Shown here: positions 1 through 64,000 of the stretch, piece after piece | Numbering within the stretch: position 1 is the stretch's first letter | How the letters are laid out: each line of letters begins with the position of its first letter | Source: Phycisphaerales bacterium | GTDB taxonomy: Bacteria > Planctomycetota > Phycisphaerae > Tepidisphaerales > Tepidisphaeraceae | Assembly (NCBI GenBank): GCA_020853095.1 | Contig: JADYZN010000055.1 | Location: 1 to 64,000, forward strand | Direction of reading: 5' to 3' | Length of the DNA stretch: 64,000 nt | Translations under genes and position numbers: made by a program | Notes under the pieces: model-generated | The model's database searches: none | The model's input: only the letters and a program-made list of their open reading frames with translations | Told to the model about the DNA's origin: nothing

Positions 1-41
1 CCACCGTCGGAAAAGAGCGGCCGTGGCAAGGAGTGCTTCGC

Positions 42-1097
42 GTGATTTTTGATTCCCTTCTGGGCATGTTCAGCATCGACATGGGCATCGACCTGGGGAC
101 GTGCAACACATTGGTGTGCGTCAAAGGTGAAGGGATCGTTCTCAACGAACCCAGCGTGGTCGCCGTCAAAAAAGGGACCAACCGGGTGTTGCAGGGGGGC
201 AACGCGGTGGGGCTGGTGGCCAAGGAGATGCTCGGCAAGACGCCCGGCAGCATCACCGCCATCCGGCCGTTAAAGGATGGGGTCATCAGCGATTTCGAGA
301 TCACCGAGGCGATGCTGGCGTATTTCATCCGCCGGGTGCATGGTCGCAAGCATTTCATCGGCCCGCGCGTCGTGATCGCGATTCCTTCGGGGATCACGGC
401 GGTGGAAAAACGGGCCGTACTGGATTCGGCCGAGCGCGCGGGGGCGCGACGGGTCTTCCTGGTCGAGGAACCGATGGCCGCGGCCATCGGCGCGGGGCTT
501 CCCGTGACCGAGCCGACGGCCAGCATGATCGTGGACATCGGCGGCGGAACCACCGAGGTGGCGATCATCTCGCTGGCGGACATCTCGGTCTGCGAATCGG
601 TCCGCGTGGCCGGCGACGATTTTGACGAGGCGATCGTCAACCACATGAAAAAGACCTACAACATGGCCATCGGCGAACAGATGTCCGAGCGGATCAAAAT
701 CGAGATCGGCTCGGCGGCTCCGCAGGGCGATGGCGAGCCGACCATGGAGGTGCGCGGCCGCGACATGATCAGCGGCCTGCCCCGCAAAACCACCGTCACC
801 AGCGAGGAAATCCGCGAAGCCCTTCAGGAGCCGGTCACCCAGATCATCGAAGCCGTCACCCGCACGCTGGAACTGGCCGAGCCGGAACTGGCGGCCGACC
901 TGGTGGACAACGGCATCACCATGGCCGGCGGCAGTAGCCTTTTGCGCGGCCTGACCACCGTCATCAGCAACGCCACGGGCCTTGACGTCCGCCTGGCCGA
1001 AGACCCCCTCACCTGCGTCGCCCGCGGCACCAGCGTCTACCTGGAGAACCTGGAACTCTGGAAAGACACGATGGAAAGCGATGCCGATGAGGTGTAG
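42..1097 (+). CDS. mreB: Rod shape-determining protein MreB
   Basis: Bacterial actin homologue that polymerises under the membrane and guides the elongation machinery. The actin-fold phosphate motifs are visible: IDLGTCNTLV near residues 16-25, VDIGGGTTEVA near 165, and ITMAGGSSLLRGL near 292. About 351 residues is normal for MreB. A GTG at 33 also opens the frame, but AAGGAG at 28-33 overlaps it; the same motif sits 8 bases before the GTG at 42, so 42 is preferred. First gene of an mreB-mreC-mreD-PBP2 run on one strand. Family identification is very secure; the start is inference. Confidence 0.97.
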   Translation: MIFDSLLGMFSIDMGIDLGTCNTLVCVKGEGIVLNEPSVVAVKKGTNRVLQGGNAVGLVAKEMLGKTPGSITAIRPLKDGVISDFEITEAMLAYFIRRVHGRKHFIGPRVVIAIPSGITAVEKRAVLDSAERAGARRVFLVEEPMAAAIGAGLPVTEPTASMIVDIGGGTTEVAIISLADISVCESVRVAGDDFDEAIVNHMKKTYNMAIGEQMSERIKIEIGSAAPQGDGEPTMEVRGRDMISGLPRKTTVTSEEIREALQEPVTQIIEAVTRTLELAEPELAADLVDNGITMAGGSSLLRGLTTVISNATGLDVRLAEDPLTCVARGTSVYLENLELWKDTMESDADEV

Positions 1098-1135
1098 GGG
1101 CCGGCTGTCGCGGCCGGTGCGATAAATGGGGAAGG

Positions 1136-2098
1136 ATGTCTCACAACACGGAGGTTGTTTGTCGTGTCATTCCATCTGTTGATCCTTCGCACCTGACCCC
1201 CCCGGCGATGTCGAAGCTCCGATTCATTCACGTTTACTGGATGTTGATGGCATTGGGCGCGATCAGCGCGCTGGTGGTTTCGCCGGGCGTATCGGGAAAA
1301 CTGGATGGGGCGCGGGCCCAATTCCAGGTGATCTTCAAGCCGGTCTCCTCTCCCGTGCGATGGCTGTCATCCATGGCGGCGGCGGGGATGGGGGCGAATC
1401 GGGCGGTGGATGAAGGGGCCGAATCCAACGGCTCGCGGCCGCGTTCATCCGATGAGATCATCCGTGAGAATCAGCAGTTGAAGGTGGAGGTGGCGAACCT
1501 CAGCGCGCAACTGGCCGCCATGAAGGAATTGAACGCCGACCGTCGCCAGGTGGGGCGGGTGTTGCCGTTGTGCGAGCCGTTTAACGTGACCGGAGCCGAT
1601 CCCGGCGGCCGCCAGTCATTGAGCCTGTCGGGCGGGTCGATGGATGGATTGCGCAACGGGCAGGCCGCGGTGTATGCCGGTGGGATCGCCGGGAGGGTGT
1701 CGCGAACCGGGGCCGGCGGCGCGCAGGTGCAACTGGTGACCGATGAGGCCTTTCGCGCCACCGGCTCGTTCGCCCGCTACGTGAAGGATGAAAAAGGGGC
1801 GATCGTGTTTCAGGCATTGACCGCCCCGGCCGTGCTGGTGCAGGGGGTGGGACAGGGGTCGATGCGGATTCGCATGTTGTCGATGCGCGAGATGAAATCG
1901 GCCGGCCTGGCCGTCGGCGACTGGGTGGTTTTGAACGATGCCGATTGGCCGCCCATTCTGCAGGGTTATCGCCTCGGCCGGATCGTCTCCATCAAGGAAC
2001 TGCCCGAACAACCTCAATTCGCCGACATCCGCGTGCAGCCGTATGCCGACCTGATGGCGCTGCGCGAGGTGATGGTGATGGTGAAGGCCGGCGGTTAG
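1136..2098 (+). CDS. mreC: Rod shape-determining protein MreC
   Basis: Bitopic membrane protein of the elongasome linking MreB to periplasmic wall synthesis. It has one N-terminal membrane helix (about residues 31-52), a coiled coil (ENQQLKVEVANLSAQLAAM, about 112-130) and a beta-rich MreC core in the C-terminal half. About 320 residues is usual for the family. It follows mreB by 38 bases and precedes mreD. Start is uncertain: the ATG at 1136 lies directly against a purine-rich GGGGAAGG, while a second ATG at 1208 sits just before the membrane helix without a clear ribosome binding site. Confidence 0.93.
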   Translation: MSHNTEVVCRVIPSVDPSHLTPPAMSKLRFIHVYWMLMALGAISALVVSPGVSGKLDGARAQFQVIFKPVSSPVRWLSSMAAAGMGANRAVDEGAESNGSRPRSSDEIIRENQQLKVEVANLSAQLAAMKELNADRRQVGRVLPLCEPFNVTGADPGGRQSLSLSGGSMDGLRNGQAAVYAGGIAGRVSRTGAGGAQVQLVTDEAFRATGSFARYVKDEKGAIVFQALTAPAVLVQGVGQGSMRIRMLSMREMKSAGLAVGDWVVLNDADWPPILQGYRLGRIVSIKELPEQPQFADIRVQPYADLMALREVMVMVKAGG

Positions 2099-2158
2099 AT
2101 GCGATCACATTGAGCAGGGAATTTTTTATCGTTGCCCGGCCATTGGTCTTTTGAAATC

Positions 2159-2704
2159 ATGCGTTGGTTCGCGGTTCTCATCCTCGCCTACCTGTCCATC
2201 GCCGTGCAAAGCGGCATGGAGGGGGTGGTGCGATGGTGGGGAGGCGGCCCGAATCTGGCGTTGCTGGCGGCGGTGTTCATCGCGGTCAACGCGCCCCGTG
2301 ATGCCGCGCTGCTGGGGTGTTTTGTGATCGGCCTGATGCAGGACCTGGTCAGCCAGCAGCCGCTGGGGTTGTTCGCGGTGTCGTACGGATTGATGGGTTG
2401 GATCGTCAACGCCATGGGACAGGTGGTTTACCGTGCCCATCCGCTGACGCACGTGGCGTTGGCGTTGCTGGGGTCGGCGGTGACGGTGATGATGATCCTG
2501 CTGGCGGGGTGGTTGCATCCGCCGACCGCGGCGGGCGTCTCGGCCGGCGGCGCGGTGTTGCCGGCGGTGCGCGTGCCGATGGGGGGATTGCTGTCGGGCG
2601 CGGTCTGGACGGCCATCCTGGCCCCCATCGTGCTGGGAATCCTGCACCGGTTGCGCAAATGGTTCGCGTTTGAATCGACCCGCAGAAAATTAAGGGTGTA
2701 TTGA
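2159..2704 (+). CDS. mreD: Rod shape-determining protein MreD
   Basis: Integral membrane partner of MreC in the elongation complex. About 181 residues, nearly all hydrophobic, with five or so predicted membrane spans and the MreD-like stretch GLMQDLVSQQPLGLFAV around residue 55. Sequence conservation in MreD is low, so the call rests on hydrophobicity, length and position between mreC and the PBP2 gene. The reading frame can be opened at a TTG at 2132, but the ATG at 2159 gives a conventional start just before the first helix. Confidence 0.85.
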   Translation: MRWFAVLILAYLSIAVQSGMEGVVRWWGGGPNLALLAAVFIAVNAPRDAALLGCFVIGLMQDLVSQQPLGLFAVSYGLMGWIVNAMGQVVYRAHPLTHVALALLGSAVTVMMILLAGWLHPPTAAGVSAGGAVLPAVRVPMGGLLSGAVWTAILAPIVLGILHRLRKWFAFESTRRKLRVY

Positions 2705-2743
2705 GAACGGAGCCTGCCGGCCGTTCGTAGTTTCCTTGCCATC

Positions 2744-5053
2744 ATGTTTGAACGTCGACTGAAAATATTCCTCGCGGCCCTGATCATCTTCACGATCGTG
2801 CTGGTTTTGCGCGCCGTCCAGGTGCAGGTGATTCAGCGGTCCGTCTGGCGCGAACAGGCCGGCCGGACGATGAAACGCAGCGAAACCCTCGAAACCACCC
2901 GCGGGAGAATCCTCGACCTTCGCGGCCGCGAACTGGCCATCGACGCCCCCTCCATCGACGCCTGCGTCGACTATCGCGCCATCCTCGAACGTCCCGATGA
3001 GGCATGGGTTCGCCGGCAGGCGATCAACCGGCTGCGCGCGCGGCTGGGAAGCGAGTACCGCTCAACCGATTCATCCGGCCGGCAGAAAATGATCGCCGAT
3101 GAAATCGACCGCGTGAAACTCGACCTGCGGATCATGTGGGAACGGCTGGGCCGGATTTCCGGGCTGGGGGCCGATGAAATCCGCGCCATCCGCCTGGCCA
3201 TCGTCCAGCGCGTCGAGATGCGCCGGCGTTACGTCTGGTATTACAACTACGTCGAGGCGATGCAGCGCTACCAGGATCGCGATGTCTCCCCATGGTATCG
3301 CCGCTGGCTGATTGATGATTCAGCTCAAACCCCCGAACTCGACCAGTTTGAATTGACCGTCGGCGAACAGCTCCAGCCCCATGCCATCCTCCGCAACATC
3401 AGCCTCGACGTGAACAACGAACTGGGCAAACACATGGACCAATACCCCGGCCTGGTCCTGCGCCCCGGCACGCATCGCTATTACCCTTACAACGAGGCCG
3501 CCTGCCACCTGCTGGGCCACCTCTCGCGCGTCGACCGCAAAGACCTGGAGAACGACCCGAACCTGGGCAAGGATGAGCTTCGCCAATATCTCCCCAACGA
3601 CGTCATCGGCCGGACCGGGGTGGAGTCGCTGTGCGAACAGCGGCTTCGCGGGTCGCGCGGCCGCATCGACAGGCTTGTGGGCGAAAAACGCATCCTCGAC
3701 ACCATCGAGCCGGTGCCGGGACAGGATGTCCGCCTCAGCATCGACATCGAGCTTCAGCGCGAAATCCAGTCGCTCTATCGGCGCGTGCGGGTCGGGCTGG
3801 GCGAAGGCGCCCAGAACATCCACGAAATGCACGGCGCGGCCGTTGTCATCGACGTCAAAACCGGCGAGGTGCGGGCGCTGGCCTCATATCCGGATTTCAA
3901 TCTCAACGAGCTGGACGACCGTTATCGTGAACTGGCCGGCGATGAAATCAACTCGCCGCTGTTGAACCGCGCCACCCAATCCCAGCTCGAACCCGGCTCC
4001 ACCGCCAAGCCGATGGTCGGCCTTGGGGCCATCACCCAGGGTGAGGTGGGGCTGTACGAAGGGATTGAATGCACCGGCTATCTGAAACTTCACGGCCATG
4101 AATACGCCGAAGGGCGATGCTGGACCGCGTCGATGTATGCCGCCCAGCTCGGAAAAGCCGGCGTCGCCCATCATCCCTTCCCCATCCCCCACCACGGAAC
4201 CCACGGCAACGCGGATGGTTTTCTAACCTTTTCCGAAGCGATCGAACGAAGCTGCAACGTATATTTTGAAACCCTCGGCGATCGGCTGGGCATCGAGGGT
4301 TTAAGCTTCTGGTTCGGACAGTTTGGCCTGGGCCGGCCCACCGGCATCGGCATCGCCGAGGCCTCAGGACGACTGCCCAGCGATTTCAACGGCCCCGCCT
4401 GGCGCCGGCCCGCCACGCGTTGGTTCGCCGCCATCGGACAGGGACAAATCTGGGCCACGCCCATCCAGATGGCCAACGTCGCCGCCACCATCGCGCGGGA
4501 TGGCCAGTGGATCCGTCCCCACCTGATCGCGGATGAAAAACTCAAACCCGCCGATCTTGTGAACCTGCATCTGAATCCGCAGGCCCTGGCCGAAGCACGC
4601 CTGGGGATGACCCGCGTCGTCAACGGACCGGCCGGCACCGGGCGGGAACTGCACAACGATGAAATCCTCATCGCCGGAAAAACCGGCAGCGCCCAGGCCG
4701 CCCCGTTCAGCATCAAATTGCGCGATGCCGATGGCAAATTCATCCTCGACGAAAAAGGCCGGCCCAAACGACAGTATTTCACCCCCAGCACCCCCGAAAA
4801 CCCCAATCCGCAAGTCCCCTGGTACATGGGATTCGGCCCCGAAGCCCACATCTCCCACGCCTGGTACATCGGCTTTGCGCCGGCCGACAAACCCCAGATC
4901 GCCTTCGCGGTGCTGGTTGAATATGGCGGCTCCGGCGGCATCGCCGGCGCCAGCATCGCACGGGGCGTCATCGAAAAATGCCTGGCCCTGGGATATTTAT
5001 CCCCCGGCGCCACGGTCGCGATGACCCGGACTTCGGTGGCCTTTTCAGATTAA
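2744..5053 (+). CDS. mrdA: Penicillin-binding protein 2 (peptidoglycan transpeptidase)
   Basis: Elongation-specific class B penicillin-binding protein that cross-links peptidoglycan. N-terminal membrane anchor at residues 7-29, a dimerisation domain, and a transpeptidase domain with the three catalytic motifs: STAK (nucleophile Ser about 419), SCN (about 503) and KTG (about 646). At 769 residues it is longer than the roughly 630 of the E. coli protein. The extra length is mainly in the non-catalytic N-terminal domain and a segment after KTG. Last gene of the mre run. The usual partner rodA is not in the part of the operon visible here. Confidence 0.95.
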   Translation: MFERRLKIFLAALIIFTIVLVLRAVQVQVIQRSVWREQAGRTMKRSETLETTRGRILDLRGRELAIDAPSIDACVDYRAILERPDEAWVRRQAINRLRARLGSEYRSTDSSGRQKMIADEIDRVKLDLRIMWERLGRISGLGADEIRAIRLAIVQRVEMRRRYVWYYNYVEAMQRYQDRDVSPWYRRWLIDDSAQTPELDQFELTVGEQLQPHAILRNISLDVNNELGKHMDQYPGLVLRPGTHRYYPYNEAACHLLGHLSRVDRKDLENDPNLGKDELRQYLPNDVIGRTGVESLCEQRLRGSRGRIDRLVGEKRILDTIEPVPGQDVRLSIDIELQREIQSLYRRVRVGLGEGAQNIHEMHGAAVVIDVKTGEVRALASYPDFNLNELDDRYRELAGDEINSPLLNRATQSQLEPGSTAKPMVGLGAITQGEVGLYEGIECTGYLKLHGHEYAEGRCWTASMYAAQLGKAGVAHHPFPIPHHGTHGNADGFLTFSEAIERSCNVYFETLGDRLGIEGLSFWFGQFGLGRPTGIGIAEASGRLPSDFNGPAWRRPATRWFAAIGQGQIWATPIQMANVAATIARDGQWIRPHLIADEKLKPADLVNLHLNPQALAEARLGMTRVVNGPAGTGRELHNDEILIAGKTGSAQAAPFSIKLRDADGKFILDEKGRPKRQYFTPSTPENPNPQVPWYMGFGPEAHISHAWYIGFAPADKPQIAFAVLVEYGGSGGIAGASIARGVIEKCLALGYLSPGATVAMTRTSVAFSD

Positions 5054-5062
5054 CCGCGCATC

Positions 5063-5092
5063 AAAAAGGGCACATCCTTTTGAGATGTGCCC
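5063..5092 (-). terminator. Intrinsic terminator for the sigma-factor operon
   Basis: Nine-base-pair perfect stem (5068-5076 with 5084-5092) with a 7-base loop. On the reverse strand it is followed by five T residues (5067-5063), so it should end transcription of the reverse-strand operon at 5151-6650. The stem may also stop readthrough from the PBP2 gene, although no T-run follows on the forward strand. Confidence 0.75.
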
Positions 5093-5111
5093 GGAGGAAA
5101 ATTCTCTTTTC

Positions 5112-5147
5112 CCCTCTCCCGGTACTCCGGGGGAGGGCAAGGGTGGG
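5112..5147. repeat. GC-rich imperfect inverted repeat, possible dispersed element
   Basis: Segment CCCTCTCCCGG-TACT-CCGGGGGAGGG followed by AAGGGTGGGGG, just inside the 3' border of the Pro-rich protein gene. It resembles short intergenic repetitive palindromes. A related CTCCC/GGGAG palindrome lies at 47096-47130. With only two loose copies in the window the repeat status is inference. Confidence 0.35.
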
Positions 5148-5150
5148 GGC

Positions 5151-5681
5151 CTACTCCTGCTTTTTCGCCGTGTCCGCACCCATTTCCTGCGAGGTCATCA
5201 GAATCCGCAGTTGTTTGAGCGCCTGATCCGGTTTGCCGGCGTTTTTATAGGCGTCCGCCAGTTGAATGCGGATCGCGCGGGCGATGGCCGGGTCTTTCAC
5301 ATCCGGCAGAATCTCCGTGAAAAACGCGATCAGCGCGGCCGGCCCCTGTTTCTTGAGCGCATCGTTGGCGACGATCACCGCCGCAACGCCCGCGGCCGAG
5401 GGGTCCTTGGCCAGTTGCGCCAATCGGCCCACCACGTCGATGTACCCGCGCAACATCTCCAGTTGCGCCATTTCCGGCGGCAATCGACGCATGCCGTTGT
5501 CCCGGTCAGGGCGATCGCCCCGGCCCCGCCCGCCATAATCTTCATCCGGCGGTGGTGGACGATCCGGGTGCAACTCCGGCAATCCCGGCGGTGGCGGACC
5601 CGGCGGCTCTTCGGCCAGCGCCATCGGCGCGGCCATGAACAAACACAACATCATCGAACACAACTTCTTTCCATGCTTCAT
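5151..5681 (-). CDS. Secreted Pro-rich protein of a sigma-factor operon
   Basis: No family recognised. 176 residues with a clear signal peptide (positive KHGKK, hydrophobic core, cleavage near ALA at about residue 23), a Pro/Asp/Arg-rich linker (about 25-62) and a helical C-terminal domain of about 110 residues rich in Ala and Leu. The C-terminal part, with the phrase ADAYKNAGKPDQALKQLRIL, looks like one tetratricopeptide-type helical pair. It overlaps the upstream membrane-protein gene by four bases (ATGA), implying translational coupling, and shares its operon with an ECF sigma factor. Probably a periplasmic or surface protein tied to that regulatory unit; the role is unknown. Confidence 0.7.
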   Translation of the reverse strand: MKHGKKLCSMMLCLFMAAPMALAEEPPGPPPPGLPELHPDRPPPPDEDYGGRGRGDRPDRDNGMRRLPPEMAQLEMLRGYIDVVGRLAQLAKDPSAAGVAAVIVANDALKKQGPAALIAFFTEILPDVKDPAIARAIRIQLADAYKNAGKPDQALKQLRILMTSQEMGADTAKKQE

Positions 5682-6106
5682 ACGGCCTCCCGTGTGGTAG
5701 AGGTTGACTGAACACTTTCAAAATCCCTCGAGGGGAAACCCGGGTAACTCGGAAATGTCATCGCCCCCAATTGCGGCGACAACGCCTGATACTTCGGCAT
5801 CAACTCGATCCCGCTGGGCAACTCCGGCATCCCCGGCATCGCCAGCAGGCTGTCCGATGTTTGCGGCGATGGTGTAGCCATGCCCGCCACGGTCGCCACG
5901 GGCTGCGGCGGCTGTGGTGCACTCACGGGGTGATGAGGCCACAGAGTAATCACCAAAGCCGCCGCCGCGGCCGCCATGCCGCCCATTGGCAACACCCAGC
6001 GCCAACTTTGGCGGCGCCCCAGCACCTGTGCCGCCAAATCACCGGGATACCGCACCGCCTGGTACGCCTCCCGTCCTCGCTCAACCGCTTGTCGCAACTG
6101 TCTCAT
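5678..6106 (-). CDS. Single-span membrane protein, putative anti-sigma factor
   Basis: 142 residues: a charged N-terminal segment of about 35 residues, one membrane helix (about 41-57, Ala-rich), then a Pro-rich external region. It begins 19 bases after the ECF sigma gene and overlaps the following gene by four bases. Position and topology fit a membrane anti-sigma factor. The cytoplasmic part is short, however, and lacks the HxxxCxxC zinc-binding motif of the common ZAS anti-sigma domain, so the role rests on context only. Confidence 0.55.
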   Translation of the reverse strand: MRQLRQAVERGREAYQAVRYPGDLAAQVLGRRQSWRWVLPMGGMAAAAAALVITLWPHHPVSAPQPPQPVATVAGMATPSPQTSDSLLAMPGMPELPSGIELMPKYQALSPQLGAMTFPSYPGFPSRDFESVQSTSTTREAV

Positions 6107-6125
6107 ATCAATCCACCCTGTCGGG

Positions 6126-6650
6126 TTACATCCACTGTTTCAATCTCTCCCGCATCGCCCGCAGCGCCTGATGAACCGTCGCCTTGACCGTCCCGGTTGC
6201 ACATCCCATCGCCCGGGCCGATTCCTCCACCGACAACTGCTCAAAAAACCTCAAGATCACCGCCTCCCGCTGTCGATCCGGCAGTTGTTCCAAAACCGCC
6301 CGCAACGCCTGGCGCTGCTCATCTCCATCAACCTGGCCGGCCGGATCATCCACCGCCGCCATGTCGCACGTTTCCAAATCCCTGCCACCTCCGGCTCTTG
6401 TCGTCCGCCGAACTTCCCGGCTGACGTTGATCGCGATTCCCATCGACCACGTTTGTAACTTGCTGTCACCTCTGAACTTATGCAAATTCTGCAAAAAACG
6501 CAGTGCCGTCTCCTGCACCGCCTCGCGTGCCAGATCCGCATCTCCCAGCAAACCCAGGCACATCCGATACCATGGATCCTGCAACTGCCTGAGCAGCCGC
6601 GACTGTGCGTCACGCTCACCTCGTCGTGCTGCCTCAATCGTCCGATCCAC
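6126..6650 (-). CDS. ECF-type RNA polymerase sigma factor
   Basis: Extracytoplasmic-function sigma factor with region 2 (DADLAREAVQETALRFLQNL and KLQTWSMGIAINVSR, the -10 recognition helix) and region 4 (LEQLPDRQREAVILRFFEQL, then the helix-turn-helix GTVKATVHQALRAMRERL). About 174 residues from the GTG at 6650, which has GGGAAG 4-5 bases upstream. The frame also extends to a TTG at 6722, but those extra residues look unlike any sigma factor and contain a hairpin. It heads a three-gene operon with a likely membrane anti-sigma and a secreted protein. Target promoters are not evident in the window. Confidence 0.92.
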   Translation of the reverse strand: MDRTIEAARRGERDAQSRLLRQLQDPWYRMCLGLLGDADLAREAVQETALRFLQNLHKFRGDSKLQTWSMGIAINVSREVRRTTRAGGGRDLETCDMAAVDDPAGQVDGDEQRQALRAVLEQLPDRQREAVILRFFEQLSVEESARAMGCATGTVKATVHQALRAMRERLKQWM

Positions 6651-6690
6651 GCTGCTTCCCGTCTCAGTATGTAATCTGTGCGACCTGAAC

Positions 6691-6708
6691 CCCGGCGGTT
6701 TAGCCGGG
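6691..6708 (-). other. Hairpin in the sigma-factor leader
   Basis: Perfect six-base-pair GC stem (CCCGGC/GCCGGG) with a six-base loop, 40 bases upstream of the preferred GTG start of the ECF sigma gene. It would lie in the 5' untranslated region on the reverse strand. The function is unknown; it could also be a weak forward terminator because ATTTTT follows at 6714-6719. Confidence 0.35.
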
Positions 6709-6886
6709 ATGCAATTTTTCAATTCCCAACAAAATCCACAAACTCCACAAACTTTTCATTTCGGCGGACGTTGTATTATCCGGGCCGGCACAGTATCGTA
6801 TCGCCCCTTCCGTTTTTTACCGGACCTGATCCGAGGGCGTCTTTGGGCCTTGGGATGGATTGAAGTAAATCCGTCTCAAGTGTCTG

Positions 6887-6892
6887 TAATAT
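6887..6892 (+). promoter_or_regulatory. Possible -10 element for typA
   Basis: TAATAT in an AT-rich patch about 48 bases before the typA ATG. The nearest TTGAAG (6860-6865) is 21 bases away, too far for a standard -35, so this is a weak call. The 289 bases between the sigma gene and typA hold divergent promoters and otherwise show nothing recognisable. Confidence 0.35.
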
Positions 6893-6939
6893 AACGAGTT
6901 GTCGGAAGAATAAGACGCTGTCATCCAAATGAGCATACA

Positions 6940-8790
6940 ATGAATCACGTGCGTAACGACATCCGTAACGTTGCCATCATCGCCCACGTTGACCATGGCA
7001 AAACCACCCTGGTCGACGCCTTGTTGCGCCAATCGGGCAACTTTCGCGACTCGCAATTGCAGCAGGAATGTCTGCTGGATTCCAATCCGCTGGAACGCGA
7101 ACGCGGCATCACCATCCTGGCCAAAAACGTCTCGATCAACTACACCGATTCATCGGGCAACACCACCAAGATCAACCTGATCGACACCCCGGGCCACGCT
7201 GATTTTGGCGGCGAAGTCGAGCGCGTCCTCTCCATGGCCGATGGCGTTTTTCTGCTGGTCGATGCGGCCGAAGGCGCCATGCCGCAAACCCGTTTTGTGC
7301 TGAAAAAAGCCTTCCAGCACGAGTTGCGCCCCATCGTCGTCATCAACAAGATCGACCGCTCCGACGCCCGCGCCAACGAGGTGCTCGACGAAGTGTTCGA
7401 CCTGTTCGTCGAACTGGGCGCCGATGATGAGACGTTGGATTTTCCGGTCCTCTACGCCAGCGGACGGGCCGGCGTCGCTTCGTGGTCTTTGGAGGAGCCG
7501 GGCAAGGACATTCAACCCGTTTATGAAGCGTTGTTGCGCCACGTTCCGGCCCCGCACGGCGACCCGGACAAGTCGCTGCAAATTCAGATCACCACGATTC
7601 ATTACAACGATTACGTCGGTCGGATCGGCGTCGGTCGAATTTATAACGGCATCATCCGTTCCGGCCAGCAGATCAAGATCATTCGGCGCGACGGCAAGGA
7701 AATCACCAGCCGCGTGCAGCAGGTGCAGGTGTTTGACGGCCTGGGCCGGCGGACGGTCGAACAGGCCGAAGCGGGGGACATCGTCGCACTGGTGGGCCTG
7801 GAATCGGTGGACATCGGCGACAGCATCTGCGACCCGACCAACCCCCAGCCGCTGGCCGCACAGGAAATCGAGCCGCCGACGCTGACGATGCTGTTCAGCG
7901 TCAACGACTCTCCCTTTGCCGGCAAGGAAGGCAAGTACGTCACCAGCCGCAACTTGCGTGAAAGGCTGTTTAAGGAGCTGGAATCCAACGTGGCACTGAA
8001 GGTCGAGGAGACCGAAAACCGCGATGCGATGAAAGTATCCGGCCGCGGTTTGCTGCATCTGGGCATCCTGATCGAAAACATGCGCCGAGAGGGGTATGAA
8101 TTGTCGATCTCCAAACCGCACGTCATCACCCGCAAAAACGCCGAGGGGCAGATCGAAGAACCGATCGAGTACCTGGTGGTCGATGTGCCGGAAAAAAACA
8201 TGGGGGGCGTGATGGAGCTGGTCGGCAACCGCCGTGGCGAACTGGTCCGCATGGACAACCGCAATGGCCAGGTCCACCTCGAATTCACCATCCCCGCACG
8301 CGGCCTGATCGGCCTGCGTACGCGGATGCTCACGGCCACCCAAGGCCAGGCCATCATACACCATAACTTCTTTGAATACGCGGCTTTACGAGGCGAAGTG
8401 CCGGCTCGCGCCAATGGTGTGATGGTCAGCAATTGTGCCGGCACGGTCAACGCCTATGCCTTGAACAACCTCCAGGAACGGGGTGTGATGTTCGTAGAGC
8501 CGACCAACCCGGTTTATGAAGGCCAGATCGTCGCCGAAAACGCCCGTGACAGCGACATGGTCGTCAACCCCACCACGACCAAAAAGCTGACCAACATGCG
8601 CACCACCTCCAGCGATGAAAACATCATCCTCAAGCCGGCGCGCAAAATGACGTTGGAACAGGCATTGGAATACATCGAGGAAGATGAGCTGGTTGAAGTC
8701 ACCCCCACCAGCATTCGCCTGCGGAAGGAATTTTTGACGGAAAACCAGCGCAAAAAATCCAATCGCAAACCGGCGACCGTCGAGGTGTGA
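6940..8790 (+). CDS. typA: Translational GTPase TypA/BipA
   Basis: Ribosome-associated GTPase of the elongation-factor family, involved in stress adaptation and 50S assembly. G-domain motifs: [15 protein letters not shown] (G1, about residues 14-28), RGIT (G2), DTPGHADF (G3) and NKID (G4), followed by domain II, EF-G-like domains III and V, and the TypA-specific C-terminal domain ending in a basic tail. 616 residues is the expected length. The start is followed directly by [16 protein letters not shown], typical for the family. It is transcribed alone, divergent from the sigma operon. Confidence 0.98.
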
Positions 8791-8820
8791 TCCGAAACCT
8801 CCGAACAGCAACATTCAGAC

Positions 8821-8857
8821 GTCGCCGTCTTGCCTGTTGTCGCGGCGGCAAAGTTTT
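8821..8857 (+). terminator. Weak terminator after typA
   Basis: Seven-base-pair stem (8821-8827 with 8843-8849, one wobble) with a 15-base loop, then AAAGTTTT. It lies 30 bases after the typA stop codon. The loop is long and the T-run short, so it is only a plausible terminator. Confidence 0.35.
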
Positions 8858-8949
8858 CCCATTTTCCCATGAAATTGGTAACGTTGGCGGGCGATGTTGT
8901 CCCATCCGCGAAATTTTAATTATTTGGCCTTGGAAGCATGAATTTTACC

Positions 8950-9234
8950 CTTGATGAGCGGGTGGGATGGGTCTATCGTGTGAGCAGTCGGAAATTTGAA
9001 CTGATCCACTGACCAATTGAAGTCGGTGGTGTCCATAAATGGGACAAGACCACGAGGAAGTTGATCGGGGTAAGGAGAGGGAGTTCATGTCGCCGACTGG
9101 AGTGAAATGCTGGTGTGACAATCAGTGGGTGAATTGATTCGCACTATAAGCCGCTTCAGGCTGGTGCCCGACCCATGGCGCCAGGTGAACTTGAGTCCCG
9201 GCCTTCCTGCGTGGGTGAGGCCGGGGCTTTTTTT
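8950..9234 (+). ncRNA. Candidate structured non-coding RNA of unknown class
   Basis: The 527 bases between typA and nuoI contain no credible ORF but many mutually compatible stems ending in a strong terminator. Seen by eye: 8985-8991 with 9093-9099 (7 bp), hairpin 9026-9053 (GTGGT+GTCC stem with a 3-base bulge), 9004-9012 with 9122-9130 (9 bp including one G-U; crosses the first helix and so would be a pseudoknot), hairpin 9149-9162, hairpin 9161-9184 (8 bp, CTGGTGCC/GGCGCCAG; shares two bases with the previous one) and the terminator 9195-9234. Landmarks of RNase P RNA, tmRNA, SRP RNA and 6S RNA were not found. The 5' end is a guess and no convincing promoter was seen. Confidence 0.5.
9195..9234 (+). 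terminator. Strong intrinsic terminator of the RNA candidate
   Basis: Nine-base-pair GC-rich stem (9195-9203 with 9219-9227, one G-U pair), 15-base loop, immediately followed by seven T residues (9228-9234). There is no coding gene close upstream (typA ends at 8790), so it most likely ends an independent short RNA. Confidence 0.85.
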
Positions 9235-9317
9235 GTTTATGGGGTGAAAAAACTGGACCTGGGGGGATATGGGGCGATAATACGGTTGGGGATTGGCAAC
9301 CGGCCGGGGTTTGCGTC

Positions 9318-9893
9318 ATGGCCACCGTCAAAGGTTATTTTCAGAACATTTTCGAGAACGTCCGCACGATCGCGATCGGGATGAAGATCACGATCAAATA
9401 TTGTTTTCAGAAGACCGTGACGGTGCATTATCCGGAGCATCGGCTGAGTTTCGCGCCGCGGTATCGGGGGATTCACGAATTTGAGGCCGACAAGTGCATC
9501 GCGTGCGACCTGTGCGCCAAGGCCTGTCCGGTGGATTGCATTTACATTGATAAAAGCGCGCCCCGCAAGATTGATAAAAAGACCGGCAAGGCGGCCGGCG
9601 GCGAGTTGCTGCGGTTCGCGATTGATTACAGCAAATGTCTGTTTTGCGCCCTCTGCACCGAGCCATGTCCGACGCTGTGTATTCACATGGGCAAGCTGCA
9701 TGACCTGAGCAGCTATACGCGAAAAGAGGTCGTGGTGGAGTTCGCGGAGCTGGCCAAGGAGGGGTTGAACACGCCGATACCGCTTTGGATGGAGAAAAAC
9801 CGGGACCGGATCGGGTGGGTGAAAGAGGAATATGACCGGGTCAAATCGCGCACGCTGGCGACGACGGCGGCGGACATCGTGGCGGTGAAATAG
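9318..9893 (+). CDS. nuoI: NADH-quinone oxidoreductase subunit I (2x[4Fe-4S] ferredoxin)
   Basis: Peripheral-arm ferredoxin subunit of complex I carrying two [4Fe-4S] clusters (N6a/N6b). Two CxxCxxCxxxCP motifs are visible: CIACDLCAKACP near residue 60 and CLFCALCTEPCP near 102. The spacing and the flanking AIDYSKC fit NuoI rather than a small ferredoxin. 191 residues is normal. It stands alone, with no other nuo gene in the window; the next gene is a transporter pair 41 bases downstream. It may be a dispersed subunit, or may serve another Fe-S reductase. Confidence 0.9.
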   Translation: MATVKGYFQNIFENVRTIAIGMKITIKYCFQKTVTVHYPEHRLSFAPRYRGIHEFEADKCIACDLCAKACPVDCIYIDKSAPRKIDKKTGKAAGGELLRFAIDYSKCLFCALCTEPCPTLCIHMGKLHDLSSYTRKEVVVEFAELAKEGLNTPIPLWMEKNRDRIGWVKEEYDRVKSRTLATTAADIVAVK

Positions 9894-9934
9894 GGTCAAC
9901 CGATGCGCATCGCGGGAACATACCGGAGGGTTGC

Positions 9935-10135
9935 TTGAAGCGGAATCGGCGGCGCATCCTGATCTACGTTGTTTTGTTGCTGGTGTGCATCGTGGCGCTG
10001 GCCGCCCCGCTGTACAACCGGCAGACGCCCCGGCTGTGGGGGATGCCGTTTTTCATCTGGTTTCAACTGGTTTGGGTGGTTGTGGCCGCGGTGGCCACGG
10101 CGGTGGCGCATCGTGCCGCGGGAGATCAGAACTGA
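9935..10135 (+). CDS. DUF3311 small membrane protein (symporter partner)
   Basis: 66 residues with a basic N-terminus (KRNRRR) and two membrane helices (about 8-25 and 38-58). The segment PLYNRQTPRLWGMPFFIWFQLVW is the hallmark of DUF3311 proteins, which commonly sit just before SSS-family symporters and are thought to be accessory subunits. The TTG start is preceded by GGAGGG four bases upstream. Its stop lies three bases before the symporter ATG, so the two are surely co-translated. Confidence 0.85.
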   Translation: MKRNRRRILIYVVLLLVCIVALAAPLYNRQTPRLWGMPFFIWFQLVWVVVAAVATAVAHRAAGDQN

Positions 10136-10138
10136 ATC

Positions 10139-11665
10139 ATGGGTACCGCGGGCATCGTCATCTTTGTCGGCTTGTTCGCATTGGTGACGATCATCGGTTT
10201 CATCGCCGCGCATTGGCGCAAAGGCGATCTGGATCAACTGCATGAATGGGGGCTGGGGGGGAGGCGGTTCGGGACGATCGTTTCGTGGTTTCTGCTGGGC
10301 GGGGATTTGTACACGGCCTATACGCTGATCGCGGTGCCGGCGTTGGTTTTCGGCGCGGGCGCGATCGGGTTTTTCGCCCTGCCATATGCGTTGATCGCTT
10401 TTATCCTTGGATTTGTCACGTTGCCGAGATTGTGGGATGTGGCCCATCAAAACGGGTACGTCACGGCGGCGGATTTTGTGCAGGGGCATTTTCAGAGCAG
10501 GACGTTGGGGGTGCTGGTGGCGATCACCGCCATCTTCGCGACGCTGCCTTATCTGGCGCTGCAGTTGGTGGGGATGGAGGTGGCACTGGCGGGGCTGGGG
10601 TTGCCGACCGGGGCGTTTTCCGGCGATCTGCCGTTGATTGTCGCGTTTTTGATCCTGGCGGCCTACACCTATTCCAGCGGATTGAGGGCGCCGGCGGCGA
10701 TTTCACTGGTGAAAGATTCGCTGATCTACGTGGTCATCATCGCCGCGGCCATCGTGATCCCGAAGCAACTGGGGGGATATGGCCATCTTTTTGATGCGTT
10801 GCCCGCCGGCAAGAAGGTTTTGACGATGACAGCGCACAACACCGGCACGGTGGGCGCTTACATGACCTTGGCGCTGGGTTCGGCGCTGGCGTTGTTTTTG
10901 TATCCTCACGCGACCACCGGCATTTTCGCGGCCAAGAATGGGCGGGTGGTTCGGCGGAACATGGCTTTGCTTCCGATGTACACCGTGTTGCTGGGGTTCG
11001 TGATGATGCTGGGATACATGGCGTACGTCGCGGGCGTGCAGCACATGCCGCAGTACGCCGGCGGATTCAAGGCGTACGGTCCCAATTACGCGGTGGTAGC
11101 GCTATTTCTGCATTCGTTTCCAGGCTGGTTCGCGGGGATCGCGCTGGCCGCGATTGCGATTGGGGCATTGGTTCCGGCGGCGGTCATGTCCATCGCGGCG
11201 GCCAATTTGTTCGCCCGCAATCTGTATCTGCCGATGCGAAAGAACGTTACAGCGCGGGAGGAGACGCTGGTGGCCAAACTGGTCTCGCTGGGGATCAAGG
11301 TGGGGGCGATCGCGTTCATTTTGCTGGTTCCGGTGGAGTTTGCGATTCAGTTTCAGCTTCTGGGGGGCATCTGGATCATCCAGTTGTTTCCGGCGTTGAT
11401 GTTGTCGCTGTACATCCCGTGGATGCGCCGGGAGGGGTTGATCGCCGGTTGGGTGGTCGGGACGGCCCTGGGCACCTGGATGGCGGCGTCGCAGGGGTTT
11501 GCCACGGCGGTTTATCCGCTGCATCTGTTTGGATGGACGTTTCCGGGATATGCCGCCCTCTATTCGGTGGTTGCGAACCTGGTGGTGACGTTGGGGGTCA
11601 GCCTGATGATTCCGCGGAACAGGTCGGGTTCGGCTGGGAAGACGGCCGAATTGGCCGTCCGATAA
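10139..11665 (+). CDS. Sodium:solute symporter (SSS family, MctP-like)
   Basis: 508-residue polytopic membrane protein with about 13 predicted helices and the SSS signature region (helices around YFGL-type motif LGGRRFGTIVSWFLLGGDLYT, about residues 40-60). Together with the DUF3311 partner it resembles monocarboxylate/organic-acid permeases such as MctP. It would import an organic acid or similar solute with sodium; the substrate cannot be read from sequence. A perfect 7-bp inverted repeat (11641-11659) spans the last codons and may form part of a transcription end, though no T-run follows. Confidence 0.9.
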   Translation: MGTAGIVIFVGLFALVTIIGFIAAHWRKGDLDQLHEWGLGGRRFGTIVSWFLLGGDLYTAYTLIAVPALVFGAGAIGFFALPYALIAFILGFVTLPRLWDVAHQNGYVTAADFVQGHFQSRTLGVLVAITAIFATLPYLALQLVGMEVALAGLGLPTGAFSGDLPLIVAFLILAAYTYSSGLRAPAAISLVKDSLIYVVIIAAAIVIPKQLGGYGHLFDALPAGKKVLTMTAHNTGTVGAYMTLALGSALALFLYPHATTGIFAAKNGRVVRRNMALLPMYTVLLGFVMMLGYMAYVAGVQHMPQYAGGFKAYGPNYAVVALFLHSFPGWFAGIALAAIAIGALVPAAVMSIAAANLFARNLYLPMRKNVTAREETLVAKLVSLGIKVGAIAFILLVPVEFAIQFQLLGGIWIIQLFPALMLSLYIPWMRREGLIAGWVVGTALGTWMAASQGFATAVYPLHLFGWTFPGYAALYSVVANLVVTLGVSLMIPRNRSGSAGKTAELAVR

Positions 11666-11907
11666 ATCAAATCGCTGAAAAAAGTGATGGGGAAATTAAG
11701 AAGGGTGGGAGTTGTTCCGATGAAAAACGTGTCACCTGATTCGTGTGGCTGAGCCAGAAATGGAAGGTTGCACGGAAAGGGCGTGTTCGGCCGCGGTGGC
11801 CGGCATGGCGCATGTGAGCGCTGCCTCGTGTTTAGCAGGCCGCGTGGTCTGAATGGTGTGTGGACCGCACGAGGGAAGTGGGAAACGCCTTTTTCGGGAG
11901 ACACGAT

Positions 11908-12078
11908 ATGAAGGCGATGAAGAATTTGTTGGCCAAGTTGGTCAAGGACGAGCAGGGCGGCGAAGTTTTGGAATACGCCCTGATCGCGGGTCTGATTGTG
12001 GTGGCGGCGATCGCCGTCATCGGATCGGTCGGGACCAAGGTTTTGGCCCGTTGGACCGCGCTCAACAGCTCGCTGTAA
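11908..12078 (+). CDS. flp: Flp/Fap-type pilin 1
   Basis: Major-pilin candidate of the Tad system. From the ATG at 11908 (GGGAG seven bases upstream) it encodes 56 residues: short basic leader, EQGGEVLEYALIAGLIVVAAIAVIG with the processing Gly and conserved Glu/Tyr of Flp pilins, one hydrophobic helix, and a short tail GTKVLARWTALNSSL. The frame is open upstream to 11860 but those codons lack pilin character. It is followed by a second pilin-like gene and the prepilin peptidase that should process it. Confidence 0.92.
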   Translation: MKAMKNLLAKLVKDEQGGEVLEYALIAGLIVVAAIAVIGSVGTKVLARWTALNSSL

Positions 12079-12191
12079 GCGATCTGAGCGTGAAGACAGG
12101 GGCAGGCGACGCGGATTGGCGGGCTAGTTTGGCCGTTGTCCGCGTCGCCGGCCGTTTAACGGGGGCCGAAGCCGGTGGATGGAGCAGGGCG

Positions 12192-12350
12192 ATGGGATGG
12201 ATGAGCAGGCTGTGGCGGGATGAATGCGGCGGGGAGACGATTGAATATGCGCTGATCCTGGGTCTGATCATCGTGACGGCGATCGCGGTGATCGGGACGG
12301 TGGGGACGAAGGTGTTGGCGCGGTGGACGAGCGTGAATTCTTCATTGTAG
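12192..12350 (+). CDS. Flp/Fap-type pilin 2
   Basis: 52 residues from the ATG at 12192. Same plan as the first pilin: ECGGETIEYALILGLIIVTAIAVIG, then GTKVLARWTSVNSSL. The last 17 residues are almost identical to pilin 1 while the leader differs, which points to a tandem duplication. The frame is open far upstream through the first pilin gene, but only this part resembles Flp. It ends seven bases before the prepilin peptidase gene. Confidence 0.88.
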   Translation: MGWMSRLWRDECGGETIEYALILGLIIVTAIAVIGTVGTKVLARWTSVNSSL

Positions 12351-12357
12351 GGATGCG

Positions 12358-12894
12358 ATGAGCGGGTATCACCTGGCGATGTGTGGGCCGTTGTTCGCGA
12401 TGCTGGTTTTGGCGGCGGTGGGGGATGCGCGGACGAGACGGATACCCAACGTGCTGACGGTTTGCCTGGCGGTGATGGGGTTGGCGCAGAGTTTCATGCC
12501 GACCCACACGGTGGGGCCGTTGCAGTCGCTGGGAGGGTTGGGGCTGGGGTTCGGGTTGACTTTCATTCTGTTCGCGATGGGCGCGTTGGGGGGCGGGGAC
12601 GTGAAATTGATGGCGGGGGTGGGTGCGTGGGTGGGGGTGTGGCCGGTGGCGATGATTTTCGCCGGCTCGGCCGTGGTGGGGATGATCATCGTATTGACGC
12701 AGTCGGCGAAGCAGGGGCGGATGAAGGTGTTGTTCAGGAACAGCGCGGTGTTGGCGTTGAACCTGGTCCACGTGGGGGATGTGGGCGTGGATCACGTGAG
12801 CCAGACGGGCAGGGAGTGCCGGTCGGTGGATCGGCCGTTGCCGTACGCGGTGCCGGTGTTGATCGCGACGGTGGGGGTGTTGCTCCTGGGTTGA
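12358..12894 (+). CDS. tadV: A24 prepilin peptidase TadV/CpaA
   Basis: Membrane aspartic protease that cleaves and matures Flp prepilins. 178 residues, about five or six membrane helices, and the two catalytic Asp motifs of family A24: GDARTRRIPN (about residues 22-31) and GGGDVKLM (about 79-86). It lacks the N-terminal methyltransferase domain of PilD, as is normal for TadV/CpaA. Located between the pilins and tadE. Confidence 0.92.
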   Translation: MSGYHLAMCGPLFAMLVLAAVGDARTRRIPNVLTVCLAVMGLAQSFMPTHTVGPLQSLGGLGLGFGLTFILFAMGALGGGDVKLMAGVGAWVGVWPVAMIFAGSAVVGMIIVLTQSAKQGRMKVLFRNSAVLALNLVHVGDVGVDHVSQTGRECRSVDRPLPYAVPVLIATVGVLLLG

Positions 12895-12904
12895 GGAAAT
12901 CATC

Positions 12905-13381
12905 ATGGAAAACGGATTCGATAAGAACGTGAAATTCCCATCGTCCCAATCCTCCATTGTCGCAAGAGGACGACGGGGCCGGGGCAACGCGGTTCTGGAG
13001 ACGGTGCTGGTGTTGACGCTGGTGCTGTTGCCGGTGTTGTTCATCACGGTGGAGTGGGGGTATTACCTGTACGTGAAGAATTGCCTGCAGGCGGCGGCGC
13101 GCGAGGGGGCGCGGGTGGCGATTTTGGCCACTTCGGACAATACGGATGTGACCACCGCGGTGGACAACGCGATGACACCGACGAGCATTCCCAAGGCGAA
13201 TTACACCATCAAGGTGACGGACCTGAACAACAACCCGCTGACGTTATCGGGTCTGGCGGCGGGGACCAACATCAAGGTGAGCGTGGAATGCAGTTGGGGG
13301 ACGGTGGGATGGAAAAGCGCGTTTCCCACGATCGGGTCCAACAAAAAAGTGCTTGGCATCACAGTGATGCGGCGGGAATGA
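12905..13381 (+). CDS. tadE: TadE/TadG-like pseudopilin
   Basis: 158 residues with a basic leader of about 30 residues, the TadE-like segment GNAVLETVLVLTLVLLPVLFITVEWGYY containing the conserved Glu and a single membrane helix, then an exported domain beginning NCLQAAAREGARVAI, which is typical of TadE/TadG proteins. Likely a minor pseudopilin of the Tad fibre. It is the last gene before a strong terminator, so the pilin-processing genes and the assembly genes are probably separate transcripts. Confidence 0.85.
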   Translation: MENGFDKNVKFPSSQSSIVARGRRGRGNAVLETVLVLTLVLLPVLFITVEWGYYLYVKNCLQAAAREGARVAILATSDNTDVTTAVDNAMTPTSIPKANYTIKVTDLNNNPLTLSGLAAGTNIKVSVECSWGTVGWKSAFPTIGSNKKVLGITVMRRE

Positions 13382-13409
13382 GGACGTAAAAAAAGATGCT
13401 CCTGTGAGA

Positions 13410-13445
13410 TGCCCCGGAACCGATGTTTCCGGGGCATTTTGTTTT
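13410..13445 (+). terminator. Intrinsic terminator between tadE and cpaB
   Basis: Ten-base-pair perfect stem (13410-13419 with 13427-13436), 7-base loop, then TTTTGTTTT. It separates the pilin block (11.9-13.4 kb) from the assembly block (13.6-21.2 kb), which allows higher pilin expression. The 120 bases after it must hold the cpaB promoter. Confidence 0.85.
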
Positions 13446-13564
13446 GGTTGAATGCCGCGAAGAACAATCGGACCGTTAGGAAAAAGAATCAGAGTCGATC
13501 TAAAGCGCACAGATGATCCAACCGACAAAATGAAGGAAGCCGTTGTGATTTTTGGGAGATCATT

Positions 13565-14482
13565 ATGAACGTCAAAGCAATCGTACCGTTGAGCGTGGCC
13601 CTGGTGCTGGGCCTGGTGGCGGCCCTGACCGCATGGCAGTTGACCAGCCGGCAGGGGCAAAAGACCGGCCAGCAGAAGGCATCCGCCCAGGTGGTGGTTT
13701 TGAAGGAGAACGTGACTCCGGGAACGGAGTTGCGGCCGGAGAGCCTGACGATGGGGCCGGCCGGCAGCGAGAAGGCGCCATCGGGGACGTTTACCTCGGT
13801 GGAGCAGGTGGCGGGGCGCGTTTCGACCGTGCCGATGGTCGTGGGCCAGCCGGTGTTCGACACGTTGTTGGCGCCCAAGGGGACCGGTTCGGGTCTGCAG
13901 GCGCTGGTGCCGGCGGGGATGCGGGCGATCACGGTTGAAGTGAACGAATTCAGCGGCGTGGCGGGATTGCTGGCGCCGGGATGCCGGGTGGACGTTGTGA
14001 TGACGATGCCGGGCGAACGAAGCGGCGAAAACCTGGCGCGGACGATCTGCCAGGACATCAAGGTGACGGCCGTGGGGCAGCAGATCGGACGGGAAAAGAG
14101 CAAGGATGAGGATGAAAAGGGGATGTCGCGCAGCGTGACGTTGCTGGTGACGCCGCGGGATGCGGAGGCGATCGAGCTGGGGGCGAGCATGGGCCGGCCC
14201 CGGCTGGTGCTGCGTGGAAGCCAGGACAAGGAACTGGAGGCGAGCGCCGGGGTGACGCTGGCGGAATTGCGTGGCGATCCGCAGAAGCAGTCGGCCGATC
14301 CGTTTGTGAACCGGCCGGTGGAGCAGGTGCAGCCGGCCACCCGCCCCAGCGAACGGATGGTTGACAGCCGTCCAACGCAGCGGACGCGGACGGTGCAGAT
14401 CATTCGTGCGGGCAACGTCAGCACGATGACCTTTGAGGTGGCCGCGCCGGAGGCGGTGACGCGGGTTCCGTTGGATCGGTAA
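13565..14482 (+). CDS. cpaB: Tad pilus assembly protein CpaB/RcpC
   Basis: 305 residues: N-terminal membrane helix or signal anchor (about 6-24), an SAF domain (about 40-110, with VVVLKENVTPGTELRPESL) and the RcpC/CpaB C-terminal domain (VPAGMRAITVEVNEFSGVAG near 117-136; GCRVDVVMTMP near 140). CpaB acts in the periplasm near the secretin and may contact peptidoglycan. The order cpaB then secretin then TadZ is the standard Tad order. Confidence 0.92.
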   Translation: MNVKAIVPLSVALVLGLVAALTAWQLTSRQGQKTGQQKASAQVVVLKENVTPGTELRPESLTMGPAGSEKAPSGTFTSVEQVAGRVSTVPMVVGQPVFDTLLAPKGTGSGLQALVPAGMRAITVEVNEFSGVAGLLAPGCRVDVVMTMPGERSGENLARTICQDIKVTAVGQQIGREKSKDEDEKGMSRSVTLLVTPRDAEAIELGASMGRPRLVLRGSQDKELEASAGVTLAELRGDPQKQSADPFVNRPVEQVQPATRPSERMVDSRPTQRTRTVQIIRAGNVSTMTFEVAAPEAVTRVPLDR

Positions 14483-14563
14483 GGGAAGGGTGAGGATCAA
14501 TCCGTGGCGTGAATCGGATGATCGGGAAACAAGTTGAAATTGGAATTCAAGATGGAGCGCCAG

Positions 14564-16075
14564 ATGCGTAACAATCGGACAGGTCGGGCACTGTGGAAAT
14601 GGGTTGGGGCGGCGGTGGTGTTCGGCAGCGTTGTGATGGCGACGGCCCAGTCGACGCCCGCGACCAAGCCGGCGGAACAGTCGGTGGTCGCCCAGGGAAC
14701 GGACGCCACGGGGCAGATCAAACTGTCGGTGAACAAGAACGCCGTGGTGACGACCAAGTCGCCGTACAAACGGCTGAGCATCGCCCAGCCGGAGGTGGCG
14801 GACGTCAATCCGATCGGCCCGCAGACAATCCTGGTGACGGCGAAAAAAGCCGGCAGCACGCAGATCGTGCTGTGGGATGACCAGGATCAATCGCAGGTGA
14901 TCGACGTCACCGTCGAGATGGACCTGGCGGCGCTGCAGGAGCAGCTCACCAAGATGTTTCCCACGTCCAAAATCGACGTGGCGAGCTTGAACGGGTCGAT
15001 CGCCCTGCGCGGGCGGGTTCCCTCCGTGATGGTGGGGGAACAGGCCGTGATGGTGGCCGGTCCTTATGGGAAAGTATTGAATTTTCTTGAAGTGTACGGC
15101 GGCCAGCAGGTGATGTTGCAGGTGCGCTTCGCGGAGGTGTCGCGGTCGGCGGTGGATTCGCTGGGCGTGAACGTGGGCTTTACCGATGGCGTGGGATATG
15201 GGGGGAGCAACATCGGGCAGGTCAACCCGTTTGGCGTGATCGGGGCGACCGACACGACGCCGGACCGGTTGGCGCTGACCAGCCCCAATCCGGGCGTGAC
15301 GTTGTTCGGCCGGGGGCAGTTTGGATCGACCTCGCTGGCGGTGTTCGTCAATGCGTTGCGGCAGAACAACCTGCTGCGGATGCTGGCCGAGCCGAACCTG
15401 ATCGCGATCAGCGGCCAGGAGGCGAGTTTTCTGGCGGGCGGCGAGTTTCCGATTCCCGTCACCCAGGGTGGCGGCGGCGAAGGAGGCACGGCTGTCACGG
15501 TGGAATATCGCGAGTTCGGCGTGAAGCTGAATTTTCTGCCGACGGTGCTGGGCGATGGAAGGATCCGGTTGAAAGTCGCCCCCGAGGTGAGCGATTTGGA
15601 TTTCACGACGGCGGTGCGGTTCAACGGGTTTGTGATTCCCGGGCTGACCAGCCGAAAGGTGCAGACGACGATCGAACTGGCCGAGGGGCAGACGTTCGCG
15701 ATCGCCGGATTGCTCAACAACAGCGTGTCGGCGACCAAGGATGTGACGCCGGTGCTGGGGGACATTCCGATCCTGGGGGCGTTGTTCCGGTCGGTTCGCT
15801 ATCAGCGCAAGGAGACCGAGCTGGTGGTGCTGGTGACGCCGAAGCTGGTGGAGGGGATGAACCCCGACCAGGTTCCGACGCTGCCGGGGGAATATTGGCG
15901 GCATCCCAGCGAAGGGGAGTTGTTCTGGAAGAAGGACATCGGCGGCCCGGCGGCCGATCCGCGGCAGGGACCGACATCCCGGCCGGCGGGTCCGCAGCAA
16001 CCGGCGCCGCGATTCCAGGGGCAGTATGGATACGTCCAGCCGACGACGGCGAGCGTGCCGGCCGGCGGGAAATGA
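14564..16075 (+). CDS. rcpA: Tad outer-membrane secretin RcpA/CpaC
   Basis: Outer-membrane channel for the Flp pilus. Signal peptide (to about residue 27, ATAQS), an N-terminal pilus-formation domain (SVNKNAVVTTKSPYKRLSI and ILVTAKKAGSTQIVLWD), a BON-like segment, and the secretin core with PILGALFRSVRYQRKETELVV near the C-terminus, followed by a Pro/Gln-rich tail. About 503 residues from the ATG at 14564, which has GGAG 6 bases upstream; a TTG at 14534 and an ATG at 14552 are alternatives. It is the only secretin in the window. Confidence 0.94.
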   Translation: MRNNRTGRALWKWVGAAVVFGSVVMATAQSTPATKPAEQSVVAQGTDATGQIKLSVNKNAVVTTKSPYKRLSIAQPEVADVNPIGPQTILVTAKKAGSTQIVLWDDQDQSQVIDVTVEMDLAALQEQLTKMFPTSKIDVASLNGSIALRGRVPSVMVGEQAVMVAGPYGKVLNFLEVYGGQQVMLQVRFAEVSRSAVDSLGVNVGFTDGVGYGGSNIGQVNPFGVIGATDTTPDRLALTSPNPGVTLFGRGQFGSTSLAVFVNALRQNNLLRMLAEPNLIAISGQEASFLAGGEFPIPVTQGGGGEGGTAVTVEYREFGVKLNFLPTVLGDGRIRLKVAPEVSDLDFTTAVRFNGFVIPGLTSRKVQTTIELAEGQTFAIAGLLNNSVSATKDVTPVLGDIPILGALFRSVRYQRKETELVVLVTPKLVEGMNPDQVPTLPGEYWRHPSEGELFWKKDIGGPAADPRQGPTSRPAGPQQPAPRFQGQYGYVQPTTASVPAGGK

Positions 16076-16107
16076 ATGGGTATGACCCTGTAGATTGAGG
16101 GCCAACG

Positions 16108-17235
16108 ATGTATTTGCAATTGAACAGCGTGATCGTGGACGCCGATGCGACCAACCGCCAGGAGATGGCCAATTTTCTCGGGCAGTTCGGCGTCAGCGTG
16201 ATGTCGCAACTGCCTTCATTGGAGATGTTGCCGGCGATGTTGTCGCGGAGCGATGCGCCGCAACTGGTCATCATCAACCTGGACCCCAATGCCCGGGAGA
16301 TGATGAAGAAGGTGGCGCATCTGCCCAGGCAGCACCAGCAGGTCAGTTTTTTCCTGATGTCGCAGGTGCTGGACCCGGATTTGTTGATGGAGGCGATGCA
16401 CGCGGGCGTACGCGAATTCATCCCGTTGCCGATGACCGAGGCGAAATTCTCGTCGGCGCTGGAGCGGGTGGCCCAGCAATACGGCATGGGCAAGCGGGCG
16501 AAGATGATCCACATCATCCCGACGATGGGCGGGTGCGGATCGACGACCGTGGCGTGCAACGTGGCGGCGGCGCTGGCCAAGCATGGCAAGACGGCGCTGA
16601 TCGACCTGGATTTGATTCGCGGCGGCGTGGCGAGTTATTTCGACGTGCGGCCGCGCTACACGATCGCGGACGTGATGGAATCGACCTCAACGGTGGACCG
16701 ACAGCTTTTGGACAACGCGCTGACGATTCATCAGGGAAGCACTCTTGCGATCCTGGCCCGGCCGGAATTGCCGGAGGATACGCAGCGCGTGACCGTGCAG
16801 GGCGTCAGCCGGTTGCTGGGGGTGATGGGAAGAATGTTCGATTACGTCGTCGTTGATTCGACGATGAGCATCGATCCGATCTACACCTCCACCATCCAGG
16901 CGTCGGATGTGAACGTGATCGTGATGCAGCTCAACGTGCCCAGCGCGCGGAACACCGAGCGTTTTGTGGGGGCGTTGCGGCGGATGGGGATCGAGTCATC
17001 CAAGATCCGGGTCATCGTCAACCGGTTTGAGAAAAAGGGTTGGGACATCGAACCGAGCGAGGTGGAGCGGGCGCTGGGCCTGAAGATCGCATGGATGGTT
17101 CCCAATGATTTCAAGAACGCGATCGGGGCGATCAATTTCGGCGAGCCGGTGGTGTTGCGGACGCCGCGCGCGGAAATGAGCGTGAGTCTGCGCGAACTGG
17201 CCGGCACGTTCAATGGCCGGGCCGGGCACAATTGA
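16108..17235 (+). CDS. tadZ: Tad localisation ATPase-like protein TadZ/CpaE
   Basis: MinD/ParA-superfamily protein that places the Tad machine. N-terminal receiver-like domain (about 1-125) and a C-terminal ATPase domain starting KMIHIIPTMGGCGSTTVACN (about 133). The deviant Walker A normally reads KGGxGKTT; here the signature lysine and the GK lysine are replaced (MGGCGSTT), so nucleotide hydrolysis is doubtful, as reported for other TadZ proteins. 375 residues. It lies between the secretin and the TadA ATPase. Confidence 0.9.
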   Translation: MYLQLNSVIVDADATNRQEMANFLGQFGVSVMSQLPSLEMLPAMLSRSDAPQLVIINLDPNAREMMKKVAHLPRQHQQVSFFLMSQVLDPDLLMEAMHAGVREFIPLPMTEAKFSSALERVAQQYGMGKRAKMIHIIPTMGGCGSTTVACNVAAALAKHGKTALIDLDLIRGGVASYFDVRPRYTIADVMESTSTVDRQLLDNALTIHQGSTLAILARPELPEDTQRVTVQGVSRLLGVMGRMFDYVVVDSTMSIDPIYTSTIQASDVNVIVMQLNVPSARNTERFVGALRRMGIESSKIRVIVNRFEKKGWDIEPSEVERALGLKIAWMVPNDFKNAIGAINFGEPVVLRTPRAEMSVSLRELAGTFNGRAGHN

Positions 17236-17273
17236 ATGATGAACGGGTGACATCAGCCAGGGACAAATAAATC

Positions 17274-18719
17274 ATGGGATTATTCACACGAAACAATCAG
17301 GTGACGGCCACGGTGACGCCTTCGCCGGCGGCGGGCAATTCGGCGCCGATCGTCGATCCGCCGGCGGCTCTAGCGGCGGCGACGCCGGCGCCAGCGGCCC
17401 CCAGGCCGGCGCCCGCGGCAGTGCCTCCGCAGCAGACCGAACGGCAGATCTACCTTCAGCAGTTGAAGGTTCGTCTGCACCAGCAACTGGTGGAACGTCT
17501 GGACATGCAGAACATGCGGGCTTTGCCGCCGGAGGTGGTGAGGGCCGAGGTGCGGGTGCTGATCCGCGAGCTGTGCCAGTCGGAGAAGAGCCTGATCAAC
17601 CAGTCGGAGCAGGAAAAGCTCATGGACGACGTCATGGATGAGACGTTCGGCCTTGGGCCGCTGGAGACGTTGTTGAAGGACCCGACGATCACCGACATCC
17701 TGGTCAACAAGTTCGACCGCATCTATTGCGAAAAGCGGGGCCGCCTGGAGGCGGTGGACGTGCGATTCCGCGACAACGCGCACCTGCGGCAGATCATCGA
17801 CAGGATCGTGGCGCTGGTGGGCCGGCGGGTGGATGAGATCAGCCCGATGGTGGATGCGCGGTTGACCGATGGTTCGCGCGTGAACGCGATCATTCCGCCG
17901 CTGGCGCTGGATGGCCCGGCGATGTCGATCCGGCGGTTTGGTTCCAAGCCGATGCAACTGGAAGACCTGATCCGCCATGGGGCGTTTCCGCCGGCCGTGA
18001 TGGATTTTCTGTCGGCGGCCGTGCAGGCGCGGGTGAACATTCTGATCAGCGGTGGAACCGGTTCGGGCAAGACGACGTTGTTAAACTGCCTGTCGCGGTA
18101 CGTCCCGACCGACGAGCGCGTCATCACGATCGAGGATGCGGCCGAATTGCAGTTGCAGCAGCCGCACGTGGTTCGACTGGAGACCCGCCCGCCCAACATT
18201 GAAGGCAAGGGCGAAGTCACCCAGCGCGACCTGGTGAAGAACTGTCTGCGAATGCGGCCGGATCGGATCATCATCGGCGAGGTGCGCGGCGGCGAGGCGC
18301 TGGACATGCTCCAGGCGATGAACACCGGTCACGAAGGATCGATGACCACGGTTCACGCCAACAACACGCGCGACGCCCTGGGCCGGCTGGAAGTGATGAT
18401 CGCGATGGCCGGTTACGACATCCCGATGCGGGCCTTGCGGCAACAGGTGGCCAGCGCCATCCAGGTGATCGTGCAGGCCCAACGTCTGCCCGGCGGCAAG
18501 CGCAAAGTGACCCGCGTGAGCGAAATCACGGGGATGGAAGGGGAGCAGATCCAGATGCACGACCTGTTCCACTATGAACAGAAGGGCGTCAACAGCGAAG
18601 GGCACGCGCAGGGACATTTTGTCTGCTCGGGCATCCGGCCGCGCGTGGCTGAACGCATCGAAAACCGGGGCATCCGGCTGCCGATGGACCTGTTCCAGCG
18701 GCGAACCATCGAAGAATAA
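17274..18719 (+). CDS. tadA: Tad secretion ATPase TadA/CpaF
   Basis: Hexameric type II/IV secretion-family ATPase that powers Flp pilus assembly. Ala/Pro-rich N-terminus (about 1-55), an N-terminal domain, then the RecA-like core with Walker [10 protein letters not shown] (about 260), an Asp box ([11 protein letters not shown]), Walker [13 protein letters not shown] (about 330) and a His box (MTTVHAN). 481 residues fits CpaF proteins. Followed by tadB at 27 bases. Confidence 0.96.
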
Positions 18720-18746
18720 ATCCCAACCGACCCAGCGAGGCGCAAG

Positions 18747-19709
18747 ATGATGATCCTACTTCCCATTTTGATCGCGATGACGGTCATGCTGATCGTCTGG
18801 GGCGTCTGGCAGTTGATCGCCGGCGGCGTGTTCGGCGAAAAGAAAAAGCTGGTTCGCCGACTCAGCTCCGAAAGTTCCCGGCCGGTCGAACAGCCGGGCC
18901 AGCGGACCACCGTTCGACTGCAGACGGATGTGACCGGATTTTCGGCCACGTTGATCCGGTGGCGGCCGATGGCCTCGCTCTATCGCCGCATTCTGCACGC
19001 CTATCCGGCCATGACGTTGACGCGGTTTCTGGCCGTGGCGGCCGCGATCGCCTTCTTTTCGGCGTTGATCGTCGGGGCGGTCCTCGGCTCGATCCTGATG
19101 GGCGTCGTGGCCGGGGGGATCGGTGGTTACGTGCCGTTTTTCCTGCTCAACAACAAGCGCAACAAGCGACAAAAGCTGATCGCCCTGCAGATTCCCGAAT
19201 CGCTGGATTTTCTGTCGCGCATCCTCAAGGCCGGACACAGTTTAAGCACCGGCCTGCAAATGATGAGCCAGGAGCTTCCCCAGCCGATCGCCGCCGAATT
19301 CGGGCGTTGCTATGACCAGCACAGCCTCGGCCAGTCGCTGGAAGACTGCCTGCGCGACATGGCCGCCCGCATCGACTCGACCGATTTCGCCTTTTTCGTC
19401 ACCGCGGTGCTGATTCAGCGCCAGACCGGCGGCGATTTGTCCGAGGTGCTCAACAACATCAGCGGCATGATCCGCCAGCGCGTGCGGCTGCAGCAGCACG
19501 TCAAGGCCAAGACGGCCGAAGGGCGGTTCACCGGTTACATCCTGGTCGCCTTTCCGGCCGTGATGTTCGTGGTGGCGTACGTCATGAACCCCGATTACGC
19601 CAGCGTGCTGTTGCACACCTCCACGGGATTGATGCTGCTGGGCATCGCCTTCGGGTTGCAGATGGCCGGTTTGTTCGCCATCCGAAAGATCACGACCGTC
19701 CGGGTGTAA
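18747..19709 (+). CDS. tadB: Tad inner-membrane platform protein TadB
   Basis: 320 residues with the T2SSF-type domain (about 150-280: LQIPESLDFLSRILKAGHSL) and about four membrane helices in pairs (1-27, 88-125, 265-285 and 290-315). With TadC it forms the inner-membrane platform that the TadA ATPase acts on. The position directly after tadA and before tadC is canonical. Confidence 0.93.
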   Translation: MMILLPILIAMTVMLIVWGVWQLIAGGVFGEKKKLVRRLSSESSRPVEQPGQRTTVRLQTDVTGFSATLIRWRPMASLYRRILHAYPAMTLTRFLAVAAAIAFFSALIVGAVLGSILMGVVAGGIGGYVPFFLLNNKRNKRQKLIALQIPESLDFLSRILKAGHSLSTGLQMMSQELPQPIAAEFGRCYDQHSLGQSLEDCLRDMAARIDSTDFAFFVTAVLIQRQTGGDLSEVLNNISGMIRQRVRLQQHVKAKTAEGRFTGYILVAFPAVMFVVAYVMNPDYASVLLHTSTGLMLLGIAFGLQMAGLFAIRKITTVRV

Positions 19710-19733
19710 ACGACAGCGATTGGAGCGGATCAC

Positions 19734-20648
19734 ATGGACCCTAAATTATTGTTTCTCGGATGCACGTTCGGCGCGGTGACGATCATTGCGTATTTCGCGT
19801 CGATGGTGCTGTTGCGCAGCGGCGAGGATCGCGCGTTGCGTTCGCGTCTGAGCGGCGAGGAGAACCAGACCCCGACCCAGCAGGGCAAGGGAAAGTTCGT
19901 TTCGCTGGTGGAGCGATTCAGCCAGGCCGCCGCCAAGCCGTTTATGCCCAAGTCGAGGGAAAAGCAATCCGCGCTGCGGCGGGATCTTGGCTACGCGGGC
20001 ATTTATTCCCCGTCGGCGATCAAGCTGGTGATGGCCTGCAAGTTCAGTTGCCTGATCGCGGGCCTGTTCTGCGGGTATTTTCTGGACTGGATGATGGGCA
20101 CGTCGATGCTGGCGCTGCCGTTGGGCGGGATCATCGGCTATCTCGCCCCCAGGTTGTGGATGCGACTGGCGATCAAATCCAACCAGAAGGCGATGAATTA
20201 CGGCCTGCCGGATGCGCTGGATCTGATGGTGGTCTGCGTCGAGGCGGGGTTGACGATCGACGCCGCCATGCAGCGGGTGGGCCAGGAGATGCAGATCGCC
20301 CATCCGTCCATCAGCCGCGAGCTGGCGATCGCGCACATGGAGACGCGCGTGGGCCTGTCGCGGTCCGAATCGCTCAAGAACCTGGGCGTTCGCACCGGAT
20401 CGACGGCGTTTCAGTCGCTGGCGGCGATGCTCGTGCAGGCCGACCGGTTTGGCACCAGCATCGCTTCGGCGTTGCGCATCCACGCCGAGAGTCTGCGCAA
20501 CAACCGTCAGCACGCGGCCGAGGAACTGGCCGCCAAAGCCTCCGTGAAAATGAGTTTTCCGCTGGTGCTTTTCATCTTCCCGGCCACGTTCATCGTGCTG
20601 GCCGGGCCGACCGTCATCGGTTTGATGAACAGCGCCTTATTTAAGTAG
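19734..20648 (+). CDS. tadC: Tad inner-membrane platform protein TadC
   Basis: 304 residues, second T2SSF-domain protein of the pair (YGLPDALDLMVVCVEAGLTIDAAM near 156-179), with helices at the N-terminus, near 95-135 and at the C-terminus (LVLFIFPATFIVLAGPTVIG). It completes the TadA-TadB-TadC motor. It follows tadB by 24 bases and precedes a small lipoprotein gene. Confidence 0.93.
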   Translation: MDPKLLFLGCTFGAVTIIAYFASMVLLRSGEDRALRSRLSGEENQTPTQQGKGKFVSLVERFSQAAAKPFMPKSREKQSALRRDLGYAGIYSPSAIKLVMACKFSCLIAGLFCGYFLDWMMGTSMLALPLGGIIGYLAPRLWMRLAIKSNQKAMNYGLPDALDLMVVCVEAGLTIDAAMQRVGQEMQIAHPSISRELAIAHMETRVGLSRSESLKNLGVRTGSTAFQSLAAMLVQADRFGTSIASALRIHAESLRNNRQHAAEELAAKASVKMSFPLVLFIFPATFIVLAGPTVIGLMNSALFK

Positions 20649-20677
20649 TCAAATGAACCGATGCTATTAGAAAGCGA

Positions 20678-21238
20678 GTGATGGACATGAACGCAATGAT
20701 GAACAATTTTCGCAACACGGCCCTGTCGGTCCTGGGTTTGGCGCTGCTGGCCGGCTGCCACAACAAGGCCAACGAGCCTTCGGCGATGGATTTTCCGAAA
20801 CAGGATGAGGTTCGGTCGATCAACCGGTTCAATGAGGCTCAGTCGGCCGCCGGGGCGCGCAACGATGCGACGCTCTACCCGGTCCATTTCAACGGCTCAG
20901 CGCTCAGCTCGCTGGGTGCGCGCAAGCTGGATGACATGGTGGCCGACGATGATGCGTGCGAACCGATGATGGTTTACGTCAATCTGGACGACAACGACCC
21001 CCGCACCGAGAAGCGCCGATCGGCTGTCGTGGCGTATCTGAAGGATTCGGGTTTGCGCGATGAACAGATCAAGCTGGCCGAAGGTCGCAACCCGGATGTG
21101 CATGCTCCCTCATCGCTGGGCGCATCGCAACTGTATCGGGTTGAGGATGGAAAGCTCAGCAACAACGTCCAGCCTTCTGGTGATGATGGTGCAGGCTCGG
21201 CAGCCCCCGCTGCAAGCAGTTCCGCCAGCGCGAAATAA
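20678..21238 (+). CDS. Lipoprotein at the end of the Tad operon
   Basis: 186 residues with a lipoprotein signal: hydrophobic ALSVLGLALLAGC, lipidated Cys at about residue 27. The mature part contains a segment like a small OmpA-type or BON-like fold (FNGSALSSLGARKLDDMVAD; YLKDSGLRDEQIKLAEG), suggesting peptidoglycan or envelope contact, and ends in an Ala/Ser-rich tail. Position suggests an accessory of the Tad machine in the place where TadD or RcpB pilotins sit elsewhere, but it shows no tetratricopeptide repeats. Function not established. Confidence 0.75.
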   Translation: MMDMNAMMNNFRNTALSVLGLALLAGCHNKANEPSAMDFPKQDEVRSINRFNEAQSAAGARNDATLYPVHFNGSALSSLGARKLDDMVADDDACEPMMVYVNLDDNDPRTEKRRSAVVAYLKDSGLRDEQIKLAEGRNPDVHAPSSLGASQLYRVEDGKLSNNVQPSGDDGAGSAAPAASSSASAK

Positions 21239-21298
21239 CGCGCTGATGGACTGTTGACGGCGTCTTCCGGAGTGGAGAGCCGGGGCGGCTCAACGGTA

Positions 21299-21392
21299 GG
21301 CCATGGAATCCAAGCCTCAGAAAGGCTTGTTTCCATGGCCTGTCGTCGTTGATATGATAACCGTCATAAGCCTTGCATGGTCAAAGGCTTAT
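21299..21392. repeat. Two tandem hairpins after the Tad operon
   Basis: Hairpin A: 21299-21308 pairs perfectly with 21331-21340, and inside it AAGCCT (21312-21317) pairs with AGGCTT (21323-21328). Hairpin B: 21366-21374 pairs perfectly with 21384-21392 and again contains AAGCCTT/AAGGCTT. Neither is followed by a T-run. Both share the AAGCCT core and a CATGG nearby. They may protect or end the tad mRNA, or be a mobile palindromic element. Confidence 0.6.
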
Positions 21393-21462
21393 CCTGATGG
21401 ATGCCGATGGATGGCGATCCAAACCCGATGGCCCGCCGGTTCGTATCAATCGGTGGAGCGCC

Positions 21463-21490
21463 TTGACGGATGATTCGGGTGGGGCATACT
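21463..21490 (+). promoter_or_regulatory. Promoter for the secA leader transcript
   Basis: TTGACG (21463-21468) and CATACT (21485-21490) with a 16-base spacer, close to the housekeeping consensus. Transcription should start near 21497, giving a 5' leader of about 20 bases before the small ORF at 21516. Confidence 0.6.
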
Positions 21491-21515
21491 TGCCCCCCTT
21501 GTAGTGACAGGTTTT

Positions 21516-21821
21516 ATGCGTCGATACCGGCATATATTGGCCGCGGTGATCGTGACGACGGCGTTGTGCGCCGATCGGGTCGGCGCGCCCGCCTCGGCGA
21601 TGCCGCCGCAATTTGTGCAGTTGGCCCGCCAGCTCGCCGGCCGGCTGGGCGCGGGATTGCGCAAGACCGTGCCGATGACCCGGCTGGCCGTCGCGGCCCA
21701 TCATCGCATCGCATCGCCCGCCCAGCGGGTTGATGCCCGGCCGGTCGATGCGATCGTCCATCGAGTTGAGTGCCCGCCATTTCGTTTTCGCCTTCCTCCG
21801 CCCGCTTTGATCCTGGCTTGA
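21516..21821 (+). CDS. Short secreted leader peptide upstream of secA (SecM-like candidate)
   Basis: 101 residues from the ATG at 21516 (a GTG at 21504 is also in frame). It begins with a signal peptide: RRY-RH, hydrophobic LAAVIVTTALCA, likely cleavage at ASA near residue 28. The mature part is basic and ends CPPFRFRLPPPALILA, with a PPP run six codons before the stop. It lies between a good promoter and secA, 96 bases before the secA ATG, as secM does in E. coli. The reading as an arrest peptide that reports secretion activity is inference; no sequence similarity to SecM beyond this layout and the R-x-PPP ending can be claimed. Confidence 0.55.
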   Translation: MRRYRHILAAVIVTTALCADRVGAPASAMPPQFVQLARQLAGRLGAGLRKTVPMTRLAVAAHHRIASPAQRVDARPVDAIVHRVECPPFRFRLPPPALILA

Positions 21822-21917
21822 TCTTTCTTGATGACACCGGCCGCACGGCGGCGGATTTCATCGTTTCCCGGCCGTATTTTCCGCACGTTTTTTGACCAAT
21901 CGACTTCAGGTGATCTC

Positions 21918-25739
<3,822 letters not shown>

Positions 25740-25805
25740 TTACGCCCGGGTGTGTGAATCACCGTGACCTTGCCATCGGCGGGGGGGTTGCCGCACAATC
25801 TCCCC

Positions 25806-26858
25806 ATGGCTCGATTGCGGGATATTCCATCGGTCTGGCGTTCGGTGGGGCCGTTTCGGTTCCTGTGGAGGGTGTATCAGCAGGTCTGGGAGGACAACGT
25901 ACTGGTGTGGGCGTCGGCGCTGGCCTATTCGTGGCTGTTCGCGGTCTTTCCGTTCATCCTGTTCCTGCTGACGTTGATCCCCTATCTGCCGACGCAGGCC
26001 AAGCAAAGCGCCCGCCATGCGATCGAGCACGCCATTTCACAGCTTCCCGGCGGCGAAGCAGGCGATGCGACGACGCGGTCGTCTTTCAGCGCCCGCCAGA
26101 CGGTGGAGACTTTCGTCGTTCCGCGCATGAACCGGATGCTCGATCACCCGCAACAGGGACTGTTGAGCATTGGCCTGATCATCACCCTGTGGGCCGCCAG
26201 CGGCGGCATGGCCACCACCATGTCGGCATTGGACAAATGCTACGACGTCAAAAAACCGCGGCCGTTTTATTTGTCCCGCCCCATCGCCATCCTGATGACC
26301 GTCGTTGTCGCCAGCATGATCCTGGTGGTGGTGGCGCTGATTCCCATCGGCACGCTGGTGCGAAACTGGACGCTGAACCACACCTCGTTTTTGCGCATCG
26401 AGTCGCTGGTCGCCAGCTTTAATGGGGCGATCGTCTTCGCCTTCGACTTCTCGCGATGGATCATCGCGCTGATCCTGATGTTCCTGTCGCTGGCGATCAT
26501 CTATCACTTTGGCCGCAGTTATCGCGGCAAATGGCAATTGATCACGCCGGGGGCGGTCTTTTGCGTGGTGGTCTGGATCGTGCTGGGGATGGGTTTTCGC
26601 TACTACATCGAACGCTGGGGAAAATACAACGAAACCTACGGCACGGTGGGGGGGGTGGCGATTCTGCTGCTGCTGTTTTACATCGACGCCGTCGTGCTGC
26701 TGGTGGGGGCGGAGATCAACAGCGAGATCGATTTCGCGCTGTTGAAGCTTCCCGAAGCGGTCCACGACTTTCCGCAGGCCGCACCGACGGCGGACCCGGT
26801 GGCGAATCCGGCCGCCACCACGCCCGATCCGGAATCGCAAAAAAGCGAATCGTCATAA
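25806..26858 (+). CDS. YihY/UPF0761 family membrane protein
   Basis: 350 residues with about six membrane helices and the YihY/BrkB signature (VWASALAYSWLFAVFPFILFLLTLIP; LYFIDAVVLLVGAEINSEID-like C-terminal helix). Family members were once called ribonuclease BN, but that assignment is wrong; the transport or envelope role is unknown. The C-terminus is a Pro/Ala/Ser tail. Start at ATG 25806 chosen because the upstream codons (from a GTG at 25764) look non-coding. Convergent with the PEGA lipoprotein gene ten bases away. Confidence 0.9.
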   Translation: MARLRDIPSVWRSVGPFRFLWRVYQQVWEDNVLVWASALAYSWLFAVFPFILFLLTLIPYLPTQAKQSARHAIEHAISQLPGGEAGDATTRSSFSARQTVETFVVPRMNRMLDHPQQGLLSIGLIITLWAASGGMATTMSALDKCYDVKKPRPFYLSRPIAILMTVVVASMILVVVALIPIGTLVRNWTLNHTSFLRIESLVASFNGAIVFAFDFSRWIIALILMFLSLAIIYHFGRSYRGKWQLITPGAVFCVVVWIVLGMGFRYYIERWGKYNETYGTVGGVAILLLLFYIDAVVLLVGAEINSEIDFALLKLPEAVHDFPQAAPTADPVANPAATTPDPESQKSESS

Positions 26859-26867
26859 CCGGGCGTC

Positions 26868-28844
26868 TTAACGCACGGCGATCTTCCAGATTTGCCAGCT
26901 TCCGCCGCGGTTGGATCGGAAAAACAGGGCGTTGCCCGAAGGGTCCCAGCCGGGGGTGTCATCCCAGCTACCGTTGGTGGTGATCTGCGTGGGGCGTTGC
27001 GGGCGGGTCAGGTCGATTACCCACAGGTCGTGGTTGTCGGGGTGGTCTTCGGTCTGGCCCTGGTCGCTGGCAAAGGCGATTTTGGTGCCATCCTTGTTCC
27101 AGGCGGGGTCGCATTCATCGATGTCGGGCGTGTTGGTGAGATTTTCCAGCAGGCCTCCCTTGTCGGACATGCGATACAGGTCCCGTTTTCCGGTCTTGGC
27201 GTTGACGAGGGTGAAGACGACCGCATCGCCGCGCGGATTGACGCGGGGCTGGCCGCCGCCGGATTGAATCAGATCGGTCTTGGTGGTGGTTCCGAGCTGG
27301 GTCATGTACAGCCGCGGATCGGGCCGCGTGTCCACCAGCGCCTGGTAGAACAGCCGCGGTTTGGGGTCCGAATCAATCGAGGGCCACAGGTCGGTGGTGT
27401 CGCCGCCGGTCAACTGGGTGACGCCGGGGGCGCCGTCGGCGGCCATTTGCCAGACGGCCAGCCGTTTGCTGGCGCGGTTGGAGGAAAAGACGACCTGCAT
27501 CCCATCGGGCGTGAAGGAAGGGGTCAAATCCAGCGTCTTGCCATCGGTCAACATCGCCGCCCCGCCCGACCCATCGGCGTGAATGGCGATCATCTGGGAT
27601 CGCAGGTCGAGCTTGGTTTTGCCCGACAGGACCGTGAACAGGATTTTCGATCCATCGGGCGACACCGCCAGCGTGTCCACAAACGCCCCGGCCGGCAACT
27701 GCGTCAGTTGAACCGGCGATTCTTTTTGCGCCCCTTCGGTGAGGTCCTTCATCGCCAGGACCGTGGCGCGAACCGGCACGATTTCCCACCCATCATCGGT
27801 GCGCTGCGGATTGGCCGACAGCATCTCCACCGGCCGGGTGAGAATCTCCTTGAGGGTCACGCGGTAATCGCTTTTCCCCTCATCCCAGCCGATGACAACC
27901 TGTGCCGGAACCCATTCGGAGTCGGCCGTCTTTTTGGTCACCTGCGCGGTGTAACTCTTGAGCGTTCCCTTGTCATCCACGGCCGGAAACGACAGCTTGC
28001 CGGTCGATGCGCCATCGGCCGAGCGTTCCATGGGCGTACCATCCACCGTCACGGTGGCCCCGGGCGGGTCGGTGATGATGCGGACGGCCTTGGATTTGGG
28101 GACAAAATCAACGTGATAATCGGTCTTCCCCTCATCCCAACTGAGGGTTTGTTCCACCGGGTCATAGCCGGGCTTGGCGGCCTTGAGGGTGTGGGGGGCG
28201 AACGCATTGGCGGAAACGTCGAACTGGAAGGGTTGCGCGGAGAGTTTCAACGGGGTTTTGCCGACTTCGTTGCCATCCAGCGTGATGAGGGCGCCATCCG
28301 GGTTGCTGGTGATGGACAGGTCCTTGCGCATGGGCTGGAGGAGAAGCTGATAATTGGGATCCGGGTCCTGATAGGACAAAACCTCCTCGGCCGGCGCGAA
28401 GCCGGGGCGGTCCGCGCTGACGGTGTGGGTCGTCCAGCGGTTTTTGGCATCCACCGTGAATTCCAGGTCGGTGGCGATGAAGTTGGTCGGTTCGGTGTTG
28501 ACCGGCTTGCCATCGATGCTGATGATCGCCGGGGCGGGCGAGACGGTGATGCTGACCCGCCGGATAACCGGATGCAGCTCGATCATCAGTTGGTCGCGCC
28601 GATCATCCCGCACGACCCGCACGGTCTGGTCGGCGAACCCCAGCCGCGAAGCGACGACGCGGTGGACATCCTCGGCGTTTTTGAAGACAAATTCCTCGGT
28701 GATCGGCGCCTTGCCGCGCTGCACGCCGTCGATTTTCAGCGTGGCATCCGGCGGCCGCGTGGCGATCGTCACCCGCCGGGTCTGCGTGCATCCCGCCATC
28801 CCGATCAACAAAAATGCCACCAACAGCCGGCCCATCAATCTCAT
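26868..28844 (-). CDS. PEGA-domain and beta-propeller lipoprotein
   Basis: 658 residues from the ATG at 28844, which has AAGGAG seven bases upstream. Lipobox LLIGMAGC (Cys about 19). The N-terminal half has four PEGA-like repeats (TRPPDATLKIDGVQRGKAP; SPAPAIISIDGKPV; SNPDGALITLDGNEVGKTP; TDPPGATVTVDGTPM), a surface beta-fold. The C-terminal half is a TolB-type WD40/PD40 propeller (LAVSPDGSKILFTVLSG; SFTPDGMQVVFSSNRA; PAWNKDGTKIAFASDQG; GWDPSGNALFFRSNRGG). Probably an outer-membrane-anchored periplasmic or surface scaffold protein; the ligand is unknown. Not linked to tol genes here. Confidence 0.88.
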   Translation of the reverse strand: MRLMGRLLVAFLLIGMAGCTQTRRVTIATRPPDATLKIDGVQRGKAPITEEFVFKNAEDVHRVVASRLGFADQTVRVVRDDRRDQLMIELHPVIRRVSITVSPAPAIISIDGKPVNTEPTNFIATDLEFTVDAKNRWTTHTVSADRPGFAPAEEVLSYQDPDPNYQLLLQPMRKDLSITSNPDGALITLDGNEVGKTPLKLSAQPFQFDVSANAFAPHTLKAAKPGYDPVEQTLSWDEGKTDYHVDFVPKSKAVRIITDPPGATVTVDGTPMERSADGASTGKLSFPAVDDKGTLKSYTAQVTKKTADSEWVPAQVVIGWDEGKSDYRVTLKEILTRPVEMLSANPQRTDDGWEIVPVRATVLAMKDLTEGAQKESPVQLTQLPAGAFVDTLAVSPDGSKILFTVLSGKTKLDLRSQMIAIHADGSGGAAMLTDGKTLDLTPSFTPDGMQVVFSSNRASKRLAVWQMAADGAPGVTQLTGGDTTDLWPSIDSDPKPRLFYQALVDTRPDPRLYMTQLGTTTKTDLIQSGGGQPRVNPRGDAVVFTLVNAKTGKRDLYRMSDKGGLLENLTNTPDIDECDPAWNKDGTKIAFASDQGQTEDHPDNHDLWVIDLTRPQRPTQITTNGSWDDTPGWDPSGNALFFRSNRGGSWQIWKIAVR

Positions 28845-28974
28845 TTGGGGTCTCCTTACGCGATCCATCCCGTAACAACTAACCCAAAAACCCGCCCATG
28901 GAAAGAGATTCACGGCCGCCGACAACTGAAAAATAGCCCCCTCAAACGTCCGGTTTCCCGGCCACCTCCGAATC

Positions 28975-29002
28975 TTGCCATTTCCTCGCCGCCCGCTAAG
29001 AT
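28975..29002 (+). promoter_or_regulatory. Promoter of tRNA-Val
   Basis: TTGCCA (28975-28980) and TAAGAT (28997-29002) with a 16-base spacer. Start of transcription is expected near 29009, about 12 bases before the tRNA. Confidence 0.6.
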
Positions 29003-29020
29003 GCCTTTTAACTCCCTTGC

Positions 29021-29094
29021 GGGCGATTAGTTCAGTTGGCTAGAACGCTGGTATCACACACCAGAGGTCACAGGTTCGAGTCCTGTATCGCCCA
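29021..29094 (+). tRNA. tRNA-Val (anticodon CAC)
   Basis: 74 bases folding as a full cloverleaf: acceptor GGGCGAT (29021-29027) with ATCGCCC (29087-29093) and discriminator A; D arm GTTC/GAAC; anticodon stem CTGGT/ACCAG around loop ATCACAC giving anticodon CAC; T arm with GTTCGAGTC. CCA is not encoded. A promoter lies just upstream. Confidence 0.97.
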
Positions 29095-29249
29095 TCCCCA
29101 CATCCCGCAAGGTTTCACAGAAACATCACGTTCAATGGTCCGAGTCATTTTTTTGCGGATAACGCTCAAGGATGTTTTTTGGCCAATCATGGGGTGTTTG
29201 GCCGATAACAGTCAGTGCGCTGTTCTTCCCATTGAACCAAGGAGAATTC

Positions 29250-30437
29250 ATGGCCCAGTCGAACGTGCCTCCCAGTCAACCGGCCGGCCCGGGCGCCGGC
29301 GGCGATCAACTGCCGTTGGCCGGCAAGCCGGGGAAGATGAAATTGATCGTGACGATCTTCGTCGCCGGGTGGATCGGGATCATCTTTCTGTTGACGCTGG
29401 GGGTCGAGGCGTATGGCATCGGCAACTTCGGCGTCTTTCTGGCGGCGATGCTGATGGCGATGCTGCCGGTTCCGGTGCTGATCCTGCTGGCTTTTTTCCT
29501 GGACCGTTACGAGGCCGAACCGATCTGGATGCTGGCGGTGGCGTTTTTCTGGGGGGCGACCATCGCGATCCTCTTCGCCGGCATGTTCAACACGCTCAAC
29601 GCCGCCATTTTGATGAAACTGCTGGGCAAGGGAATGGGTGATGCGCTGGCCGCCCCCTTGTCGGCCCCGCCGGTGGAGGAAATCTCCAAGGCGATGGTCC
29701 TGTTCGCCTTTTTCTTTTTCAAGAAAGATGAGTTTGACGGGGTTCTGGATGGCATTCTCTATGCGGCCATGGTGGGGCTGGGATTCGCCATGACCGAAAA
29801 CATCACCTACTACGCCAAGGGAATCGCCCAGGGTGGCACTCAGGCCGCGGCCGTGACGTTCTTCCTGCGCTGTGTCATGGGAGCCTATGGCCATCCGCTA
29901 TTCACCAGCATGACCGGCATCGGGCTGGGGTTGTCACGTCAATCGGACAATCCGCTGGTTAAAAAAATCGCGCCGGTGGCGGGATTGTGCGGGGCGATGT
30001 TCCTGCATTTCCTGTGGAATTTGTCGGGATTGTTCGGGCTGGTGCAGTTTTTCATGGTCTATCTGGCGGTGATGTTCCCGGCGCTGGTGGCGGTGCTGGT
30101 GGTGGCGTGGTTTGCGATCAAACGGGACAGCGACCTCGTCCGCACGCACCTGTCGGCCGACCTGCAAAGCGACTGGATCAACCCGGCCGAGATGGAATGT
30201 CTGTGCAAAGTCCGAAGCCGGCTGGGCAGGTCGTTGGCCGCATGGAAAGCGGGCGGGTTTCCCGCATGGAAACAGCGGGTTGCCTATCACCAGCTCACCA
30301 GCGAACTGGCGTTGTGTCGATGGCGGTCGGCCCGCGGGATCACGTCAAAAGATCAATCCACCCGGATCGAGGCGCAATACATCCTCCGTATCCGCGAAGT
30401 TTATGCGGGGATGGTACCGATCAATCGGTCGAAGTGA
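29250..30437 (+). CDS. PrsW-family intramembrane metalloprotease
   Basis: 395 residues from the ATG at 29250, with AAGGAG five bases upstream. About eight membrane helices and the PrsW motifs: RYEAEP, PPVEEISKA (EExxK type), the FDGVLDGILYAAMVGLGFAMTENI block and the His-containing GAYGHPLFTSMTG. B. subtilis PrsW cleaves anti-sigma factor RsiW; the target here is unknown, though an anti-sigma candidate exists at 5678-6106. A soluble C-terminal extension of about 85 residues follows the last helix. Its 3' end overlaps comB by 17 bases (convergent). Confidence 0.88.
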   Translation: MAQSNVPPSQPAGPGAGGDQLPLAGKPGKMKLIVTIFVAGWIGIIFLLTLGVEAYGIGNFGVFLAAMLMAMLPVPVLILLAFFLDRYEAEPIWMLAVAFFWGATIAILFAGMFNTLNAAILMKLLGKGMGDALAAPLSAPPVEEISKAMVLFAFFFFKKDEFDGVLDGILYAAMVGLGFAMTENITYYAKGIAQGGTQAAAVTFFLRCVMGAYGHPLFTSMTGIGLGLSRQSDNPLVKKIAPVAGLCGAMFLHFLWNLSGLFGLVQFFMVYLAVMFPALVAVLVVAWFAIKRDSDLVRTHLSADLQSDWINPAEMECLCKVRSRLGRSLAAWKAGGFPAWKQRVAYHQLTSELALCRWRSARGITSKDQSTRIEAQYILRIREVYAGMVPINRSK

Positions 30438-31158
30438 TCTTCCGGATGCGCAGACCATCGGGCGCTTCGATTGCCCGGCCGACGGTCGTCAGCGCATCCA
30501 GCCGCGCCGCGAATTCGATGTCCGCCCCAAGCCCGGCCGCCAGCACGTTGCGGCCACCCTCGGATTGGCCCAGCGCCGCGGAGAGGTTGTGCTTGTTGGA
30601 TTCATAGAGCCATCGTGCGATGCGTGATTCATCCCCGGCGCAATCCATCGGGCCGATTCGATCCATCGCCGACAGGACCGCGCCGCAGCCGATCAAATCC
30701 TCCATGGCTGCCCGTCCGTTGGTCCCGGCGCACAACAGGATCGCATCGCACCCTTGATTGGCCACCTGACGGGCGACGGCCGAGGCATTGACGATCGCGC
30801 CGACCAGCAGATGCGCTGCGCCCCGCGCCCCGACCAGGGCGCGCGTCCCGTTGGTGGTGGCCATGAACAACGTCCGGCCGGCGTGGCCGGCGTGCCAGAC
30901 GCCGGGGCTGTTGCCCAGGTCAAAACCACTCGGCCGCAGGCAATTTTGTTCGCCGCACAGCAGTCGATCGGCCCCAAACGAATCACCGGCCGATCTCGCG
31001 GCGTCGATGTCCGTGAAAATGCGGATTTCCTCCACCCCCGCATCCAGCGCGGCCGTCATCGTGGTCGTCGCCCGCAGGACATCGAACACCACCACTGTAT
31101 GCCGGGACAGGTCAAACCGGCTCAATTCCGCCGGCAACAGGGCCACTTCCATCTTCAC
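30421..31158 (-). CDS. comB: 2-phosphosulfolactate phosphatase ComB
   Basis: Hydrolyses 2-phosphosulfolactate to sulfolactate; known from coenzyme M synthesis in methanogens but widespread in bacteria, where it probably serves sulfonate metabolism or acts on another phosphate ester. Family motifs: VVFDVLRATTTM near residue 22, GEQNCLRPSGFDLGNSP near 68, ATTNGTRAL near 100 and LLCAGTNGRAAMEDLIGCG near 140. 245 residues, full length. No ComA or ComC gene is nearby. Separated from leuC by a terminator, so it likely has its own promoter. Confidence 0.92.
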   Translation of the reverse strand: MKMEVALLPAELSRFDLSRHTVVVFDVLRATTTMTAALDAGVEEIRIFTDIDAARSAGDSFGADRLLCGEQNCLRPSGFDLGNSPGVWHAGHAGRTLFMATTNGTRALVGARGAAHLLVGAIVNASAVARQVANQGCDAILLCAGTNGRAAMEDLIGCGAVLSAMDRIGPMDCAGDESRIARWLYESNKHNLSAALGQSEGGRNVLAAGLGADIEFAARLDALTTVGRAIEAPDGLRIRKITSTD

Positions 31159-31172
31159 GATTGTCTCCGGAT

Positions 31173-31202
31173 AAAAAAAGCCGCGGTGGCGTTCCGCGGC
31201 TT
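31173..31202 (-). terminator. Intrinsic terminator after leuC
   Basis: Nine-base-pair stem (31178-31186 with 31194-31202), 7-base loop. On the reverse strand it continues into a run of seven T residues (31179-31173). It lies 24 bases after the leuC stop and 15 bases before the comB start, so the two genes are separate transcripts. Confidence 0.85.
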
Positions 31203-31225
31203 GAATCGCAAAGCATTCATTCGGG

Positions 31226-32632
31226 CTACACCACGCCGGCCATGCCGGTTTGGATCGGGTCGCTGACGTAGTCGCGCGGATCGGTGATCCGGCCGGTCAG
31301 GGCGCTGGCGGCGACCGTCAGCGGGCTGGCCAGATAAACCGAGGACTTGGTGCTTCCCATCCGGCCGGGGAAATTGCGGTTGGTGGTCGAGATGCAGACC
31401 TCGGCGTTGTTCAACCGTCCAAAGGTGTCGCTCGGCCCGCCCAGACAGGCGGCGCAACCGCTTGGACCCAGCTTGCATCCCGCGTCCAGCAACACCTCCT
31501 CGATGCTCTTTTCGTTGCCCTGGCGGGGCATTCCCTTCAGGTTCAGCCGGCGCATGTCCGCGTGAACCTCGGTGCTGCCGGGGACGACGTAGGTTTCGAT
31601 TTTGACCTGATTTCCCTTGAGAATGTTGGCTGCGAAAATCATGTCGGTGATCTTGCCGCCGGTGCATGAACCGACGTAGGCCCGGTCCAGTTTCACCTGC
31701 CGGCAATTGTGGGCCGTGTCCTTGTTGTCGGGGGAATGGGGCTTGGCGACCATCGGCTCCATCGTGTCCAGGTTCCATTCATGTTCGTAGATGTACCGGG
31801 CATCGGAATCGTCCCGTTCCACCTGCCAATGGGGCACGTTGGATCGCTGGCGGACGTATTGCAACGTCTTCTCATCGACATCGCACACGCCGTTTTTGCC
31901 GCCGGCCTCGATGGCCATGTTGGTCAACGTCATGCGGTCTTCGAGGGTCAGGGATGAAATGCCCTCTCCCGCGAAATACATCGTGCGATAGGTCGCCCCA
32001 TCCACGCCGATCTCGCCGATCACGGCCAGGATCAGATCCTTGGCCGTCAGATAGGCCGGGATCCGACCGTGAAAGGTGAATTTCATCGTCGGCGGAACTT
32101 TCAGCCAGGTCTTTCCCGTCCCCAGCGCGAAGGCCGCATCGGTGTTCCCCACGCCGGTGGCGAACTGCCCGAACGCGCCGGCCGTGCAGGTGTGGCTGTC
32201 GGTCCCCAGCAGGATTTCACCCGGTCGCACGTGACCTTCTTCCGGCAGGGCCTTGTGACAGACGCCTTTGTAGTTGGTCTTGGTCGGGTCCTTGTATGGA
32301 TTGGGCATCCCCGGCTCGTTTTTGACAAAATCCGGGTCGTAATAGTATTTCAGCCCCTGTTCACGCACGAAATCGCGCAGAATCTGAATGTTGCGGTGGC
32401 ACTTCTCGTCGGCGGTGAAAATGTAATGGTCGGGGACGATGACCACCTTGTCGCCGTTCCAGACCTTGGCCTGCCGGCCGAACTTTTCGTGAAAAATCCC
32501 GATCGTGCCCGGCCCGCAGACATCGTGCGTCATCAGCACATCCACGTCCACCCAGACGTTCTCCCCCGGTGCAACGCTCTTCTTCCCGCCGTGGCGGGCC
32601 AGGATCTTCTCAGTCATCGTCATACCGGCCAT
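31226..32632 (-). CDS. leuC: 3-isopropylmalate dehydratase large subunit (LeuC/aconitase family)
   Basis: [4Fe-4S] dehydratase that isomerises 2- to 3-isopropylmalate in leucine synthesis with a small LeuD subunit. Cluster ligands are visible in GSCTGGKITD (about residue 340) and CAACLGG (about 400), and LLGTDSHTCTAGAFGQFATG is the substrate-loop signature. 468 residues from the ATG at 32632, which has AGGAG eight bases upstream. An inserted stretch near PNPYKDPTKTNYKG is unusual and leaves room for a homoaconitase-like substrate. No leuD lies in the window. Confidence 0.9.
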   Translation of the reverse strand: MAGMTMTEKILARHGGKKSVAPGENVWVDVDVLMTHDVCGPGTIGIFHEKFGRQAKVWNGDKVVIVPDHYIFTADEKCHRNIQILRDFVREQGLKYYYDPDFVKNEPGMPNPYKDPTKTNYKGVCHKALPEEGHVRPGEILLGTDSHTCTAGAFGQFATGVGNTDAAFALGTGKTWLKVPPTMKFTFHGRIPAYLTAKDLILAVIGEIGVDGATYRTMYFAGEGISSLTLEDRMTLTNMAIEAGGKNGVCDVDEKTLQYVRQRSNVPHWQVERDDSDARYIYEHEWNLDTMEPMVAKPHSPDNKDTAHNCRQVKLDRAYVGSCTGGKITDMIFAANILKGNQVKIETYVVPGSTEVHADMRRLNLKGMPRQGNEKSIEEVLLDAGCKLGPSGCAACLGGPSDTFGRLNNAEVCISTTNRNFPGRMGSTKSSVYLASPLTVAASALTGRITDPRDYVSDPIQTGMAGVV

Positions 32633-32773
32633 GAACATCGCTCCTGATGCAAAAAACAAGACCTTCGATTATAGCACGGCCAATCGGCCGGTTCTATCAC
32701 CTCCCAATGCGATTTTCTCGTGGAGTTTAGAGCGTGTTATTCACTTTGGGCATGATCCTGCGATTATGGAGGG

Positions 32774-32943
32774 TTGGCAAGGAAGCCGTACAACTCTGAC
32801 TTCAAGGATTATGAATGAGCGTTCGTGGTCCCGTTTCTCACGCTCATGCGTGAGGATGCGCCGCTGCGTGTGCTCGACCTTCGCGAGGTGTTCGTTGCCC
32901 TGGGGGCGATAAAGGGGGTTGGACCCTGGGGTTGGGATCCTTT
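32774..32943 (+). pseudogene. IS5-type (DUF4096) transposase N-terminal remnant
   Basis: Frame from a TTG at 32774 reads (L)ARKPYNSDFKDYE, then a TGA at 32816-32818, then AFVVPFLTLMREDAPLRV and LDLREVFVALG. This matches the usual start of IS5-group transposases, with the stop replacing the conserved Trp (TGG to TGA). Similarity fades after about 32940 and the catalytic DDE part is missing. GAGCGTGTTATTCAC at 32730 looks like a left terminal repeat; no matching right end was found. The 425 bases between leuC and the next gene otherwise hold nothing recognisable. Confidence 0.65.
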
Positions 32944-33057
32944 GCCGGAGCGGATTGGCTCTTACAGTGGAGCCGAAGCCGGACTTTTCCACGTTGCTGC
33001 GACAGGGCACAATGACCGGGTTGGAACGTGGATACCATTGCCTGTAGACTGAATCCG

Positions 33058-34272
33058 ATGAAAATTACCTCGGTTAAAACGGTTTTACTCACCGGACCCT
33101 GTACCAATGACCCGTTTCTTTCCGAAGCCCGCAAACGGCGCAGCGCGGCCTTTATTGAAGTGCATACCGATGCGGGACTGGTCGGGCTGGGGGAGACCTA
33201 TGCCGGTTATTTTTGTCCGGAGATGGTCCCGGAGATCGTGCGGTTTTTTGAGCCGATTCTGCTGGGGCAGACGGTGGAGAACATCAGCGCGTTGTGGGAC
33301 CGGATGTATCAGTGCGGCAACTTCTGGTGCCGGGTGGGGTTGGGGGCGATTGTCCTCAACGGCATCGAGGCGGCCTTGTGGGATTTGAAGGGCAAATCAC
33401 TGGGGCTGCCGGTCTATGAGTTGCTCGGCGGCCGCAAACACGATTCGCTGCCGGCCTACGCGACCGGCGGGCCGAGCAACTATCCCAAGGAGAAGCTGGC
33501 CAAAAAGATGGATTTTTATCTCTCGCTGGGATTTGGCGGGTTGAAGGTGGGGACGGGTAGTTGCGATGCGGATGGAAACTTTCAGGCGCCCAAAGGTCCC
33601 GCGGCCAACGCTGATTTTGAAGCCGACAAACTCCGGTTCATGCGCCAACACGCCGGGGCGGATGTCGCCATCATGCTGGATGGCCACATGGGCAACAATC
33701 ACGTCAACACGTGGGATGTGTCGACCGCGCTGGCCGTGGCGCGGGCGCTGGAACCGTACAACCTGTTCTTCTTTGAAGAGCCGTTGCATTACACCGATCC
33801 GTGGGGTTATGCCCAGTTGTGCAAGAGCACCTCGATCCCCATCGCCGGCGGAGAATGCCTGACCACCACCTATGAATGGCGGGTTTTCGCCGAACGCGAC
33901 TGCTTTGACATCGGCCAGCCGGATGCTTCGTTCACCGGCGGGATGGAACAGTTCATGAAAGTCGCCGCCATGCTCGAAAGCCGCGGCCGCAAAATCGCCA
34001 CCCACGCCTGGGGGGCCGGCGGGTCGCTGATGCAGAACATCCATTGCGGTTTTGCCGCCGCCAACACCTGCATCCTTGAAGTCGCGCCGGCCTACGGCCC
34101 GCTGCATTCGGAGGTCATCGGCGATTCGTTTGTCATGCGTGATGGCCGCGTTCTGCCGCCGCAGACGCCCGGGCTGGGCATCCAGTTGACCGATGCCATC
34201 AAGAATAAATTCCCCTTTGTCCCCGGCAGCGGCGAATTTAACAGCGTCCCGGGAAAAATCCTCACCGATTGA
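33058..34272 (+). CDS. Mandelate racemase/muconate lactonizing enzyme family dehydratase
   Basis: Enolase-superfamily enzyme, probably an acid-sugar dehydratase giving a 2-keto-3-deoxy acid. 404 residues with the capping domain, then the barrel: Lys in GFGGLKVG (about 163), metal ligands in IMLDGHMG (Asp about 210), FFEEPLHY (Glu about 240) and AGGECL (Glu about 263), and the His/Asp dyad in DIGQPDAS and IATHAWGAGG (His about 318). This is the mandelate racemase subgroup pattern. First of a cluster with a dehydrogenase and transporter; the substrate cannot be read. ATG at 33058 is the natural start. Confidence 0.92.
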   Translation: MKITSVKTVLLTGPCTNDPFLSEARKRRSAAFIEVHTDAGLVGLGETYAGYFCPEMVPEIVRFFEPILLGQTVENISALWDRMYQCGNFWCRVGLGAIVLNGIEAALWDLKGKSLGLPVYELLGGRKHDSLPAYATGGPSNYPKEKLAKKMDFYLSLGFGGLKVGTGSCDADGNFQAPKGPAANADFEADKLRFMRQHAGADVAIMLDGHMGNNHVNTWDVSTALAVARALEPYNLFFFEEPLHYTDPWGYAQLCKSTSIPIAGGECLTTTYEWRVFAERDCFDIGQPDASFTGGMEQFMKVAAMLESRGRKIATHAWGAGGSLMQNIHCGFAAANTCILEVAPAYGPLHSEVIGDSFVMRDGRVLPPQTPGLGIQLTDAIKNKFPFVPGSGEFNSVPGKILTD

Positions 34273-34291
34273 ACGAACGGATCCGATTAAC

Positions 34292-35305
34292 ATGCCGAAC
34301 ATCTGCATTCACAACGCGATTTATGCGCCGGGGCTGGAACGTCTGCGGGAATTGCCCGGCGTGAACCTGACGATTCTTCCGCCGAAGGAGCCTGATTCGT
34401 GGCTTTTGCCGGAGGATGTGGCCGGTCAGGTCGAAATCCTTTTTTCATCCACCGCTCCATCCAATCTGGACGCCGCCAAACGGCTTCGATTGCTGCACAT
34501 CGATTCGGCCGGCTACAGCCAGCTTTTTGAATATAAGCTTCACGAACGCGACATCCGCGCCTGCAACGCCACGGGCGTGTACGACATCCCGATCGCCGAG
34601 TGGAACGTGGCGATGATGATCAACCTGCTGCGGGATCTCCGCGGCATGATCCGCCATCAGGAGGCGGGCATCTGGGATCGCGACGCCCGGTTTCAACGAC
34701 AGTTGCGCGGCAGCACCGTCGGTTTCTGGGGATACGGCGGGCTGGCCCGCGAGACGGCCCGCCTTTGCAAGGCGATGGGGTTGAACGTCCACGTCTTCTC
34801 CCGCTCGCCCATCCGGCCGCGCGATGACCATTACGTCGTTCCCGGCACCGGCGATCCGCGGGGCGTGCTGCCGGATGCCGTTTTCGGGCCGGACAGGAAG
34901 GCGGAATTTCTTGGCAACCTGGATTTTCTGATCATCGCCATGCCGCTGACCGATCAGACCCGCGGCCTGATCGGCGAGGATGACCTCAAACTCCTGCCCC
35001 GCCGGGCGTATCTGCTGAACCCGGCGCGCGGACCGATCATCCAGGAACAGGCGTTGTTGCGGGCGCTGAATGAACGATGGATCGCCGGCGCTGCGCTGGA
35101 CACGCACTATCACTATCCGATGCCGCCGGACCATCCGTTGTGGAAATTCTCCAACGTCATCATGACGCCGCACATTTCCGGGTCGACCGCGATGCCGGAA
35201 TTTCCGCATCGTATCTGGGACATCTTCGTCGCCAACGTTGAACGATGGATCGCCGGCCGGCCGTTGCTCAACGAACTGACGCCAGGGCAGCTTGCCGGGC
35301 AGTAA
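34292..35305 (+). CDS. D-2-hydroxyacid dehydrogenase-like protein lacking the catalytic Glu
   Basis: 337 residues of the D-isomer-specific 2-hydroxyacid dehydrogenase fold: NAD site with GFWGYGGLARETARL (about 146), catalytic Arg in LNPARGPI (about 246) and catalytic His in MTPHISGST (about 292). The third catalytic residue, Glu in the usual ...DVFxxEPL, is replaced: the segment reads LDTHYHYPMPPDHPLW, so a Tyr stands where Glu269 of E. coli SerA would be (29 residues after the Arg). Follows the dehydratase gene by 19 bases, likely one operon. It may reduce a 2-keto acid, or have a changed reaction. Confidence 0.88.
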   Translation: MPNICIHNAIYAPGLERLRELPGVNLTILPPKEPDSWLLPEDVAGQVEILFSSTAPSNLDAAKRLRLLHIDSAGYSQLFEYKLHERDIRACNATGVYDIPIAEWNVAMMINLLRDLRGMIRHQEAGIWDRDARFQRQLRGSTVGFWGYGGLARETARLCKAMGLNVHVFSRSPIRPRDDHYVVPGTGDPRGVLPDAVFGPDRKAEFLGNLDFLIIAMPLTDQTRGLIGEDDLKLLPRRAYLLNPARGPIIQEQALLRALNERWIAGAALDTHYHYPMPPDHPLWKFSNVIMTPHISGSTAMPEFPHRIWDIFVANVERWIAGRPLLNELTPGQLAGQ

Positions 35306-35308
35306 ACG

Positions 35309-36247
35309 TCACGAAGTCGTTTTATTTGCGACAACCTGCCGGCCCATCCGGGCCAGTCCGATGCCGGAGATGATCAGCACCACCCCGACCCACACCGGCC
35401 ATCCCATCGGCACCTTCTGCCAGAGGGCCATCACCACCAATGCCAGAATCGGCGCAAGGTTAAACAGCGCCAACTGGCCGGCCGTCGGTTGGCGTTCCAA
35501 TCCGAAAAAATAAAGACAGGTGGGCAGCGCGATGAAAATCATTCCCGCGATCATCGCAATTAAGGAGGTTGACGGGTGGTCAAACAGGTGGCCCGATCCC
35601 GAAACCGCCAGCCAGATGCCTGAAACCACCATTGCCACGATGTTGTAAATCAGGATCGAGCCGATGCCCTGGATGTTCCATTTCTGCGTCGCCGAGGAAA
35701 ACCATCCCCAGACGAACGCGCCGGCCAGTGCCAGCAGCGGCCACTGAAGGTTGTCCAGCCGGTCGAATGTGATACCGGACGACCGGCCGAAATAGACGCC
35801 GACGGCTGAGATCATCAAACCAACCCATTCCAGCAACCGAACCGCCCGACGTTCAACCCATATCGCCATCAGGAGAAAAGTGAACAAAGGCCACAGATAA
35901 TTCGCCATCATCACCATCGGCACGCCGGTCGCCGATGCGCGGGTCATGGCCACCAGGTACAGGCAGTAATACAGCGTGTATCCAAACAGCCCCAGCGAAA
36001 TCGCGACCGACAGCGTTCGATAGTCCATCTTGGTCCGGCCGGCCCGGCCGATGAATGGATTGATCACCGACAAAAAGATCACGCTCCCCAGCGAATAAAG
36101 GAAGAACATCTCGAACGCGCTCAATCCGCGCCGCGCAAGAAAAACGGTGATCGATGGAGTGATGGAGAACAAGACCAGCGACCCCAGGATCCACCCCAGG
36201 GCGCTGGATCGACGGCGAACCGGACAGGCCAGCAATTGTTCACTCAT
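35309..36247 (-). CDS. EamA/DMT-family transporter
   Basis: 312 residues, ten predicted membrane helices in two EamA repeats (first repeat about 18-150 with MVMMANYLWPLFTFLLM; second about 165-300 with PTCLYFFGLERQPTAGQLALFNLAPILALVV-type ending). Members export or import small metabolites such as amino acids and sugar derivatives. Convergent with the dehydrogenase gene, only three bases apart, and nine bases before the ceramidase-like gene on its own strand, so probably co-transcribed from upstream. Confidence 0.88.
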   Translation of the reverse strand: MSEQLLACPVRRRSSALGWILGSLVLFSITPSITVFLARRGLSAFEMFFLYSLGSVIFLSVINPFIGRAGRTKMDYRTLSVAISLGLFGYTLYYCLYLVAMTRASATGVPMVMMANYLWPLFTFLLMAIWVERRAVRLLEWVGLMISAVGVYFGRSSGITFDRLDNLQWPLLALAGAFVWGWFSSATQKWNIQGIGSILIYNIVAMVVSGIWLAVSGSGHLFDHPSTSLIAMIAGMIFIALPTCLYFFGLERQPTAGQLALFNLAPILALVVMALWQKVPMGWPVWVGVVLIISGIGLARMGRQVVANKTTS

Positions 36248-36256
36248 CGGAGATCG

Positions 36257-37582
36257 TTAGGAAGAAAATTGTTGTCGCAACATCCGATAGGCGTCGATGA
36301 AGCGTTGATTGATGCCGCTTTTGAATGGCCCGGTCGACGGGATCCACAGGTAACTTTCGGTTTCATATCCGCCGCGAGGCAACTCCTCATCGTTGGGCAC
36401 GTAACAACAACACCCGCCGGTGTATCCCAAAACCATCGCATTGTGCGGCCGAAAGGCGGCTTCAATCGCCCGGCCCAGCCCGCACAGGGGTTCACAGTTC
36501 ATCCCAAACAGGCTGTATTGTTCATTCAGTTGCAATGCCTGGAGTCGAAACGGAACCTTGTCGGCGATGGCCTGGCCTTTGTTCAACAGGTTCAGCCCCG
36601 CGTGCATGTAATCAATTTCCCATTCGCTTCCATCCCGCAGTGTTTCCAGTGATGGGCGGGTGGCGTAGGTACTCTGGCAGGGCAGGTCCATCGAACGGAC
36701 GCCAAAGGAGAGTTTTAACGGCCCGCAGTCATTCCATGCGCCATGGATGGCCGACATCGTTTGAACGCAGAGCGGTTCGACCAGCTTCGGTAACTCATGA
36801 AGCCCGACCGTCCGCCAATGGTCCCCTTCGACCGTGAACGCCGGCCGGGCATCTCCGGCACACGCCTGTAAAAAAGCCATTGGCACGGCGTGATTCAGTT
36901 GCGTTTCGATCGCCGTCCGCCAGGCGCCGACATAATCGGCCGTCAGGAGATGCTGCGCGCCGGTGGAGGTGGGATGACAGGCCAGTATCGGCAGCAGCGC
37001 CTTCAACGCCCCGGCCGAGTCCCGAATCGCGAAGATCCGAAGCCGCCCATCAATCGGCCCATCCGGGTCGGGGGCCAGCGCTACTTTGCCCTCGGTCATC
37101 TTTCGACGATTGATGGGCAAATCGGTTGTCGTTTCGGTGTAATGCAGCGTGCCGGTGAAGGCCCGGTCGCGGGATGCCGACATCGCGGCCGTAATGTTCC
37201 GCCATACTTCATCGAGATAGAGCCGGATCATTTCCTTGTATCCATCCGAATGACGGATAAATGACCGGCGATTTTCCACGCCCGGCTCGGGGCGGGTCAA
37301 CGGCCCGCCGTGCGTGTGGGAGGCGTTGAGAAAAATGGCCTCCGGCCGGCAATTCAACGACTTGGCGATTCGACCCACACCCTCTTCAAAAAAATGGCCA
37401 TCCGGAAACTGGCACAGGTCGGCCGAGCCGATCCATGCTTCGCGTTGGCCATCGTTCAGGTAAACGGCCGTGAACGTCAACGGATCGTGAATGCCGTCAA
37501 AACAGTCGAGCCGGGCATCATATCCACCCATCGGCAACGGAAATGGAGGATTGATCTCCACGCGATGCACGCCAAATTTCAT
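36257..37582 (-). CDS. Neutral/alkaline ceramidase-like hydrolase (copy 1)
   Basis: 441 residues matching the N-terminal catalytic domain of neutral/alkaline non-lysosomal ceramidases, a fold widely found in planctomycete sugar-acid clusters without proven ceramidase activity. Visible: KFGVHRVEINPPFPLPMGGY at the start, SADLCQFP, the metal-binding-type FLNASHTHGGP (about 90) and LQACAGDARP (about 250). No signal peptide, so it is likely cytoplasmic. ATG at 37582 chosen with AGGAA upstream; the frame continues to 37678. A distant relative is at 58321-59796. Substrate unknown; the setting suggests a hydrolytic step in an acid-sugar pathway. Confidence 0.82.
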   Translation of the reverse strand: MKFGVHRVEINPPFPLPMGGYDARLDCFDGIHDPLTFTAVYLNDGQREAWIGSADLCQFPDGHFFEEGVGRIAKSLNCRPEAIFLNASHTHGGPLTRPEPGVENRRSFIRHSDGYKEMIRLYLDEVWRNITAAMSASRDRAFTGTLHYTETTTDLPINRRKMTEGKVALAPDPDGPIDGRLRIFAIRDSAGALKALLPILACHPTSTGAQHLLTADYVGAWRTAIETQLNHAVPMAFLQACAGDARPAFTVEGDHWRTVGLHELPKLVEPLCVQTMSAIHGAWNDCGPLKLSFGVRSMDLPCQSTYATRPSLETLRDGSEWEIDYMHAGLNLLNKGQAIADKVPFRLQALQLNEQYSLFGMNCEPLCGLGRAIEAAFRPHNAMVLGYTGGCCCYVPNDEELPRGGYETESYLWIPSTGPFKSGINQRFIDAYRMLRQQFSS

Positions 37583-37629
37583 GGGGATGTTCCTGTGGGA
37601 AAGAGCGATGTCATCATGTGGAGGGGTCA

Positions 37630-38199
37630 TTATCGACCGGCGGCCTGACGGATGCAATAATCGAACAACGTCCGCCATTCCAGCCGCTGCAATTCCACCG
37701 CGGCGGCGAACATCACCTCATCGGCCTGGGTGTTCAACCGCTGGACCCAATCGACGAAATGATTCGAACTCCATCCATTTAAGTTCAGCTTTAACAAGGA
37801 CTTATCGGCCGGAAGGGGGTTGATGATGTCCGATGCGCGGGCCGACAGGGTTGCCAAAACGGGGTGGTCGGCGCATCGGTCATACCAGTATTTGCTGTTG
37901 GAAAAATCCCCCTCGCGGCGGTGCATGATGGCATGCCAGAACGAGCCGGTGGGATCGTCGATCCCCTGGCTGATGGTGTGCGATTGTTCCAAGCCATCGC
38001 GCCAAAGCCACAGCCCGGCCAACATCGCCCGCGCATGAAGCTCAGACCGGATCGGGACGATCAACAACTGCCCGGCCGACACATCCTCCAGCGCCGGCAC
38101 GGATGCGGGAGCGGAAACCGCGACCAGTTGGTCGTAGTTGCCCTCCTGAATGATCCGATGCGCCAGGGGCGACAGGGGGTCGGTGCCGGGGTCGTGCAT
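37630..38199 (-). CDS. Conserved protein of unknown function in the catabolic cluster
   Basis: 189 residues, no signal peptide, no membrane helix. Central phrase SQGIDDPTGSFWHAIMHRREGDFSNSKYWYDRCADHPV recalls uncharacterised planctomycete and verrucomicrobial proteins annotated only as hypothetical; the conserved His/Arg/Trp/Tyr-rich block suggests an enzyme or ligand-binding helical protein. It sits between the ceramidase-like and dioxygenase genes with 47- and 37-base gaps, so one reverse-strand operon of four genes (35309-38956) is likely. Confidence 0.75.
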   Translation of the reverse strand: MHDPGTDPLSPLAHRIIQEGNYDQLVAVSAPASVPALEDVSAGQLLIVPIRSELHARAMLAGLWLWRDGLEQSHTISQGIDDPTGSFWHAIMHRREGDFSNSKYWYDRCADHPVLATLSARASDIINPLPADKSLLKLNLNGWSSNHFVDWVQRLNTQADEVMFAAAVELQRLEWRTLFDYCIRQAAGR

Positions 38200-38236
38200 G
38201 GCTGGATTGTATGCGCGCCGGCGGCAAAATCGAGAA

Positions 38237-38956
38237 TCATTTGGCCTGCGCCTGCGTGTACGCCGCCTTGAACTGCGGGTCGTACTTGGTGTGTTCGCCT
38301 CGATAAACCAGCAGAAAGCCGCAGCGGTTGCGGTCGGACTTGTTGGGGGCGCTGTAATGGATGGTGTGGCAATGGTGGATCAGCGCATCGCCCGGGTCGA
38401 GCGTGCCGCAGAACTTGTCGGATTCCTCGGCCGGCGGCATCTGGGCCAGGCCCATCGAATTGCCCGTCACGCCGGAGGGTTTGTGCGGCAACATCCCCTG
38501 TTTGTGCGTCCCTTTGACGTAATAGATCGGCCCGTTTTCAAGCGTCACCGCATCGACCGCGATCCAGATGGTCAGCACATCCGCCGGCGTCTGACAAAAA
38601 TAGGCGTTGTCCTGATGCGCCGGCACGGCCGAGCCGATCTTCGCCGGCTTGTTGAAGGTTTCAGCGCCCACCAGCACCGGCGTGCCATGCACCAGCGGCC
38701 TGACGGTGGAGACAATGCCCGGACGGCGTGAAAATTCGTCAAAAAACCGGTCGTGCTTCTCCATCCGCCACAGGTTGCGGACCGATTTGCCGTCGGCCTC
38801 CAATACGCGGTCCGACTCGGGCAGCCCGGGCAGAACCTGATGGGAATATCGGTCGATTTCAGACTTCAGTTGCGCCAATTCATCGGCGCTGAGGAATTTG
38901 CGAATGCGGATGAAACCATCTCGTTCATAGTCAGCGACCTGGCTGGCGGAAATCAT
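38237..38956 (-). CDS. Phytanoyl-CoA dioxygenase family protein
   Basis: Fe(II)/2-oxoglutarate-dependent oxygenase fold. 239 residues from the ATG at 38956, with AGGAG six bases upstream. Iron ligands: HQD in PAHQDNAYF (about 131-133) and a distal His in the HHCHTIHYSAPNKSD block (about 205); an Arg further on would bind 2-oxoglutarate. N-terminal DYERDGFIRIRKFLSADEL is typical of the family. First gene of the reverse operon, divergent from the GntR-type regulator, with an inverted repeat between them. Confidence 0.88.
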   Translation of the reverse strand: MISASQVADYERDGFIRIRKFLSADELAQLKSEIDRYSHQVLPGLPESDRVLEADGKSVRNLWRMEKHDRFFDEFSRRPGIVSTVRPLVHGTPVLVGAETFNKPAKIGSAVPAHQDNAYFCQTPADVLTIWIAVDAVTLENGPIYYVKGTHKQGMLPHKPSGVTGNSMGLAQMPPAEESDKFCGTLDPGDALIHHCHTIHYSAPNKSDRNRCGFLLVYRGEHTKYDPQFKAAYTQAQAK

Positions 38957-39016
38957 GGGTTGCTCCTGTTGGATAAAACACTTGCCGATCCGGCCGGATT
39001 GGCCGATAATCAAGGC

Positions 39017-39050
39017 ACTTGTTTATTTACACGACATCTTACCAACAAGT
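39017..39050. promoter_or_regulatory. Inverted repeat between dioxygenase and regulator genes
   Basis: Perfect 7-base inverted repeat ACTTGTT (39017-39023) and AACAAGT (39044-39050) with a 20-base spacer, in the 133-base divergent promoter region. The AT-rich spacer contains possible -10 sequences. A candidate operator for the adjacent GntR/LacI-hybrid regulator. Confidence 0.45.
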
Positions 39051-39089
39051 CCATCCCCGCCGCGGGGGCGGGCTTGTTCATCTGGTGAC

Positions 39090-40112
39090 ATGACTCCCGC
39101 CACCGCCCTGTACCACCACTGCCTGGATCAAATCCGCCAGTCGGGCAATTTACGCATCCCTCTGGAGAGCGAATGGGTGCTGGCCCGTCGATTCGCCATC
39201 TCCCGGTCGGCCGCCCGGCTGGTGATGCAACGGCTGGTTCGCGAAGGGTTGGTCGTCGCCGTGCGCGGCAAGGGGTATTTCACCCGTCCTCCGCCGGCCG
39301 ATCTTCATGAATCCAACTTTCGCATCGGCGTGGTGTACGAACAAAGCCATGGCCTGTATGCCCGCCAGCAAGGGGACGTGCTGGCGGGTTTGATGGAGGC
39401 CCTTCGCCGGCAGGAGCTGCACGCGGCGACGTTGCAAATACCGATTTCGGCCGACCGGTCGATGATCGGCCGGTTGATCCAGTCTCAGAAGGTGGATGGA
39501 TACCTGCTGCACTCGCTGCCCTTGGCGGTTCAGTCGCAATTTGCCGCGCAGGGCAAGCCGGCGGTGGTCTTCGGTAACACCTACGATGAGCTGGGGCTGC
39601 CCAGCGTGGCCTTGGATGAGTTGGAAATCACCCGTCGATTGTGCGATGACCTGCTCAAAAGCGGGCGGTCCCGCGTGGCGCTGATTCAGGAACGGTCGTT
39701 GAACCTGGGCGCTGAACGCAGCCGGCTCGGATTTGAATACGCCCATCACGCCCGCCGCCGGCGATTTGGCCGGGATCGAATCATCCTGGTTGACCGCCAC
39801 CGGGGCATCCGCGTGTCGCTGGTTCAACTTGAACTGCTCAACCCATCGGCGATCCTGGTCCAGAACGCCCAACTGATGCGGCAACTGTGGGACAACGCTT
39901 CGGGACCGATCCGCCAGCGGATCGCCCAAGCCCAGGTCATCCTGCTGAGCGGTATGGCCCATGACCTGCCGCTGCCCCATCTCCGGTACGTCCGGGCCGA
40001 CCTGAACGCCGCCGCCCGCATCGTCGCCAGAACCCTCTCATTGTCACTGGCCGCGCGCCGGCGGCATCTACTGCACCATAGCATCCAATGGCGGCTGGAA
40101 TCCGCAAAGTGA
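39090..40112 (+). CDS. GntR-family regulator with LacI-type ligand domain
   Basis: 340 residues: an N-terminal winged helix-turn-helix of the GntR type (about 1-70: RIPLESEWVLARRFAISRS, then AARLVMQRLVREGLVVAVRGKGYF), followed by a periplasmic-binding-protein-like domain as in LacI/AraR regulators (about 80-330: IGVVYEQSHGLYARQQ; KVDGYLLHSLP; RRLCDDLLKSGRSRVALI). AraR-like layout senses sugars. Divergent from the dioxygenase operon, it probably controls the 33-40 kb catabolic genes. The upstream frame to 38955 crosses the divergent promoter and is rejected. Confidence 0.9.
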   Translation: MTPATALYHHCLDQIRQSGNLRIPLESEWVLARRFAISRSAARLVMQRLVREGLVVAVRGKGYFTRPPPADLHESNFRIGVVYEQSHGLYARQQGDVLAGLMEALRRQELHAATLQIPISADRSMIGRLIQSQKVDGYLLHSLPLAVQSQFAAQGKPAVVFGNTYDELGLPSVALDELEITRRLCDDLLKSGRSRVALIQERSLNLGAERSRLGFEYAHHARRRRFGRDRIILVDRHRGIRVSLVQLELLNPSAILVQNAQLMRQLWDNASGPIRQRIAQAQVILLSGMAHDLPLPHLRYVRADLNAAARIVARTLSLSLAARRRHLLHHSIQWRLESAK

Positions 40113-40137
40113 TTAAAGACACGGCCGGGGAGTTTGG

Positions 40138-40143
40138 TATACT
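40138..40143 (+). promoter_or_regulatory. Extended -10 element for the small gene at 40151
   Basis: TATACT preceded by a TGG that resembles an extended -10. Transcription would begin at about 40150, only a base or so before the ATG at 40151, predicting a leaderless or nearly leaderless mRNA. No good -35 is present. Confidence 0.5.
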
Positions 40144-40150
40144 ACGATTC

Positions 40151-40462
40151 ATGAAATCATTCATTATCCTGCTGTTGTTGGCGGCGTTGGCGGCGGCGAT
40201 GGCGTTTACCAAGCCGGCCGAGGCGGATTTCAAGTCGTACGTTCTACAACGGGTCATGCAGGGATCGGAGAACAAACTGGAACAATTCACCGCCACGTTG
40301 CAGGTCAAGGGGTTTCTGGATTCGTGCAAATATCAGAATTATTTTTTGTGGTCCACCATCTCAAAGGATGGCAAGGTCATCTACGTGGGGGCGCTCAGCC
40401 ACTGGTTTGCGCGCGAAGATTTCCCCGGCCGGTGGGAAATTCACAAAAGTCCGGTGTCATAA
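40151..40462 (+). CDS. Small secreted protein (DUF4359-like)
   Basis: 103 residues: signal peptide (KSFIILLLLAALAAAMAF, cleavage near AEA at about 25) and a mature domain of about 78 residues with CKYQNYFLWSTISKDGKVIYVGALSHWF, which resembles DUF4359 proteins of cyanobacteria and others that carry an 'exported short stress/envelope' domain of unknown role. Immediately follows the regulator gene but has its own -10 element. The upstream frame (from 40088) is not credible because it includes that element. Confidence 0.72.
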   Translation: MKSFIILLLLAALAAAMAFTKPAEADFKSYVLQRVMQGSENKLEQFTATLQVKGFLDSCKYQNYFLWSTISKDGKVIYVGALSHWFAREDFPGRWEIHKSPVS

Positions 40463-40475
40463 GCCCGATGGGGAA

Positions 40476-41000
40476 TCATTTGTAGATCAGGTTGCGCCGG
40501 GGGGCGGCGGCGCCGCTCAGGCGGATGTCGTTGTCGCCGACGTGGACGCTCAGGCTGACGTTGACGCGGGCGACGCAGGGTGCGTTGTTGTAATCGGTCC
40601 CCATGTCCACGGAAAAACTCAAGTCGGTGACATCCCGTGCCAGGATGTATTGATGCGCCGTCGGGTCGGCCGACAGGATCATGACCAGTTGATCCTTGTC
40701 GGGCAGATACCGATAAATACGTTCCTCCGGGGTGGCGCCGCCGGTGATCAGGGTGATTTCATGCGCATCCCACGCCTCATCCACCGCGCCGGTGCGAATT
40801 TCGCTTAACAGGTGGTGCAGGCCGACGCGTGCGGTCTGGGTGGCCTGAAAGAAGCGGTCGTTGGTGCGGATGGCGCCGGCCGACGCGGCGAACGCGGCCG
40901 AGATCGCCGTCAACAGCATGGCCGAGATCGTCAGGCTCAACAGGGCCTCGACCAGCCCGAACCCGCGGCGGCGGCGATGGAGCGGGATCGGTCGCATCAC
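40476..41000 (-). CDS. GspJ-like type IV pilin-like protein
   Basis: 174 residues with a class III prepilin N-terminus: basic HRRRRGFGLVEALLSLTISAML, with processing after Gly and Glu at mature position 5 (GLVEA), then a helix and a globular domain. Position after GspI-like and GspK-like genes suggests the minor pseudopilin GspJ or a PilW-type minor pilin. Overlaps the preceding gene by four bases (ATGA). The last gene of the reverse-strand pilus operon, ending 13 bases from the convergent small secreted-protein gene. Confidence 0.8.
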   Translation of the reverse strand: MMRPIPLHRRRRGFGLVEALLSLTISAMLLTAISAAFAASAGAIRTNDRFFQATQTARVGLHHLLSEIRTGAVDEAWDAHEITLITGGATPEERIYRYLPDKDQLVMILSADPTAHQYILARDVTDLSFSVDMGTDYNNAPCVARVNVSLSVHVGDNDIRLSGAAAPRRNLIYK

Positions 41001-42451
41001 GAGCCTCCTTCGCTGTAGGTGTAGGGCAGGGGGCTGTAGGCGCTGCCGAAGCGGATGGCGGGGGGGTAATTGGAGGTTCCCTGGCTCTCGATGGTGATGT
41101 TGGAGTTTCCGGTGAGGCTCATCGGGGTGGCGCCAAGGTTGATGATGCTCCCTTTGACCAGCCCGCCGGCGTTGCCGGTGAAGGTGAACTGGCTGCCGAT
41201 GATGGAGCCGGCGATGGTGCTGAAATTTCCGGTGAACGTAACGCCATATCCCGGCACCAGCAGCATCCCGCCGGTCAATTCGTGCAGGCTGGGGGGAAAT
41301 TCCGAGGTGTCGGGCAGGGTGCTGACATCGCTGAAATTGACGTTGCCGGCGAAATTGACCTGGTTCTGCGACAAGTTGAGCGATTCGTTGTTGTTGTCAT
41401 CGGTCTCGGCGACGATGACCCCCTGAATGGTCGTGTTGCCGGTGAATTTCACCTTGTTGGGCGACTCGATGTACATCACCCCCTGAATTTTAATGTTCCC
41501 GGAAAACGTGGGATTGGCGCCGGCCTTGATGCGGAGGTTCTTGAGGGTGAGGTTGCCCGATTTATTGCCGGTGATGACCGATGGGCCGGTGTCGTTGGGT
41601 CCGGGGACGTATTGCTCGAACAGCGAGTTGTCCACGACCGGAAATTCCGGCGGTTCGATCCCCTTGTGAACCACATCGTCAAACCCCGCATCGTCGGTGT
41701 GCAGGCCGGCGATGGTGGAGTTGGTGCTGATGTTGGGCGAGGCGTCCGGGTTCACGAAGGAGACGTGGCCGGAGATTTTGGAGTTACCGATCATGGACAA
41801 CGCGACCGGGTCGTCCATCCATGAGGACAGCACGCTGCCCATGTATTCGTTGCCGGTGGACCCCTTGATGGCGACGTTGCCGGTCATCGAGATTTTTCCC
41901 CTGCTGGCGACCCCATAATTGAAGATGGAGGCTGGACTGGGGAAGTTGGCGTATTGCAGGCTGATGGCGCGTTCAAACGAGGAATTGGCGTAATTTCCGT
42001 ACACAATCACCTGGATCGTCTCGCCGTTCATCAGCTTGTGGATGACGGCCCGGAAGGATGAGCCTTCGGCGTCGAGTGCGATCCGGCTGGTCCCGTCGCC
42101 GGGGATGGTGATCGTGTCGCCGTCGGAGGAGACGCCGATGGTGGCCGAGCCGGTGGGCATGTTCTGGGTGTTGTCGAACTTGGTGTGCAGCGAGGTGGCC
42201 AGGGCGTCAAACAACTGGTCCGGCGGGGTTCGGGCCGGCAGGCCGGCCGTGGCCAGGTGGTAGCGCATGAAGGCCATGCCGGATTCGGCCGCCAGCCGTG
42301 CCCGGGCGCTGCGCTGTTCGTTGGCCGCGATCTGCGTTGCGGTGGTGATGGCCGCGAAGAATCCCACCGCCAGCGTGGAAAACAGCACCAGGTAGAGCAT
42401 CGCCAGGACGCTGCTGATGCCGCTCGGATGTTGTGCCGGTCGTTTGGCCAT
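40997..42451 (-). CDS. PilX/GspK-like protein with repetitive beta-rich tail
   Basis: 484 residues from the ATG at 42451; the frame runs on to 43267 but overlaps two upstream genes, so that part is rejected. N-terminal single membrane helix with SSVLAMLYLVLFSTLAVGFF and the PilX-like ESGMAFMRYHLA (about 48). From about 160 on, the motif xTGN/xGN recurs (MTGNVAIKG, MIGNSKISG, FSGNIKIQG, FTGNTTIQG, FAGNVNFSD, FTGNFSTIA, FTGNAGGLV, LTGNSNITI), which suggests a right-handed beta-helix. Position 11 bases after the GspI-like gene and 4-base overlap with the GspJ-like gene argue for a minor tip subunit of the pilus/T2SS-like machine. Confidence 0.78.
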   Translation of the reverse strand: MAKRPAQHPSGISSVLAMLYLVLFSTLAVGFFAAITTATQIAANEQRSARARLAAESGMAFMRYHLATAGLPARTPPDQLFDALATSLHTKFDNTQNMPTGSATIGVSSDGDTITIPGDGTSRIALDAEGSSFRAVIHKLMNGETIQVIVYGNYANSSFERAISLQYANFPSPASIFNYGVASRGKISMTGNVAIKGSTGNEYMGSVLSSWMDDPVALSMIGNSKISGHVSFVNPDASPNISTNSTIAGLHTDDAGFDDVVHKGIEPPEFPVVDNSLFEQYVPGPNDTGPSVITGNKSGNLTLKNLRIKAGANPTFSGNIKIQGVMYIESPNKVKFTGNTTIQGVIVAETDDNNNESLNLSQNQVNFAGNVNFSDVSTLPDTSEFPPSLHELTGGMLLVPGYGVTFTGNFSTIAGSIIGSQFTFTGNAGGLVKGSIINLGATPMSLTGNSNITIESQGTSNYPPAIRFGSAYSPLPYTYSEGGS

Positions 42452-42462
42452 GGTTGTTTCCG

Positions 42463-42918
42463 TTATTGTGCCGACGTCACCAGCCGCCGCGAGGCGTAGA
42501 CCACCTCGCCGTTGTGAAGCACCGTGATCGTCACCAGCGCCGCGGTGGTCTTGCTGGATGCATTCGCCGTCAGATTGTCGGGCTGAACGTATTGCACCGC
42601 GACCTTCTGGCTCCAGGAGGACATCGTGGTGATTTCCGACAGGTCGGAATCCACCGCCGGCGAATAGGTGACGTTGTTCATCGCCGCCACCTGGTCGAGG
42701 CTCATCCGCAGCATCGCCTCGTGCAGGTTGGAAGCCAGGTTCATCGCGGTGGTGGTCTGAGCGCTCTGGGCGTTGACGAACGTTCCCGCCGCCAGCAGCC
42801 GCAGCATCGACACGACGCCCACGCCCACGATCACCGTGACCAGCGCCGCCTCGATCAGCGTAAACCCCCGCCGCCGTCGGCCGCGTGAGGTGAATTTGGG
42901 ATGATCCAACCACATCAA
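42463..42918 (-). CDS. GspI-like pseudopilin
   Basis: 151 residues with a typical prepilin N-terminus (RGRRRRGFTLIEAALVTVIVGVG, Glu at +5 after the Gly-Phe site) and a small C-terminal domain. Length and the order relative to GspK/GspJ-like genes suggest GspI or a PilV-type minor pilin. It should be cleaved by a prepilin peptidase; the only A24 peptidase here is the Tad one at 12358, so another copy probably lies elsewhere. Confidence 0.8.
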   Translation of the reverse strand: MMWLDHPKFTSRGRRRRGFTLIEAALVTVIVGVGVVSMLRLLAAGTFVNAQSAQTTTAMNLASNLHEAMLRMSLDQVAAMNNVTYSPAVDSDLSEITTMSSWSQKVAVQYVQPDNLTANASSKTTAALVTITVLHNGEVVYASRRLVTSAQ

Positions 42919-42969
42919 CCCATGATGTCCAATACAAACCGGCCCAAGTCAAATTCCGTTTATTTTGGC

Positions 42970-44184
42970 CTATTTGACAAGCTGGCTGAGCTTGAAGATC
43001 GGCAGGATGATGCTCATCGCGATGAAACCGACGATGCTGCCCATCGCGATGATCATCAGCGGCTCGATCATGGCCGTCACGGATTTGATCACCGCGCGCA
43101 GTTCGCGCGAGTAAAAGTCGGACACCTCGTCCAGCACCTCGCCCAGTTTTCCCGATTCTTCCCCCGCGCCGATCATCTGCACCACCGACCGGGGCAGCAG
43201 ATTGCTCTTTTGCAGCGGCGAGGAGATTTTTTTTCCCTGTTTGACTGCCGAATAGACCGTCCGCCACATCCGCCGGTAGAGCTGATTGCCTGAAATTTCG
43301 GCCGTGATGCTGATCGTGTCCAGCATCGGCACGCCCGCGTTGATGAGCTGGCCCATCGTGTGCAGACCCCGGCTGATGTACAGCGCCCTGAACAGCTTCT
43401 TGAACAGCGGGATCGTCAGCTTGGTCTTGTCAAACCACGTCCTCCCCCAGTCCGTCCGCAGCATCAGCACGAACCCCCACACCGCCGCCACCGTGCCGGT
43501 CAGCAGAAAATACCAGTAGCCGACCATGAATTCCGAGATCATGTTCAGCAGTCTCGTCGGGGCCGGTAGCGCCGCCTCCTTGCCCTTGAATATCTCCTTG
43601 AAGCTGGGCACCACGAACGTCAGCAGAAAAATCGTCGTGCTGATCGCCATGGCGCCGATGATCCCCGGATAAATCATCGCCCCCACGACCATGCTGCGCG
43701 TCTCGATCTGCTGGGCCAGATACCCCGCGATCCGGTCCAGCATCCGGCTGAATCCGCCGGACAATTCCGACGCCTTGACCATGTTGATGTACAGGGGGCT
43801 GAAAACCTTCGGATGTCGCGCCAGCGCGTCGGAAAACGGCTTTCCCGCCTCCACATCCCGTCTCATCTGCACCAGGATTTCACGAAACTTGGGATTGGTC
43901 GCCTGCTCGGCGATGCCTTCGATGGCCGCGCGGATGCTGATCCCCGCGCGGATCATCACCGCCAGTTGGCTGGTGAAATTCTGCACATCCCGGGCGCCGG
44001 GACCGAAGCTGAAATTGAAATTGAACGACTTTCTGGCCGTCGTTTCCTGTGCGGGGGCCAGCGCCAGGATGTACTCCCCCCGTTCGCGGAGTTGCTGTGA
44101 GGCGGCCGCGAGGTTGGCCGCGGCGATCACGCCGGCCGTCACCTTTCCTCCCGCGCCCCTGGCTTCGTACCGATAGCTTGGCAT
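42970..44184 (-). CDS. pilC: Inner-membrane platform protein PilC/GspF
   Basis: 404 residues from the ATG at 44184 (GGGAG upstream). Begins PSYRYEARGAGGKVTAGVI as PilC/GspF proteins do, followed by two T2SSF domains (about 65-190: TSQLAVMIRAGISIRAAIEG; about 270-395: RGLHTMGQLINAGVPMLDTI) and three membrane segments. It is the platform contacted by PilB and PilT. Lies downstream of pilT. Confidence 0.94.
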   Translation of the reverse strand: MPSYRYEARGAGGKVTAGVIAAANLAAASQQLRERGEYILALAPAQETTARKSFNFNFSFGPGARDVQNFTSQLAVMIRAGISIRAAIEGIAEQATNPKFREILVQMRRDVEAGKPFSDALARHPKVFSPLYINMVKASELSGGFSRMLDRIAGYLAQQIETRSMVVGAMIYPGIIGAMAISTTIFLLTFVVPSFKEIFKGKEAALPAPTRLLNMISEFMVGYWYFLLTGTVAAVWGFVLMLRTDWGRTWFDKTKLTIPLFKKLFRALYISRGLHTMGQLINAGVPMLDTISITAEISGNQLYRRMWRTVYSAVKQGKKISSPLQKSNLLPRSVVQMIGAGEESGKLGEVLDEVSDFYSRELRAVIKSVTAMIEPLMIIAMGSIVGFIAMSIILPIFKLSQLVK

Positions 44185-44209
44185 GTTTCTCCCGCGCCCG
44201 CCCGTTCGA

Positions 44210-45268
44210 TCAGGCCACCAGCGCCCGCTCCAGTTTCTCCGGATGGGCCGCCTGCGCCACCGCATCCTCCCGGCTGATGTATCCGTTGACGAACAACTGC
44301 TTGATCGAGCTGTCCAGCGTATGCATTCCCAGCGCCCGGCTGGTTTCGATCACGTTGGGAATCTCAAAAATCCGGTTCTCGCGGATGCAGTTGCGCACCG
44401 CCGGCGTGCAGAGCATGATCTCCACCGCGGGGATCATTCCCGGTTCGTCGGCCCGCTTGAACAGCGTCTGGCTGATGACCGCCTGCAGCGTGTTGGCCAG
44501 CATCGAGCGGATCTGGTTCTGCTCGTCGCTGGGATAGATGTCGATGATGCGCTCGATCGTCTGCGGCGCGTTGACCGTGTGCAGCGTGCTGAAGACCAGG
44601 TGGCCGGTCTCGGCCGCGGTGATGGCCGCGCTGGTCGTCTCCAGGTCGCGCATTTCGCCCACCAGGATCGTATCGGGGTCCTGTCGCAGCACGTGACGAA
44701 GGCCGCTGGCGAACGTCGGCACGTCGCTGCCCACTTCGCGTTGTTCGATGGCGCACCGGTTGCTGACAAAGGCGTATTCGATCGGGTCTTCCAGCGTGAT
44801 GATGTGACCCTGTTCGCGCCGATTGATCGCGTCGACCATCGCCGCCAGCGTGGTCGATTTTCCCGATCCGGTCGGGCCGGTTACCAGGATCAACCCGCGC
44901 GGCAGATACGTCAGCTTTGAGACCACCTCCGGCAGAAACAACTGTTCGATCGGCCGGATCTTGTCGTTGATCGCCCGGAACGCCAGCGCCACCGTGTTGC
45001 GCTGATAGTGCGCGTTGACGCGAAACCGCCCCAGCCCCGGAATCTCGTAGGAGAAGTCCGCGTCGCGGGTCTCCTCAAATTCGGCGAAGCGTTTTTCGCT
45101 CACCAGTTCCTTGAGCATCCGCAGCGCCCCCTCCGGCGTCACCAGCGGAAAATCGCTGGCCGACATCACCGTGTGGATGCGATACAACGGCGGCGCGCCG
45201 ACGTTGATGTGGATGTCCGATGCCTTGGCCGCCACGGCGTTGCGCAGGATGTCGTCGATCAGGCTCAT
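44210..45268 (-). CDS. pilT: Twitching motility ATPase PilT
   Basis: 352 residues, retraction ATPase of type IV pili. PAS-like N-terminal domain, Walker A GPTGSGKSTT (about 128), Asp box ITLEDPIEY, Walker B ILVGEMRDLET (about 202), His box FSTLHTVNAP and the retraction-ATPase-type C-terminal AIRNLIRE-like segment here as AVRNCIREN. Its presence argues that this operon makes a retractable type IV pilus rather than only a type II secretion pseudopilus. Confidence 0.95.
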   Translation of the reverse strand: MSLIDDILRNAVAAKASDIHINVGAPPLYRIHTVMSASDFPLVTPEGALRMLKELVSEKRFAEFEETRDADFSYEIPGLGRFRVNAHYQRNTVALAFRAINDKIRPIEQLFLPEVVSKLTYLPRGLILVTGPTGSGKSTTLAAMVDAINRREQGHIITLEDPIEYAFVSNRCAIEQREVGSDVPTFASGLRHVLRQDPDTILVGEMRDLETTSAAITAAETGHLVFSTLHTVNAPQTIERIIDIYPSDEQNQIRSMLANTLQAVISQTLFKRADEPGMIPAVEIMLCTPAVRNCIRENRIFEIPNVIETSRALGMHTLDSSIKQLFVNGYISREDAVAQAAHPEKLERALVA

Positions 45269-45286
45269 ACGTCATTCATCGGCGTT

Positions 45287-47095
45287 TCAGACGCCGCTCT
45301 CCGTGACCCGCAGGATTTCGTCGATCGTCGTCTGCCCCTTGAGCACCTTGGTGAACCCATCCTGCCGCAAAGTCACCAAACCCCGCTCACGACACAATTT
45401 CCGCAATTCCGTCACGTTCGGATTGCGCGTCACAAGGTCACGCAGCGAATCGTCCATGACCAATAATTCGTAGATCCCCAGCCGCCCCGCGTGGCCGGTC
45501 TTGCGGCAGCGGTCGCACCCCTTGCCATGATAAATCTCCGTTCCTTCAAACCCCTGGAGCTGCAAAAACTCCCTCATCTCATCCGATGGCCGATACGGCT
45601 CGCGGCAATGCTGGCAGATCCGCCGAACCAGCCGTTGCGCCAAAATCCCATTGACGGCCGAGGCGATCAGGTACGGCTCCACGCCGATGTTGATCAGCCG
45701 GGTGATCGACGAGGGCGCATCGTTCGTGTGCAGCGTGCTGAGGACCAGGTGACCGGTCAACGACGCCTGCACCGCGATCCTGGCCGTCTCCGCATCGCGG
45801 ATTTCCCCCAGCATCACCACGTCCGGATCCTGTCGAAGCAGGCTTCGCAGCGCGGCCGAAAAACTCATCCCGATCTTGTCATGCACCTGCACCTGGTTGG
45901 CCTGCGGCAGGTGATATTCGATCGGGTCCTCCACCGTGCTGATGTTCAGCTTGTTGCCATCCATGCAGCGCAGCGATGAATACAGCGTCGTCGTCTTGCC
46001 GCTGCCGGTCGGCCCGGTCACCAGTAAAATCCCGTGCGGCTCGTCGATCTGTTTTTTCCAGATCGTCAGCGCATCCTCGCCAAAACCCAAATCCTCCAGC
46101 GCCACGTTGATTGACCGGTTGTCGAGGATGCGGATTACCACCTTTTCCCCGTTGGCGGTGGGAAGGGTGCTCATGCGCAGGTCCACCTTCCGCCCATGCA
46201 CCATCGCCCGGATTCGTCCATCCTGCGGCAGCCGGCGTTCGGAGATGTCCAGGTTCGCCATGATCTTCAACCGCGACACGATCGCCGCGTGCATCGAGTG
46301 GGGCGGGTTCATCGCCTCGAACAGGATGCCGTCGATGCGATACCGCATCTTCAACGCCTTTTCCTTCGGCTCGATGTGGATGTCGCTGGCCCCCTGTTTG
46401 ATCGCGTCGAAGATCAGGTAATTGACGAACCGGATGATGGGCGACTCGCTGCCCATCTTTTCAAGGTCCGCCACGTCGTCCTTGGCCTCCTTGACCACCT
46501 GGACATCGTCCTCGGCCATGTCCTTGATGATCTCGTCAACCTGCACATCCGATGACCCGCTGGTGATCTGCTCGATGGTCTTGTTGATGTCGGCGGCCGT
46601 GGCGACGACCACCTTCGCCTCGCGGCGGGTCTTTCGCCGCACCTCATCCAGCAGAAACACGTTGGTGGGGTCCGCCATCGCCACCACCAGCGTCTTGCCC
46701 TCAAACCGCAGCGGCAGCACCAGGTTTCGGCGCACGTAATCCAGCGGCAGCAGCTCAAACGCCGCCGCATCCACCCCCGCGCGGTCGGGCGATTCAAAAC
46801 CCGCGCCGATCGTCTCGGCCAGGCACGCCAGGATCTGCGACTCGCTGGCCGCGTTCATCGTCAGCAGGATCTGCGTCAGGCCCTTGCCCGGCGTCTGGGC
46901 CTGCACCGATCGCGCCTGCGACAGTTGCGCTTCATTGATGATCCCCCGTTCCAGCAGCAGGTCTTCCACCGACTTGCGCGCCGCCGCCTTGGCCGGCGCC
47001 CACAGCGGTTCCACGCCCTCGGGCCAATCCTCCACCGCTACCCCCCGCGCGGCGGCCTCATCCTGATTCTTTCGTCCAAACATCTTCCCTGCCAT
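45287..47095 (-). CDS. pilB: Pilus extension ATPase PilB/GspE
   Basis: 602 residues from the ATG at 47095 (GGGAG six bases upstream). N-terminal GspE/PilB domain (about 45-150), then the ATPase core: Walker A GPTGSGKTTT (about 350), Asp box STVEDPIEYHLP, Walker B VVMLGEIRDAET (about 416), His box LSTLHTNDAPS, and the zinc-binding tetracysteine region (RICQHCREPY ... GCDRCRKTGHAGR) that distinguishes PilB/GspE from PilT. Powers pilus or pseudopilus extension. Its ribosome binding site lies in one arm of the palindrome at 47096-47130. Confidence 0.95.
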   Translation of the reverse strand: MAGKMFGRKNQDEAAARGVAVEDWPEGVEPLWAPAKAAARKSVEDLLLERGIINEAQLSQARSVQAQTPGKGLTQILLTMNAASESQILACLAETIGAGFESPDRAGVDAAAFELLPLDYVRRNLVLPLRFEGKTLVVAMADPTNVFLLDEVRRKTRREAKVVVATAADINKTIEQITSGSSDVQVDEIIKDMAEDDVQVVKEAKDDVADLEKMGSESPIIRFVNYLIFDAIKQGASDIHIEPKEKALKMRYRIDGILFEAMNPPHSMHAAIVSRLKIMANLDISERRLPQDGRIRAMVHGRKVDLRMSTLPTANGEKVVIRILDNRSINVALEDLGFGEDALTIWKKQIDEPHGILLVTGPTGSGKTTTLYSSLRCMDGNKLNISTVEDPIEYHLPQANQVQVHDKIGMSFSAALRSLLRQDPDVVMLGEIRDAETARIAVQASLTGHLVLSTLHTNDAPSSITRLINIGVEPYLIASAVNGILAQRLVRRICQHCREPYRPSDEMREFLQLQGFEGTEIYHGKGCDRCRKTGHAGRLGIYELLVMDDSLRDLVTRNPNVTELRKLCRERGLVTLRQDGFTKVLKGQTTIDEILRVTESGV

Positions 47096-47130
47096 CTCCC
47101 ACTCCCAAACCCTGTGAGGGGGATGGGAGG
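47096..47130. repeat. CTCCC/GGGAG palindrome overlapping the pilB ribosome binding site
   Basis: CTCCCACTCCC (47096-47106) can pair with GGGGATGGGAG (47119-47129), mismatched at one position, around a short loop. On the reverse strand one arm contains the likely pilB ribosome binding site, so folding could limit pilB translation. Similar in composition to the repeat at 5112-5147. Confidence 0.35.
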
Positions 47131-47160
47131 GGGCTTGCAACCGCTGACGTTAAATTCCGA

Positions 47161-47814
47161 TCACCTCTGCATCTTCAACTCAAACCGGTACGACCCGTTT
47201 TTCACGATCACCGAATCGGGCGTGATCTTCTCGATGGTGAAACTTTCCACCTGCTGGCCCTCGGAATACAGCGTGTTGTTGATCATGCACGCCCGCCGTT
47301 TCTCACCGTGCATGATCGACTGCAACTGCAGTTCCTGCACCGATTTCAGCACCGCCGCCCGCTCCTCGGCCCGTCGTTTGCGCGCCAATTCCTCATCCGC
47401 CGCCGGATCCTCCCCTTTGACCGGCTCGTACCGGAACGGATTGGCCTTCAGCCCCGCCAGCGGAACCTGCGTCGTGCTTGGATAATTGCGAAACTGCTGC
47501 ACCACCTTCTCGGTGTTGCGCAGCATCCGTTCCATCAGCTTGATGTTCTCGCCGCCCGCCTCCAGGAATCGACTGATGGCCGCGCTGTTCTTCTCGCTTT
47601 GTTCGTTGGTCGCCGCCGCCGCCGATTGCGGGCCGGACCGGAAATACGTCAGATAAATCGCGCACGCCCCGGCCAGCACCACCCCCAGCAGCACCGTCAT
47701 CGCCTTGTTTTTCGGCTTGGGCGCCTCGGCCAGAATGAATTCACCCTCTCCGCCGGTCAACAATTCCGCCGTCTCTTCGCCTGGCGACTGATTTTCCAGT
47801 ATTTCATCACTCAT
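47161..47814 (-). CDS. GspC/PilP-like bitopic pilus assembly protein
   Basis: 217 residues from the ATG at 47814 (GGAG six bases upstream). Acidic cytoplasmic N-terminus of about 40 residues, one membrane helix (about 43-62), a periplasmic coiled segment (KLMERMLRNTEKVVQQF), a Pro/charged linker, and a C-terminal beta domain (LQLQSIMHGEKRRACMINNTLYSEGQQV) that looks like the HR/PDZ-proximal domain of GspC or PilP, which contacts the secretin. Position after pilO supports PilP. Exact family uncertain. Confidence 0.68.
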   Translation of the reverse strand: MSDEILENQSPGEETAELLTGGEGEFILAEAPKPKNKAMTVLLGVVLAGACAIYLTYFRSGPQSAAAATNEQSEKNSAAISRFLEAGGENIKLMERMLRNTEKVVQQFRNYPSTTQVPLAGLKANPFRYEPVKGEDPAADEELARKRRAEERAAVLKSVQELQLQSIMHGEKRRACMINNTLYSEGQQVESFTIEKITPDSVIVKNGSYRFELKMQR

Positions 47815-47863
47815 GGACCGCTCCGGTTCATTTTGATTGTTCGGCACGCCGTCGATGGCCTTC

Positions 47864-48409
47864 CTATTGATCGGCCTGTCCATCCGGTTCAAAGAAGATG
47901 CTCACCGTCAGCTGCGCCTGCATCTCTCCATCGTGCCCGTTGATCTTCTGCAGATTCATCTGCCCGATCCGCGTGATCCGCGGCAACTTCTCCAGTTGCA
48001 GCATGAAAGCGTAAAAGCCGTTGAAATCTCCGCTCAGGCTCAACTGGATCGGCTGTTCGCTGTAATTGGCCGCCTTCTCGCTGCGCATCGTCTTGATCGT
48101 CTTGGTTTGCAGCGAATTGGCCTCCGCCAGTTGCCAGACCTCCTTCAAAATCTGGTCAACCTCCTTCTCCTGCGGCAGCTTCGATTCAAAAAACGCGATC
48201 GCCCGCTCAAATTCATCGATCTTGCGGTTCAAATCGTCGATCCCGCTGGTCACCTGCCGAAGGTTCGCCAGGTGCTGCTCCTTGCGCTGAATCTCCGCCA
48301 GCTTCCGCTCGCGCTCGGCGGTCGTCCTGCGGAATCCGAAGAAGTACGACCCGCCCAGCACCCCCAGGATCAATGCGAACAACAGGATTTCCCTGACACC
48401 CAGTTTCAT
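47864..48409 (-). CDS. pilO: Type IV pilus alignment protein PilO
   Basis: 181 residues: N-terminal membrane helix (VREILLFALILGVLGGSYFF, about 5-24), a coiled coil (AERERKLAEIQRKEQHLANL onward, to about 80) and a ferredoxin-like C-terminal domain (NGFYAFMLQLEKLPRITRIG), which is the PilO/GspM pattern. Forms the inner-membrane alignment subcomplex with PilM and PilN. Start overlaps the pilN stop by four bases. Confidence 0.88.
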   Translation of the reverse strand: MKLGVREILLFALILGVLGGSYFFGFRRTTAERERKLAEIQRKEQHLANLRQVTSGIDDLNRKIDEFERAIAFFESKLPQEKEVDQILKEVWQLAEANSLQTKTIKTMRSEKAANYSEQPIQLSLSGDFNGFYAFMLQLEKLPRITRIGQMNLQKINGHDGEMQAQLTVSIFFEPDGQADQ

Positions 48410-49137
48410 GGCCGCGCCTCCACTTCCACCGCCGCCGTCCGGTTCTGCCGAGTCAAATCCACCGTCGCCTCCGCATCCGTTCGCAAGGACATCTCCAGTT
48501 CAAACCGCCGCAGCTTGTCATCCCCCTGCGTGTACTGATCGCTGACCAGCAGATTGACATCCTTCAACAAAGCCGACTGCGACAGTTTGTTGATGAACTG
48601 CGCCACCTGCACATCCGTCTGCGCCACCCCGGCCAGTTTCATCGTGACGTCATACCGTTTGGGTTCCGGCGGCGGGGGGGAGGTGCTCTTTTTCTTCGCG
48701 TCCACCTCCGCCTTGCGCTGCTCGAACGCCGTCCGCGCCGGCGCGGCCGGGGCCGCCCGAACCTTCGATTCCAGCTTGAACTCCAGGAGCGAAACCCCCG
48801 CCGGCAGCGCGTTGGTGATCTGCGCCAGGATGAAACTCCTGGGCACTTTCTCCAGCAGCGAGGCGCTCAACTCCGCCTGCCGGGCCAGTTGCCGCTGCTT
48901 CTCCTGCATCTGCTCCACCTGCACGATGCGCTTGGCCGCCTCGGCGTACCGCTGATTGATCTGGTCCTCGCGGCTTTGCACCTGCCGGTTCGCCCGCTGA
49001 TCCAGCGCGAACGCCGCCCCCAGCGCCAGGCTCACCACCACAAACAACGAAGCGCAAATCACGTTCGTTCGACGGCGCGACTTGCGCTCCAGATAATCAT
49101 CCGGCAGAAAACTCAGTTGATTGGGCGAAACGTTCAT
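48406..49137 (-). CDS. pilN: Type IV pilus alignment protein PilN
   Basis: 243 residues: short cytoplasmic N-terminus with NQLSFLPDDYLERKSRRR (the PilM-binding INLLP-type motif here as LSFLPDDY), one membrane helix (about 25-45), a coiled coil, a Pro-rich insertion (about 150-163) and a ferredoxin-like domain. Four-base overlaps with pilM upstream and pilO downstream indicate tight translational coupling. Confidence 0.87.
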   Translation of the reverse strand: MNVSPNQLSFLPDDYLERKSRRRTNVICASLFVVVSLALGAAFALDQRANRQVQSREDQINQRYAEAAKRIVQVEQMQEKQRQLARQAELSASLLEKVPRSFILAQITNALPAGVSLLEFKLESKVRAAPAAPARTAFEQRKAEVDAKKKSTSPPPPEPKRYDVTMKLAGVAQTDVQVAQFINKLSQSALLKDVNLLVSDQYTQGDDKLRRFELEMSLRTDAEATVDLTRQNRTAAVEVEARP

Positions 49138-50435
49138 ACCCGCACCTCATTGCGTACACCCACCGGCCCCAGGCTCAATCCGATCGCCACCGCCCACGCC
49201 GGCTGCGCCTGCCTCCGGTCGATCCCGCTCTCAATTCCCACGTCGCTTGTCCGCCCCATGCGAACCAGCGGGTCGCCCACCTGCGCCGCCAGGGACAGTT
49301 CCCTGGCGATCCGCTGACACATCCCCCGTTGTCTTGCCTCTCCACCGACGAAGATCAACCGGTCCACCCCCTGACTCGGAAACGTCGTCTCGTAATACCG
49401 CCGGCACAAATCCAACTCCTCCACCAGCCTCCCCGTCACCTCCGCGCACGCATGTTCCACCGCCGGACCCTGCCCCAGCACGTCCGCCATCGTTCGATCC
49501 ACCGGCTCCTCCTCGGCCAGCGCCACCCCGCCCAGTCGATCGCCGGCCGCATCTTCCAAACGTCGCTGTTGTCCTCCACCCGCCCTCAGTCCCGCCGACA
49601 ACAACGCGAAACTGTTCTCCTCCGATGCCTCTTCGCGAACCGCCGCCTTGACCGTCGCCTCAGGCCCGCCCGTCTGCGCCGACGCCAGCTTGATCCGCAG
49701 CAACCTGGCATCTTCAAACCGTAATCCCATCGCCTCCGCGACCGCCCGCGTCAGGTGATCTCCACCCACCGGGATCGACCGCGCCAGCAGAATCTGCTCG
49801 CCCCGCGCCACGAACACCCGCGTCGCCGAACACCCGATGTCCACAAAACAACTGGTGACTTCCTGATCGGTCTTGCGTCGATAAATGTGCCCAAAGCAGT
49901 CCACCACCGCCTTGGCTTCAATGTTCATTCCCACCACGTCCAGCTTCGCCCGACCGGCCGCCCCCAGCAGTTGATTCACGGCCTCCCGGCTGGCCGCCAT
50001 CAAAATGATTTCCTGTTTTGGTTCCGAATCCGCGTACACCTCCCCCGCGACGATGTGCCGCATCAATGCGGCGCCCGGATCGATCGGCAATTTCCCCTGC
50101 GCCTTCCACGGCAGCGCCTTGATCGTCGATTGCTCATCCATCTTCGCCATCCGCAGATGCTGGATGAACATCATCGACGCCGGCAGGGACAACACCGCCT
50201 GCCGCCCCACGAAATTTCCTTGTGCCAGCAAATCCCTGGTCGTCTGGACAAAAAACGCCAGCTTGGCCGATGGATCGTTCCGCACGTGCGAAGGCACATC
50301 CGCGCTGGCCGCCGCGATCAAACGATAATCCCCCCCTTCATACCGGACCTGCGCCAACCGCAGCCCATCGCTGCCAAAATCCACCCCGATCGGGTTGGCC
50401 CTGGGCACAAAAAATTTCTTCGCCAGTCCAAACAT
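49134..50435 (-). CDS. pilM: Type IV pilus assembly ATPase-fold protein PilM
   Basis: 433 residues from the ATG at 50435 (GGAG five bases upstream). Actin-like fold with NPIGVDFGSDGLRLAQVRYEGG at the N-terminus, SCFVDIGCSATRVFV (about 200) and RLIFVGGEARQRGM near 360. A long Ala/Glu/Gly-rich insertion at about 265-320 is unusual for PilM, which is normally about 355 residues. Binds PilN on the cytoplasmic side. First gene of the reverse-strand pilus operon (50435 to 40476). The 213 bases upstream, up to hemW, hold its promoter and a 6-bp GC hairpin (50498-50515). Confidence 0.9.
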   Translation of the reverse strand: MFGLAKKFFVPRANPIGVDFGSDGLRLAQVRYEGGDYRLIAAASADVPSHVRNDPSAKLAFFVQTTRDLLAQGNFVGRQAVLSLPASMMFIQHLRMAKMDEQSTIKALPWKAQGKLPIDPGAALMRHIVAGEVYADSEPKQEIILMAASREAVNQLLGAAGRAKLDVVGMNIEAKAVVDCFGHIYRRKTDQEVTSCFVDIGCSATRVFVARGEQILLARSIPVGGDHLTRAVAEAMGLRFEDARLLRIKLASAQTGGPEATVKAAVREEASEENSFALLSAGLRAGGGQQRRLEDAAGDRLGGVALAEEEPVDRTMADVLGQGPAVEHACAEVTGRLVEELDLCRRYYETTFPSQGVDRLIFVGGEARQRGMCQRIARELSLAAQVGDPLVRMGRTSDVGIESGIDRRQAQPAWAVAIGLSLGPVGVRNEVRV

Positions 50436-50648
50436 CCTCTCTCCAAACTCCAACCCGCCCAAATGGACTTACAATTCGATCCGTGCCACAGTCAAATCCC
50501 CGCTGTGAAGCGGGGTTGTTTTTCCTCCCACGATCCAACGGGGAAGAATCACCGCGCGGACGAACCGAACCTCCACCCAAAATATCGACGGTGAACCAAC
50601 GCTAAATTAGTTGAAATGACCCCCGCTGCCCGATGCGCCCACCTGTTA

Positions 50649-51845
50649 TCAGCCCCTCAACAACTCCGCCGCGATGGCATCCGCCACCGCCAATCCCCCC
50701 TCCGACAGCCAAAACCCGCTTTGATCCCCCTCCAGCAGCCCATGTTTTGTCAAACGTTGCACCACGCCCGAAAAAAGCGCACGCCCGTCCATCCCCATAC
50801 GACCAGCAAATTCCTCATAATTTACCCCCCGGCACAGCCGCAGCATCAGCATCCCCAGCTCCCTTGCCCGTTGCTCGGCCGACAATTGCTCCACCTCCAC
50901 CGCCGCCAACCGGCCTTCATCCACCGCCTCCTCCCATTCGCGCAGATGCGGCCGGTTCCGCCAACGCCATCCTTCCATGTGCGAAGCCCCCGATGGTCCC
51001 AGCCCGATATAATTTCCCCCTCGCCAGTACATCAGGTTGTGACGGCACTCCTCCCCTTTTTTCGCATAATTGCTGATCTCATACGCCGGCCAACCCACCT
51101 CCGCCAGCCGCCGCCGCGTATGCCGAAACATCTCCAATTCCAACGATTCCTCCGCCCCCTTCACCACCCCCAGCCGTTTCTTGACCGCCATCGGCGTGTT
51201 CGGCTCATACGTCAGCCCATAACAGGAGATATGCCCTGTCCCCAACGCCACCCCCATTTCCAATGAATGCTTCCAAGATTCCAATGTCTGACCCGGAATC
51301 GCGTAAATCAGGTCGATGTTCAGCCGCTCAAATCCCGCCCGCTTGGCCAGTTGCAAACTCTCCGAAACCTGCCCCGGCTCATGATGCCGTTCCAGTGTCG
51401 CAAGTTCATTTACTGAAAAGCTTTGCGCTCCAAATGACAGCCTGTTCACCCCCTCCTGTTTGAGCATCTGGCAATACTCCAGCGTTGCCGTCGCCGGATT
51501 CACTTCCACCGTCCATTCATCCACAGCGGACAGATCGAATCGCAACTTAAGGCCTTGCAATATCTTGCGCATCATTTCCAACGGCAGCAAGCTGGGTGTT
51601 CCACCCCCAAAAAACACCGTTCGCAACCCGTTGGATTGCCCCGCAACTGAACGTTCCCAGACTTCCGCCTCGCGCAGCAATCTTTCGACAAATTTCTCCA
51701 TCCGCCCCTCATCCTGGCGGGTGATGCTGTAAAAATCGCAATAATGGCACTTGTGAAAGCAAAATGGCACATGGACATACAACCCCTCGGCCATCGCTTT
51801 GGGGAGCATTTGCGGGGTCAGATGGCCAGGGTTCGTTTGCATCAT
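50649..51845 (-). CDS. hemW: Radical SAM protein HemW
   Basis: Heme chaperone of the radical SAM superfamily, formerly annotated as oxygen-independent coproporphyrinogen oxidase. 398 residues with GLYVHVPFCFHKCHYCDFYS carrying the CxxxCxxC cluster motif (about 29-36), GGGTPSLL (about 79), VEVNPATA, and a HemN C-terminal domain (about 300-395). HemW proteins bind heme and lack the coproporphyrinogen oxidase activity of HemN. Divergent from the FHA gene. Confidence 0.9.
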   Translation of the reverse strand: MMQTNPGHLTPQMLPKAMAEGLYVHVPFCFHKCHYCDFYSITRQDEGRMEKFVERLLREAEVWERSVAGQSNGLRTVFFGGGTPSLLPLEMMRKILQGLKLRFDLSAVDEWTVEVNPATATLEYCQMLKQEGVNRLSFGAQSFSVNELATLERHHEPGQVSESLQLAKRAGFERLNIDLIYAIPGQTLESWKHSLEMGVALGTGHISCYGLTYEPNTPMAVKKRLGVVKGAEESLELEMFRHTRRRLAEVGWPAYEISNYAKKGEECRHNLMYWRGGNYIGLGPSGASHMEGWRWRNRPHLREWEEAVDEGRLAAVEVEQLSAEQRARELGMLMLRLCRGVNYEEFAGRMGMDGRALFSGVVQRLTKHGLLEGDQSGFWLSEGGLAVADAIAAELLRG

Positions 51846-51969
51846 CGCAGGTTAAAATTATAGGCGAACCGCCGTCGCAAACATCAATTCAAACTTGCTC
51901 AAATCCATTCCTGACGCTAAGTTGGAAAATGGTTCAAAACCTGTTCCACTTCCTCCAGAGGCGACAACT

Positions 51970-52497
51970 ATGCAGGTGGTTTTGGTGATGTTCAAGGGGG
52001 ACAGCGAACGCCGGAGTTTCTCCGTGGCGCGCGATGTGACCGTGATCGGCCGGCGTGAAGACTGCGACCTGCGGATTCCGCTGGGCGAAGTCTCGCGCAA
52101 ACATTGCCGGCTCATCAAAGATGGCCAAAACCTTCGCATCGAAGACCTGGGCAGCTCCAACGGCACGTTTTGCAATGGCGAGCGCATCCAGGAATCCGCC
52201 GTCGGGCCGGGAGATTCGATCCGCATCGGCTCAGTGGCGTTCATCGTCCAGATTGACGGCCAGCCCCCTGAAGACGAAATTTCCGCGCCCGCCGCACCCG
52301 CATCCGTTTCGAGTGCCGGTTCCTCCAATCAGGCCGAACATTCCGAAACCGCCATGGCGCATTCCACCGAGGACTTCGATCCCATGTCGGCCTTGAATTC
52401 CGAAGATTCCGCCTCGGATTTTGACCTGGGCAATCTCCCCCCCGGCGAACAATCCGGCATCGGCCTTGAAGAAATCCGCCCGGATGAATCGGCGTAA
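51970..52497 (+). CDS. FHA-domain protein
   Basis: 175 residues: an N-terminal forkhead-associated domain (about 1-95) with all hallmark phosphothreonine-binding motifs (VIGRREDCDLRI, VSRKHCRL, LGSSNGTFCNGERI), then a Ser/Ala/Pro-rich acidic tail of about 80 residues. No kinase or phosphatase gene is adjacent. Start at ATG 51970 (AGAGG upstream). Likely recruits a Thr-phosphorylated partner from elsewhere. Ends 15 bases from the convergent ABC exporter gene. Confidence 0.93.
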   Translation: MQVVLVMFKGDSERRSFSVARDVTVIGRREDCDLRIPLGEVSRKHCRLIKDGQNLRIEDLGSSNGTFCNGERIQESAVGPGDSIRIGSVAFIVQIDGQPPEDEISAPAAPASVSSAGSSNQAEHSETAMAHSTEDFDPMSALNSEDSASDFDLGNLPPGEQSGIGLEEIRPDESA

Positions 52498-52512
52498 TTG
52501 CCCACCGGATTT

Positions 52513-54324
52513 TCAGCTTTCATTGGCCAGAACGAATTGCTGGTACAGATTGGAATAGACCGAACTGGTGGCCAGCAGGTCGGCGTGGCGGCCGCGTTCG
52601 ATGATCCGGCCGTGGTCCAGGACCAGTATCTGATCCGCCTGCCGGATCGTGGACAGTCGATGGGCGACGACGAAGCTGGTTCGTCCCTTGAGCAGGATGT
52701 TCAAGGCCCGTTGGATGCGCATTTCAGTCAATGAATCGACCGAGCTGGTGGCCTCGTCCAGGATCATGATGCGCGGATTGGCCAGCATGGCGCGGGCGAA
52801 ACAGACCAGTTGACGCTGTCCCAAAGACAATCCCGCGCCGCGTTCGCCGACGGGGGTGTCCAATCCATGCGGCAACGCCTGCAGCAGGTCGAGGATGTCC
52901 AGATCGCGGGCGGCCTGCATGACCTGCTGGTCGGTGCGGTCCATGCCCAGGCGGATGTTTTCCATCACCGTGCCGGTGAACAGATAATTGACCTGCAGGA
53001 CGATGCCCATCTGGCGGTGCAGGGTGTCGCTGTCGATTTTCTGGATGTCGATGTCATCCAGCAGCAGCCGCCCTGAATCCGGCAGATAAAATTTGGAGAT
53101 CAGGTTGATGATGGAGCTTTTACCGCTGCCGGTGTGTCCGACCAGGGCGATGGTCTGCCCCGGTTGCGCGGTGAACGAGACATCGTGCAGGATCGGCTTG
53201 TCCGGGTCGTATCCGAAGCTCAGATTGCGGAATTCCACCTTCCCGTTCAATTGGGGTTTGAGGGCGTCGGGTGGATCGACAAAATCGGGCTTTCGGTCCA
53301 ACAGCGCGAAGACACGCTCGGCCCCGGCCATGGCGCTGACGGCGGTGGTGTACATGGTCCCAAGGATCCCGACCGGTTCCAGCACGTTGCTCAGGAGGAA
53401 AAAGAACGCGATCAACGCCTCCAGCGAAGCGCCTTGCGCATTATGGAAGATGCGCCAGCCGCCGATGATGAACAACGCCGCCGTCAGAATGGCGTTGATC
53501 AGTTCCAGCAGGGGGGAAAACTGACCCGATGTGCGGATGGTCGCCAGGTTGTACCCGGCGTGATCGCTGACCAGGGCGTTCCACATTCTGGCGTTGGAAT
53601 CCTGGCGGGCGAAGACCTGCGTGACTCGGATGCCGCTGATGGACTCGGCCAGCGTCGAGGTCAACCGTGAAAAGCTCTCCTGGTTGGCGCGGTGAACGAT
53701 CGACAGTTTCTGGCGGAAATACTGGTAGGTGACGAAATAGGCCGGCGCGGTCGCCAGCACGACCAGGAACAGCCAGTGATCGCTGAAGACCATGATCGTC
53801 AGCGCCACGACGATCTGCCCGCCGGCGACCATCGAGGCGAAGATCGAATCCTGTATCCCCGCGCGAACCGTCTCGGCATCCGAGGTGATGCGCGAGATCA
53901 GCCGGCCCAGTTTGGTCTTGTTGAAAAACCCGCTGGTGAGGCGCTGCATGTGGGAAAAAATGTCAAATCGCAGGTCGTGCACGACCCCTTCGCCCAGCAG
54001 CAACGCCAGGTGCAGGCGGTGATAGAGCGTGTACTGGGTGAAAATCGCCAGCGCCGCGTATCCGCCCACGCCCCAGAGCAGTTGCGTCAGATGGTTGTTC
54101 TTGATCGGGCCGTTGATGACCGCCGAAAACGCCAGCGCCAGCAATGGAAGCTGGGCGGCGCGGACGATGACGCTGAGGGTCAGGCCGATGAGGACGCCGC
54201 GATACGACCGGGCATAGCGGAACATCCGCTTGTACAGCTTCAACGACAGGGGCCGGCGGGCCGGTTCGATCTCCCCTTCCTTGTTCGACTGGGTCAGCAG
54301 CGCGATGGCCGGACGTTTTTTCAC
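52513..54324 (-). CDS. ABC exporter subunit A (consensus Walker B Glu, altered signature)
   Basis: Membrane-ATPase fusion exporter, 603 residues from a GTG at 54324 (GGGAGG about ten bases upstream; GTGA overlap with the partner's stop). Six-helix ABC type 1 transmembrane domain (about 35-330), then the nucleotide domain: Walker A GHTGSGKSS, signature LSLGQ (canonical LSGGQ), Walker B MILDEATSSVD with the catalytic Glu, and switch His in VAHRLS. With the upstream subunit it should form a heterodimer for lipid, peptide or drug export. Which substrate is not readable. Confidence 0.92.
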   Translation of the reverse strand: MKKRPAIALLTQSNKEGEIEPARRPLSLKLYKRMFRYARSYRGVLIGLTLSVIVRAAQLPLLALAFSAVINGPIKNNHLTQLLWGVGGYAALAIFTQYTLYHRLHLALLLGEGVVHDLRFDIFSHMQRLTSGFFNKTKLGRLISRITSDAETVRAGIQDSIFASMVAGGQIVVALTIMVFSDHWLFLVVLATAPAYFVTYQYFRQKLSIVHRANQESFSRLTSTLAESISGIRVTQVFARQDSNARMWNALVSDHAGYNLATIRTSGQFSPLLELINAILTAALFIIGGWRIFHNAQGASLEALIAFFFLLSNVLEPVGILGTMYTTAVSAMAGAERVFALLDRKPDFVDPPDALKPQLNGKVEFRNLSFGYDPDKPILHDVSFTAQPGQTIALVGHTGSGKSSIINLISKFYLPDSGRLLLDDIDIQKIDSDTLHRQMGIVLQVNYLFTGTVMENIRLGMDRTDQQVMQAARDLDILDLLQALPHGLDTPVGERGAGLSLGQRQLVCFARAMLANPRIMILDEATSSVDSLTEMRIQRALNILLKGRTSFVVAHRLSTIRQADQILVLDHGRIIERGRHADLLATSSVYSNLYQQFVLANES

Positions 54325-56285
54325 GGGATGTTTTCCTCCCGCGGCATCGGCGTGTCGGTCTGGCCTTCGTACCATCGTCGGGCCTGGATGATGTACCGGC
54401 TTTCCTCGTCCACCAGTTGCATCCGCGCGATCTTGCTGTAATGGCCGAGTTTGTGCATCAGTTGGTCGTGGGTGCCGGTCTGCACGATGCGGCCCTGGTC
54501 CAGCACGATGATCTGGTCGGCCCGCCTCAGCGTGGACAGTCGATGGGCGACCATGAAAATCGTCCGCCCGGACATCGCCTGGTCCATCGCCTGGTGAATC
54601 TCGTGTTCGGTTTCCGGGTCGATCGCGGCGGTGGCATCGTCCAGAATCAGGATGGATGGATTGGGCAGCACCGCGCGGGCGATCGCCAGCCGCTGGCGCT
54701 GGCCGCCGGACAGCGAAGACCCGTATTCGCCGATCACGGTGTCGTACCCCCTGGGCAGGTCCATGATGAACGAGTGGGCCGAGGCGATGCGGGCGGCCTG
54801 CTCGATCTGTTCTGGCGTGGCCGATGGGTTGCCGAACGCGATGTTGAACGCCACGGTGTTGGAAAAAAGAAAACTTTCCTGAAACACCAGCCCGATGCTT
54901 CGGCGCAGATCGTTCAATTCCACGTCGCGCAGGTCGTGCCCATCCAGCGTGATCCGGCCGGAAGTCGGGTCGTAAAACCGCGGGATCAGCGACAACAGCG
55001 TGCTCTTGCCCGATCCGGTCGCCCCCAGGATCGCGATGCACCGGCCCGGTTCGACCTCCAGGTTGATCTCGTGCAGGATCGGCTCGTCCGGTTTATAGCC
55101 GAACGTGACGTTTTCAAATCGCATTCGACCGGTCGGCCGGGCGAGTCGAACCGGATTGGGCCGGTTCCGCACGTCCATCGGCATCGTCAGCACCTCCTGC
55201 ACGCGACGGGCGGCCGTCAGGCTGACCTGCAGCGTGTTGGCGATGTTGGAGATGCTCGCCACCTGCGTGGAAATCTGCTGCAACAATCCCGCGAAGACGA
55301 CCAGTTCCCCCACGGTCATCCCATCGGGATTGCCCGAATCGCGAATGACGATGTACCCGCCGGCCAGCAACACCAGAACGAGGTTCAACTGCGTCAGAAA
55401 GTTGACCGTGGCGGAATAGACGCTGCTGCGTTTGAAAAGCCACCGCTGCTGGCGTCGAAGGTCGTCGTTGGCTTTGGCGAACCGGCCGATCTCGTGCTGT
55501 TCAAGGGCGAATCCCTTGACGACGTGTTGACCCTGGATGTTCTCCGACAGCCGCAGGACGACCTTGTCAAAGAGCTTGCGGTTCTCCTCGTAGGCCGGGC
55601 GGACTTTGCGCGAATAGATGATCGAAGCCACCCCCAGCAGCGGCGTGGTGATCAGGCAGATCAACGTCAGCACCGGCTGAATGTTGATCATGTACGTCAG
55701 GTTGACGCCAAGGGAGATCAGCAAAATCACCACCTGCACGATGGCGAAATCAATGAAGGTGGGGATGGCCGAAGCGTCGCTGGTGCCGCGATTGATGAGC
55801 GTGCCGGTGTCGTTGGCGTCAAAGAAACGAAACGAGAGCCGTTGCAGTTTGTCGTAGATTTTTTTCCGCAGATCGCTCAGGATGACCTGGATCAGATGGC
55901 CCTGCGACAACGCCGCCGCGAATCGAAAGATCGCCCGCAACAGCGCCAGCCCCCCCAGCACGGCGTTGACGACGATCAGCACCTTCAGCGGCGACCAGTC
56001 GGCCGGCGGATGCAGCCCCAGGAACCAGCGCGGCGCCTGCGCGTGGCCGGGGTTGAGCGTGTGACCGATCAGGTCGAAATTCAACCCCATGACCGTCAGC
56101 ACCGCCAGGCTCAACCCCATGACCACCAGATTCAACAGCAGCACCAGCAGGCAGCGCCAGGTATAATGAATGCCCAGACCCAGCATCCACAACACCAGCC
56201 GGCCGCCGGATCGCTCGGCTTGTGACAGTTGCTGTGCGCTGGAAGAAGTTGGGTTGCCGTCCCTGTCGGCGGTGTTTTTACTCAC
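54321..56285 (-). CDS. ABC exporter subunit B (Asp for Walker B Glu)
   Basis: 654 residues from a GTG at 56285; the frame continues to 56393 without coding character. N-terminal extension of about 75 residues before the six-helix transmembrane domain, then the nucleotide domain: Walker A GATGSGKST, canonical signature LSGGQ, switch His in VAHRLS, but Walker B reads ILDDATAAID, with Asp in place of the catalytic Glu. Paired with subunit A this gives one canonical and one degenerate ATP site, as in heterodimeric exporters such as TM287/288 and BmrCD. Divergent from a secreted-protein gene. Confidence 0.92.
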   Translation of the reverse strand: MSKNTADRDGNPTSSSAQQLSQAERSGGRLVLWMLGLGIHYTWRCLLVLLLNLVVMGLSLAVLTVMGLNFDLIGHTLNPGHAQAPRWFLGLHPPADWSPLKVLIVVNAVLGGLALLRAIFRFAAALSQGHLIQVILSDLRKKIYDKLQRLSFRFFDANDTGTLINRGTSDASAIPTFIDFAIVQVVILLISLGVNLTYMINIQPVLTLICLITTPLLGVASIIYSRKVRPAYEENRKLFDKVVLRLSENIQGQHVVKGFALEQHEIGRFAKANDDLRRQQRWLFKRSSVYSATVNFLTQLNLVLVLLAGGYIVIRDSGNPDGMTVGELVVFAGLLQQISTQVASISNIANTLQVSLTAARRVQEVLTMPMDVRNRPNPVRLARPTGRMRFENVTFGYKPDEPILHEINLEVEPGRCIAILGATGSGKSTLLSLIPRFYDPTSGRITLDGHDLRDVELNDLRRSIGLVFQESFLFSNTVAFNIAFGNPSATPEQIEQAARIASAHSFIMDLPRGYDTVIGEYGSSLSGGQRQRLAIARAVLPNPSILILDDATAAIDPETEHEIHQAMDQAMSGRTIFMVAHRLSTLRRADQIIVLDQGRIVQTGTHDQLMHKLGHYSKIARMQLVDEESRYIIQARRWYEGQTDTPMPREENIP

Positions 56286-56380
56286 GGTGGTGATGTATAA
56301 ACCAGCGGGGAATACTACTTGCGGTGGATGGATTTGAAAATGGTTCGTACGAAAGTTGCAAAACGACAAAAAGGACAAAA

Positions 56381-57592
56381 ATGAATAATCCACGACCCCA
56401 TCGAATGATCCTGACGGTTATCCTGTCGCTGATTTTCTCCGCCTTGGCCGGCGCACAGGAGAAAAACCCCTCCGCACAGGTCTATTTTTCGCTGCTGGAA
56501 CAAGGTCTGAATCAGATTCGCGGGCAGATGCCCGTCATTGTGGAATCCGCTGAACCGGCCGCTCGGCTCCTGGTGGCGGGGGGGCATTTGTACAGCGGCG
56601 GCCCGCAGGCGGATTTCGCCCCCGAGGCGGAAGGGCGGTCGGGCGGGTTGATGGGCATGAGACCGCTGGCCGGGGCGACTCCGGCCCGTGGCGATGTGGT
56701 GCTGTATGCCCGTACCGGCCCGGCCACGGATTTGGATGAACAAATCCTGGCGAAATACAAAGCCGACGGGGTGTACGTCGTCGCGTTCATGCCCAGATCA
56801 TCCGATCGAACGCCGGCATGCGATGCGCTGATCGACACCGGAAGCGATCAAGGATTGCCATTGGGCGAAGGCGCCGATGCCAAAATCTGCCCGATCGACA
56901 GCATCGTCAACATCGCGGCCATGTGGACCTGGACGGCCGAGCTGACGGCCGCCTGCACCCGACTGGGCCGGATGCCCGTACTGTACGAAAGCTACGGCAT
57001 GCCAAATGGCCGCCAACGCGACGAGAAATACACGGGCCGGACGTTTCACGATGACATGAATGTAGGCCCGGTGTCGGCCCAAACACTTGGCAACGCCTAT
57101 CTCGATTCGCTGGAACTTTCCCTCAGGCGAATCGTCGCGCAGCAACTGCCCGCGATTGTCACGGCCGGTCAATGGCTCCGTGAGACTCCGGCGGGCGAGG
57201 CCCAATGCTGGTTCATCGGCCACATGTTCCCCGCTCATTTTCAGGATTCCCGCGCCCCCCAGCCCATGCGGCTGGATACCCCCATTAACGGTCAGGTGAA
57301 AGTGAAGGCCGGCCGCGATGCGCTGGTCCTGTTCGTCGGATATCAGCAAGCCCCCCAACAACTGGTCGATCTGGCCAAAACCGATGGATTTCGCCTGGCC
57401 TACATGAGCGTCACCCGCGCCATCGGCGATGTCGCCGACAACATCCGCTACATCGACCCCGCGTGGGATCTGCCCGATGCGGCCGTGCGCATCGAAGGAT
57501 ATGACATCCCCGTCTTCCCACCCAGCGGAGTGCTGGATGCGGCGATATACTGGTCGATCGTGGCGCAGGCCCATGCAGGAGAAACACCATGA
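56381..57592 (+). CDS. Secreted protein of unknown function
   Basis: 403 residues from the ATG at 56381 (AAGGA upstream). Signal peptide (RMILTVILSLIFSALAGAQ, cleavage near residue 26). The mature part has a central segment PIDSIVNIAAMWTWTAELTAACTRLGRMPVLYESYG, followed by GRTFHDDMNVGPVSAQTLGNAYLDSL, which recalls the sugar-isomerase (SIS) fold, unusual for an exported protein. Overlaps the following gene by four bases, so the pair form an operon. No family is recognised with confidence. Confidence 0.72.
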   Translation: MNNPRPHRMILTVILSLIFSALAGAQEKNPSAQVYFSLLEQGLNQIRGQMPVIVESAEPAARLLVAGGHLYSGGPQADFAPEAEGRSGGLMGMRPLAGATPARGDVVLYARTGPATDLDEQILAKYKADGVYVVAFMPRSSDRTPACDALIDTGSDQGLPLGEGADAKICPIDSIVNIAAMWTWTAELTAACTRLGRMPVLYESYGMPNGRQRDEKYTGRTFHDDMNVGPVSAQTLGNAYLDSLELSLRRIVAQQLPAIVTAGQWLRETPAGEAQCWFIGHMFPAHFQDSRAPQPMRLDTPINGQVKVKAGRDALVLFVGYQQAPQQLVDLAKTDGFRLAYMSVTRAIGDVADNIRYIDPAWDLPDAAVRIEGYDIPVFPPSGVLDAAIYWSIVAQAHAGETP

Positions 57593-58305
57593 CCCGTACT
57601 CGAGGACGTGAAAAAGACCCGGCCCCCCGGATTTACGAAGGAGATGGAGACCGGCTGATGGCCGGCTCTCCGCCGGATGCCAATGAACGGCTGATCATCG
57701 TGCCCGATGCGCTGCCATCCAAAACCCCCGACCCAACGTCGCGGATTCGCATCATGTGGGGCCAGCACCTGCTGGAAGACCTGTTGGCCGGCCGATACCG
57801 CTCGCTGATTTGCGCCGTCAACGCGCAGGACAACCGCAGCGGGATCATCGCCCAGTTGGCGGCGTTGCTCCCTTCCAGCCAGTGGGATCAGACTTCGATC
57901 AGCGAATACGCCCGCCAGTTCAGCGCAGGCCCCGGACGGGTCAAAGTGCTGAAATACGACATGGACGCCGTCGAGGTGCTGGCCATTCTTCGTCCGGCCG
58001 GCCAGGAAAACCTGTCCCTGCCCGACCTGAGCAGCGCGTTCAAGGTCATCGTCGGCATGTTGGACCGGCGAACCAACCGGCTCCCCTGCGCATCGGTTTC
58101 GTTTTTGGGCGCGCGGGCCAATCAACTTCTCGACGCCAACGGCCGCGAACCGGCCTTTGAAAGCGTCCTGAACACGATGTATCAGGCGGGCTACAGCGGC
58201 GATGTCTACCCCTCGCCGGCCATGTGGCATACCTCTCAGGTGGGCCTGTTCGCCCGCTATCCCTTCGCCCCGACGCTGGATCGGCTGCGCGATGGGGGGT
58301 ATTGA
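57589..58305 (+). CDS. Cytoplasmic protein of unknown function, paired with the secreted protein
   Basis: 238 residues, no signal peptide. Charged N-terminus, then RLIIVPDALPSKTPDPTSRIRIMWGQHLLEDLLAGRYRSLICAVNAQDNRSGIIAQLAALLP and a C-terminal half with GYSGDVYPSPAMWHTSQVGLFARYPF. The combination of a conserved His/Gln/Asn-rich block and the ATGA overlap with the upstream gene suggest a shared pathway. Convergent with the second ceramidase-like gene, 16 bases away. Not recognised. Confidence 0.72.
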   Translation: MTRTRGREKDPAPRIYEGDGDRLMAGSPPDANERLIIVPDALPSKTPDPTSRIRIMWGQHLLEDLLAGRYRSLICAVNAQDNRSGIIAQLAALLPSSQWDQTSISEYARQFSAGPGRVKVLKYDMDAVEVLAILRPAGQENLSLPDLSSAFKVIVGMLDRRTNRLPCASVSFLGARANQLLDANGREPAFESVLNTMYQAGYSGDVYPSPAMWHTSQVGLFARYPFAPTLDRLRDGGY

Positions 58306-58320
58306 GAAGGAACGCGGATT

Positions 58321-59796
58321 TCAGGTTACGGCGGAAGATAAAGTCGCCATTTTTCGCAGAATCTCCACGCCTCGGTCCGCCAGGGCGTCGCCCGCCGGCT
58401 GGGCGTAGGGGAGGAGGCTGGTGGTGTATCGATAAAACGCGCTTTGGTATTCGCGGTCGCCGTTGTTGCCCGAATCGGGAACGTAAAATACGTCGTCGTC
58501 GTTCATGTAGCCGCACGCCAGCGTCAATGCGCAGGGCGAATTTCGCTTGATCCGCCGGCCGATCGCGTCAAACGGCTCGCAGGGCAGCCCGACGATGCCC
58601 ACCTCTCCCAGCCGCAGCACCGCGATCTGTACCTCGACACCCGTGGGCGCTTCATCCAGGCGATTGCGCTCGTGAAAACTTCTGGCCCATCGCGCCCATT
58701 TCAGCAGTGGCTCAACCAGCGCAGCGCGATATCGCGGGGTCATGTTGCTGGGGAAATTCAATCCCTGGCAGACCTGCGTGTCGGAGTCGCCATTGCCGCA
58801 GCGGTCGATGAATTGCCGCAGATCCGCGATCTGCGCATCCAATTCCGCCAGCGGTGGCACTCCGGCGAACGGCAAGCGAACGCTTTGCAGCAGTAACCCC
58901 AGATCCTGCGTCCGGCATCGCATCAGCGAGCGGGCGGCGTTCCGATACGTCTCCCCCAGATAATGTCCATACCGCGTGGCATCGGCCAAACTCTGCTCGA
59001 TCGGTTTATGGCCCTGCACGCCCTTGGCGTTCACATCGCCGCCGCACCCTTGCAGAAACCCCACCGGCACGCCGCCGTGGGCCGCCGACAGATCCTCGCA
59101 GGCGATCTGCGGGTATTCGCCAAACAGCACCGGATGTTCGGGATGATAGGCCGTGGCGGGATGGCCGGTGAAACACGTGAGAAAGCAAATAGGCTTGCCG
59201 TCCGTTGAGACAAATGCGATCACCGGCGCTTCATCGTCGATATCGCCGTTAAAATCCGTCCCCAGCCGCAGGCGGTCTTCTTCGCGGATCATGTAGGATG
59301 ATCCGTCGACGCGATAACCCTTGCGGTTGTAGGAAATGCGGCGCTCGTGCCCCAATGCCCATTGGATTTCGGCCTCCTGAAGTTTTTTGGGCAATTTTGC
59401 GGCCGATTGACACGCAGATTCCAACATCATGCGGCCTTCCGCCGTCAGGTCTTCCATCGCCAGCACGGCATGATTTTTCGGCCTGCCATATTCCGCCAGC
59501 GGATGGGATGGATTGAACGCATGAAACGCGCAGTGATTGTGCGAGGAAAAACACAGCACGTGCGAAGGGTCGATCTCCAGCACCCGGCCCACCGCCGACC
59601 TCAGAACATTGCAGAATCGGTAAAAATGCGTCACCGCGTGCGAACTGATGATGCAGAAGCGCGAGCGGTCGTCTTCCAGAAGCGTGACCGTGGTCTGGAG
59701 GCCGCCGCAAACACGCTCGACGGGGGCCGCGGTGGCGGATTGCCCTACACCGCCGGCCTTGGGGACGATGCTGAACGTCTCCGCTGATACGCGCAT
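58321..59796 (-). CDS. Ceramidase-like hydrolase (copy 2)
   Basis: 491 residues from the ATG at 59796 (GGGAG seven bases upstream). Same fold class as 36257-37582, with CFSSHNHCAFH in place of the SHTHGGP metal motif, CFTGHPATAYHPEH (about 205) and FLQGCGGDVNAKG (about 240), all features of the neutral/alkaline ceramidase N-terminal domain. No signal peptide. It begins only one base after the stop of the acyltransferase gene, so translation is probably coupled. Substrate unknown. Confidence 0.8.
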   Translation of the reverse strand: MRVSAETFSIVPKAGGVGQSATAAPVERVCGGLQTTVTLLEDDRSRFCIISSHAVTHFYRFCNVLRSAVGRVLEIDPSHVLCFSSHNHCAFHAFNPSHPLAEYGRPKNHAVLAMEDLTAEGRMMLESACQSAAKLPKKLQEAEIQWALGHERRISYNRKGYRVDGSSYMIREEDRLRLGTDFNGDIDDEAPVIAFVSTDGKPICFLTCFTGHPATAYHPEHPVLFGEYPQIACEDLSAAHGGVPVGFLQGCGGDVNAKGVQGHKPIEQSLADATRYGHYLGETYRNAARSLMRCRTQDLGLLLQSVRLPFAGVPPLAELDAQIADLRQFIDRCGNGDSDTQVCQGLNFPSNMTPRYRAALVEPLLKWARWARSFHERNRLDEAPTGVEVQIAVLRLGEVGIVGLPCEPFDAIGRRIKRNSPCALTLACGYMNDDDVFYVPDSGNNGDREYQSAFYRYTTSLLPYAQPAGDALADRGVEILRKMATLSSAVT

Positions 59797-59797
59797 G

Positions 59798-60499
59798 TTA
59801 TTTCTCCCGGGCGGGCGACCTGGCAAGGTCGGGGTAGTCGATTTTCCAATCGTCGCCGACCTGACCGGCCCATAAATCGGTGCCGGTGAGCATGGATTGT
59901 GGCCGATTGCCGCCGCTCAACTCCTCCGGCAGCGGATGAAACCGCGCCGGCACACCATACGCCAGCGTATCCGGCGGAACGTCCTTGTTCACCAACGCTC
60001 CCGCGCCGATAAAGCTGTTTTGCCCGATGCGCACGCCCGGACAGATCGTCGATCCGCCCCCGATGCACACACGATCTTCCAGAATCGGGCCGGCGATCGG
60101 CTCATCAGTGCGCATTGGGGTCCGATGGTTGAGAAACGTGCACCCCGGCCCGATAAAAACAAAATCCCCAATTACCGTTCGGCTGGGGATATAGACGTGC
60201 GCCATGATCTTTACCCCCTTGCCGATGGTGATTTTGCCTTCCAGCGTGCTGTTGTGAAGAATCACCACGCGATCGCCGATCCGGCACTCAGCGCGAATCA
60301 GGACGTGGTGTCCGCAGGTAAATCGTTTGCCGATGGTCGAACCGGCGTACAGAATCGAGCCGCTGCGGATGATCGCGTGTTCACCAATTACAAGTTTTTC
60401 AGTCCAGCCCGGATAGATGTACCCTAGAGTAACACCATCGTCGACTTGACCGTGTGGACCAATATCATATGTGGATTGACTCATCGGAACATTATACAT
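59798..60499 (-). CDS. Hexapeptide-repeat acyltransferase
   Basis: 233 residues from the ATG at 60499 (GAGGAG upstream). Left-handed beta-helix with repeated I/V-G-x-x-x-x turns (KLVIGEHAIIRSGSILYAGSTIGKRF, VLIRAECRIGDRV, NSTLEGKITIGKGV, HVYIPSRTVIGDFVFIGPG, VCIGGGSTICPGVRIGQNSFIGAGALV), typical of UDP-sugar or dTDP-sugar N-acetyltransferases (WbbJ/VioB type). Likely acetylates an amino sugar. Operon with the second ceramidase-like gene; divergent from thiG. The frame is open to 60700 but begins inside the thiG leader. Confidence 0.88.
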   Translation of the reverse strand: MYNVPMSQSTYDIGPHGQVDDGVTLGYIYPGWTEKLVIGEHAIIRSGSILYAGSTIGKRFTCGHHVLIRAECRIGDRVVILHNSTLEGKITIGKGVKIMAHVYIPSRTVIGDFVFIGPGCTFLNHRTPMRTDEPIAGPILEDRVCIGGGSTICPGVRIGQNSFIGAGALVNKDVPPDTLAYGVPARFHPLPEELSGGNRPQSMLTGTDLWAGQVGDDWKIDYPDLARSPAREK

Positions 60500-60638
60500 T
60501 GTCCATCTCCTCAGCGGCAATTTGTGGCTTGGAACCTCTCCGGATGTGCTCTTATCCATTGCCATCCCGCAGCCGCCGGCCATCGTTTGGTATTGAGCAT
60601 TCGCAAGCGAACCCGGTTGTGCATAGAATCGTTTAACC

Positions 60639-61457
60639 ATGGAAACGCTGAGAATTCGATCGTATGAATTGTCCAACCGTCTTTTTGTCGGCACCGGCAA
60701 ATACGAATCCTACGAGATCATGCAACAAGCCCTGGAAGCCTCCGGTTGCCAGGTGGTCACGGTGGCTGTTCGGCGTGAACGCCTGATCGACCAGCAGGGC
60801 CGGTCGTTGCTGGATTATCTGGATTTGTCCCGTTACATCATTTTGCCCAACACCGCCGGGTGTTTCAGCGCCGAGGATGCCATCCGCGTGTCGCTGCTGG
60901 GCCGGGAATTGCTGGAGAAGCAGAAGAACAAGGGGGCGGGATGGGTGAAACTGGAAGTCCTCGGCGACAAAAAAACCCTATTGCCCGACCCCATCGGCAC
61001 CATCGAAGCCACCCGCGAACTGGTCAAGGAAGGGTTCACCGTGCTGGCCTATTCCAGCGACGACCCGCGATCGGCCGTGCGGATCAAGGAAGCCGGCGCA
61101 GCCGCGGTGATGCCGGCCGGTTCGCCGATCGGATCAGGGCAGGGCGTGCTCAATCCGCTCAATATCTCGTTGTGCCTTGAACTGCTCAAGGAAGGGGATG
61201 CCACCTATCCCGTCATCGTCGACGCCGGCGTGGGAACGGCCTCGGATGTCACCATCGCCATGGAATTGGGCGCTGACGGCGTGCTGCTGAACACCGGCAT
61301 CGCCCACGCCAAAGACCCGATCAAAATGGCCACGGCCATGAACCACGCCCTGGAAGCCGGCCGACTGGCCTACGAGTCCGGCCGAATCCCCAAAAAACGC
61401 TACGCCACGGCCAGTTCCCCCTTTGACGGGGTGATCAGTTACATCCCCGGGGAATAA
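60639..61457 (+). CDS. thiG: Thiazole synthase ThiG
   Basis: Forms the thiazole phosphate moiety of thiamine from deoxyxylulose phosphate, ThiS-thiocarboxylate and dehydroglycine. 272 residues: barrel with catalytic Lys in [10 protein letters not shown] (about 106), [26 protein letters not shown] and [31 protein letters not shown] phosphate-binding segments. No thiS, thiH or TPP riboswitch is adjacent. The stop codon lies inside the bidirectional terminator. The frame start at 60639 has no clear ribosome binding site. Confidence 0.96.
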
Positions 61458-61499
61458 AAATTCCGGCCGCGTCTTTCGGCACAGCCGGAATTTTATTCC
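61451..61499. terminator. Bidirectional terminator between thiG and the PEP-CTERM gene
   Basis: Sixteen base pairs (61451-61467 with 61484-61499, one bulged A) with a 16-base loop; the AT-rich outer part supplies a T-rich tail in both directions. It ends both thiG and the convergent PEP-CTERM gene (stop at 61509). Confidence 0.85.
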
Positions 61500-61508
61500 T
61501 GGCGGAAA

Positions 61509-62507
61509 TTATTGCCGTTTGCGCCGGCCCAGTACCGCGAATGCGGCAAGGGTCAACAGCGAGAACGTGCCCGGTTCGGGCAACAACTGTAAGGCATCGG
61601 AAGAGGATCCGTTGCCCCAGCTAAAACCGGGCGCTTCCGCCAGCAGGTCCTGCGGCATCGGATCGAAATCCATGGTTGCCTGCGGATCGGCAACCAGCGA
61701 GGTCGTTCCATGGATGCGGATCGACCAGCCATTGGGGATGTTCAGGACGGGGCTGACGGAAATACCGGAGAACGTCACGTTCTGGCCGGCCACGAGATAT
61801 CGGAAATAATCCGCTTGGATGAAATCACTGGCATTGCCGACGCCGACGCCGTCAAAAGCCATGATGATCGGCAATGGTTCCCAGAAGAAATCGGGGGTAA
61901 AACCCGCACCGGTTCCACCGCCGGTATCCGCCTCAATGAGTGATTTCACGCCGACGGCAAGGTATCCGCCCAACGGCGCGGTTCCATGTGCGGAAATAAA
62001 GTGCCCAAATCGGCCCACCTGTGCAATGCCACTGTTGTTCACGTAATCCACCGAGCCGCCCCAGGTGTTGGTGGATGCCGATCCATCCGGGCCGGCGTCA
62101 TACAGACTGAAATTGGTCGCGGCCAAACCGGCCCGCCCGCTTCCCAGCCCAACCATGGTGGTGGTTGCGCCGCCAAATCCCAACGGAATATTGGCGGCGC
62201 TGTTCAGGAAAATGGGCACATCGGCGACAAGAGCGACGGCGCCGGTGTCATTGTCCATGGCGGTTGCGCCGGTCGTCGCGGGAAAGTTGAATCCCGGCTG
62301 CTTCAACGCACCGCCCGAACCGGTGGCCGGGTCGAAAAATCCATCAAAAACGGCCGCGGGGCCGCCGGCATTCGTGCCGATCACCGCATGTTCGATCCGC
62401 CCGACACCCGTCCCCGGCCCAACCGCCGGCGTAAATTGCGCCATCGCCTCGGAAGTGACAAAAAGCAACGCCAAAGTACCACACCCAATCAATGCCCGAC
62501 CACGCAT
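61509..62507 (-). CDS. PEP-CTERM secreted protein
   Basis: 332 residues: signal peptide (ALIGCGTLALLFVTSEAMAQ), a Gly/Thr/Asn-rich, probably beta-structured body, and a PEP-CTERM sorting signal at the C-terminus (LLPEPGTFSLLTLAAFAVLG, then RRKRQ). Such proteins are recognised by the exosortase/archaeosortase-type EpsH system and end up at the cell surface or in the matrix; no exosortase gene is in the window. GGAGG lies before the ATG at 62507. No other domain is recognised. Confidence 0.9.
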   Translation of the reverse strand: MRGRALIGCGTLALLFVTSEAMAQFTPAVGPGTGVGRIEHAVIGTNAGGPAAVFDGFFDPATGSGGALKQPGFNFPATTGATAMDNDTGAVALVADVPIFLNSAANIPLGFGGATTTMVGLGSGRAGLAATNFSLYDAGPDGSASTNTWGGSVDYVNNSGIAQVGRFGHFISAHGTAPLGGYLAVGVKSLIEADTGGGTGAGFTPDFFWEPLPIIMAFDGVGVGNASDFIQADYFRYLVAGQNVTFSGISVSPVLNIPNGWSIRIHGTTSLVADPQATMDFDPMPQDLLAEAPGFSWGNGSSSDALQLLPEPGTFSLLTLAAFAVLGRRKRQ

Positions 62508-62545
62508 AAAACCTCCAGTGAAAGAGAGATGAAATGGCCCGACCG

Positions 62546-62608
62546 TAAGATAAATTATAAATATCTTAACGATTTATACATTAATGCGAATGGTTGACTC
62601 CAGTCAAC
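62546..62608. promoter_or_regulatory. AT-rich divergent control region with two palindromes
   Basis: Perfect 7-base inverted repeat TAAGATA/TATCTTA with a 9-base spacer (62546-62568), and a second, tighter palindrome GTTGAC-TCCA-GTCAAC (62593-62608) followed by an A/T run. Both sit between the divergent PEP-CTERM and PhoH genes in the most AT-rich stretch of the window. They are candidates for operator sites; the second could also be a short terminator-like hairpin. Confidence 0.45.
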
Positions 62609-62720
62609 AAAATTTTATTTTTTTACATCACGCCAATACCAGTTCGCTGTTTGTTAATATGATCATCCATTGACCGGTGGATAATTCGACGTTTTGAATC
62701 AATCAGCGGAGGTTTTACAG

Positions 62721-64000
62721 ATGCCCACACCCAACATCGCCATCAAACACTTTGTTCTCGACACCAACGTGTTGTTGCACAACCCCAGCGCCCTGTTCAT
62801 GTTTGCCGACAATGAGGTTGTCATTCCGTTTGATGTGCTCGAAGAACTGGACAAGTTCAAAACCAACAACGATGACCTCGGCCGCAACGCGCGAGGCGTC
62901 ATTCGACATCTCGACCGGTTGCGACAGACGGGCAATCTGTCCGAAGGCGTTGCCGTAAAAGAGACCGGCGGGCGGGTTCGCGTCATTCTGGATCAGGACC
63001 AGGCCCTCTGTCCGGGGCTGACCGGCAACACGCCCGACAATCGTATCATTTGCTGCGCATACGCTTTACAGAAACAAGGCCACCGCGTTGTCTTTATTTC
63101 CAAGGACATCAACGCCCGCATCAAAAGCGACGCCCTGGGCCTGGTGGCCGAGGATTTTGAAGCCCAGAAGGTTGATTTTGAACGGCTCTACACCGGCTGG
63201 CGCGAAATGGTCGTCCCCTCGGCCGCCATCGACCAGCTCTACGCCGACAAACAACTCAAGCTCGATGCGCAAGACCTGTTGATCAATGAATTTGTGCTCC
63301 TGAAAGATGACCAGGATCCCAATCACACCGCCTTGTCACGCTGCCGGGGAGAGCAGACGGTCCTGCCGGTCCGCCCGCGCAAAGGGCCGATTTTCGGCAT
63401 CATGCCGCGCAATCTCCAGCAGACCATGGCTTTTGACCTGCTCCTGGATGACTCGATTAAACTGGTCTCCCTGATTGGTTCGGCCGGAACCGGCAAAACC
63501 CTTCTCGCCATTGCCGCCGGCATGACCAAAACCGTCAACGAACAGGCCTATCAAAAGATGCTGGTCGCCCGCCCGATCATGCCCCTCGGCCGTGATATCG
63601 GTTATCTGCCGGGAGACAAAGATGAAAAATTAACCGCCTGGATGCAGCCGATCTTCGACAACCTGTCGTACCTTCTTTCCAATCGACTGGCCGGCGAAGG
63701 CGCCCACCCCACCCATGCCACGCTCTCCTCGGTTGAACAGCGCATCACCCAACTCATGGAAAGCGGACAGGTCATCCTCGAACCGCTGACGTACATCCGC
63801 GGCCGATCCATCCCGCACCAATTCATGGTGGTCGATGAATCACAAAACCTGACCCCACATGAAGTTAAAACCATCGCATCGCGGGTTGGCGAAGGAACCA
63901 AGCTGGTCCTGACCGGAGATGCCACGCAGATCGACAACCCCTACCTGGATTCCTCCAGCAATGGGTTGTCGTATCTGGTGGAACGACTTAAAAACAAAAA
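62721..64000 (+). CDS. PIN-PhoH family protein (truncated by the window end)
   Basis: Starts at ATG 62721 with GGAGG eight bases upstream; 426 codons are present and the frame is still open at the last base. N-terminal PIN nuclease domain (HFVLDTNVLLHNP about 10-22, DVLEELD, DNRIICCA and VFISKDINAR) fused to a PhoH-type ATPase (Walker A GSAGTGKTLLA about 260; the RPIMPLGRDIGYLPGDKDEK block; VVDESQNLTPHE; LTGDATQID). This is the YlaK/PhoH2-like architecture linked to RNA binding and processing. It stands alone here; its partners, if any, are downstream. Confidence 0.93.
   Translation, partial: MPTPNIAIKHFVLDTNVLLHNPSALFMFADNEVVIPFDVLEELDKFKTNNDDLGRNARGVIRHLDRLRQTGNLSEGVAVKETGGRVRVILDQDQALCPGLTGNTPDNRIICCAYALQKQGHRVVFISKDINARIKSDALGLVAEDFEAQKVDFERLYTGWREMVVPSAAIDQLYADKQLKLDAQDLLINEFVLLKDDQDPNHTALSRCRGEQTVLPVRPRKGPIFGIMPRNLQQTMAFDLLLDDSIKLVSLIGSAGTGKTLLAIAAGMTKTVNEQAYQKMLVARPIMPLGRDIGYLPGDKDEKLTAWMQPIFDNLSYLLSNRLAGEGAHPTHATLSSVEQRITQLMESGQVILEPLTYIRGRSIPHQFMVVDESQNLTPHEVKTIASRVGEGTKLVLTGDATQIDNPYLDSSSNGLSYLVERLKNK

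Follow-up and report, generated by a model that had tools for sequence, protein, structure and literature searches.

A candidate lineage-specific small RNA of the Tepidisphaeraceae with a conserved terminator loop

The stretch of DNA analysed here (the window, 64,000 nucleotides; contig JADYZN010000055.1 of the Phycisphaerales assembly GCA_020853095.1) contains an intergenic region that a first-pass annotation had described as a structured RNA at 8950-9234. In the part examined for neighbouring genes (window positions 8001-10400), the upstream gene typA, identified by its Pfam domains GTP_EFTU and BipA_C, ends at 8790, and a nuoI-like gene, identifiable only as encoding a 4Fe-4S ferredoxin-type protein, starts at 9318. 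The RNA element between them is real, but its extent had been drawn too widely, as 8950-8985 appears to be promoter rather than RNA and the likely transcript begins at 8986 (Table 1). Both promoter hexamers are unchanged in the ortholog of a relative from the same genus (G001; the genome of the window is G000), compared with 21 substitutions in the 61 upstream columns. Since a stricter consensus scan listed neither the promoter at 8951-8979 nor the terminator at 9193-9234, both calls rest on this kind of conservation.

Table 1. Features of the predicted RNA gene (window positions).
Feature	Position	Strand	Basis or remark
Promoter-like element	8951..8979	+	TTGATG 8951-8956, 17-base spacer, TATCGT 8974-8979; hexamers same in G001 ortholog
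Predicted RNA	8986..9233 (end ~9233)	+	Start inferred from promoter, end from terminator
5' multi-branched domain	8986..9098	+	Minimum-energy fold; same topology in G001 ortholog
Closing helices of 5' domain	8986-8991/9093-9098 and 8994-9002/9082-9090	+	Minimum-energy fold
Hairpins inside 5' domain	9006-9029, 9030-9046, 9049-9071	+	Minimum-energy fold
Purine-rich stretch CGGGGTAAGGAGAGGGA	9066..9082	+	Mostly unpaired from 9072 (unpaired probabilities)
Long hairpin, apical loop GGGTGA	9099..9157	+	Octamer GTGGGTGA at 9125-9132; predicted fold
Hairpin CTGGTGCC/GGCGCCAG	9161..9184	+	Two pairs with one-sided change, still paired in G001 ortholog
Intrinsic terminator hairpin and T run	9193..9234	+	9 of 10 modelled pairs compensated, 13 aligned matches
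Conserved terminator-loop octamer GTGGGTGA, proposed contact site	9211..9218	+	Exact in 10 of 12 orthologs

Positions 8986-9236 fold at -102.6 kcal/mol (z -3.90), a value matched by none of 200 dinucleotide shuffles. The body without its terminator also folds unusually well (z -3.07; 0 of 200 shuffles as good), and the fold of the opposite strand stands out less (z -1.99 over 306 nt). The minimum-energy fold combines the multi-branched domain with three hairpins and, besides the terminator, comprises ten predicted helices, some stacked on one another; at least five stems had been counted earlier by eye. What had been taken for a nine-pair stem followed by seven T residues is indeed a terminator (helix 9193-9229, T run 9228-9234), but its helix has 16 pairs. 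A pseudoknot had been proposed from two crossing stems, of which 8985-8991/9093-9099 belongs to the minimum-energy fold. The arms of the other, 9004-9012/9122-9130, are complementary, but its probability in the nested ensemble is 0.0 and each arm prefers a local hairpin; forcing it (in a nested fold, hence without the first stem) gives -84.2 versus -102.6, a cost of 18.4 kcal/mol. The pseudoknot is thus disfavoured, as assessed from the nested-fold ensemble and a forced nested fold rather than from a pseudoknot energy. It was also observed that the hairpin loop CGACCCAU (9161-9184) could kiss UGGGU of either G-rich loop (ACCCA with UGGGU; window 9208-9218); this loop is kept in G001, and a general equivalent was not seen in the remaining orthologs.

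A covariance search against Rfam brought no family to threshold over the RNA. At gathering thresholds, the sole report in the whole window was a tRNA elsewhere, and a permissive scan of 8790-9320 returned seven terminator-like matches, all below cut-off with E of 0.17 or worse and none of them a housekeeping RNA. tmRNA, RNase P RNA, and SRP RNA had no model match in the Rfam scans and ARAGORN found no tmRNA in the window. The best sub-threshold match was Pseudomon-1/ErsA (RF01719; 19.8 bits against a gathering threshold of 50, E 0.17), which likewise has a hairpin and then a terminator; however, the match covers no more than the final 76 bases and therefore reflects generic hairpin-terminator similarity.

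When 41 genomes (the own genome and 40 relatives) were searched by BLAST, the whole element was found in the own genome and in G001 only (85%, query 1-339 of 341), where it likewise lies between typA and nuoI. Between these two genomes, the core at 9042-9159 differs by substitutions at 3 of 118 columns, the 5' part by 21 substitutions and 4 gaps in 59 columns, the 3' part by 12 substitutions and 1 gap in 74 columns, and the sequence downstream of the RNA by 22 substitutions and 4 gaps in 75 columns; for comparison, 49 of the 191 third codon positions of nuoI, the next gene, have changed. Mapped onto the fold, 77 of the 79 pairs are kept in G001 (69 unchanged, 7 held after a one-sided and 1 after a two-sided change, with 2 lost), and the differences fall on 12 of 158 paired and 23 of 94 unpaired columns. 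Folded alone, the G001 body adopts the same topology (z -3.24, 1 of 200 shuffles as good). The predicted body structure is thereby consistent with G001, bearing in mind that two sequences give consistency and no proof by covariation.

Outside the genus, nothing of the body was alignable apart from the terminator. Orthologous terminators were found in 12 of the 26 genomes of the bacterial family, from 10 of its 22 genera (G000, G001, G002, G007, G010, G013, G014, G016, G019, G020, G022, and G023). None was recognised in the other 14, several genomes being incomplete and the weak covariance-model matches having been inspected in part. A terminator pattern had matches in 9 of 298 genomes of the class and its reversed control in none, and six of the nine belong to the family (G000, G001, G010, G013, G016, and G020). 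What BLAST matched in G010 and G016 turned out to be this terminator, located immediately before nuoI, as it is in G020; the G007 ortholog also came from BLAST. Discarded candidates included class-wide pattern matches inside long open frames (G122, G014 contig C4, and G292), an additional match in G016 (C60) that looks like chance, and a match to a looser pattern within a coding gene of G009. This looser pattern was swamped by a dispersed short repeat on many contigs of G016 (e.g., L076 and L094). Present in dozens of copies, this repeat has GGGTGAGGGGTCTTGC and its inverse separated by about 60 bases and looks like a palindromic repeat family. Matches to CGTGGGTGAGGYC in G001, G016, and G010 (L042, L045, and L050) have no terminator context and look like chance. 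In a terminator-pattern scan of the collections genome_contigs (at least 118 stretches) and viral_contigs (8), 129 pattern matches were examined among the matches listed, four with T-rich tails, and none of those listed was ortholog-like; records from the window's genome or from close relatives may be missing from genome_contigs, and the scan is no proof of absence.

A covariance model built from six of the terminators (R1) and run on all 26 family genomes recovered its seeds at 55.9-68.7 bits and G016, which had been left out of the model, at 42.2 bits, and it added G014 (46.8 bits), G022 (37.2), G019 (36.8), G023 (34.0), and G002 (32.2). R1 also matched other G023 contigs twice, at 34.0 and 30.1 bits, and the weakest members are therefore not separable by R1 alone; the membership of G002, G023, G019, and G022 is based on R1 plus synteny. 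A homologous pseudouridine synthase gene lies directly downstream in G013, G019, G022, G023, and G002, one upstream gene is common to G013 and G020, and another is common to G007 and G014, with a homolog of the latter apparently present in G013 (by eye). The typA-nuoI setting claimed for the RNA holds at this locus and in G001 but is not fixed: nuoI adjoins in 5 of the 12 orthologs, 5 lie upstream of the pseudouridine synthase, and 2 (G007 and G014) next to a different gene. No further ortholog was seen when the regions preceding the pseudouridine synthase gene were inspected by eye in 14 genomes, including 8 without a recognised one. The RNA is estimated to be about 250 nt long here and 140-250 nt in relatives.

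In an alignment of 13 R1 matches (the 12 orthologs and one antisense match of the palindromic G019 hairpin), ten terminator pairs were 98.5% paired and nine showed compensatory changes, which none of 500 shuffles reached; this alignment was fitted to the model and so leans toward structure. A MAFFT alignment of six terminators was 100% paired, with 4 of 10 pairs compensated. Comparison of the homologous regions, which had been proposed as a check, thus did reveal compensatory changes in the terminator helix, and the orphan, terminated, structured RNA of the first-pass annotation is upheld: it matches no Rfam family and is kept in relatives. Ten of the 12 orthologs have the loop GUGGGUGA unaltered, and G019 and G022 have a single change each, whereas the flank on its 5' side differs between orthologs in both length and sequence. 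Because helices compensate in any terminator that is kept, a function other than termination is indicated by the loop alone. Termination as such does not need a fixed loop, and the terminator loop is therefore probably a contact site. Sequence comparison shows selection on the intrinsic terminator at two levels, the pairing of the helix and the sequence of the loop. A second copy of the octamer, limited to this genus, occupies 9125-9132 within an apical hairpin (chance of about 3% under a Markov model). The purine motif CGGGGUAAGGA recurs in 4 of the 12 orthologs, and CGGGGTAAGGA is found in G001, G007, and G014 as in G000; in G014 it lies about 100 bases upstream of the terminator, which independently supports the membership of this genome.

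The reading that we favour, with a probability of roughly 0.55, is that a non-coding RNA gene, independent and transcribed on its own, runs from 8986 to about 9233 (+) and specifies a lineage-specific small regulatory RNA with the terminator loop as its contact site. Such an RNA would act in trans through base pairing, with the G-rich terminator loop GUGGGUGA as a seed for C/U-rich sites in mRNAs and the exposed purine-rich CGGGGUAAGGA as a possible second seed or site in some relatives, and the terminator hairpin would double as 3' end and contact element. Among the attributes of a trans-acting intergenic sRNA, promoter-like hexamers of its own (kept in G001), an intrinsic terminator (12 genomes), and the lack of a supported small frame are present. 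This reading draws on the near-fixed core and identical hexamers, the fold z-score of -3.90 with a matching topology in G001, the family-wide terminators with common neighbours, the fixed loop in a compensating helix, and the return of the purine motif in G001, G007, and G014, while the body that is unalignable outside the genus, the purine motif in only 4 of 12 orthologs, the genus-only second loop copy, and the recognition of orthologs in only 12 of 26 genomes speak against it.

The main rival to a trans-acting small RNA is a protein-binding RNA (sponge or scaffold), in which a protein would recognise the GUGGGUGA loop and the purine stretch with its AGGA/GGGA motifs, and regulation would work through titration. 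A fixed loop within a variable hairpin also fits a protein site, the octamer occurs twice in this genus, and most of the purine stretch is predicted to lie outside helices; since most orthologs have neither the second octamer copy nor the purine motif, however, we regard this alternative as rather unlikely. A cis-acting leader or attenuator of the nuoI-like gene, for which the location upstream of nuoI in 5 of the 12 orthologs and the intrinsic terminator at the end of the RNA could be taken, seems improbable: the position is not constant, as 7 of 12 orthologs are located away from nuoI and five of these precede the pseudouridine synthase, and a second promoter-like element (TGGACC-GATAAT, its GATAAT kept in G001) lies between the terminator and nuoI. 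We are just as doubtful about a short mRNA or dual-function RNA, in which the frame from ATG 9087 to TGA 9137 would encode MSPTGVKCWCDNQWVN. This frame follows a ribosome-binding-like AAGGAG at good spacing and stays open in G001, where one amino acid is replaced, but this non-synonymous difference is the only one, with zero synonymous ones, against the third-position divergence of nuoI given above. Moreover, the flanking RNA is conserved equally, and reading by eye showed no matching frame downstream of the purine motif in either G007 or G014.

Two further explanations involve 6S RNA. The first-pass annotation had kept a 6S-like identity in play, for which similar length, numerous stems, and occurrence in the same genomes could be cited. 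However, the same genome has a separate 6S RNA gene (C26:106712-106943), model RF00013 gave no match with E up to 5 at 8790-9320, and the predicted multi-branched domain plus hairpins is not the long rod with central bubble of the 6S type, so a diverged 6S RNA is hardly credible. The separate 6S RNA is 90% identical to its G001 copy, which scores 35.4 bits against RF00013 (gathering threshold 46.4); it was missed by this model at E up to 1 and found through homology. As the 6S RNAs of the bacterial family reach 47.4 bits at best against this threshold, the Rfam model under-detects 6S RNA in the lineage. In G004, three 6S-like matches were seen (C205, C374, and C569), two of them without the CACCCACC stretch, which may be paralogs or stem from a mixed assembly (7% contamination). 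The other explanation, formed after the data were seen, is that the RNA antagonises 6S RNA by pairing of its terminator loop GUGGGUGA with UCACCCAC in the 6S 3' strand. In a test on 24 6S-like matches from 22 genomes, a 6S RNA was located in 11 of the genomes that carry an ortholog; it contains the exact complement in seven of these, and in one more the match holds by a wobble. However, this 6S stretch has changed in G002, G023, and G022 while the loop shows no corresponding change. CACCCACC also corresponds to the general 6S consensus of Rfam, and family genomes without this RNA, such as G005, G021, and G041, keep the stretch. Pairing across genera is thus not supported, given these uncompensated breaks and a match kept where the RNA is absent, and we consider such an antagonist very improbable.

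For the trans-acting small RNA that we prefer, the sequence evidence points to an uncatalogued family of ordinary kind, whose unusual feature is that the terminator loop is the part best conserved across genera. A more far-reaching proposal, which we consider speculative and unlikely, is a class in which the terminator loop GUGGGUGA is the sole deeply conserved element and serves one conserved partner, the body being interchangeable and rebuilt almost freely between genera; rRNA, 6S RNA, a protein, or a common mRNA motif would be candidates for this partner. Within the portions of the open-access literature covered here, on planctomycete small RNAs, RNA motifs, 6S RNA, and terminator-loop sRNAs (including PMC2864571), nothing was recognised as this RNA. 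If confirmed, the RNA family would be new, with a single, clearly marked contact element open to testing, and it would provide a clean example of an sRNA gene best conserved in its terminator loop, from uncultured lineages whose small RNAs are little described. The closest parallel is RepG of Helicobacter pylori, in which, according to the sections of PMC8295292 considered here, the loop of the intrinsic terminator is the targeting element. Both are intergenic sRNA genes with a terminator-loop targeting element, shown for RepG and inferred here; the RepG loop, however, is C/U-rich and binds G-repeats (PMC8295292), whereas the loop described here is G-rich, and we claim no sequence homology between the two.

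Follow-up and report, generated by a model that had tools for sequence, protein, structure and literature searches.

An upstream open reading frame before secA of a Phycisphaerales bacterium as a candidate export-monitoring arrest peptide of the uA_LPPP group

The uA_LPPP group was defined by Fujiwara et al. 2024 (Nat Commun 15:2711, PMC10987492) from upstream open reading frames (uORFs) of secA in Planctomycetota, with hosts in the orders Phycisphaerales, UBA1161 and WQYP01. According to the main text of that survey, its members carry a signal sequence and, within their last 15 residues, either LPPP (45 of 52) or XPPP. One homolog is a strong arrest peptide on B. subtilis ribosomes (fAP of 1 in vitro, TAI of 22.4 in vivo); the same homolog gives values of 0.51 in vitro and 1.59 in vivo with E. 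coli, weak in the latter case, and the arrest in E. coli may be artefactual, owing to a lack of EF-P (PMC10987492). Toeprinting of one homolog placed the third codon of LPPP, that of the second proline, in the P site, and replacement of the Leu and Pro residues weakened the arrest; in the main text, induction of the downstream gene was tested only for uDF_RQH_Enterobacterales (PMC10987492). Here, we analyze the uORF that precedes secA in a stretch of 64,000 nucleotides (the window), which very probably encodes a small secreted peptide that stalls its own ribosome to report protein export.

The open reading frame and its surroundings

The features of the locus are listed below.

21463–21490, + strand: promoter-like site TTGACG-N16-CATACT, from a consensus scan, in a block alignable in three genus sequences
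21504, + strand: alternative uORF start GTG, 12 nt upstream of the ATG
21516–21821, + strand: uORF of 101 aa, by sequence a member of the uA_LPPP group, kept before secA in the family (21/21 genomes)
21516–21599, + strand: predicted signal peptide MRRYRHILAAVIVTTALCADRVGAPASA, from hydropathy and a conserved block, with the cleavage site placed by the A-x-A rule
21777–21803, + strand: predicted arrest motif P-F-R-F-R-L-P-P-P (residues 88–96; family consensus PF[QR]FRLPPP), with only synonymous changes in the genus
21798–21803, + strand: predicted stall point, with the second Pro codon (CCG) in the P site and the third (CCC) in the A site, transferred from the published uA_LPPP toeprint (PMC10987492)
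21822–21917, + strand: intergenic leader, 96 nt, with a weak hairpin near 21830–21863 (L055, a relative, has one too); folding energy in the window no better than that of shuffles (z 0.45)
21908–21915, + strand: secA Shine-Dalgarno sequence AGGTGATC, read from the sequence
21918–25739, + strand: secA, 1273 aa (Pfam SecA_DEAD, 1.7e-105; P-loop_SecA, SecA_SW, SecA_PP_bind, SEC-C)

The uORF runs for 101 codons from ATG 21516 to the TGA ending at 21821, 96 nt ahead of the secA ATG at 21918; its protein begins with MRRYRHILAAVIVTTALCADRVGAPASAMPPQ and ends with VHRVECPPFRFRLPPPALILA (C-terminus PFRFRLPPPALILA). The N-terminus combines a basic start, a 14-residue hydropathy maximum of 2.13 and an A-x-A before residue 29, the signal peptide being predicted from hydropathy and the A-x-A rule. 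From the end of the hydrophobic core, 75 residues lead to PPP; LPPP occupies residues 93–96 in a core that reads RLPPP, and the third Pro codon lies six codons ahead of the stop. If the published toeprint is transferred by analogy, codon 95 (21798–21800) would occupy the P site and codon 96 (21801–21803) the A site. The uORF gave no match in Pfam and none better than E 0.13 in NCBIfam, and no convincing paralogue was found elsewhere in the genome (best other E 0.01).

Two 9/12 promoter matches were found in 800 nt, compared with 0.3 expected in shuffles, and the block that holds the listed site is alignable in two congeneric copies besides the window, with TTGA and ATACT/AAACT kept. The secA Shine-Dalgarno sequence is complementary to GATCACCT, the conserved 3′ tail of 16S rRNA. 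A secA start at TTG 21828 is possible in frame but was rejected, as ATG 21918 has the Shine-Dalgarno sequence and agrees with the start in relatives. A preliminary description of the locus had named the promoter, the 101-residue ORF with its signal peptide and C-terminus, a polyproline run six codons before the stop, and secA 96 bases further on; coordinates and translation agree with this account, the SecA_DEAD match and four further SecA domains confirm the identity of the downstream gene, and the distance of six codons holds for the third Pro codon.

Upstream of the secA unit, translations of 17274–20648 read as a CpaF/TadA-like ATPase and two TadB/TadC-like membrane proteins. A small lipoprotein-like ORF of no assigned family (20678–21238, LLAGC lipobox) separates the leader of secA from these tad-like pilus genes.

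Distribution of the leader and selection on the peptide

In the window's family, every genome in which the region upstream of secA is intact (21 of 21) has a uORF at this position with PPP near the stop, and all but one of these uORFs have LPPP; one assembly (G019, locus L032) was left out of this count, as NN within its ORF makes it unreadable. Each of the 20 other family genomes with a readable secA upstream region holds an ORF with a hydrophobic N-terminal stretch and PPP in its last residues. The same leader type recurs elsewhere in the class, in families f4 (10/10, one with IPPP), f15 (4/4), f18 (10/10), f21 (9/9) and f23 (1/1). It was not seen in f8, f9, f11, f14, f16, f19, f20, f22 and f25, each represented by one or two genomes, nor in the more distant secA loci of the SecA-tree set. 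When an open frame of at least 80 codons was required, with its stop 20–350 nt before secA and [LM]PPP in the last 12 residues, 55 of 74 secA upstream regions in the class were positive; the reverse strand gave none, and the expectation under dinucleotide shuffling was 0.1. The window contains 390 stop-to-stop ORFs that reach 80 codons or more; of these, the secA uORF alone carries [LM]PPP in its last 12 residues. Conservation in the family, and the near absence of such frames expected in shuffled upstream sequence, show that it is not a chance ORF.

The SecA tree, built from that set of loci and the window, places all 12 carriers in one group (100/100 support) and the window with G024; as f4, f5, f15, f18 and f21 were left out of the tree, it leaves a single origin of the leader unsettled. 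G024 belongs to the window's family, which includes the MAG UBA1161 (G024:C52/L063, L006) with the same uORF, the GTDB order name being presumptive. From this independent census, combined with the selection analysis below, LPPP leaders of secA emerge as near-universal, not merely patchy, in several Phycisphaerae families.

Sharing across the class is confined mainly to the signal and the last residues, with a variable middle. In the window's family (22 sequences), the C-terminal consensus is P-F-[QR]-F-R-L-P-P-P, after which 2–5 residues remain up to the stop, with R at −2 in 17 sequences, L at −1 in 21 and PPP in all 22, and the hydrophobic core lies 74–84 residues from PPP in 21 of the 22, a span sufficient for the signal to emerge from the ribosome. 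The 33 sequences of f4, f15, f18, f21 and f23 instead read L-[LI]-[ND]-L-P-P-P, position −2 being D or N in 25 of them. Family f5 (L075–L084, L133–L145) has leaders at the same place with the cores LAPP, LPPP, RPPP, MPPP or TPPP; LAPP is not among the motifs named in the main text of the 2024 survey (PMC10987492). One member of the window's family, L073 (G012), reads CLPQPPPVV, a natural core variant with an extra residue between LP and PPP.

Three versions of the uORF were compared within the genus, those of the window, L055 and L131. Over the whole ORF, dN/dS is 0.20–0.24, and residues 1–60 give 0.15–0.31. The last 14 codons give 0, 0.02 and 0.08, with almost only synonymous changes, and each codon of F-R-F-R-L-P-P-P is either unchanged or synonymous. 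The C-terminus is under purifying selection, and, as its changes are synonymous, it is the peptide rather than the RNA sequence that is conserved there. The preliminary description had suggested a search for the ORF upstream of secA in related genomes, and would have been contradicted by an ORF not kept next to secA or by C-terminal residues that vary freely; neither is the case, as the ORF is present throughout the family and its C-terminus is constrained.

The congeneric assembly G009 holds two different uORF–secA starts, L131 (G009:C135:2500–3921) and L055 (G009:C149). One of the two is on a short contig, and strain mixture, contamination or a real duplicate are possible sources.

The leader RNA and the proposed pairing

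In the preliminary description, GATCCTG (21809–21815) was proposed to pair with 21907–21915 so as to mask the secA start, which a paused ribosome would then free. Both elements, GATCCTG and CAGGTGATC, are present as letters, but the two extra bases (GT) in the latter would give a bulged 7-bp helix and no clean pairing, and both halves are changed in L055 (G009), which has GATCATC and CAGGTGTTC in their place. A stalled ribosome would cover most of 21809–21815, given a toeprint edge some 16 nt away from the P site. In partition-function folds, the secA start of the window was equally accessible with and without masking of the predicted footprint of the stalled ribosome (0.44 vs 0.44); in only 5 of 21 genomes did masking clearly raise accessibility. 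Duplexes between footprint and start were no better than when the targets were shuffled: z averaged −0.28 (standard error 0.24) and was −0.15 for the window. Intergenic folding gave a mean z of −0.61 (0.31) across loci. The folding check that had been suggested lends the pairing no support (window intergenic z 0.45), nor do these predictions support the proposed unmasking of the start by a paused ribosome.

Across 22 loci, single-sequence predictions, with which a species-specific switch would be compatible, revealed no consistent pairing or structure that sequesters the secA start, and a search of Rfam over 21300–22050 returned nothing meaningful. Over the class, uORF stop and secA lie between 65 and 317 nt apart, a spread that does not point to a single fixed RNA switch. 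The GATC/CTG pairing was rejected as a conserved mechanism, since the closest relative has lost both halves and the 22 loci show no consistent pairing, and we regard it as unlikely.

Export monitoring and comparison with known systems

We consider it highly likely that the product of the secA uORF belongs to the uA_LPPP group and serves as a Sec-exported monitoring substrate, which would stall to report export and so raise secA. The promoter at 21463–21490 would transcribe the uORF, probably together with secA, and the N-terminal signal sequence would bring the nascent chain to the Sec machinery. Active export would pull on the chain and release the stall; under poor export the ribosome would stay stalled and, through an effect on the mRNA leader that separates the uORF from secA, would increase secA expression and raise SecA. 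For the window's own sequence we infer stalling, force-dependent release and secA induction, with release by the pull of export and the rise of SecA upon poor export drawn by analogy from SecM. As far as the stall, the mechanism is well supported by sequence comparison, and the link to secA is presumed. No report was found in the literature of arrest or secA induction measured in its own host for any family member.

An ordinary small secreted (periplasmic) protein, co-transcribed with secA by chance and using PPP structurally, would also have a signal sequence, and the N-terminal two thirds are conserved in the genus as well (the dN/dS range given above for residues 1–60). Such a protein is very unlikely, since the class shares mainly the signal and the last residues around a variable middle of no known family, since the PPP run lies inside the last 12 residues at 57 loci, as expected for arrest at the chain end (a position that the scan required and that 21/21 family genomes passed), and since stalling has been demonstrated for a homolog group that has this motif (PMC10987492). 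Plain EF-P-dependent polyproline pausing, which would report EF-P rather than Sec activity, also appears very unlikely: PPP is a classic EF-P substrate and the uA_LPPP arrest in E. coli is perhaps an artefact of absent EF-P, but the Leu ahead of PPP is important on B. subtilis ribosomes, arrest also occurs in B. subtilis cells, which have EF-P (PMC10987492), and in the window's family F-x-F-R-L is conserved before PPP in a peptide that carries an export signal. The genome encodes one EF-P (L132:1497–2049, the sole EF-P match), which could relieve plain PPP pausing. Its loop tip reads TPGNLRAKV, with Asn at the position of E. coli Lys34, the modified residue at the loop tip of that protein; for a factor faced with PPP, Asn is an unusual residue at the tip.

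If the uORF is a Sec-exported monitoring substrate, its output step might be transcription attenuation (Rho access or a terminator) instead of Shine-Dalgarno release. The lack of a conserved Shine-Dalgarno-sequestering structure would suit this variant; no intrinsic terminator was found in 21200–22000, and we consider attenuation rather unlikely.

The uORF shares with E. coli SecM its place directly upstream of secA and, as predicted, its secretion, a stall close to the C-terminus while Pro occupies the A site, and a presumed role as export sensor, and the view of the preliminary description, a secreted SecM-like monitoring peptide before secA, gains from the selection on the C-terminus and the conservation next to secA; at group level, its arrest idea is matched by homologs of the same motif and gene order that stall at these Pro codons (PMC10987492). 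In sequence the two differ: the C-terminus (ECPPFRFRLPPPALILA) lacks FxxxxWIxxxxGIRAGP, with PPP in place of RAGP, and membership of the SecM family was rejected on this ground. The E. coli RNA stem that hides the secA Shine-Dalgarno sequence has no conserved counterpart found at window-type loci. VemP and MifM follow the same logic of a monitoring substrate but differ in target genes (secDF2, yidC2) and motifs.

To uA_LPPP the likeness is closest: a secA uORF in Planctomycetota, of 101 aa and no annotated function, directly before secA (96 nt), with an N-terminal signal sequence, a variable N-terminal part, LPPP in the last 15 residues and a spacer of more than 30 residues from signal to motif (75 from hydrophobic core to PPP). 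By its sequence the uORF fits this group, whose existence and stalling have been known since 2024, whether as a new member or as one already within the published supplementary list; PF[QR]FR before LPPP and the window sequence itself are absent from the paper's main text and may be among its 52 sequences (PMC10987492).

The RAPP-type peptides (ApdA, ApdP, ApcA and the RQH family) are likewise secreted or membrane peptides from uORFs of sec or yidC genes and have a short Pro-rich C-terminal core, with Pro in the P and A sites; the uORF core would be LPP|P against RAP|P (L for R, P for A). Membership of the RAPP type (RQH) was rejected, the core RLPPP being none of RAPP, RGPP, HAPP, QAPP, RAGP and RAPG. 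We tentatively propose, as a possibility short of the probable, that the arrest element of the window's order is an extended, lineage-specific PF[QR]FR-LPPP, unlike the [LI][LI][ND]-LPPP of sister families, and that LAPP, RPPP and LPPP in f5 belong to one positionally orthologous uORF drifting between LPPP and RAPP solutions. If so, the secA leader would offer a natural series for the evolution of an arrest core on one ribosome lineage. The lineage-specific residues before LPPP may contact the exit tunnel. Possibly new are the order-specific PF[QR]FR-LPPP, the near-universality of the LPPP leaders, and the LAPP and RPPP variants of one family that bridge to RAPP peptides, the f5 cores of this same class being intermediate between the LPPP and RAPP types.
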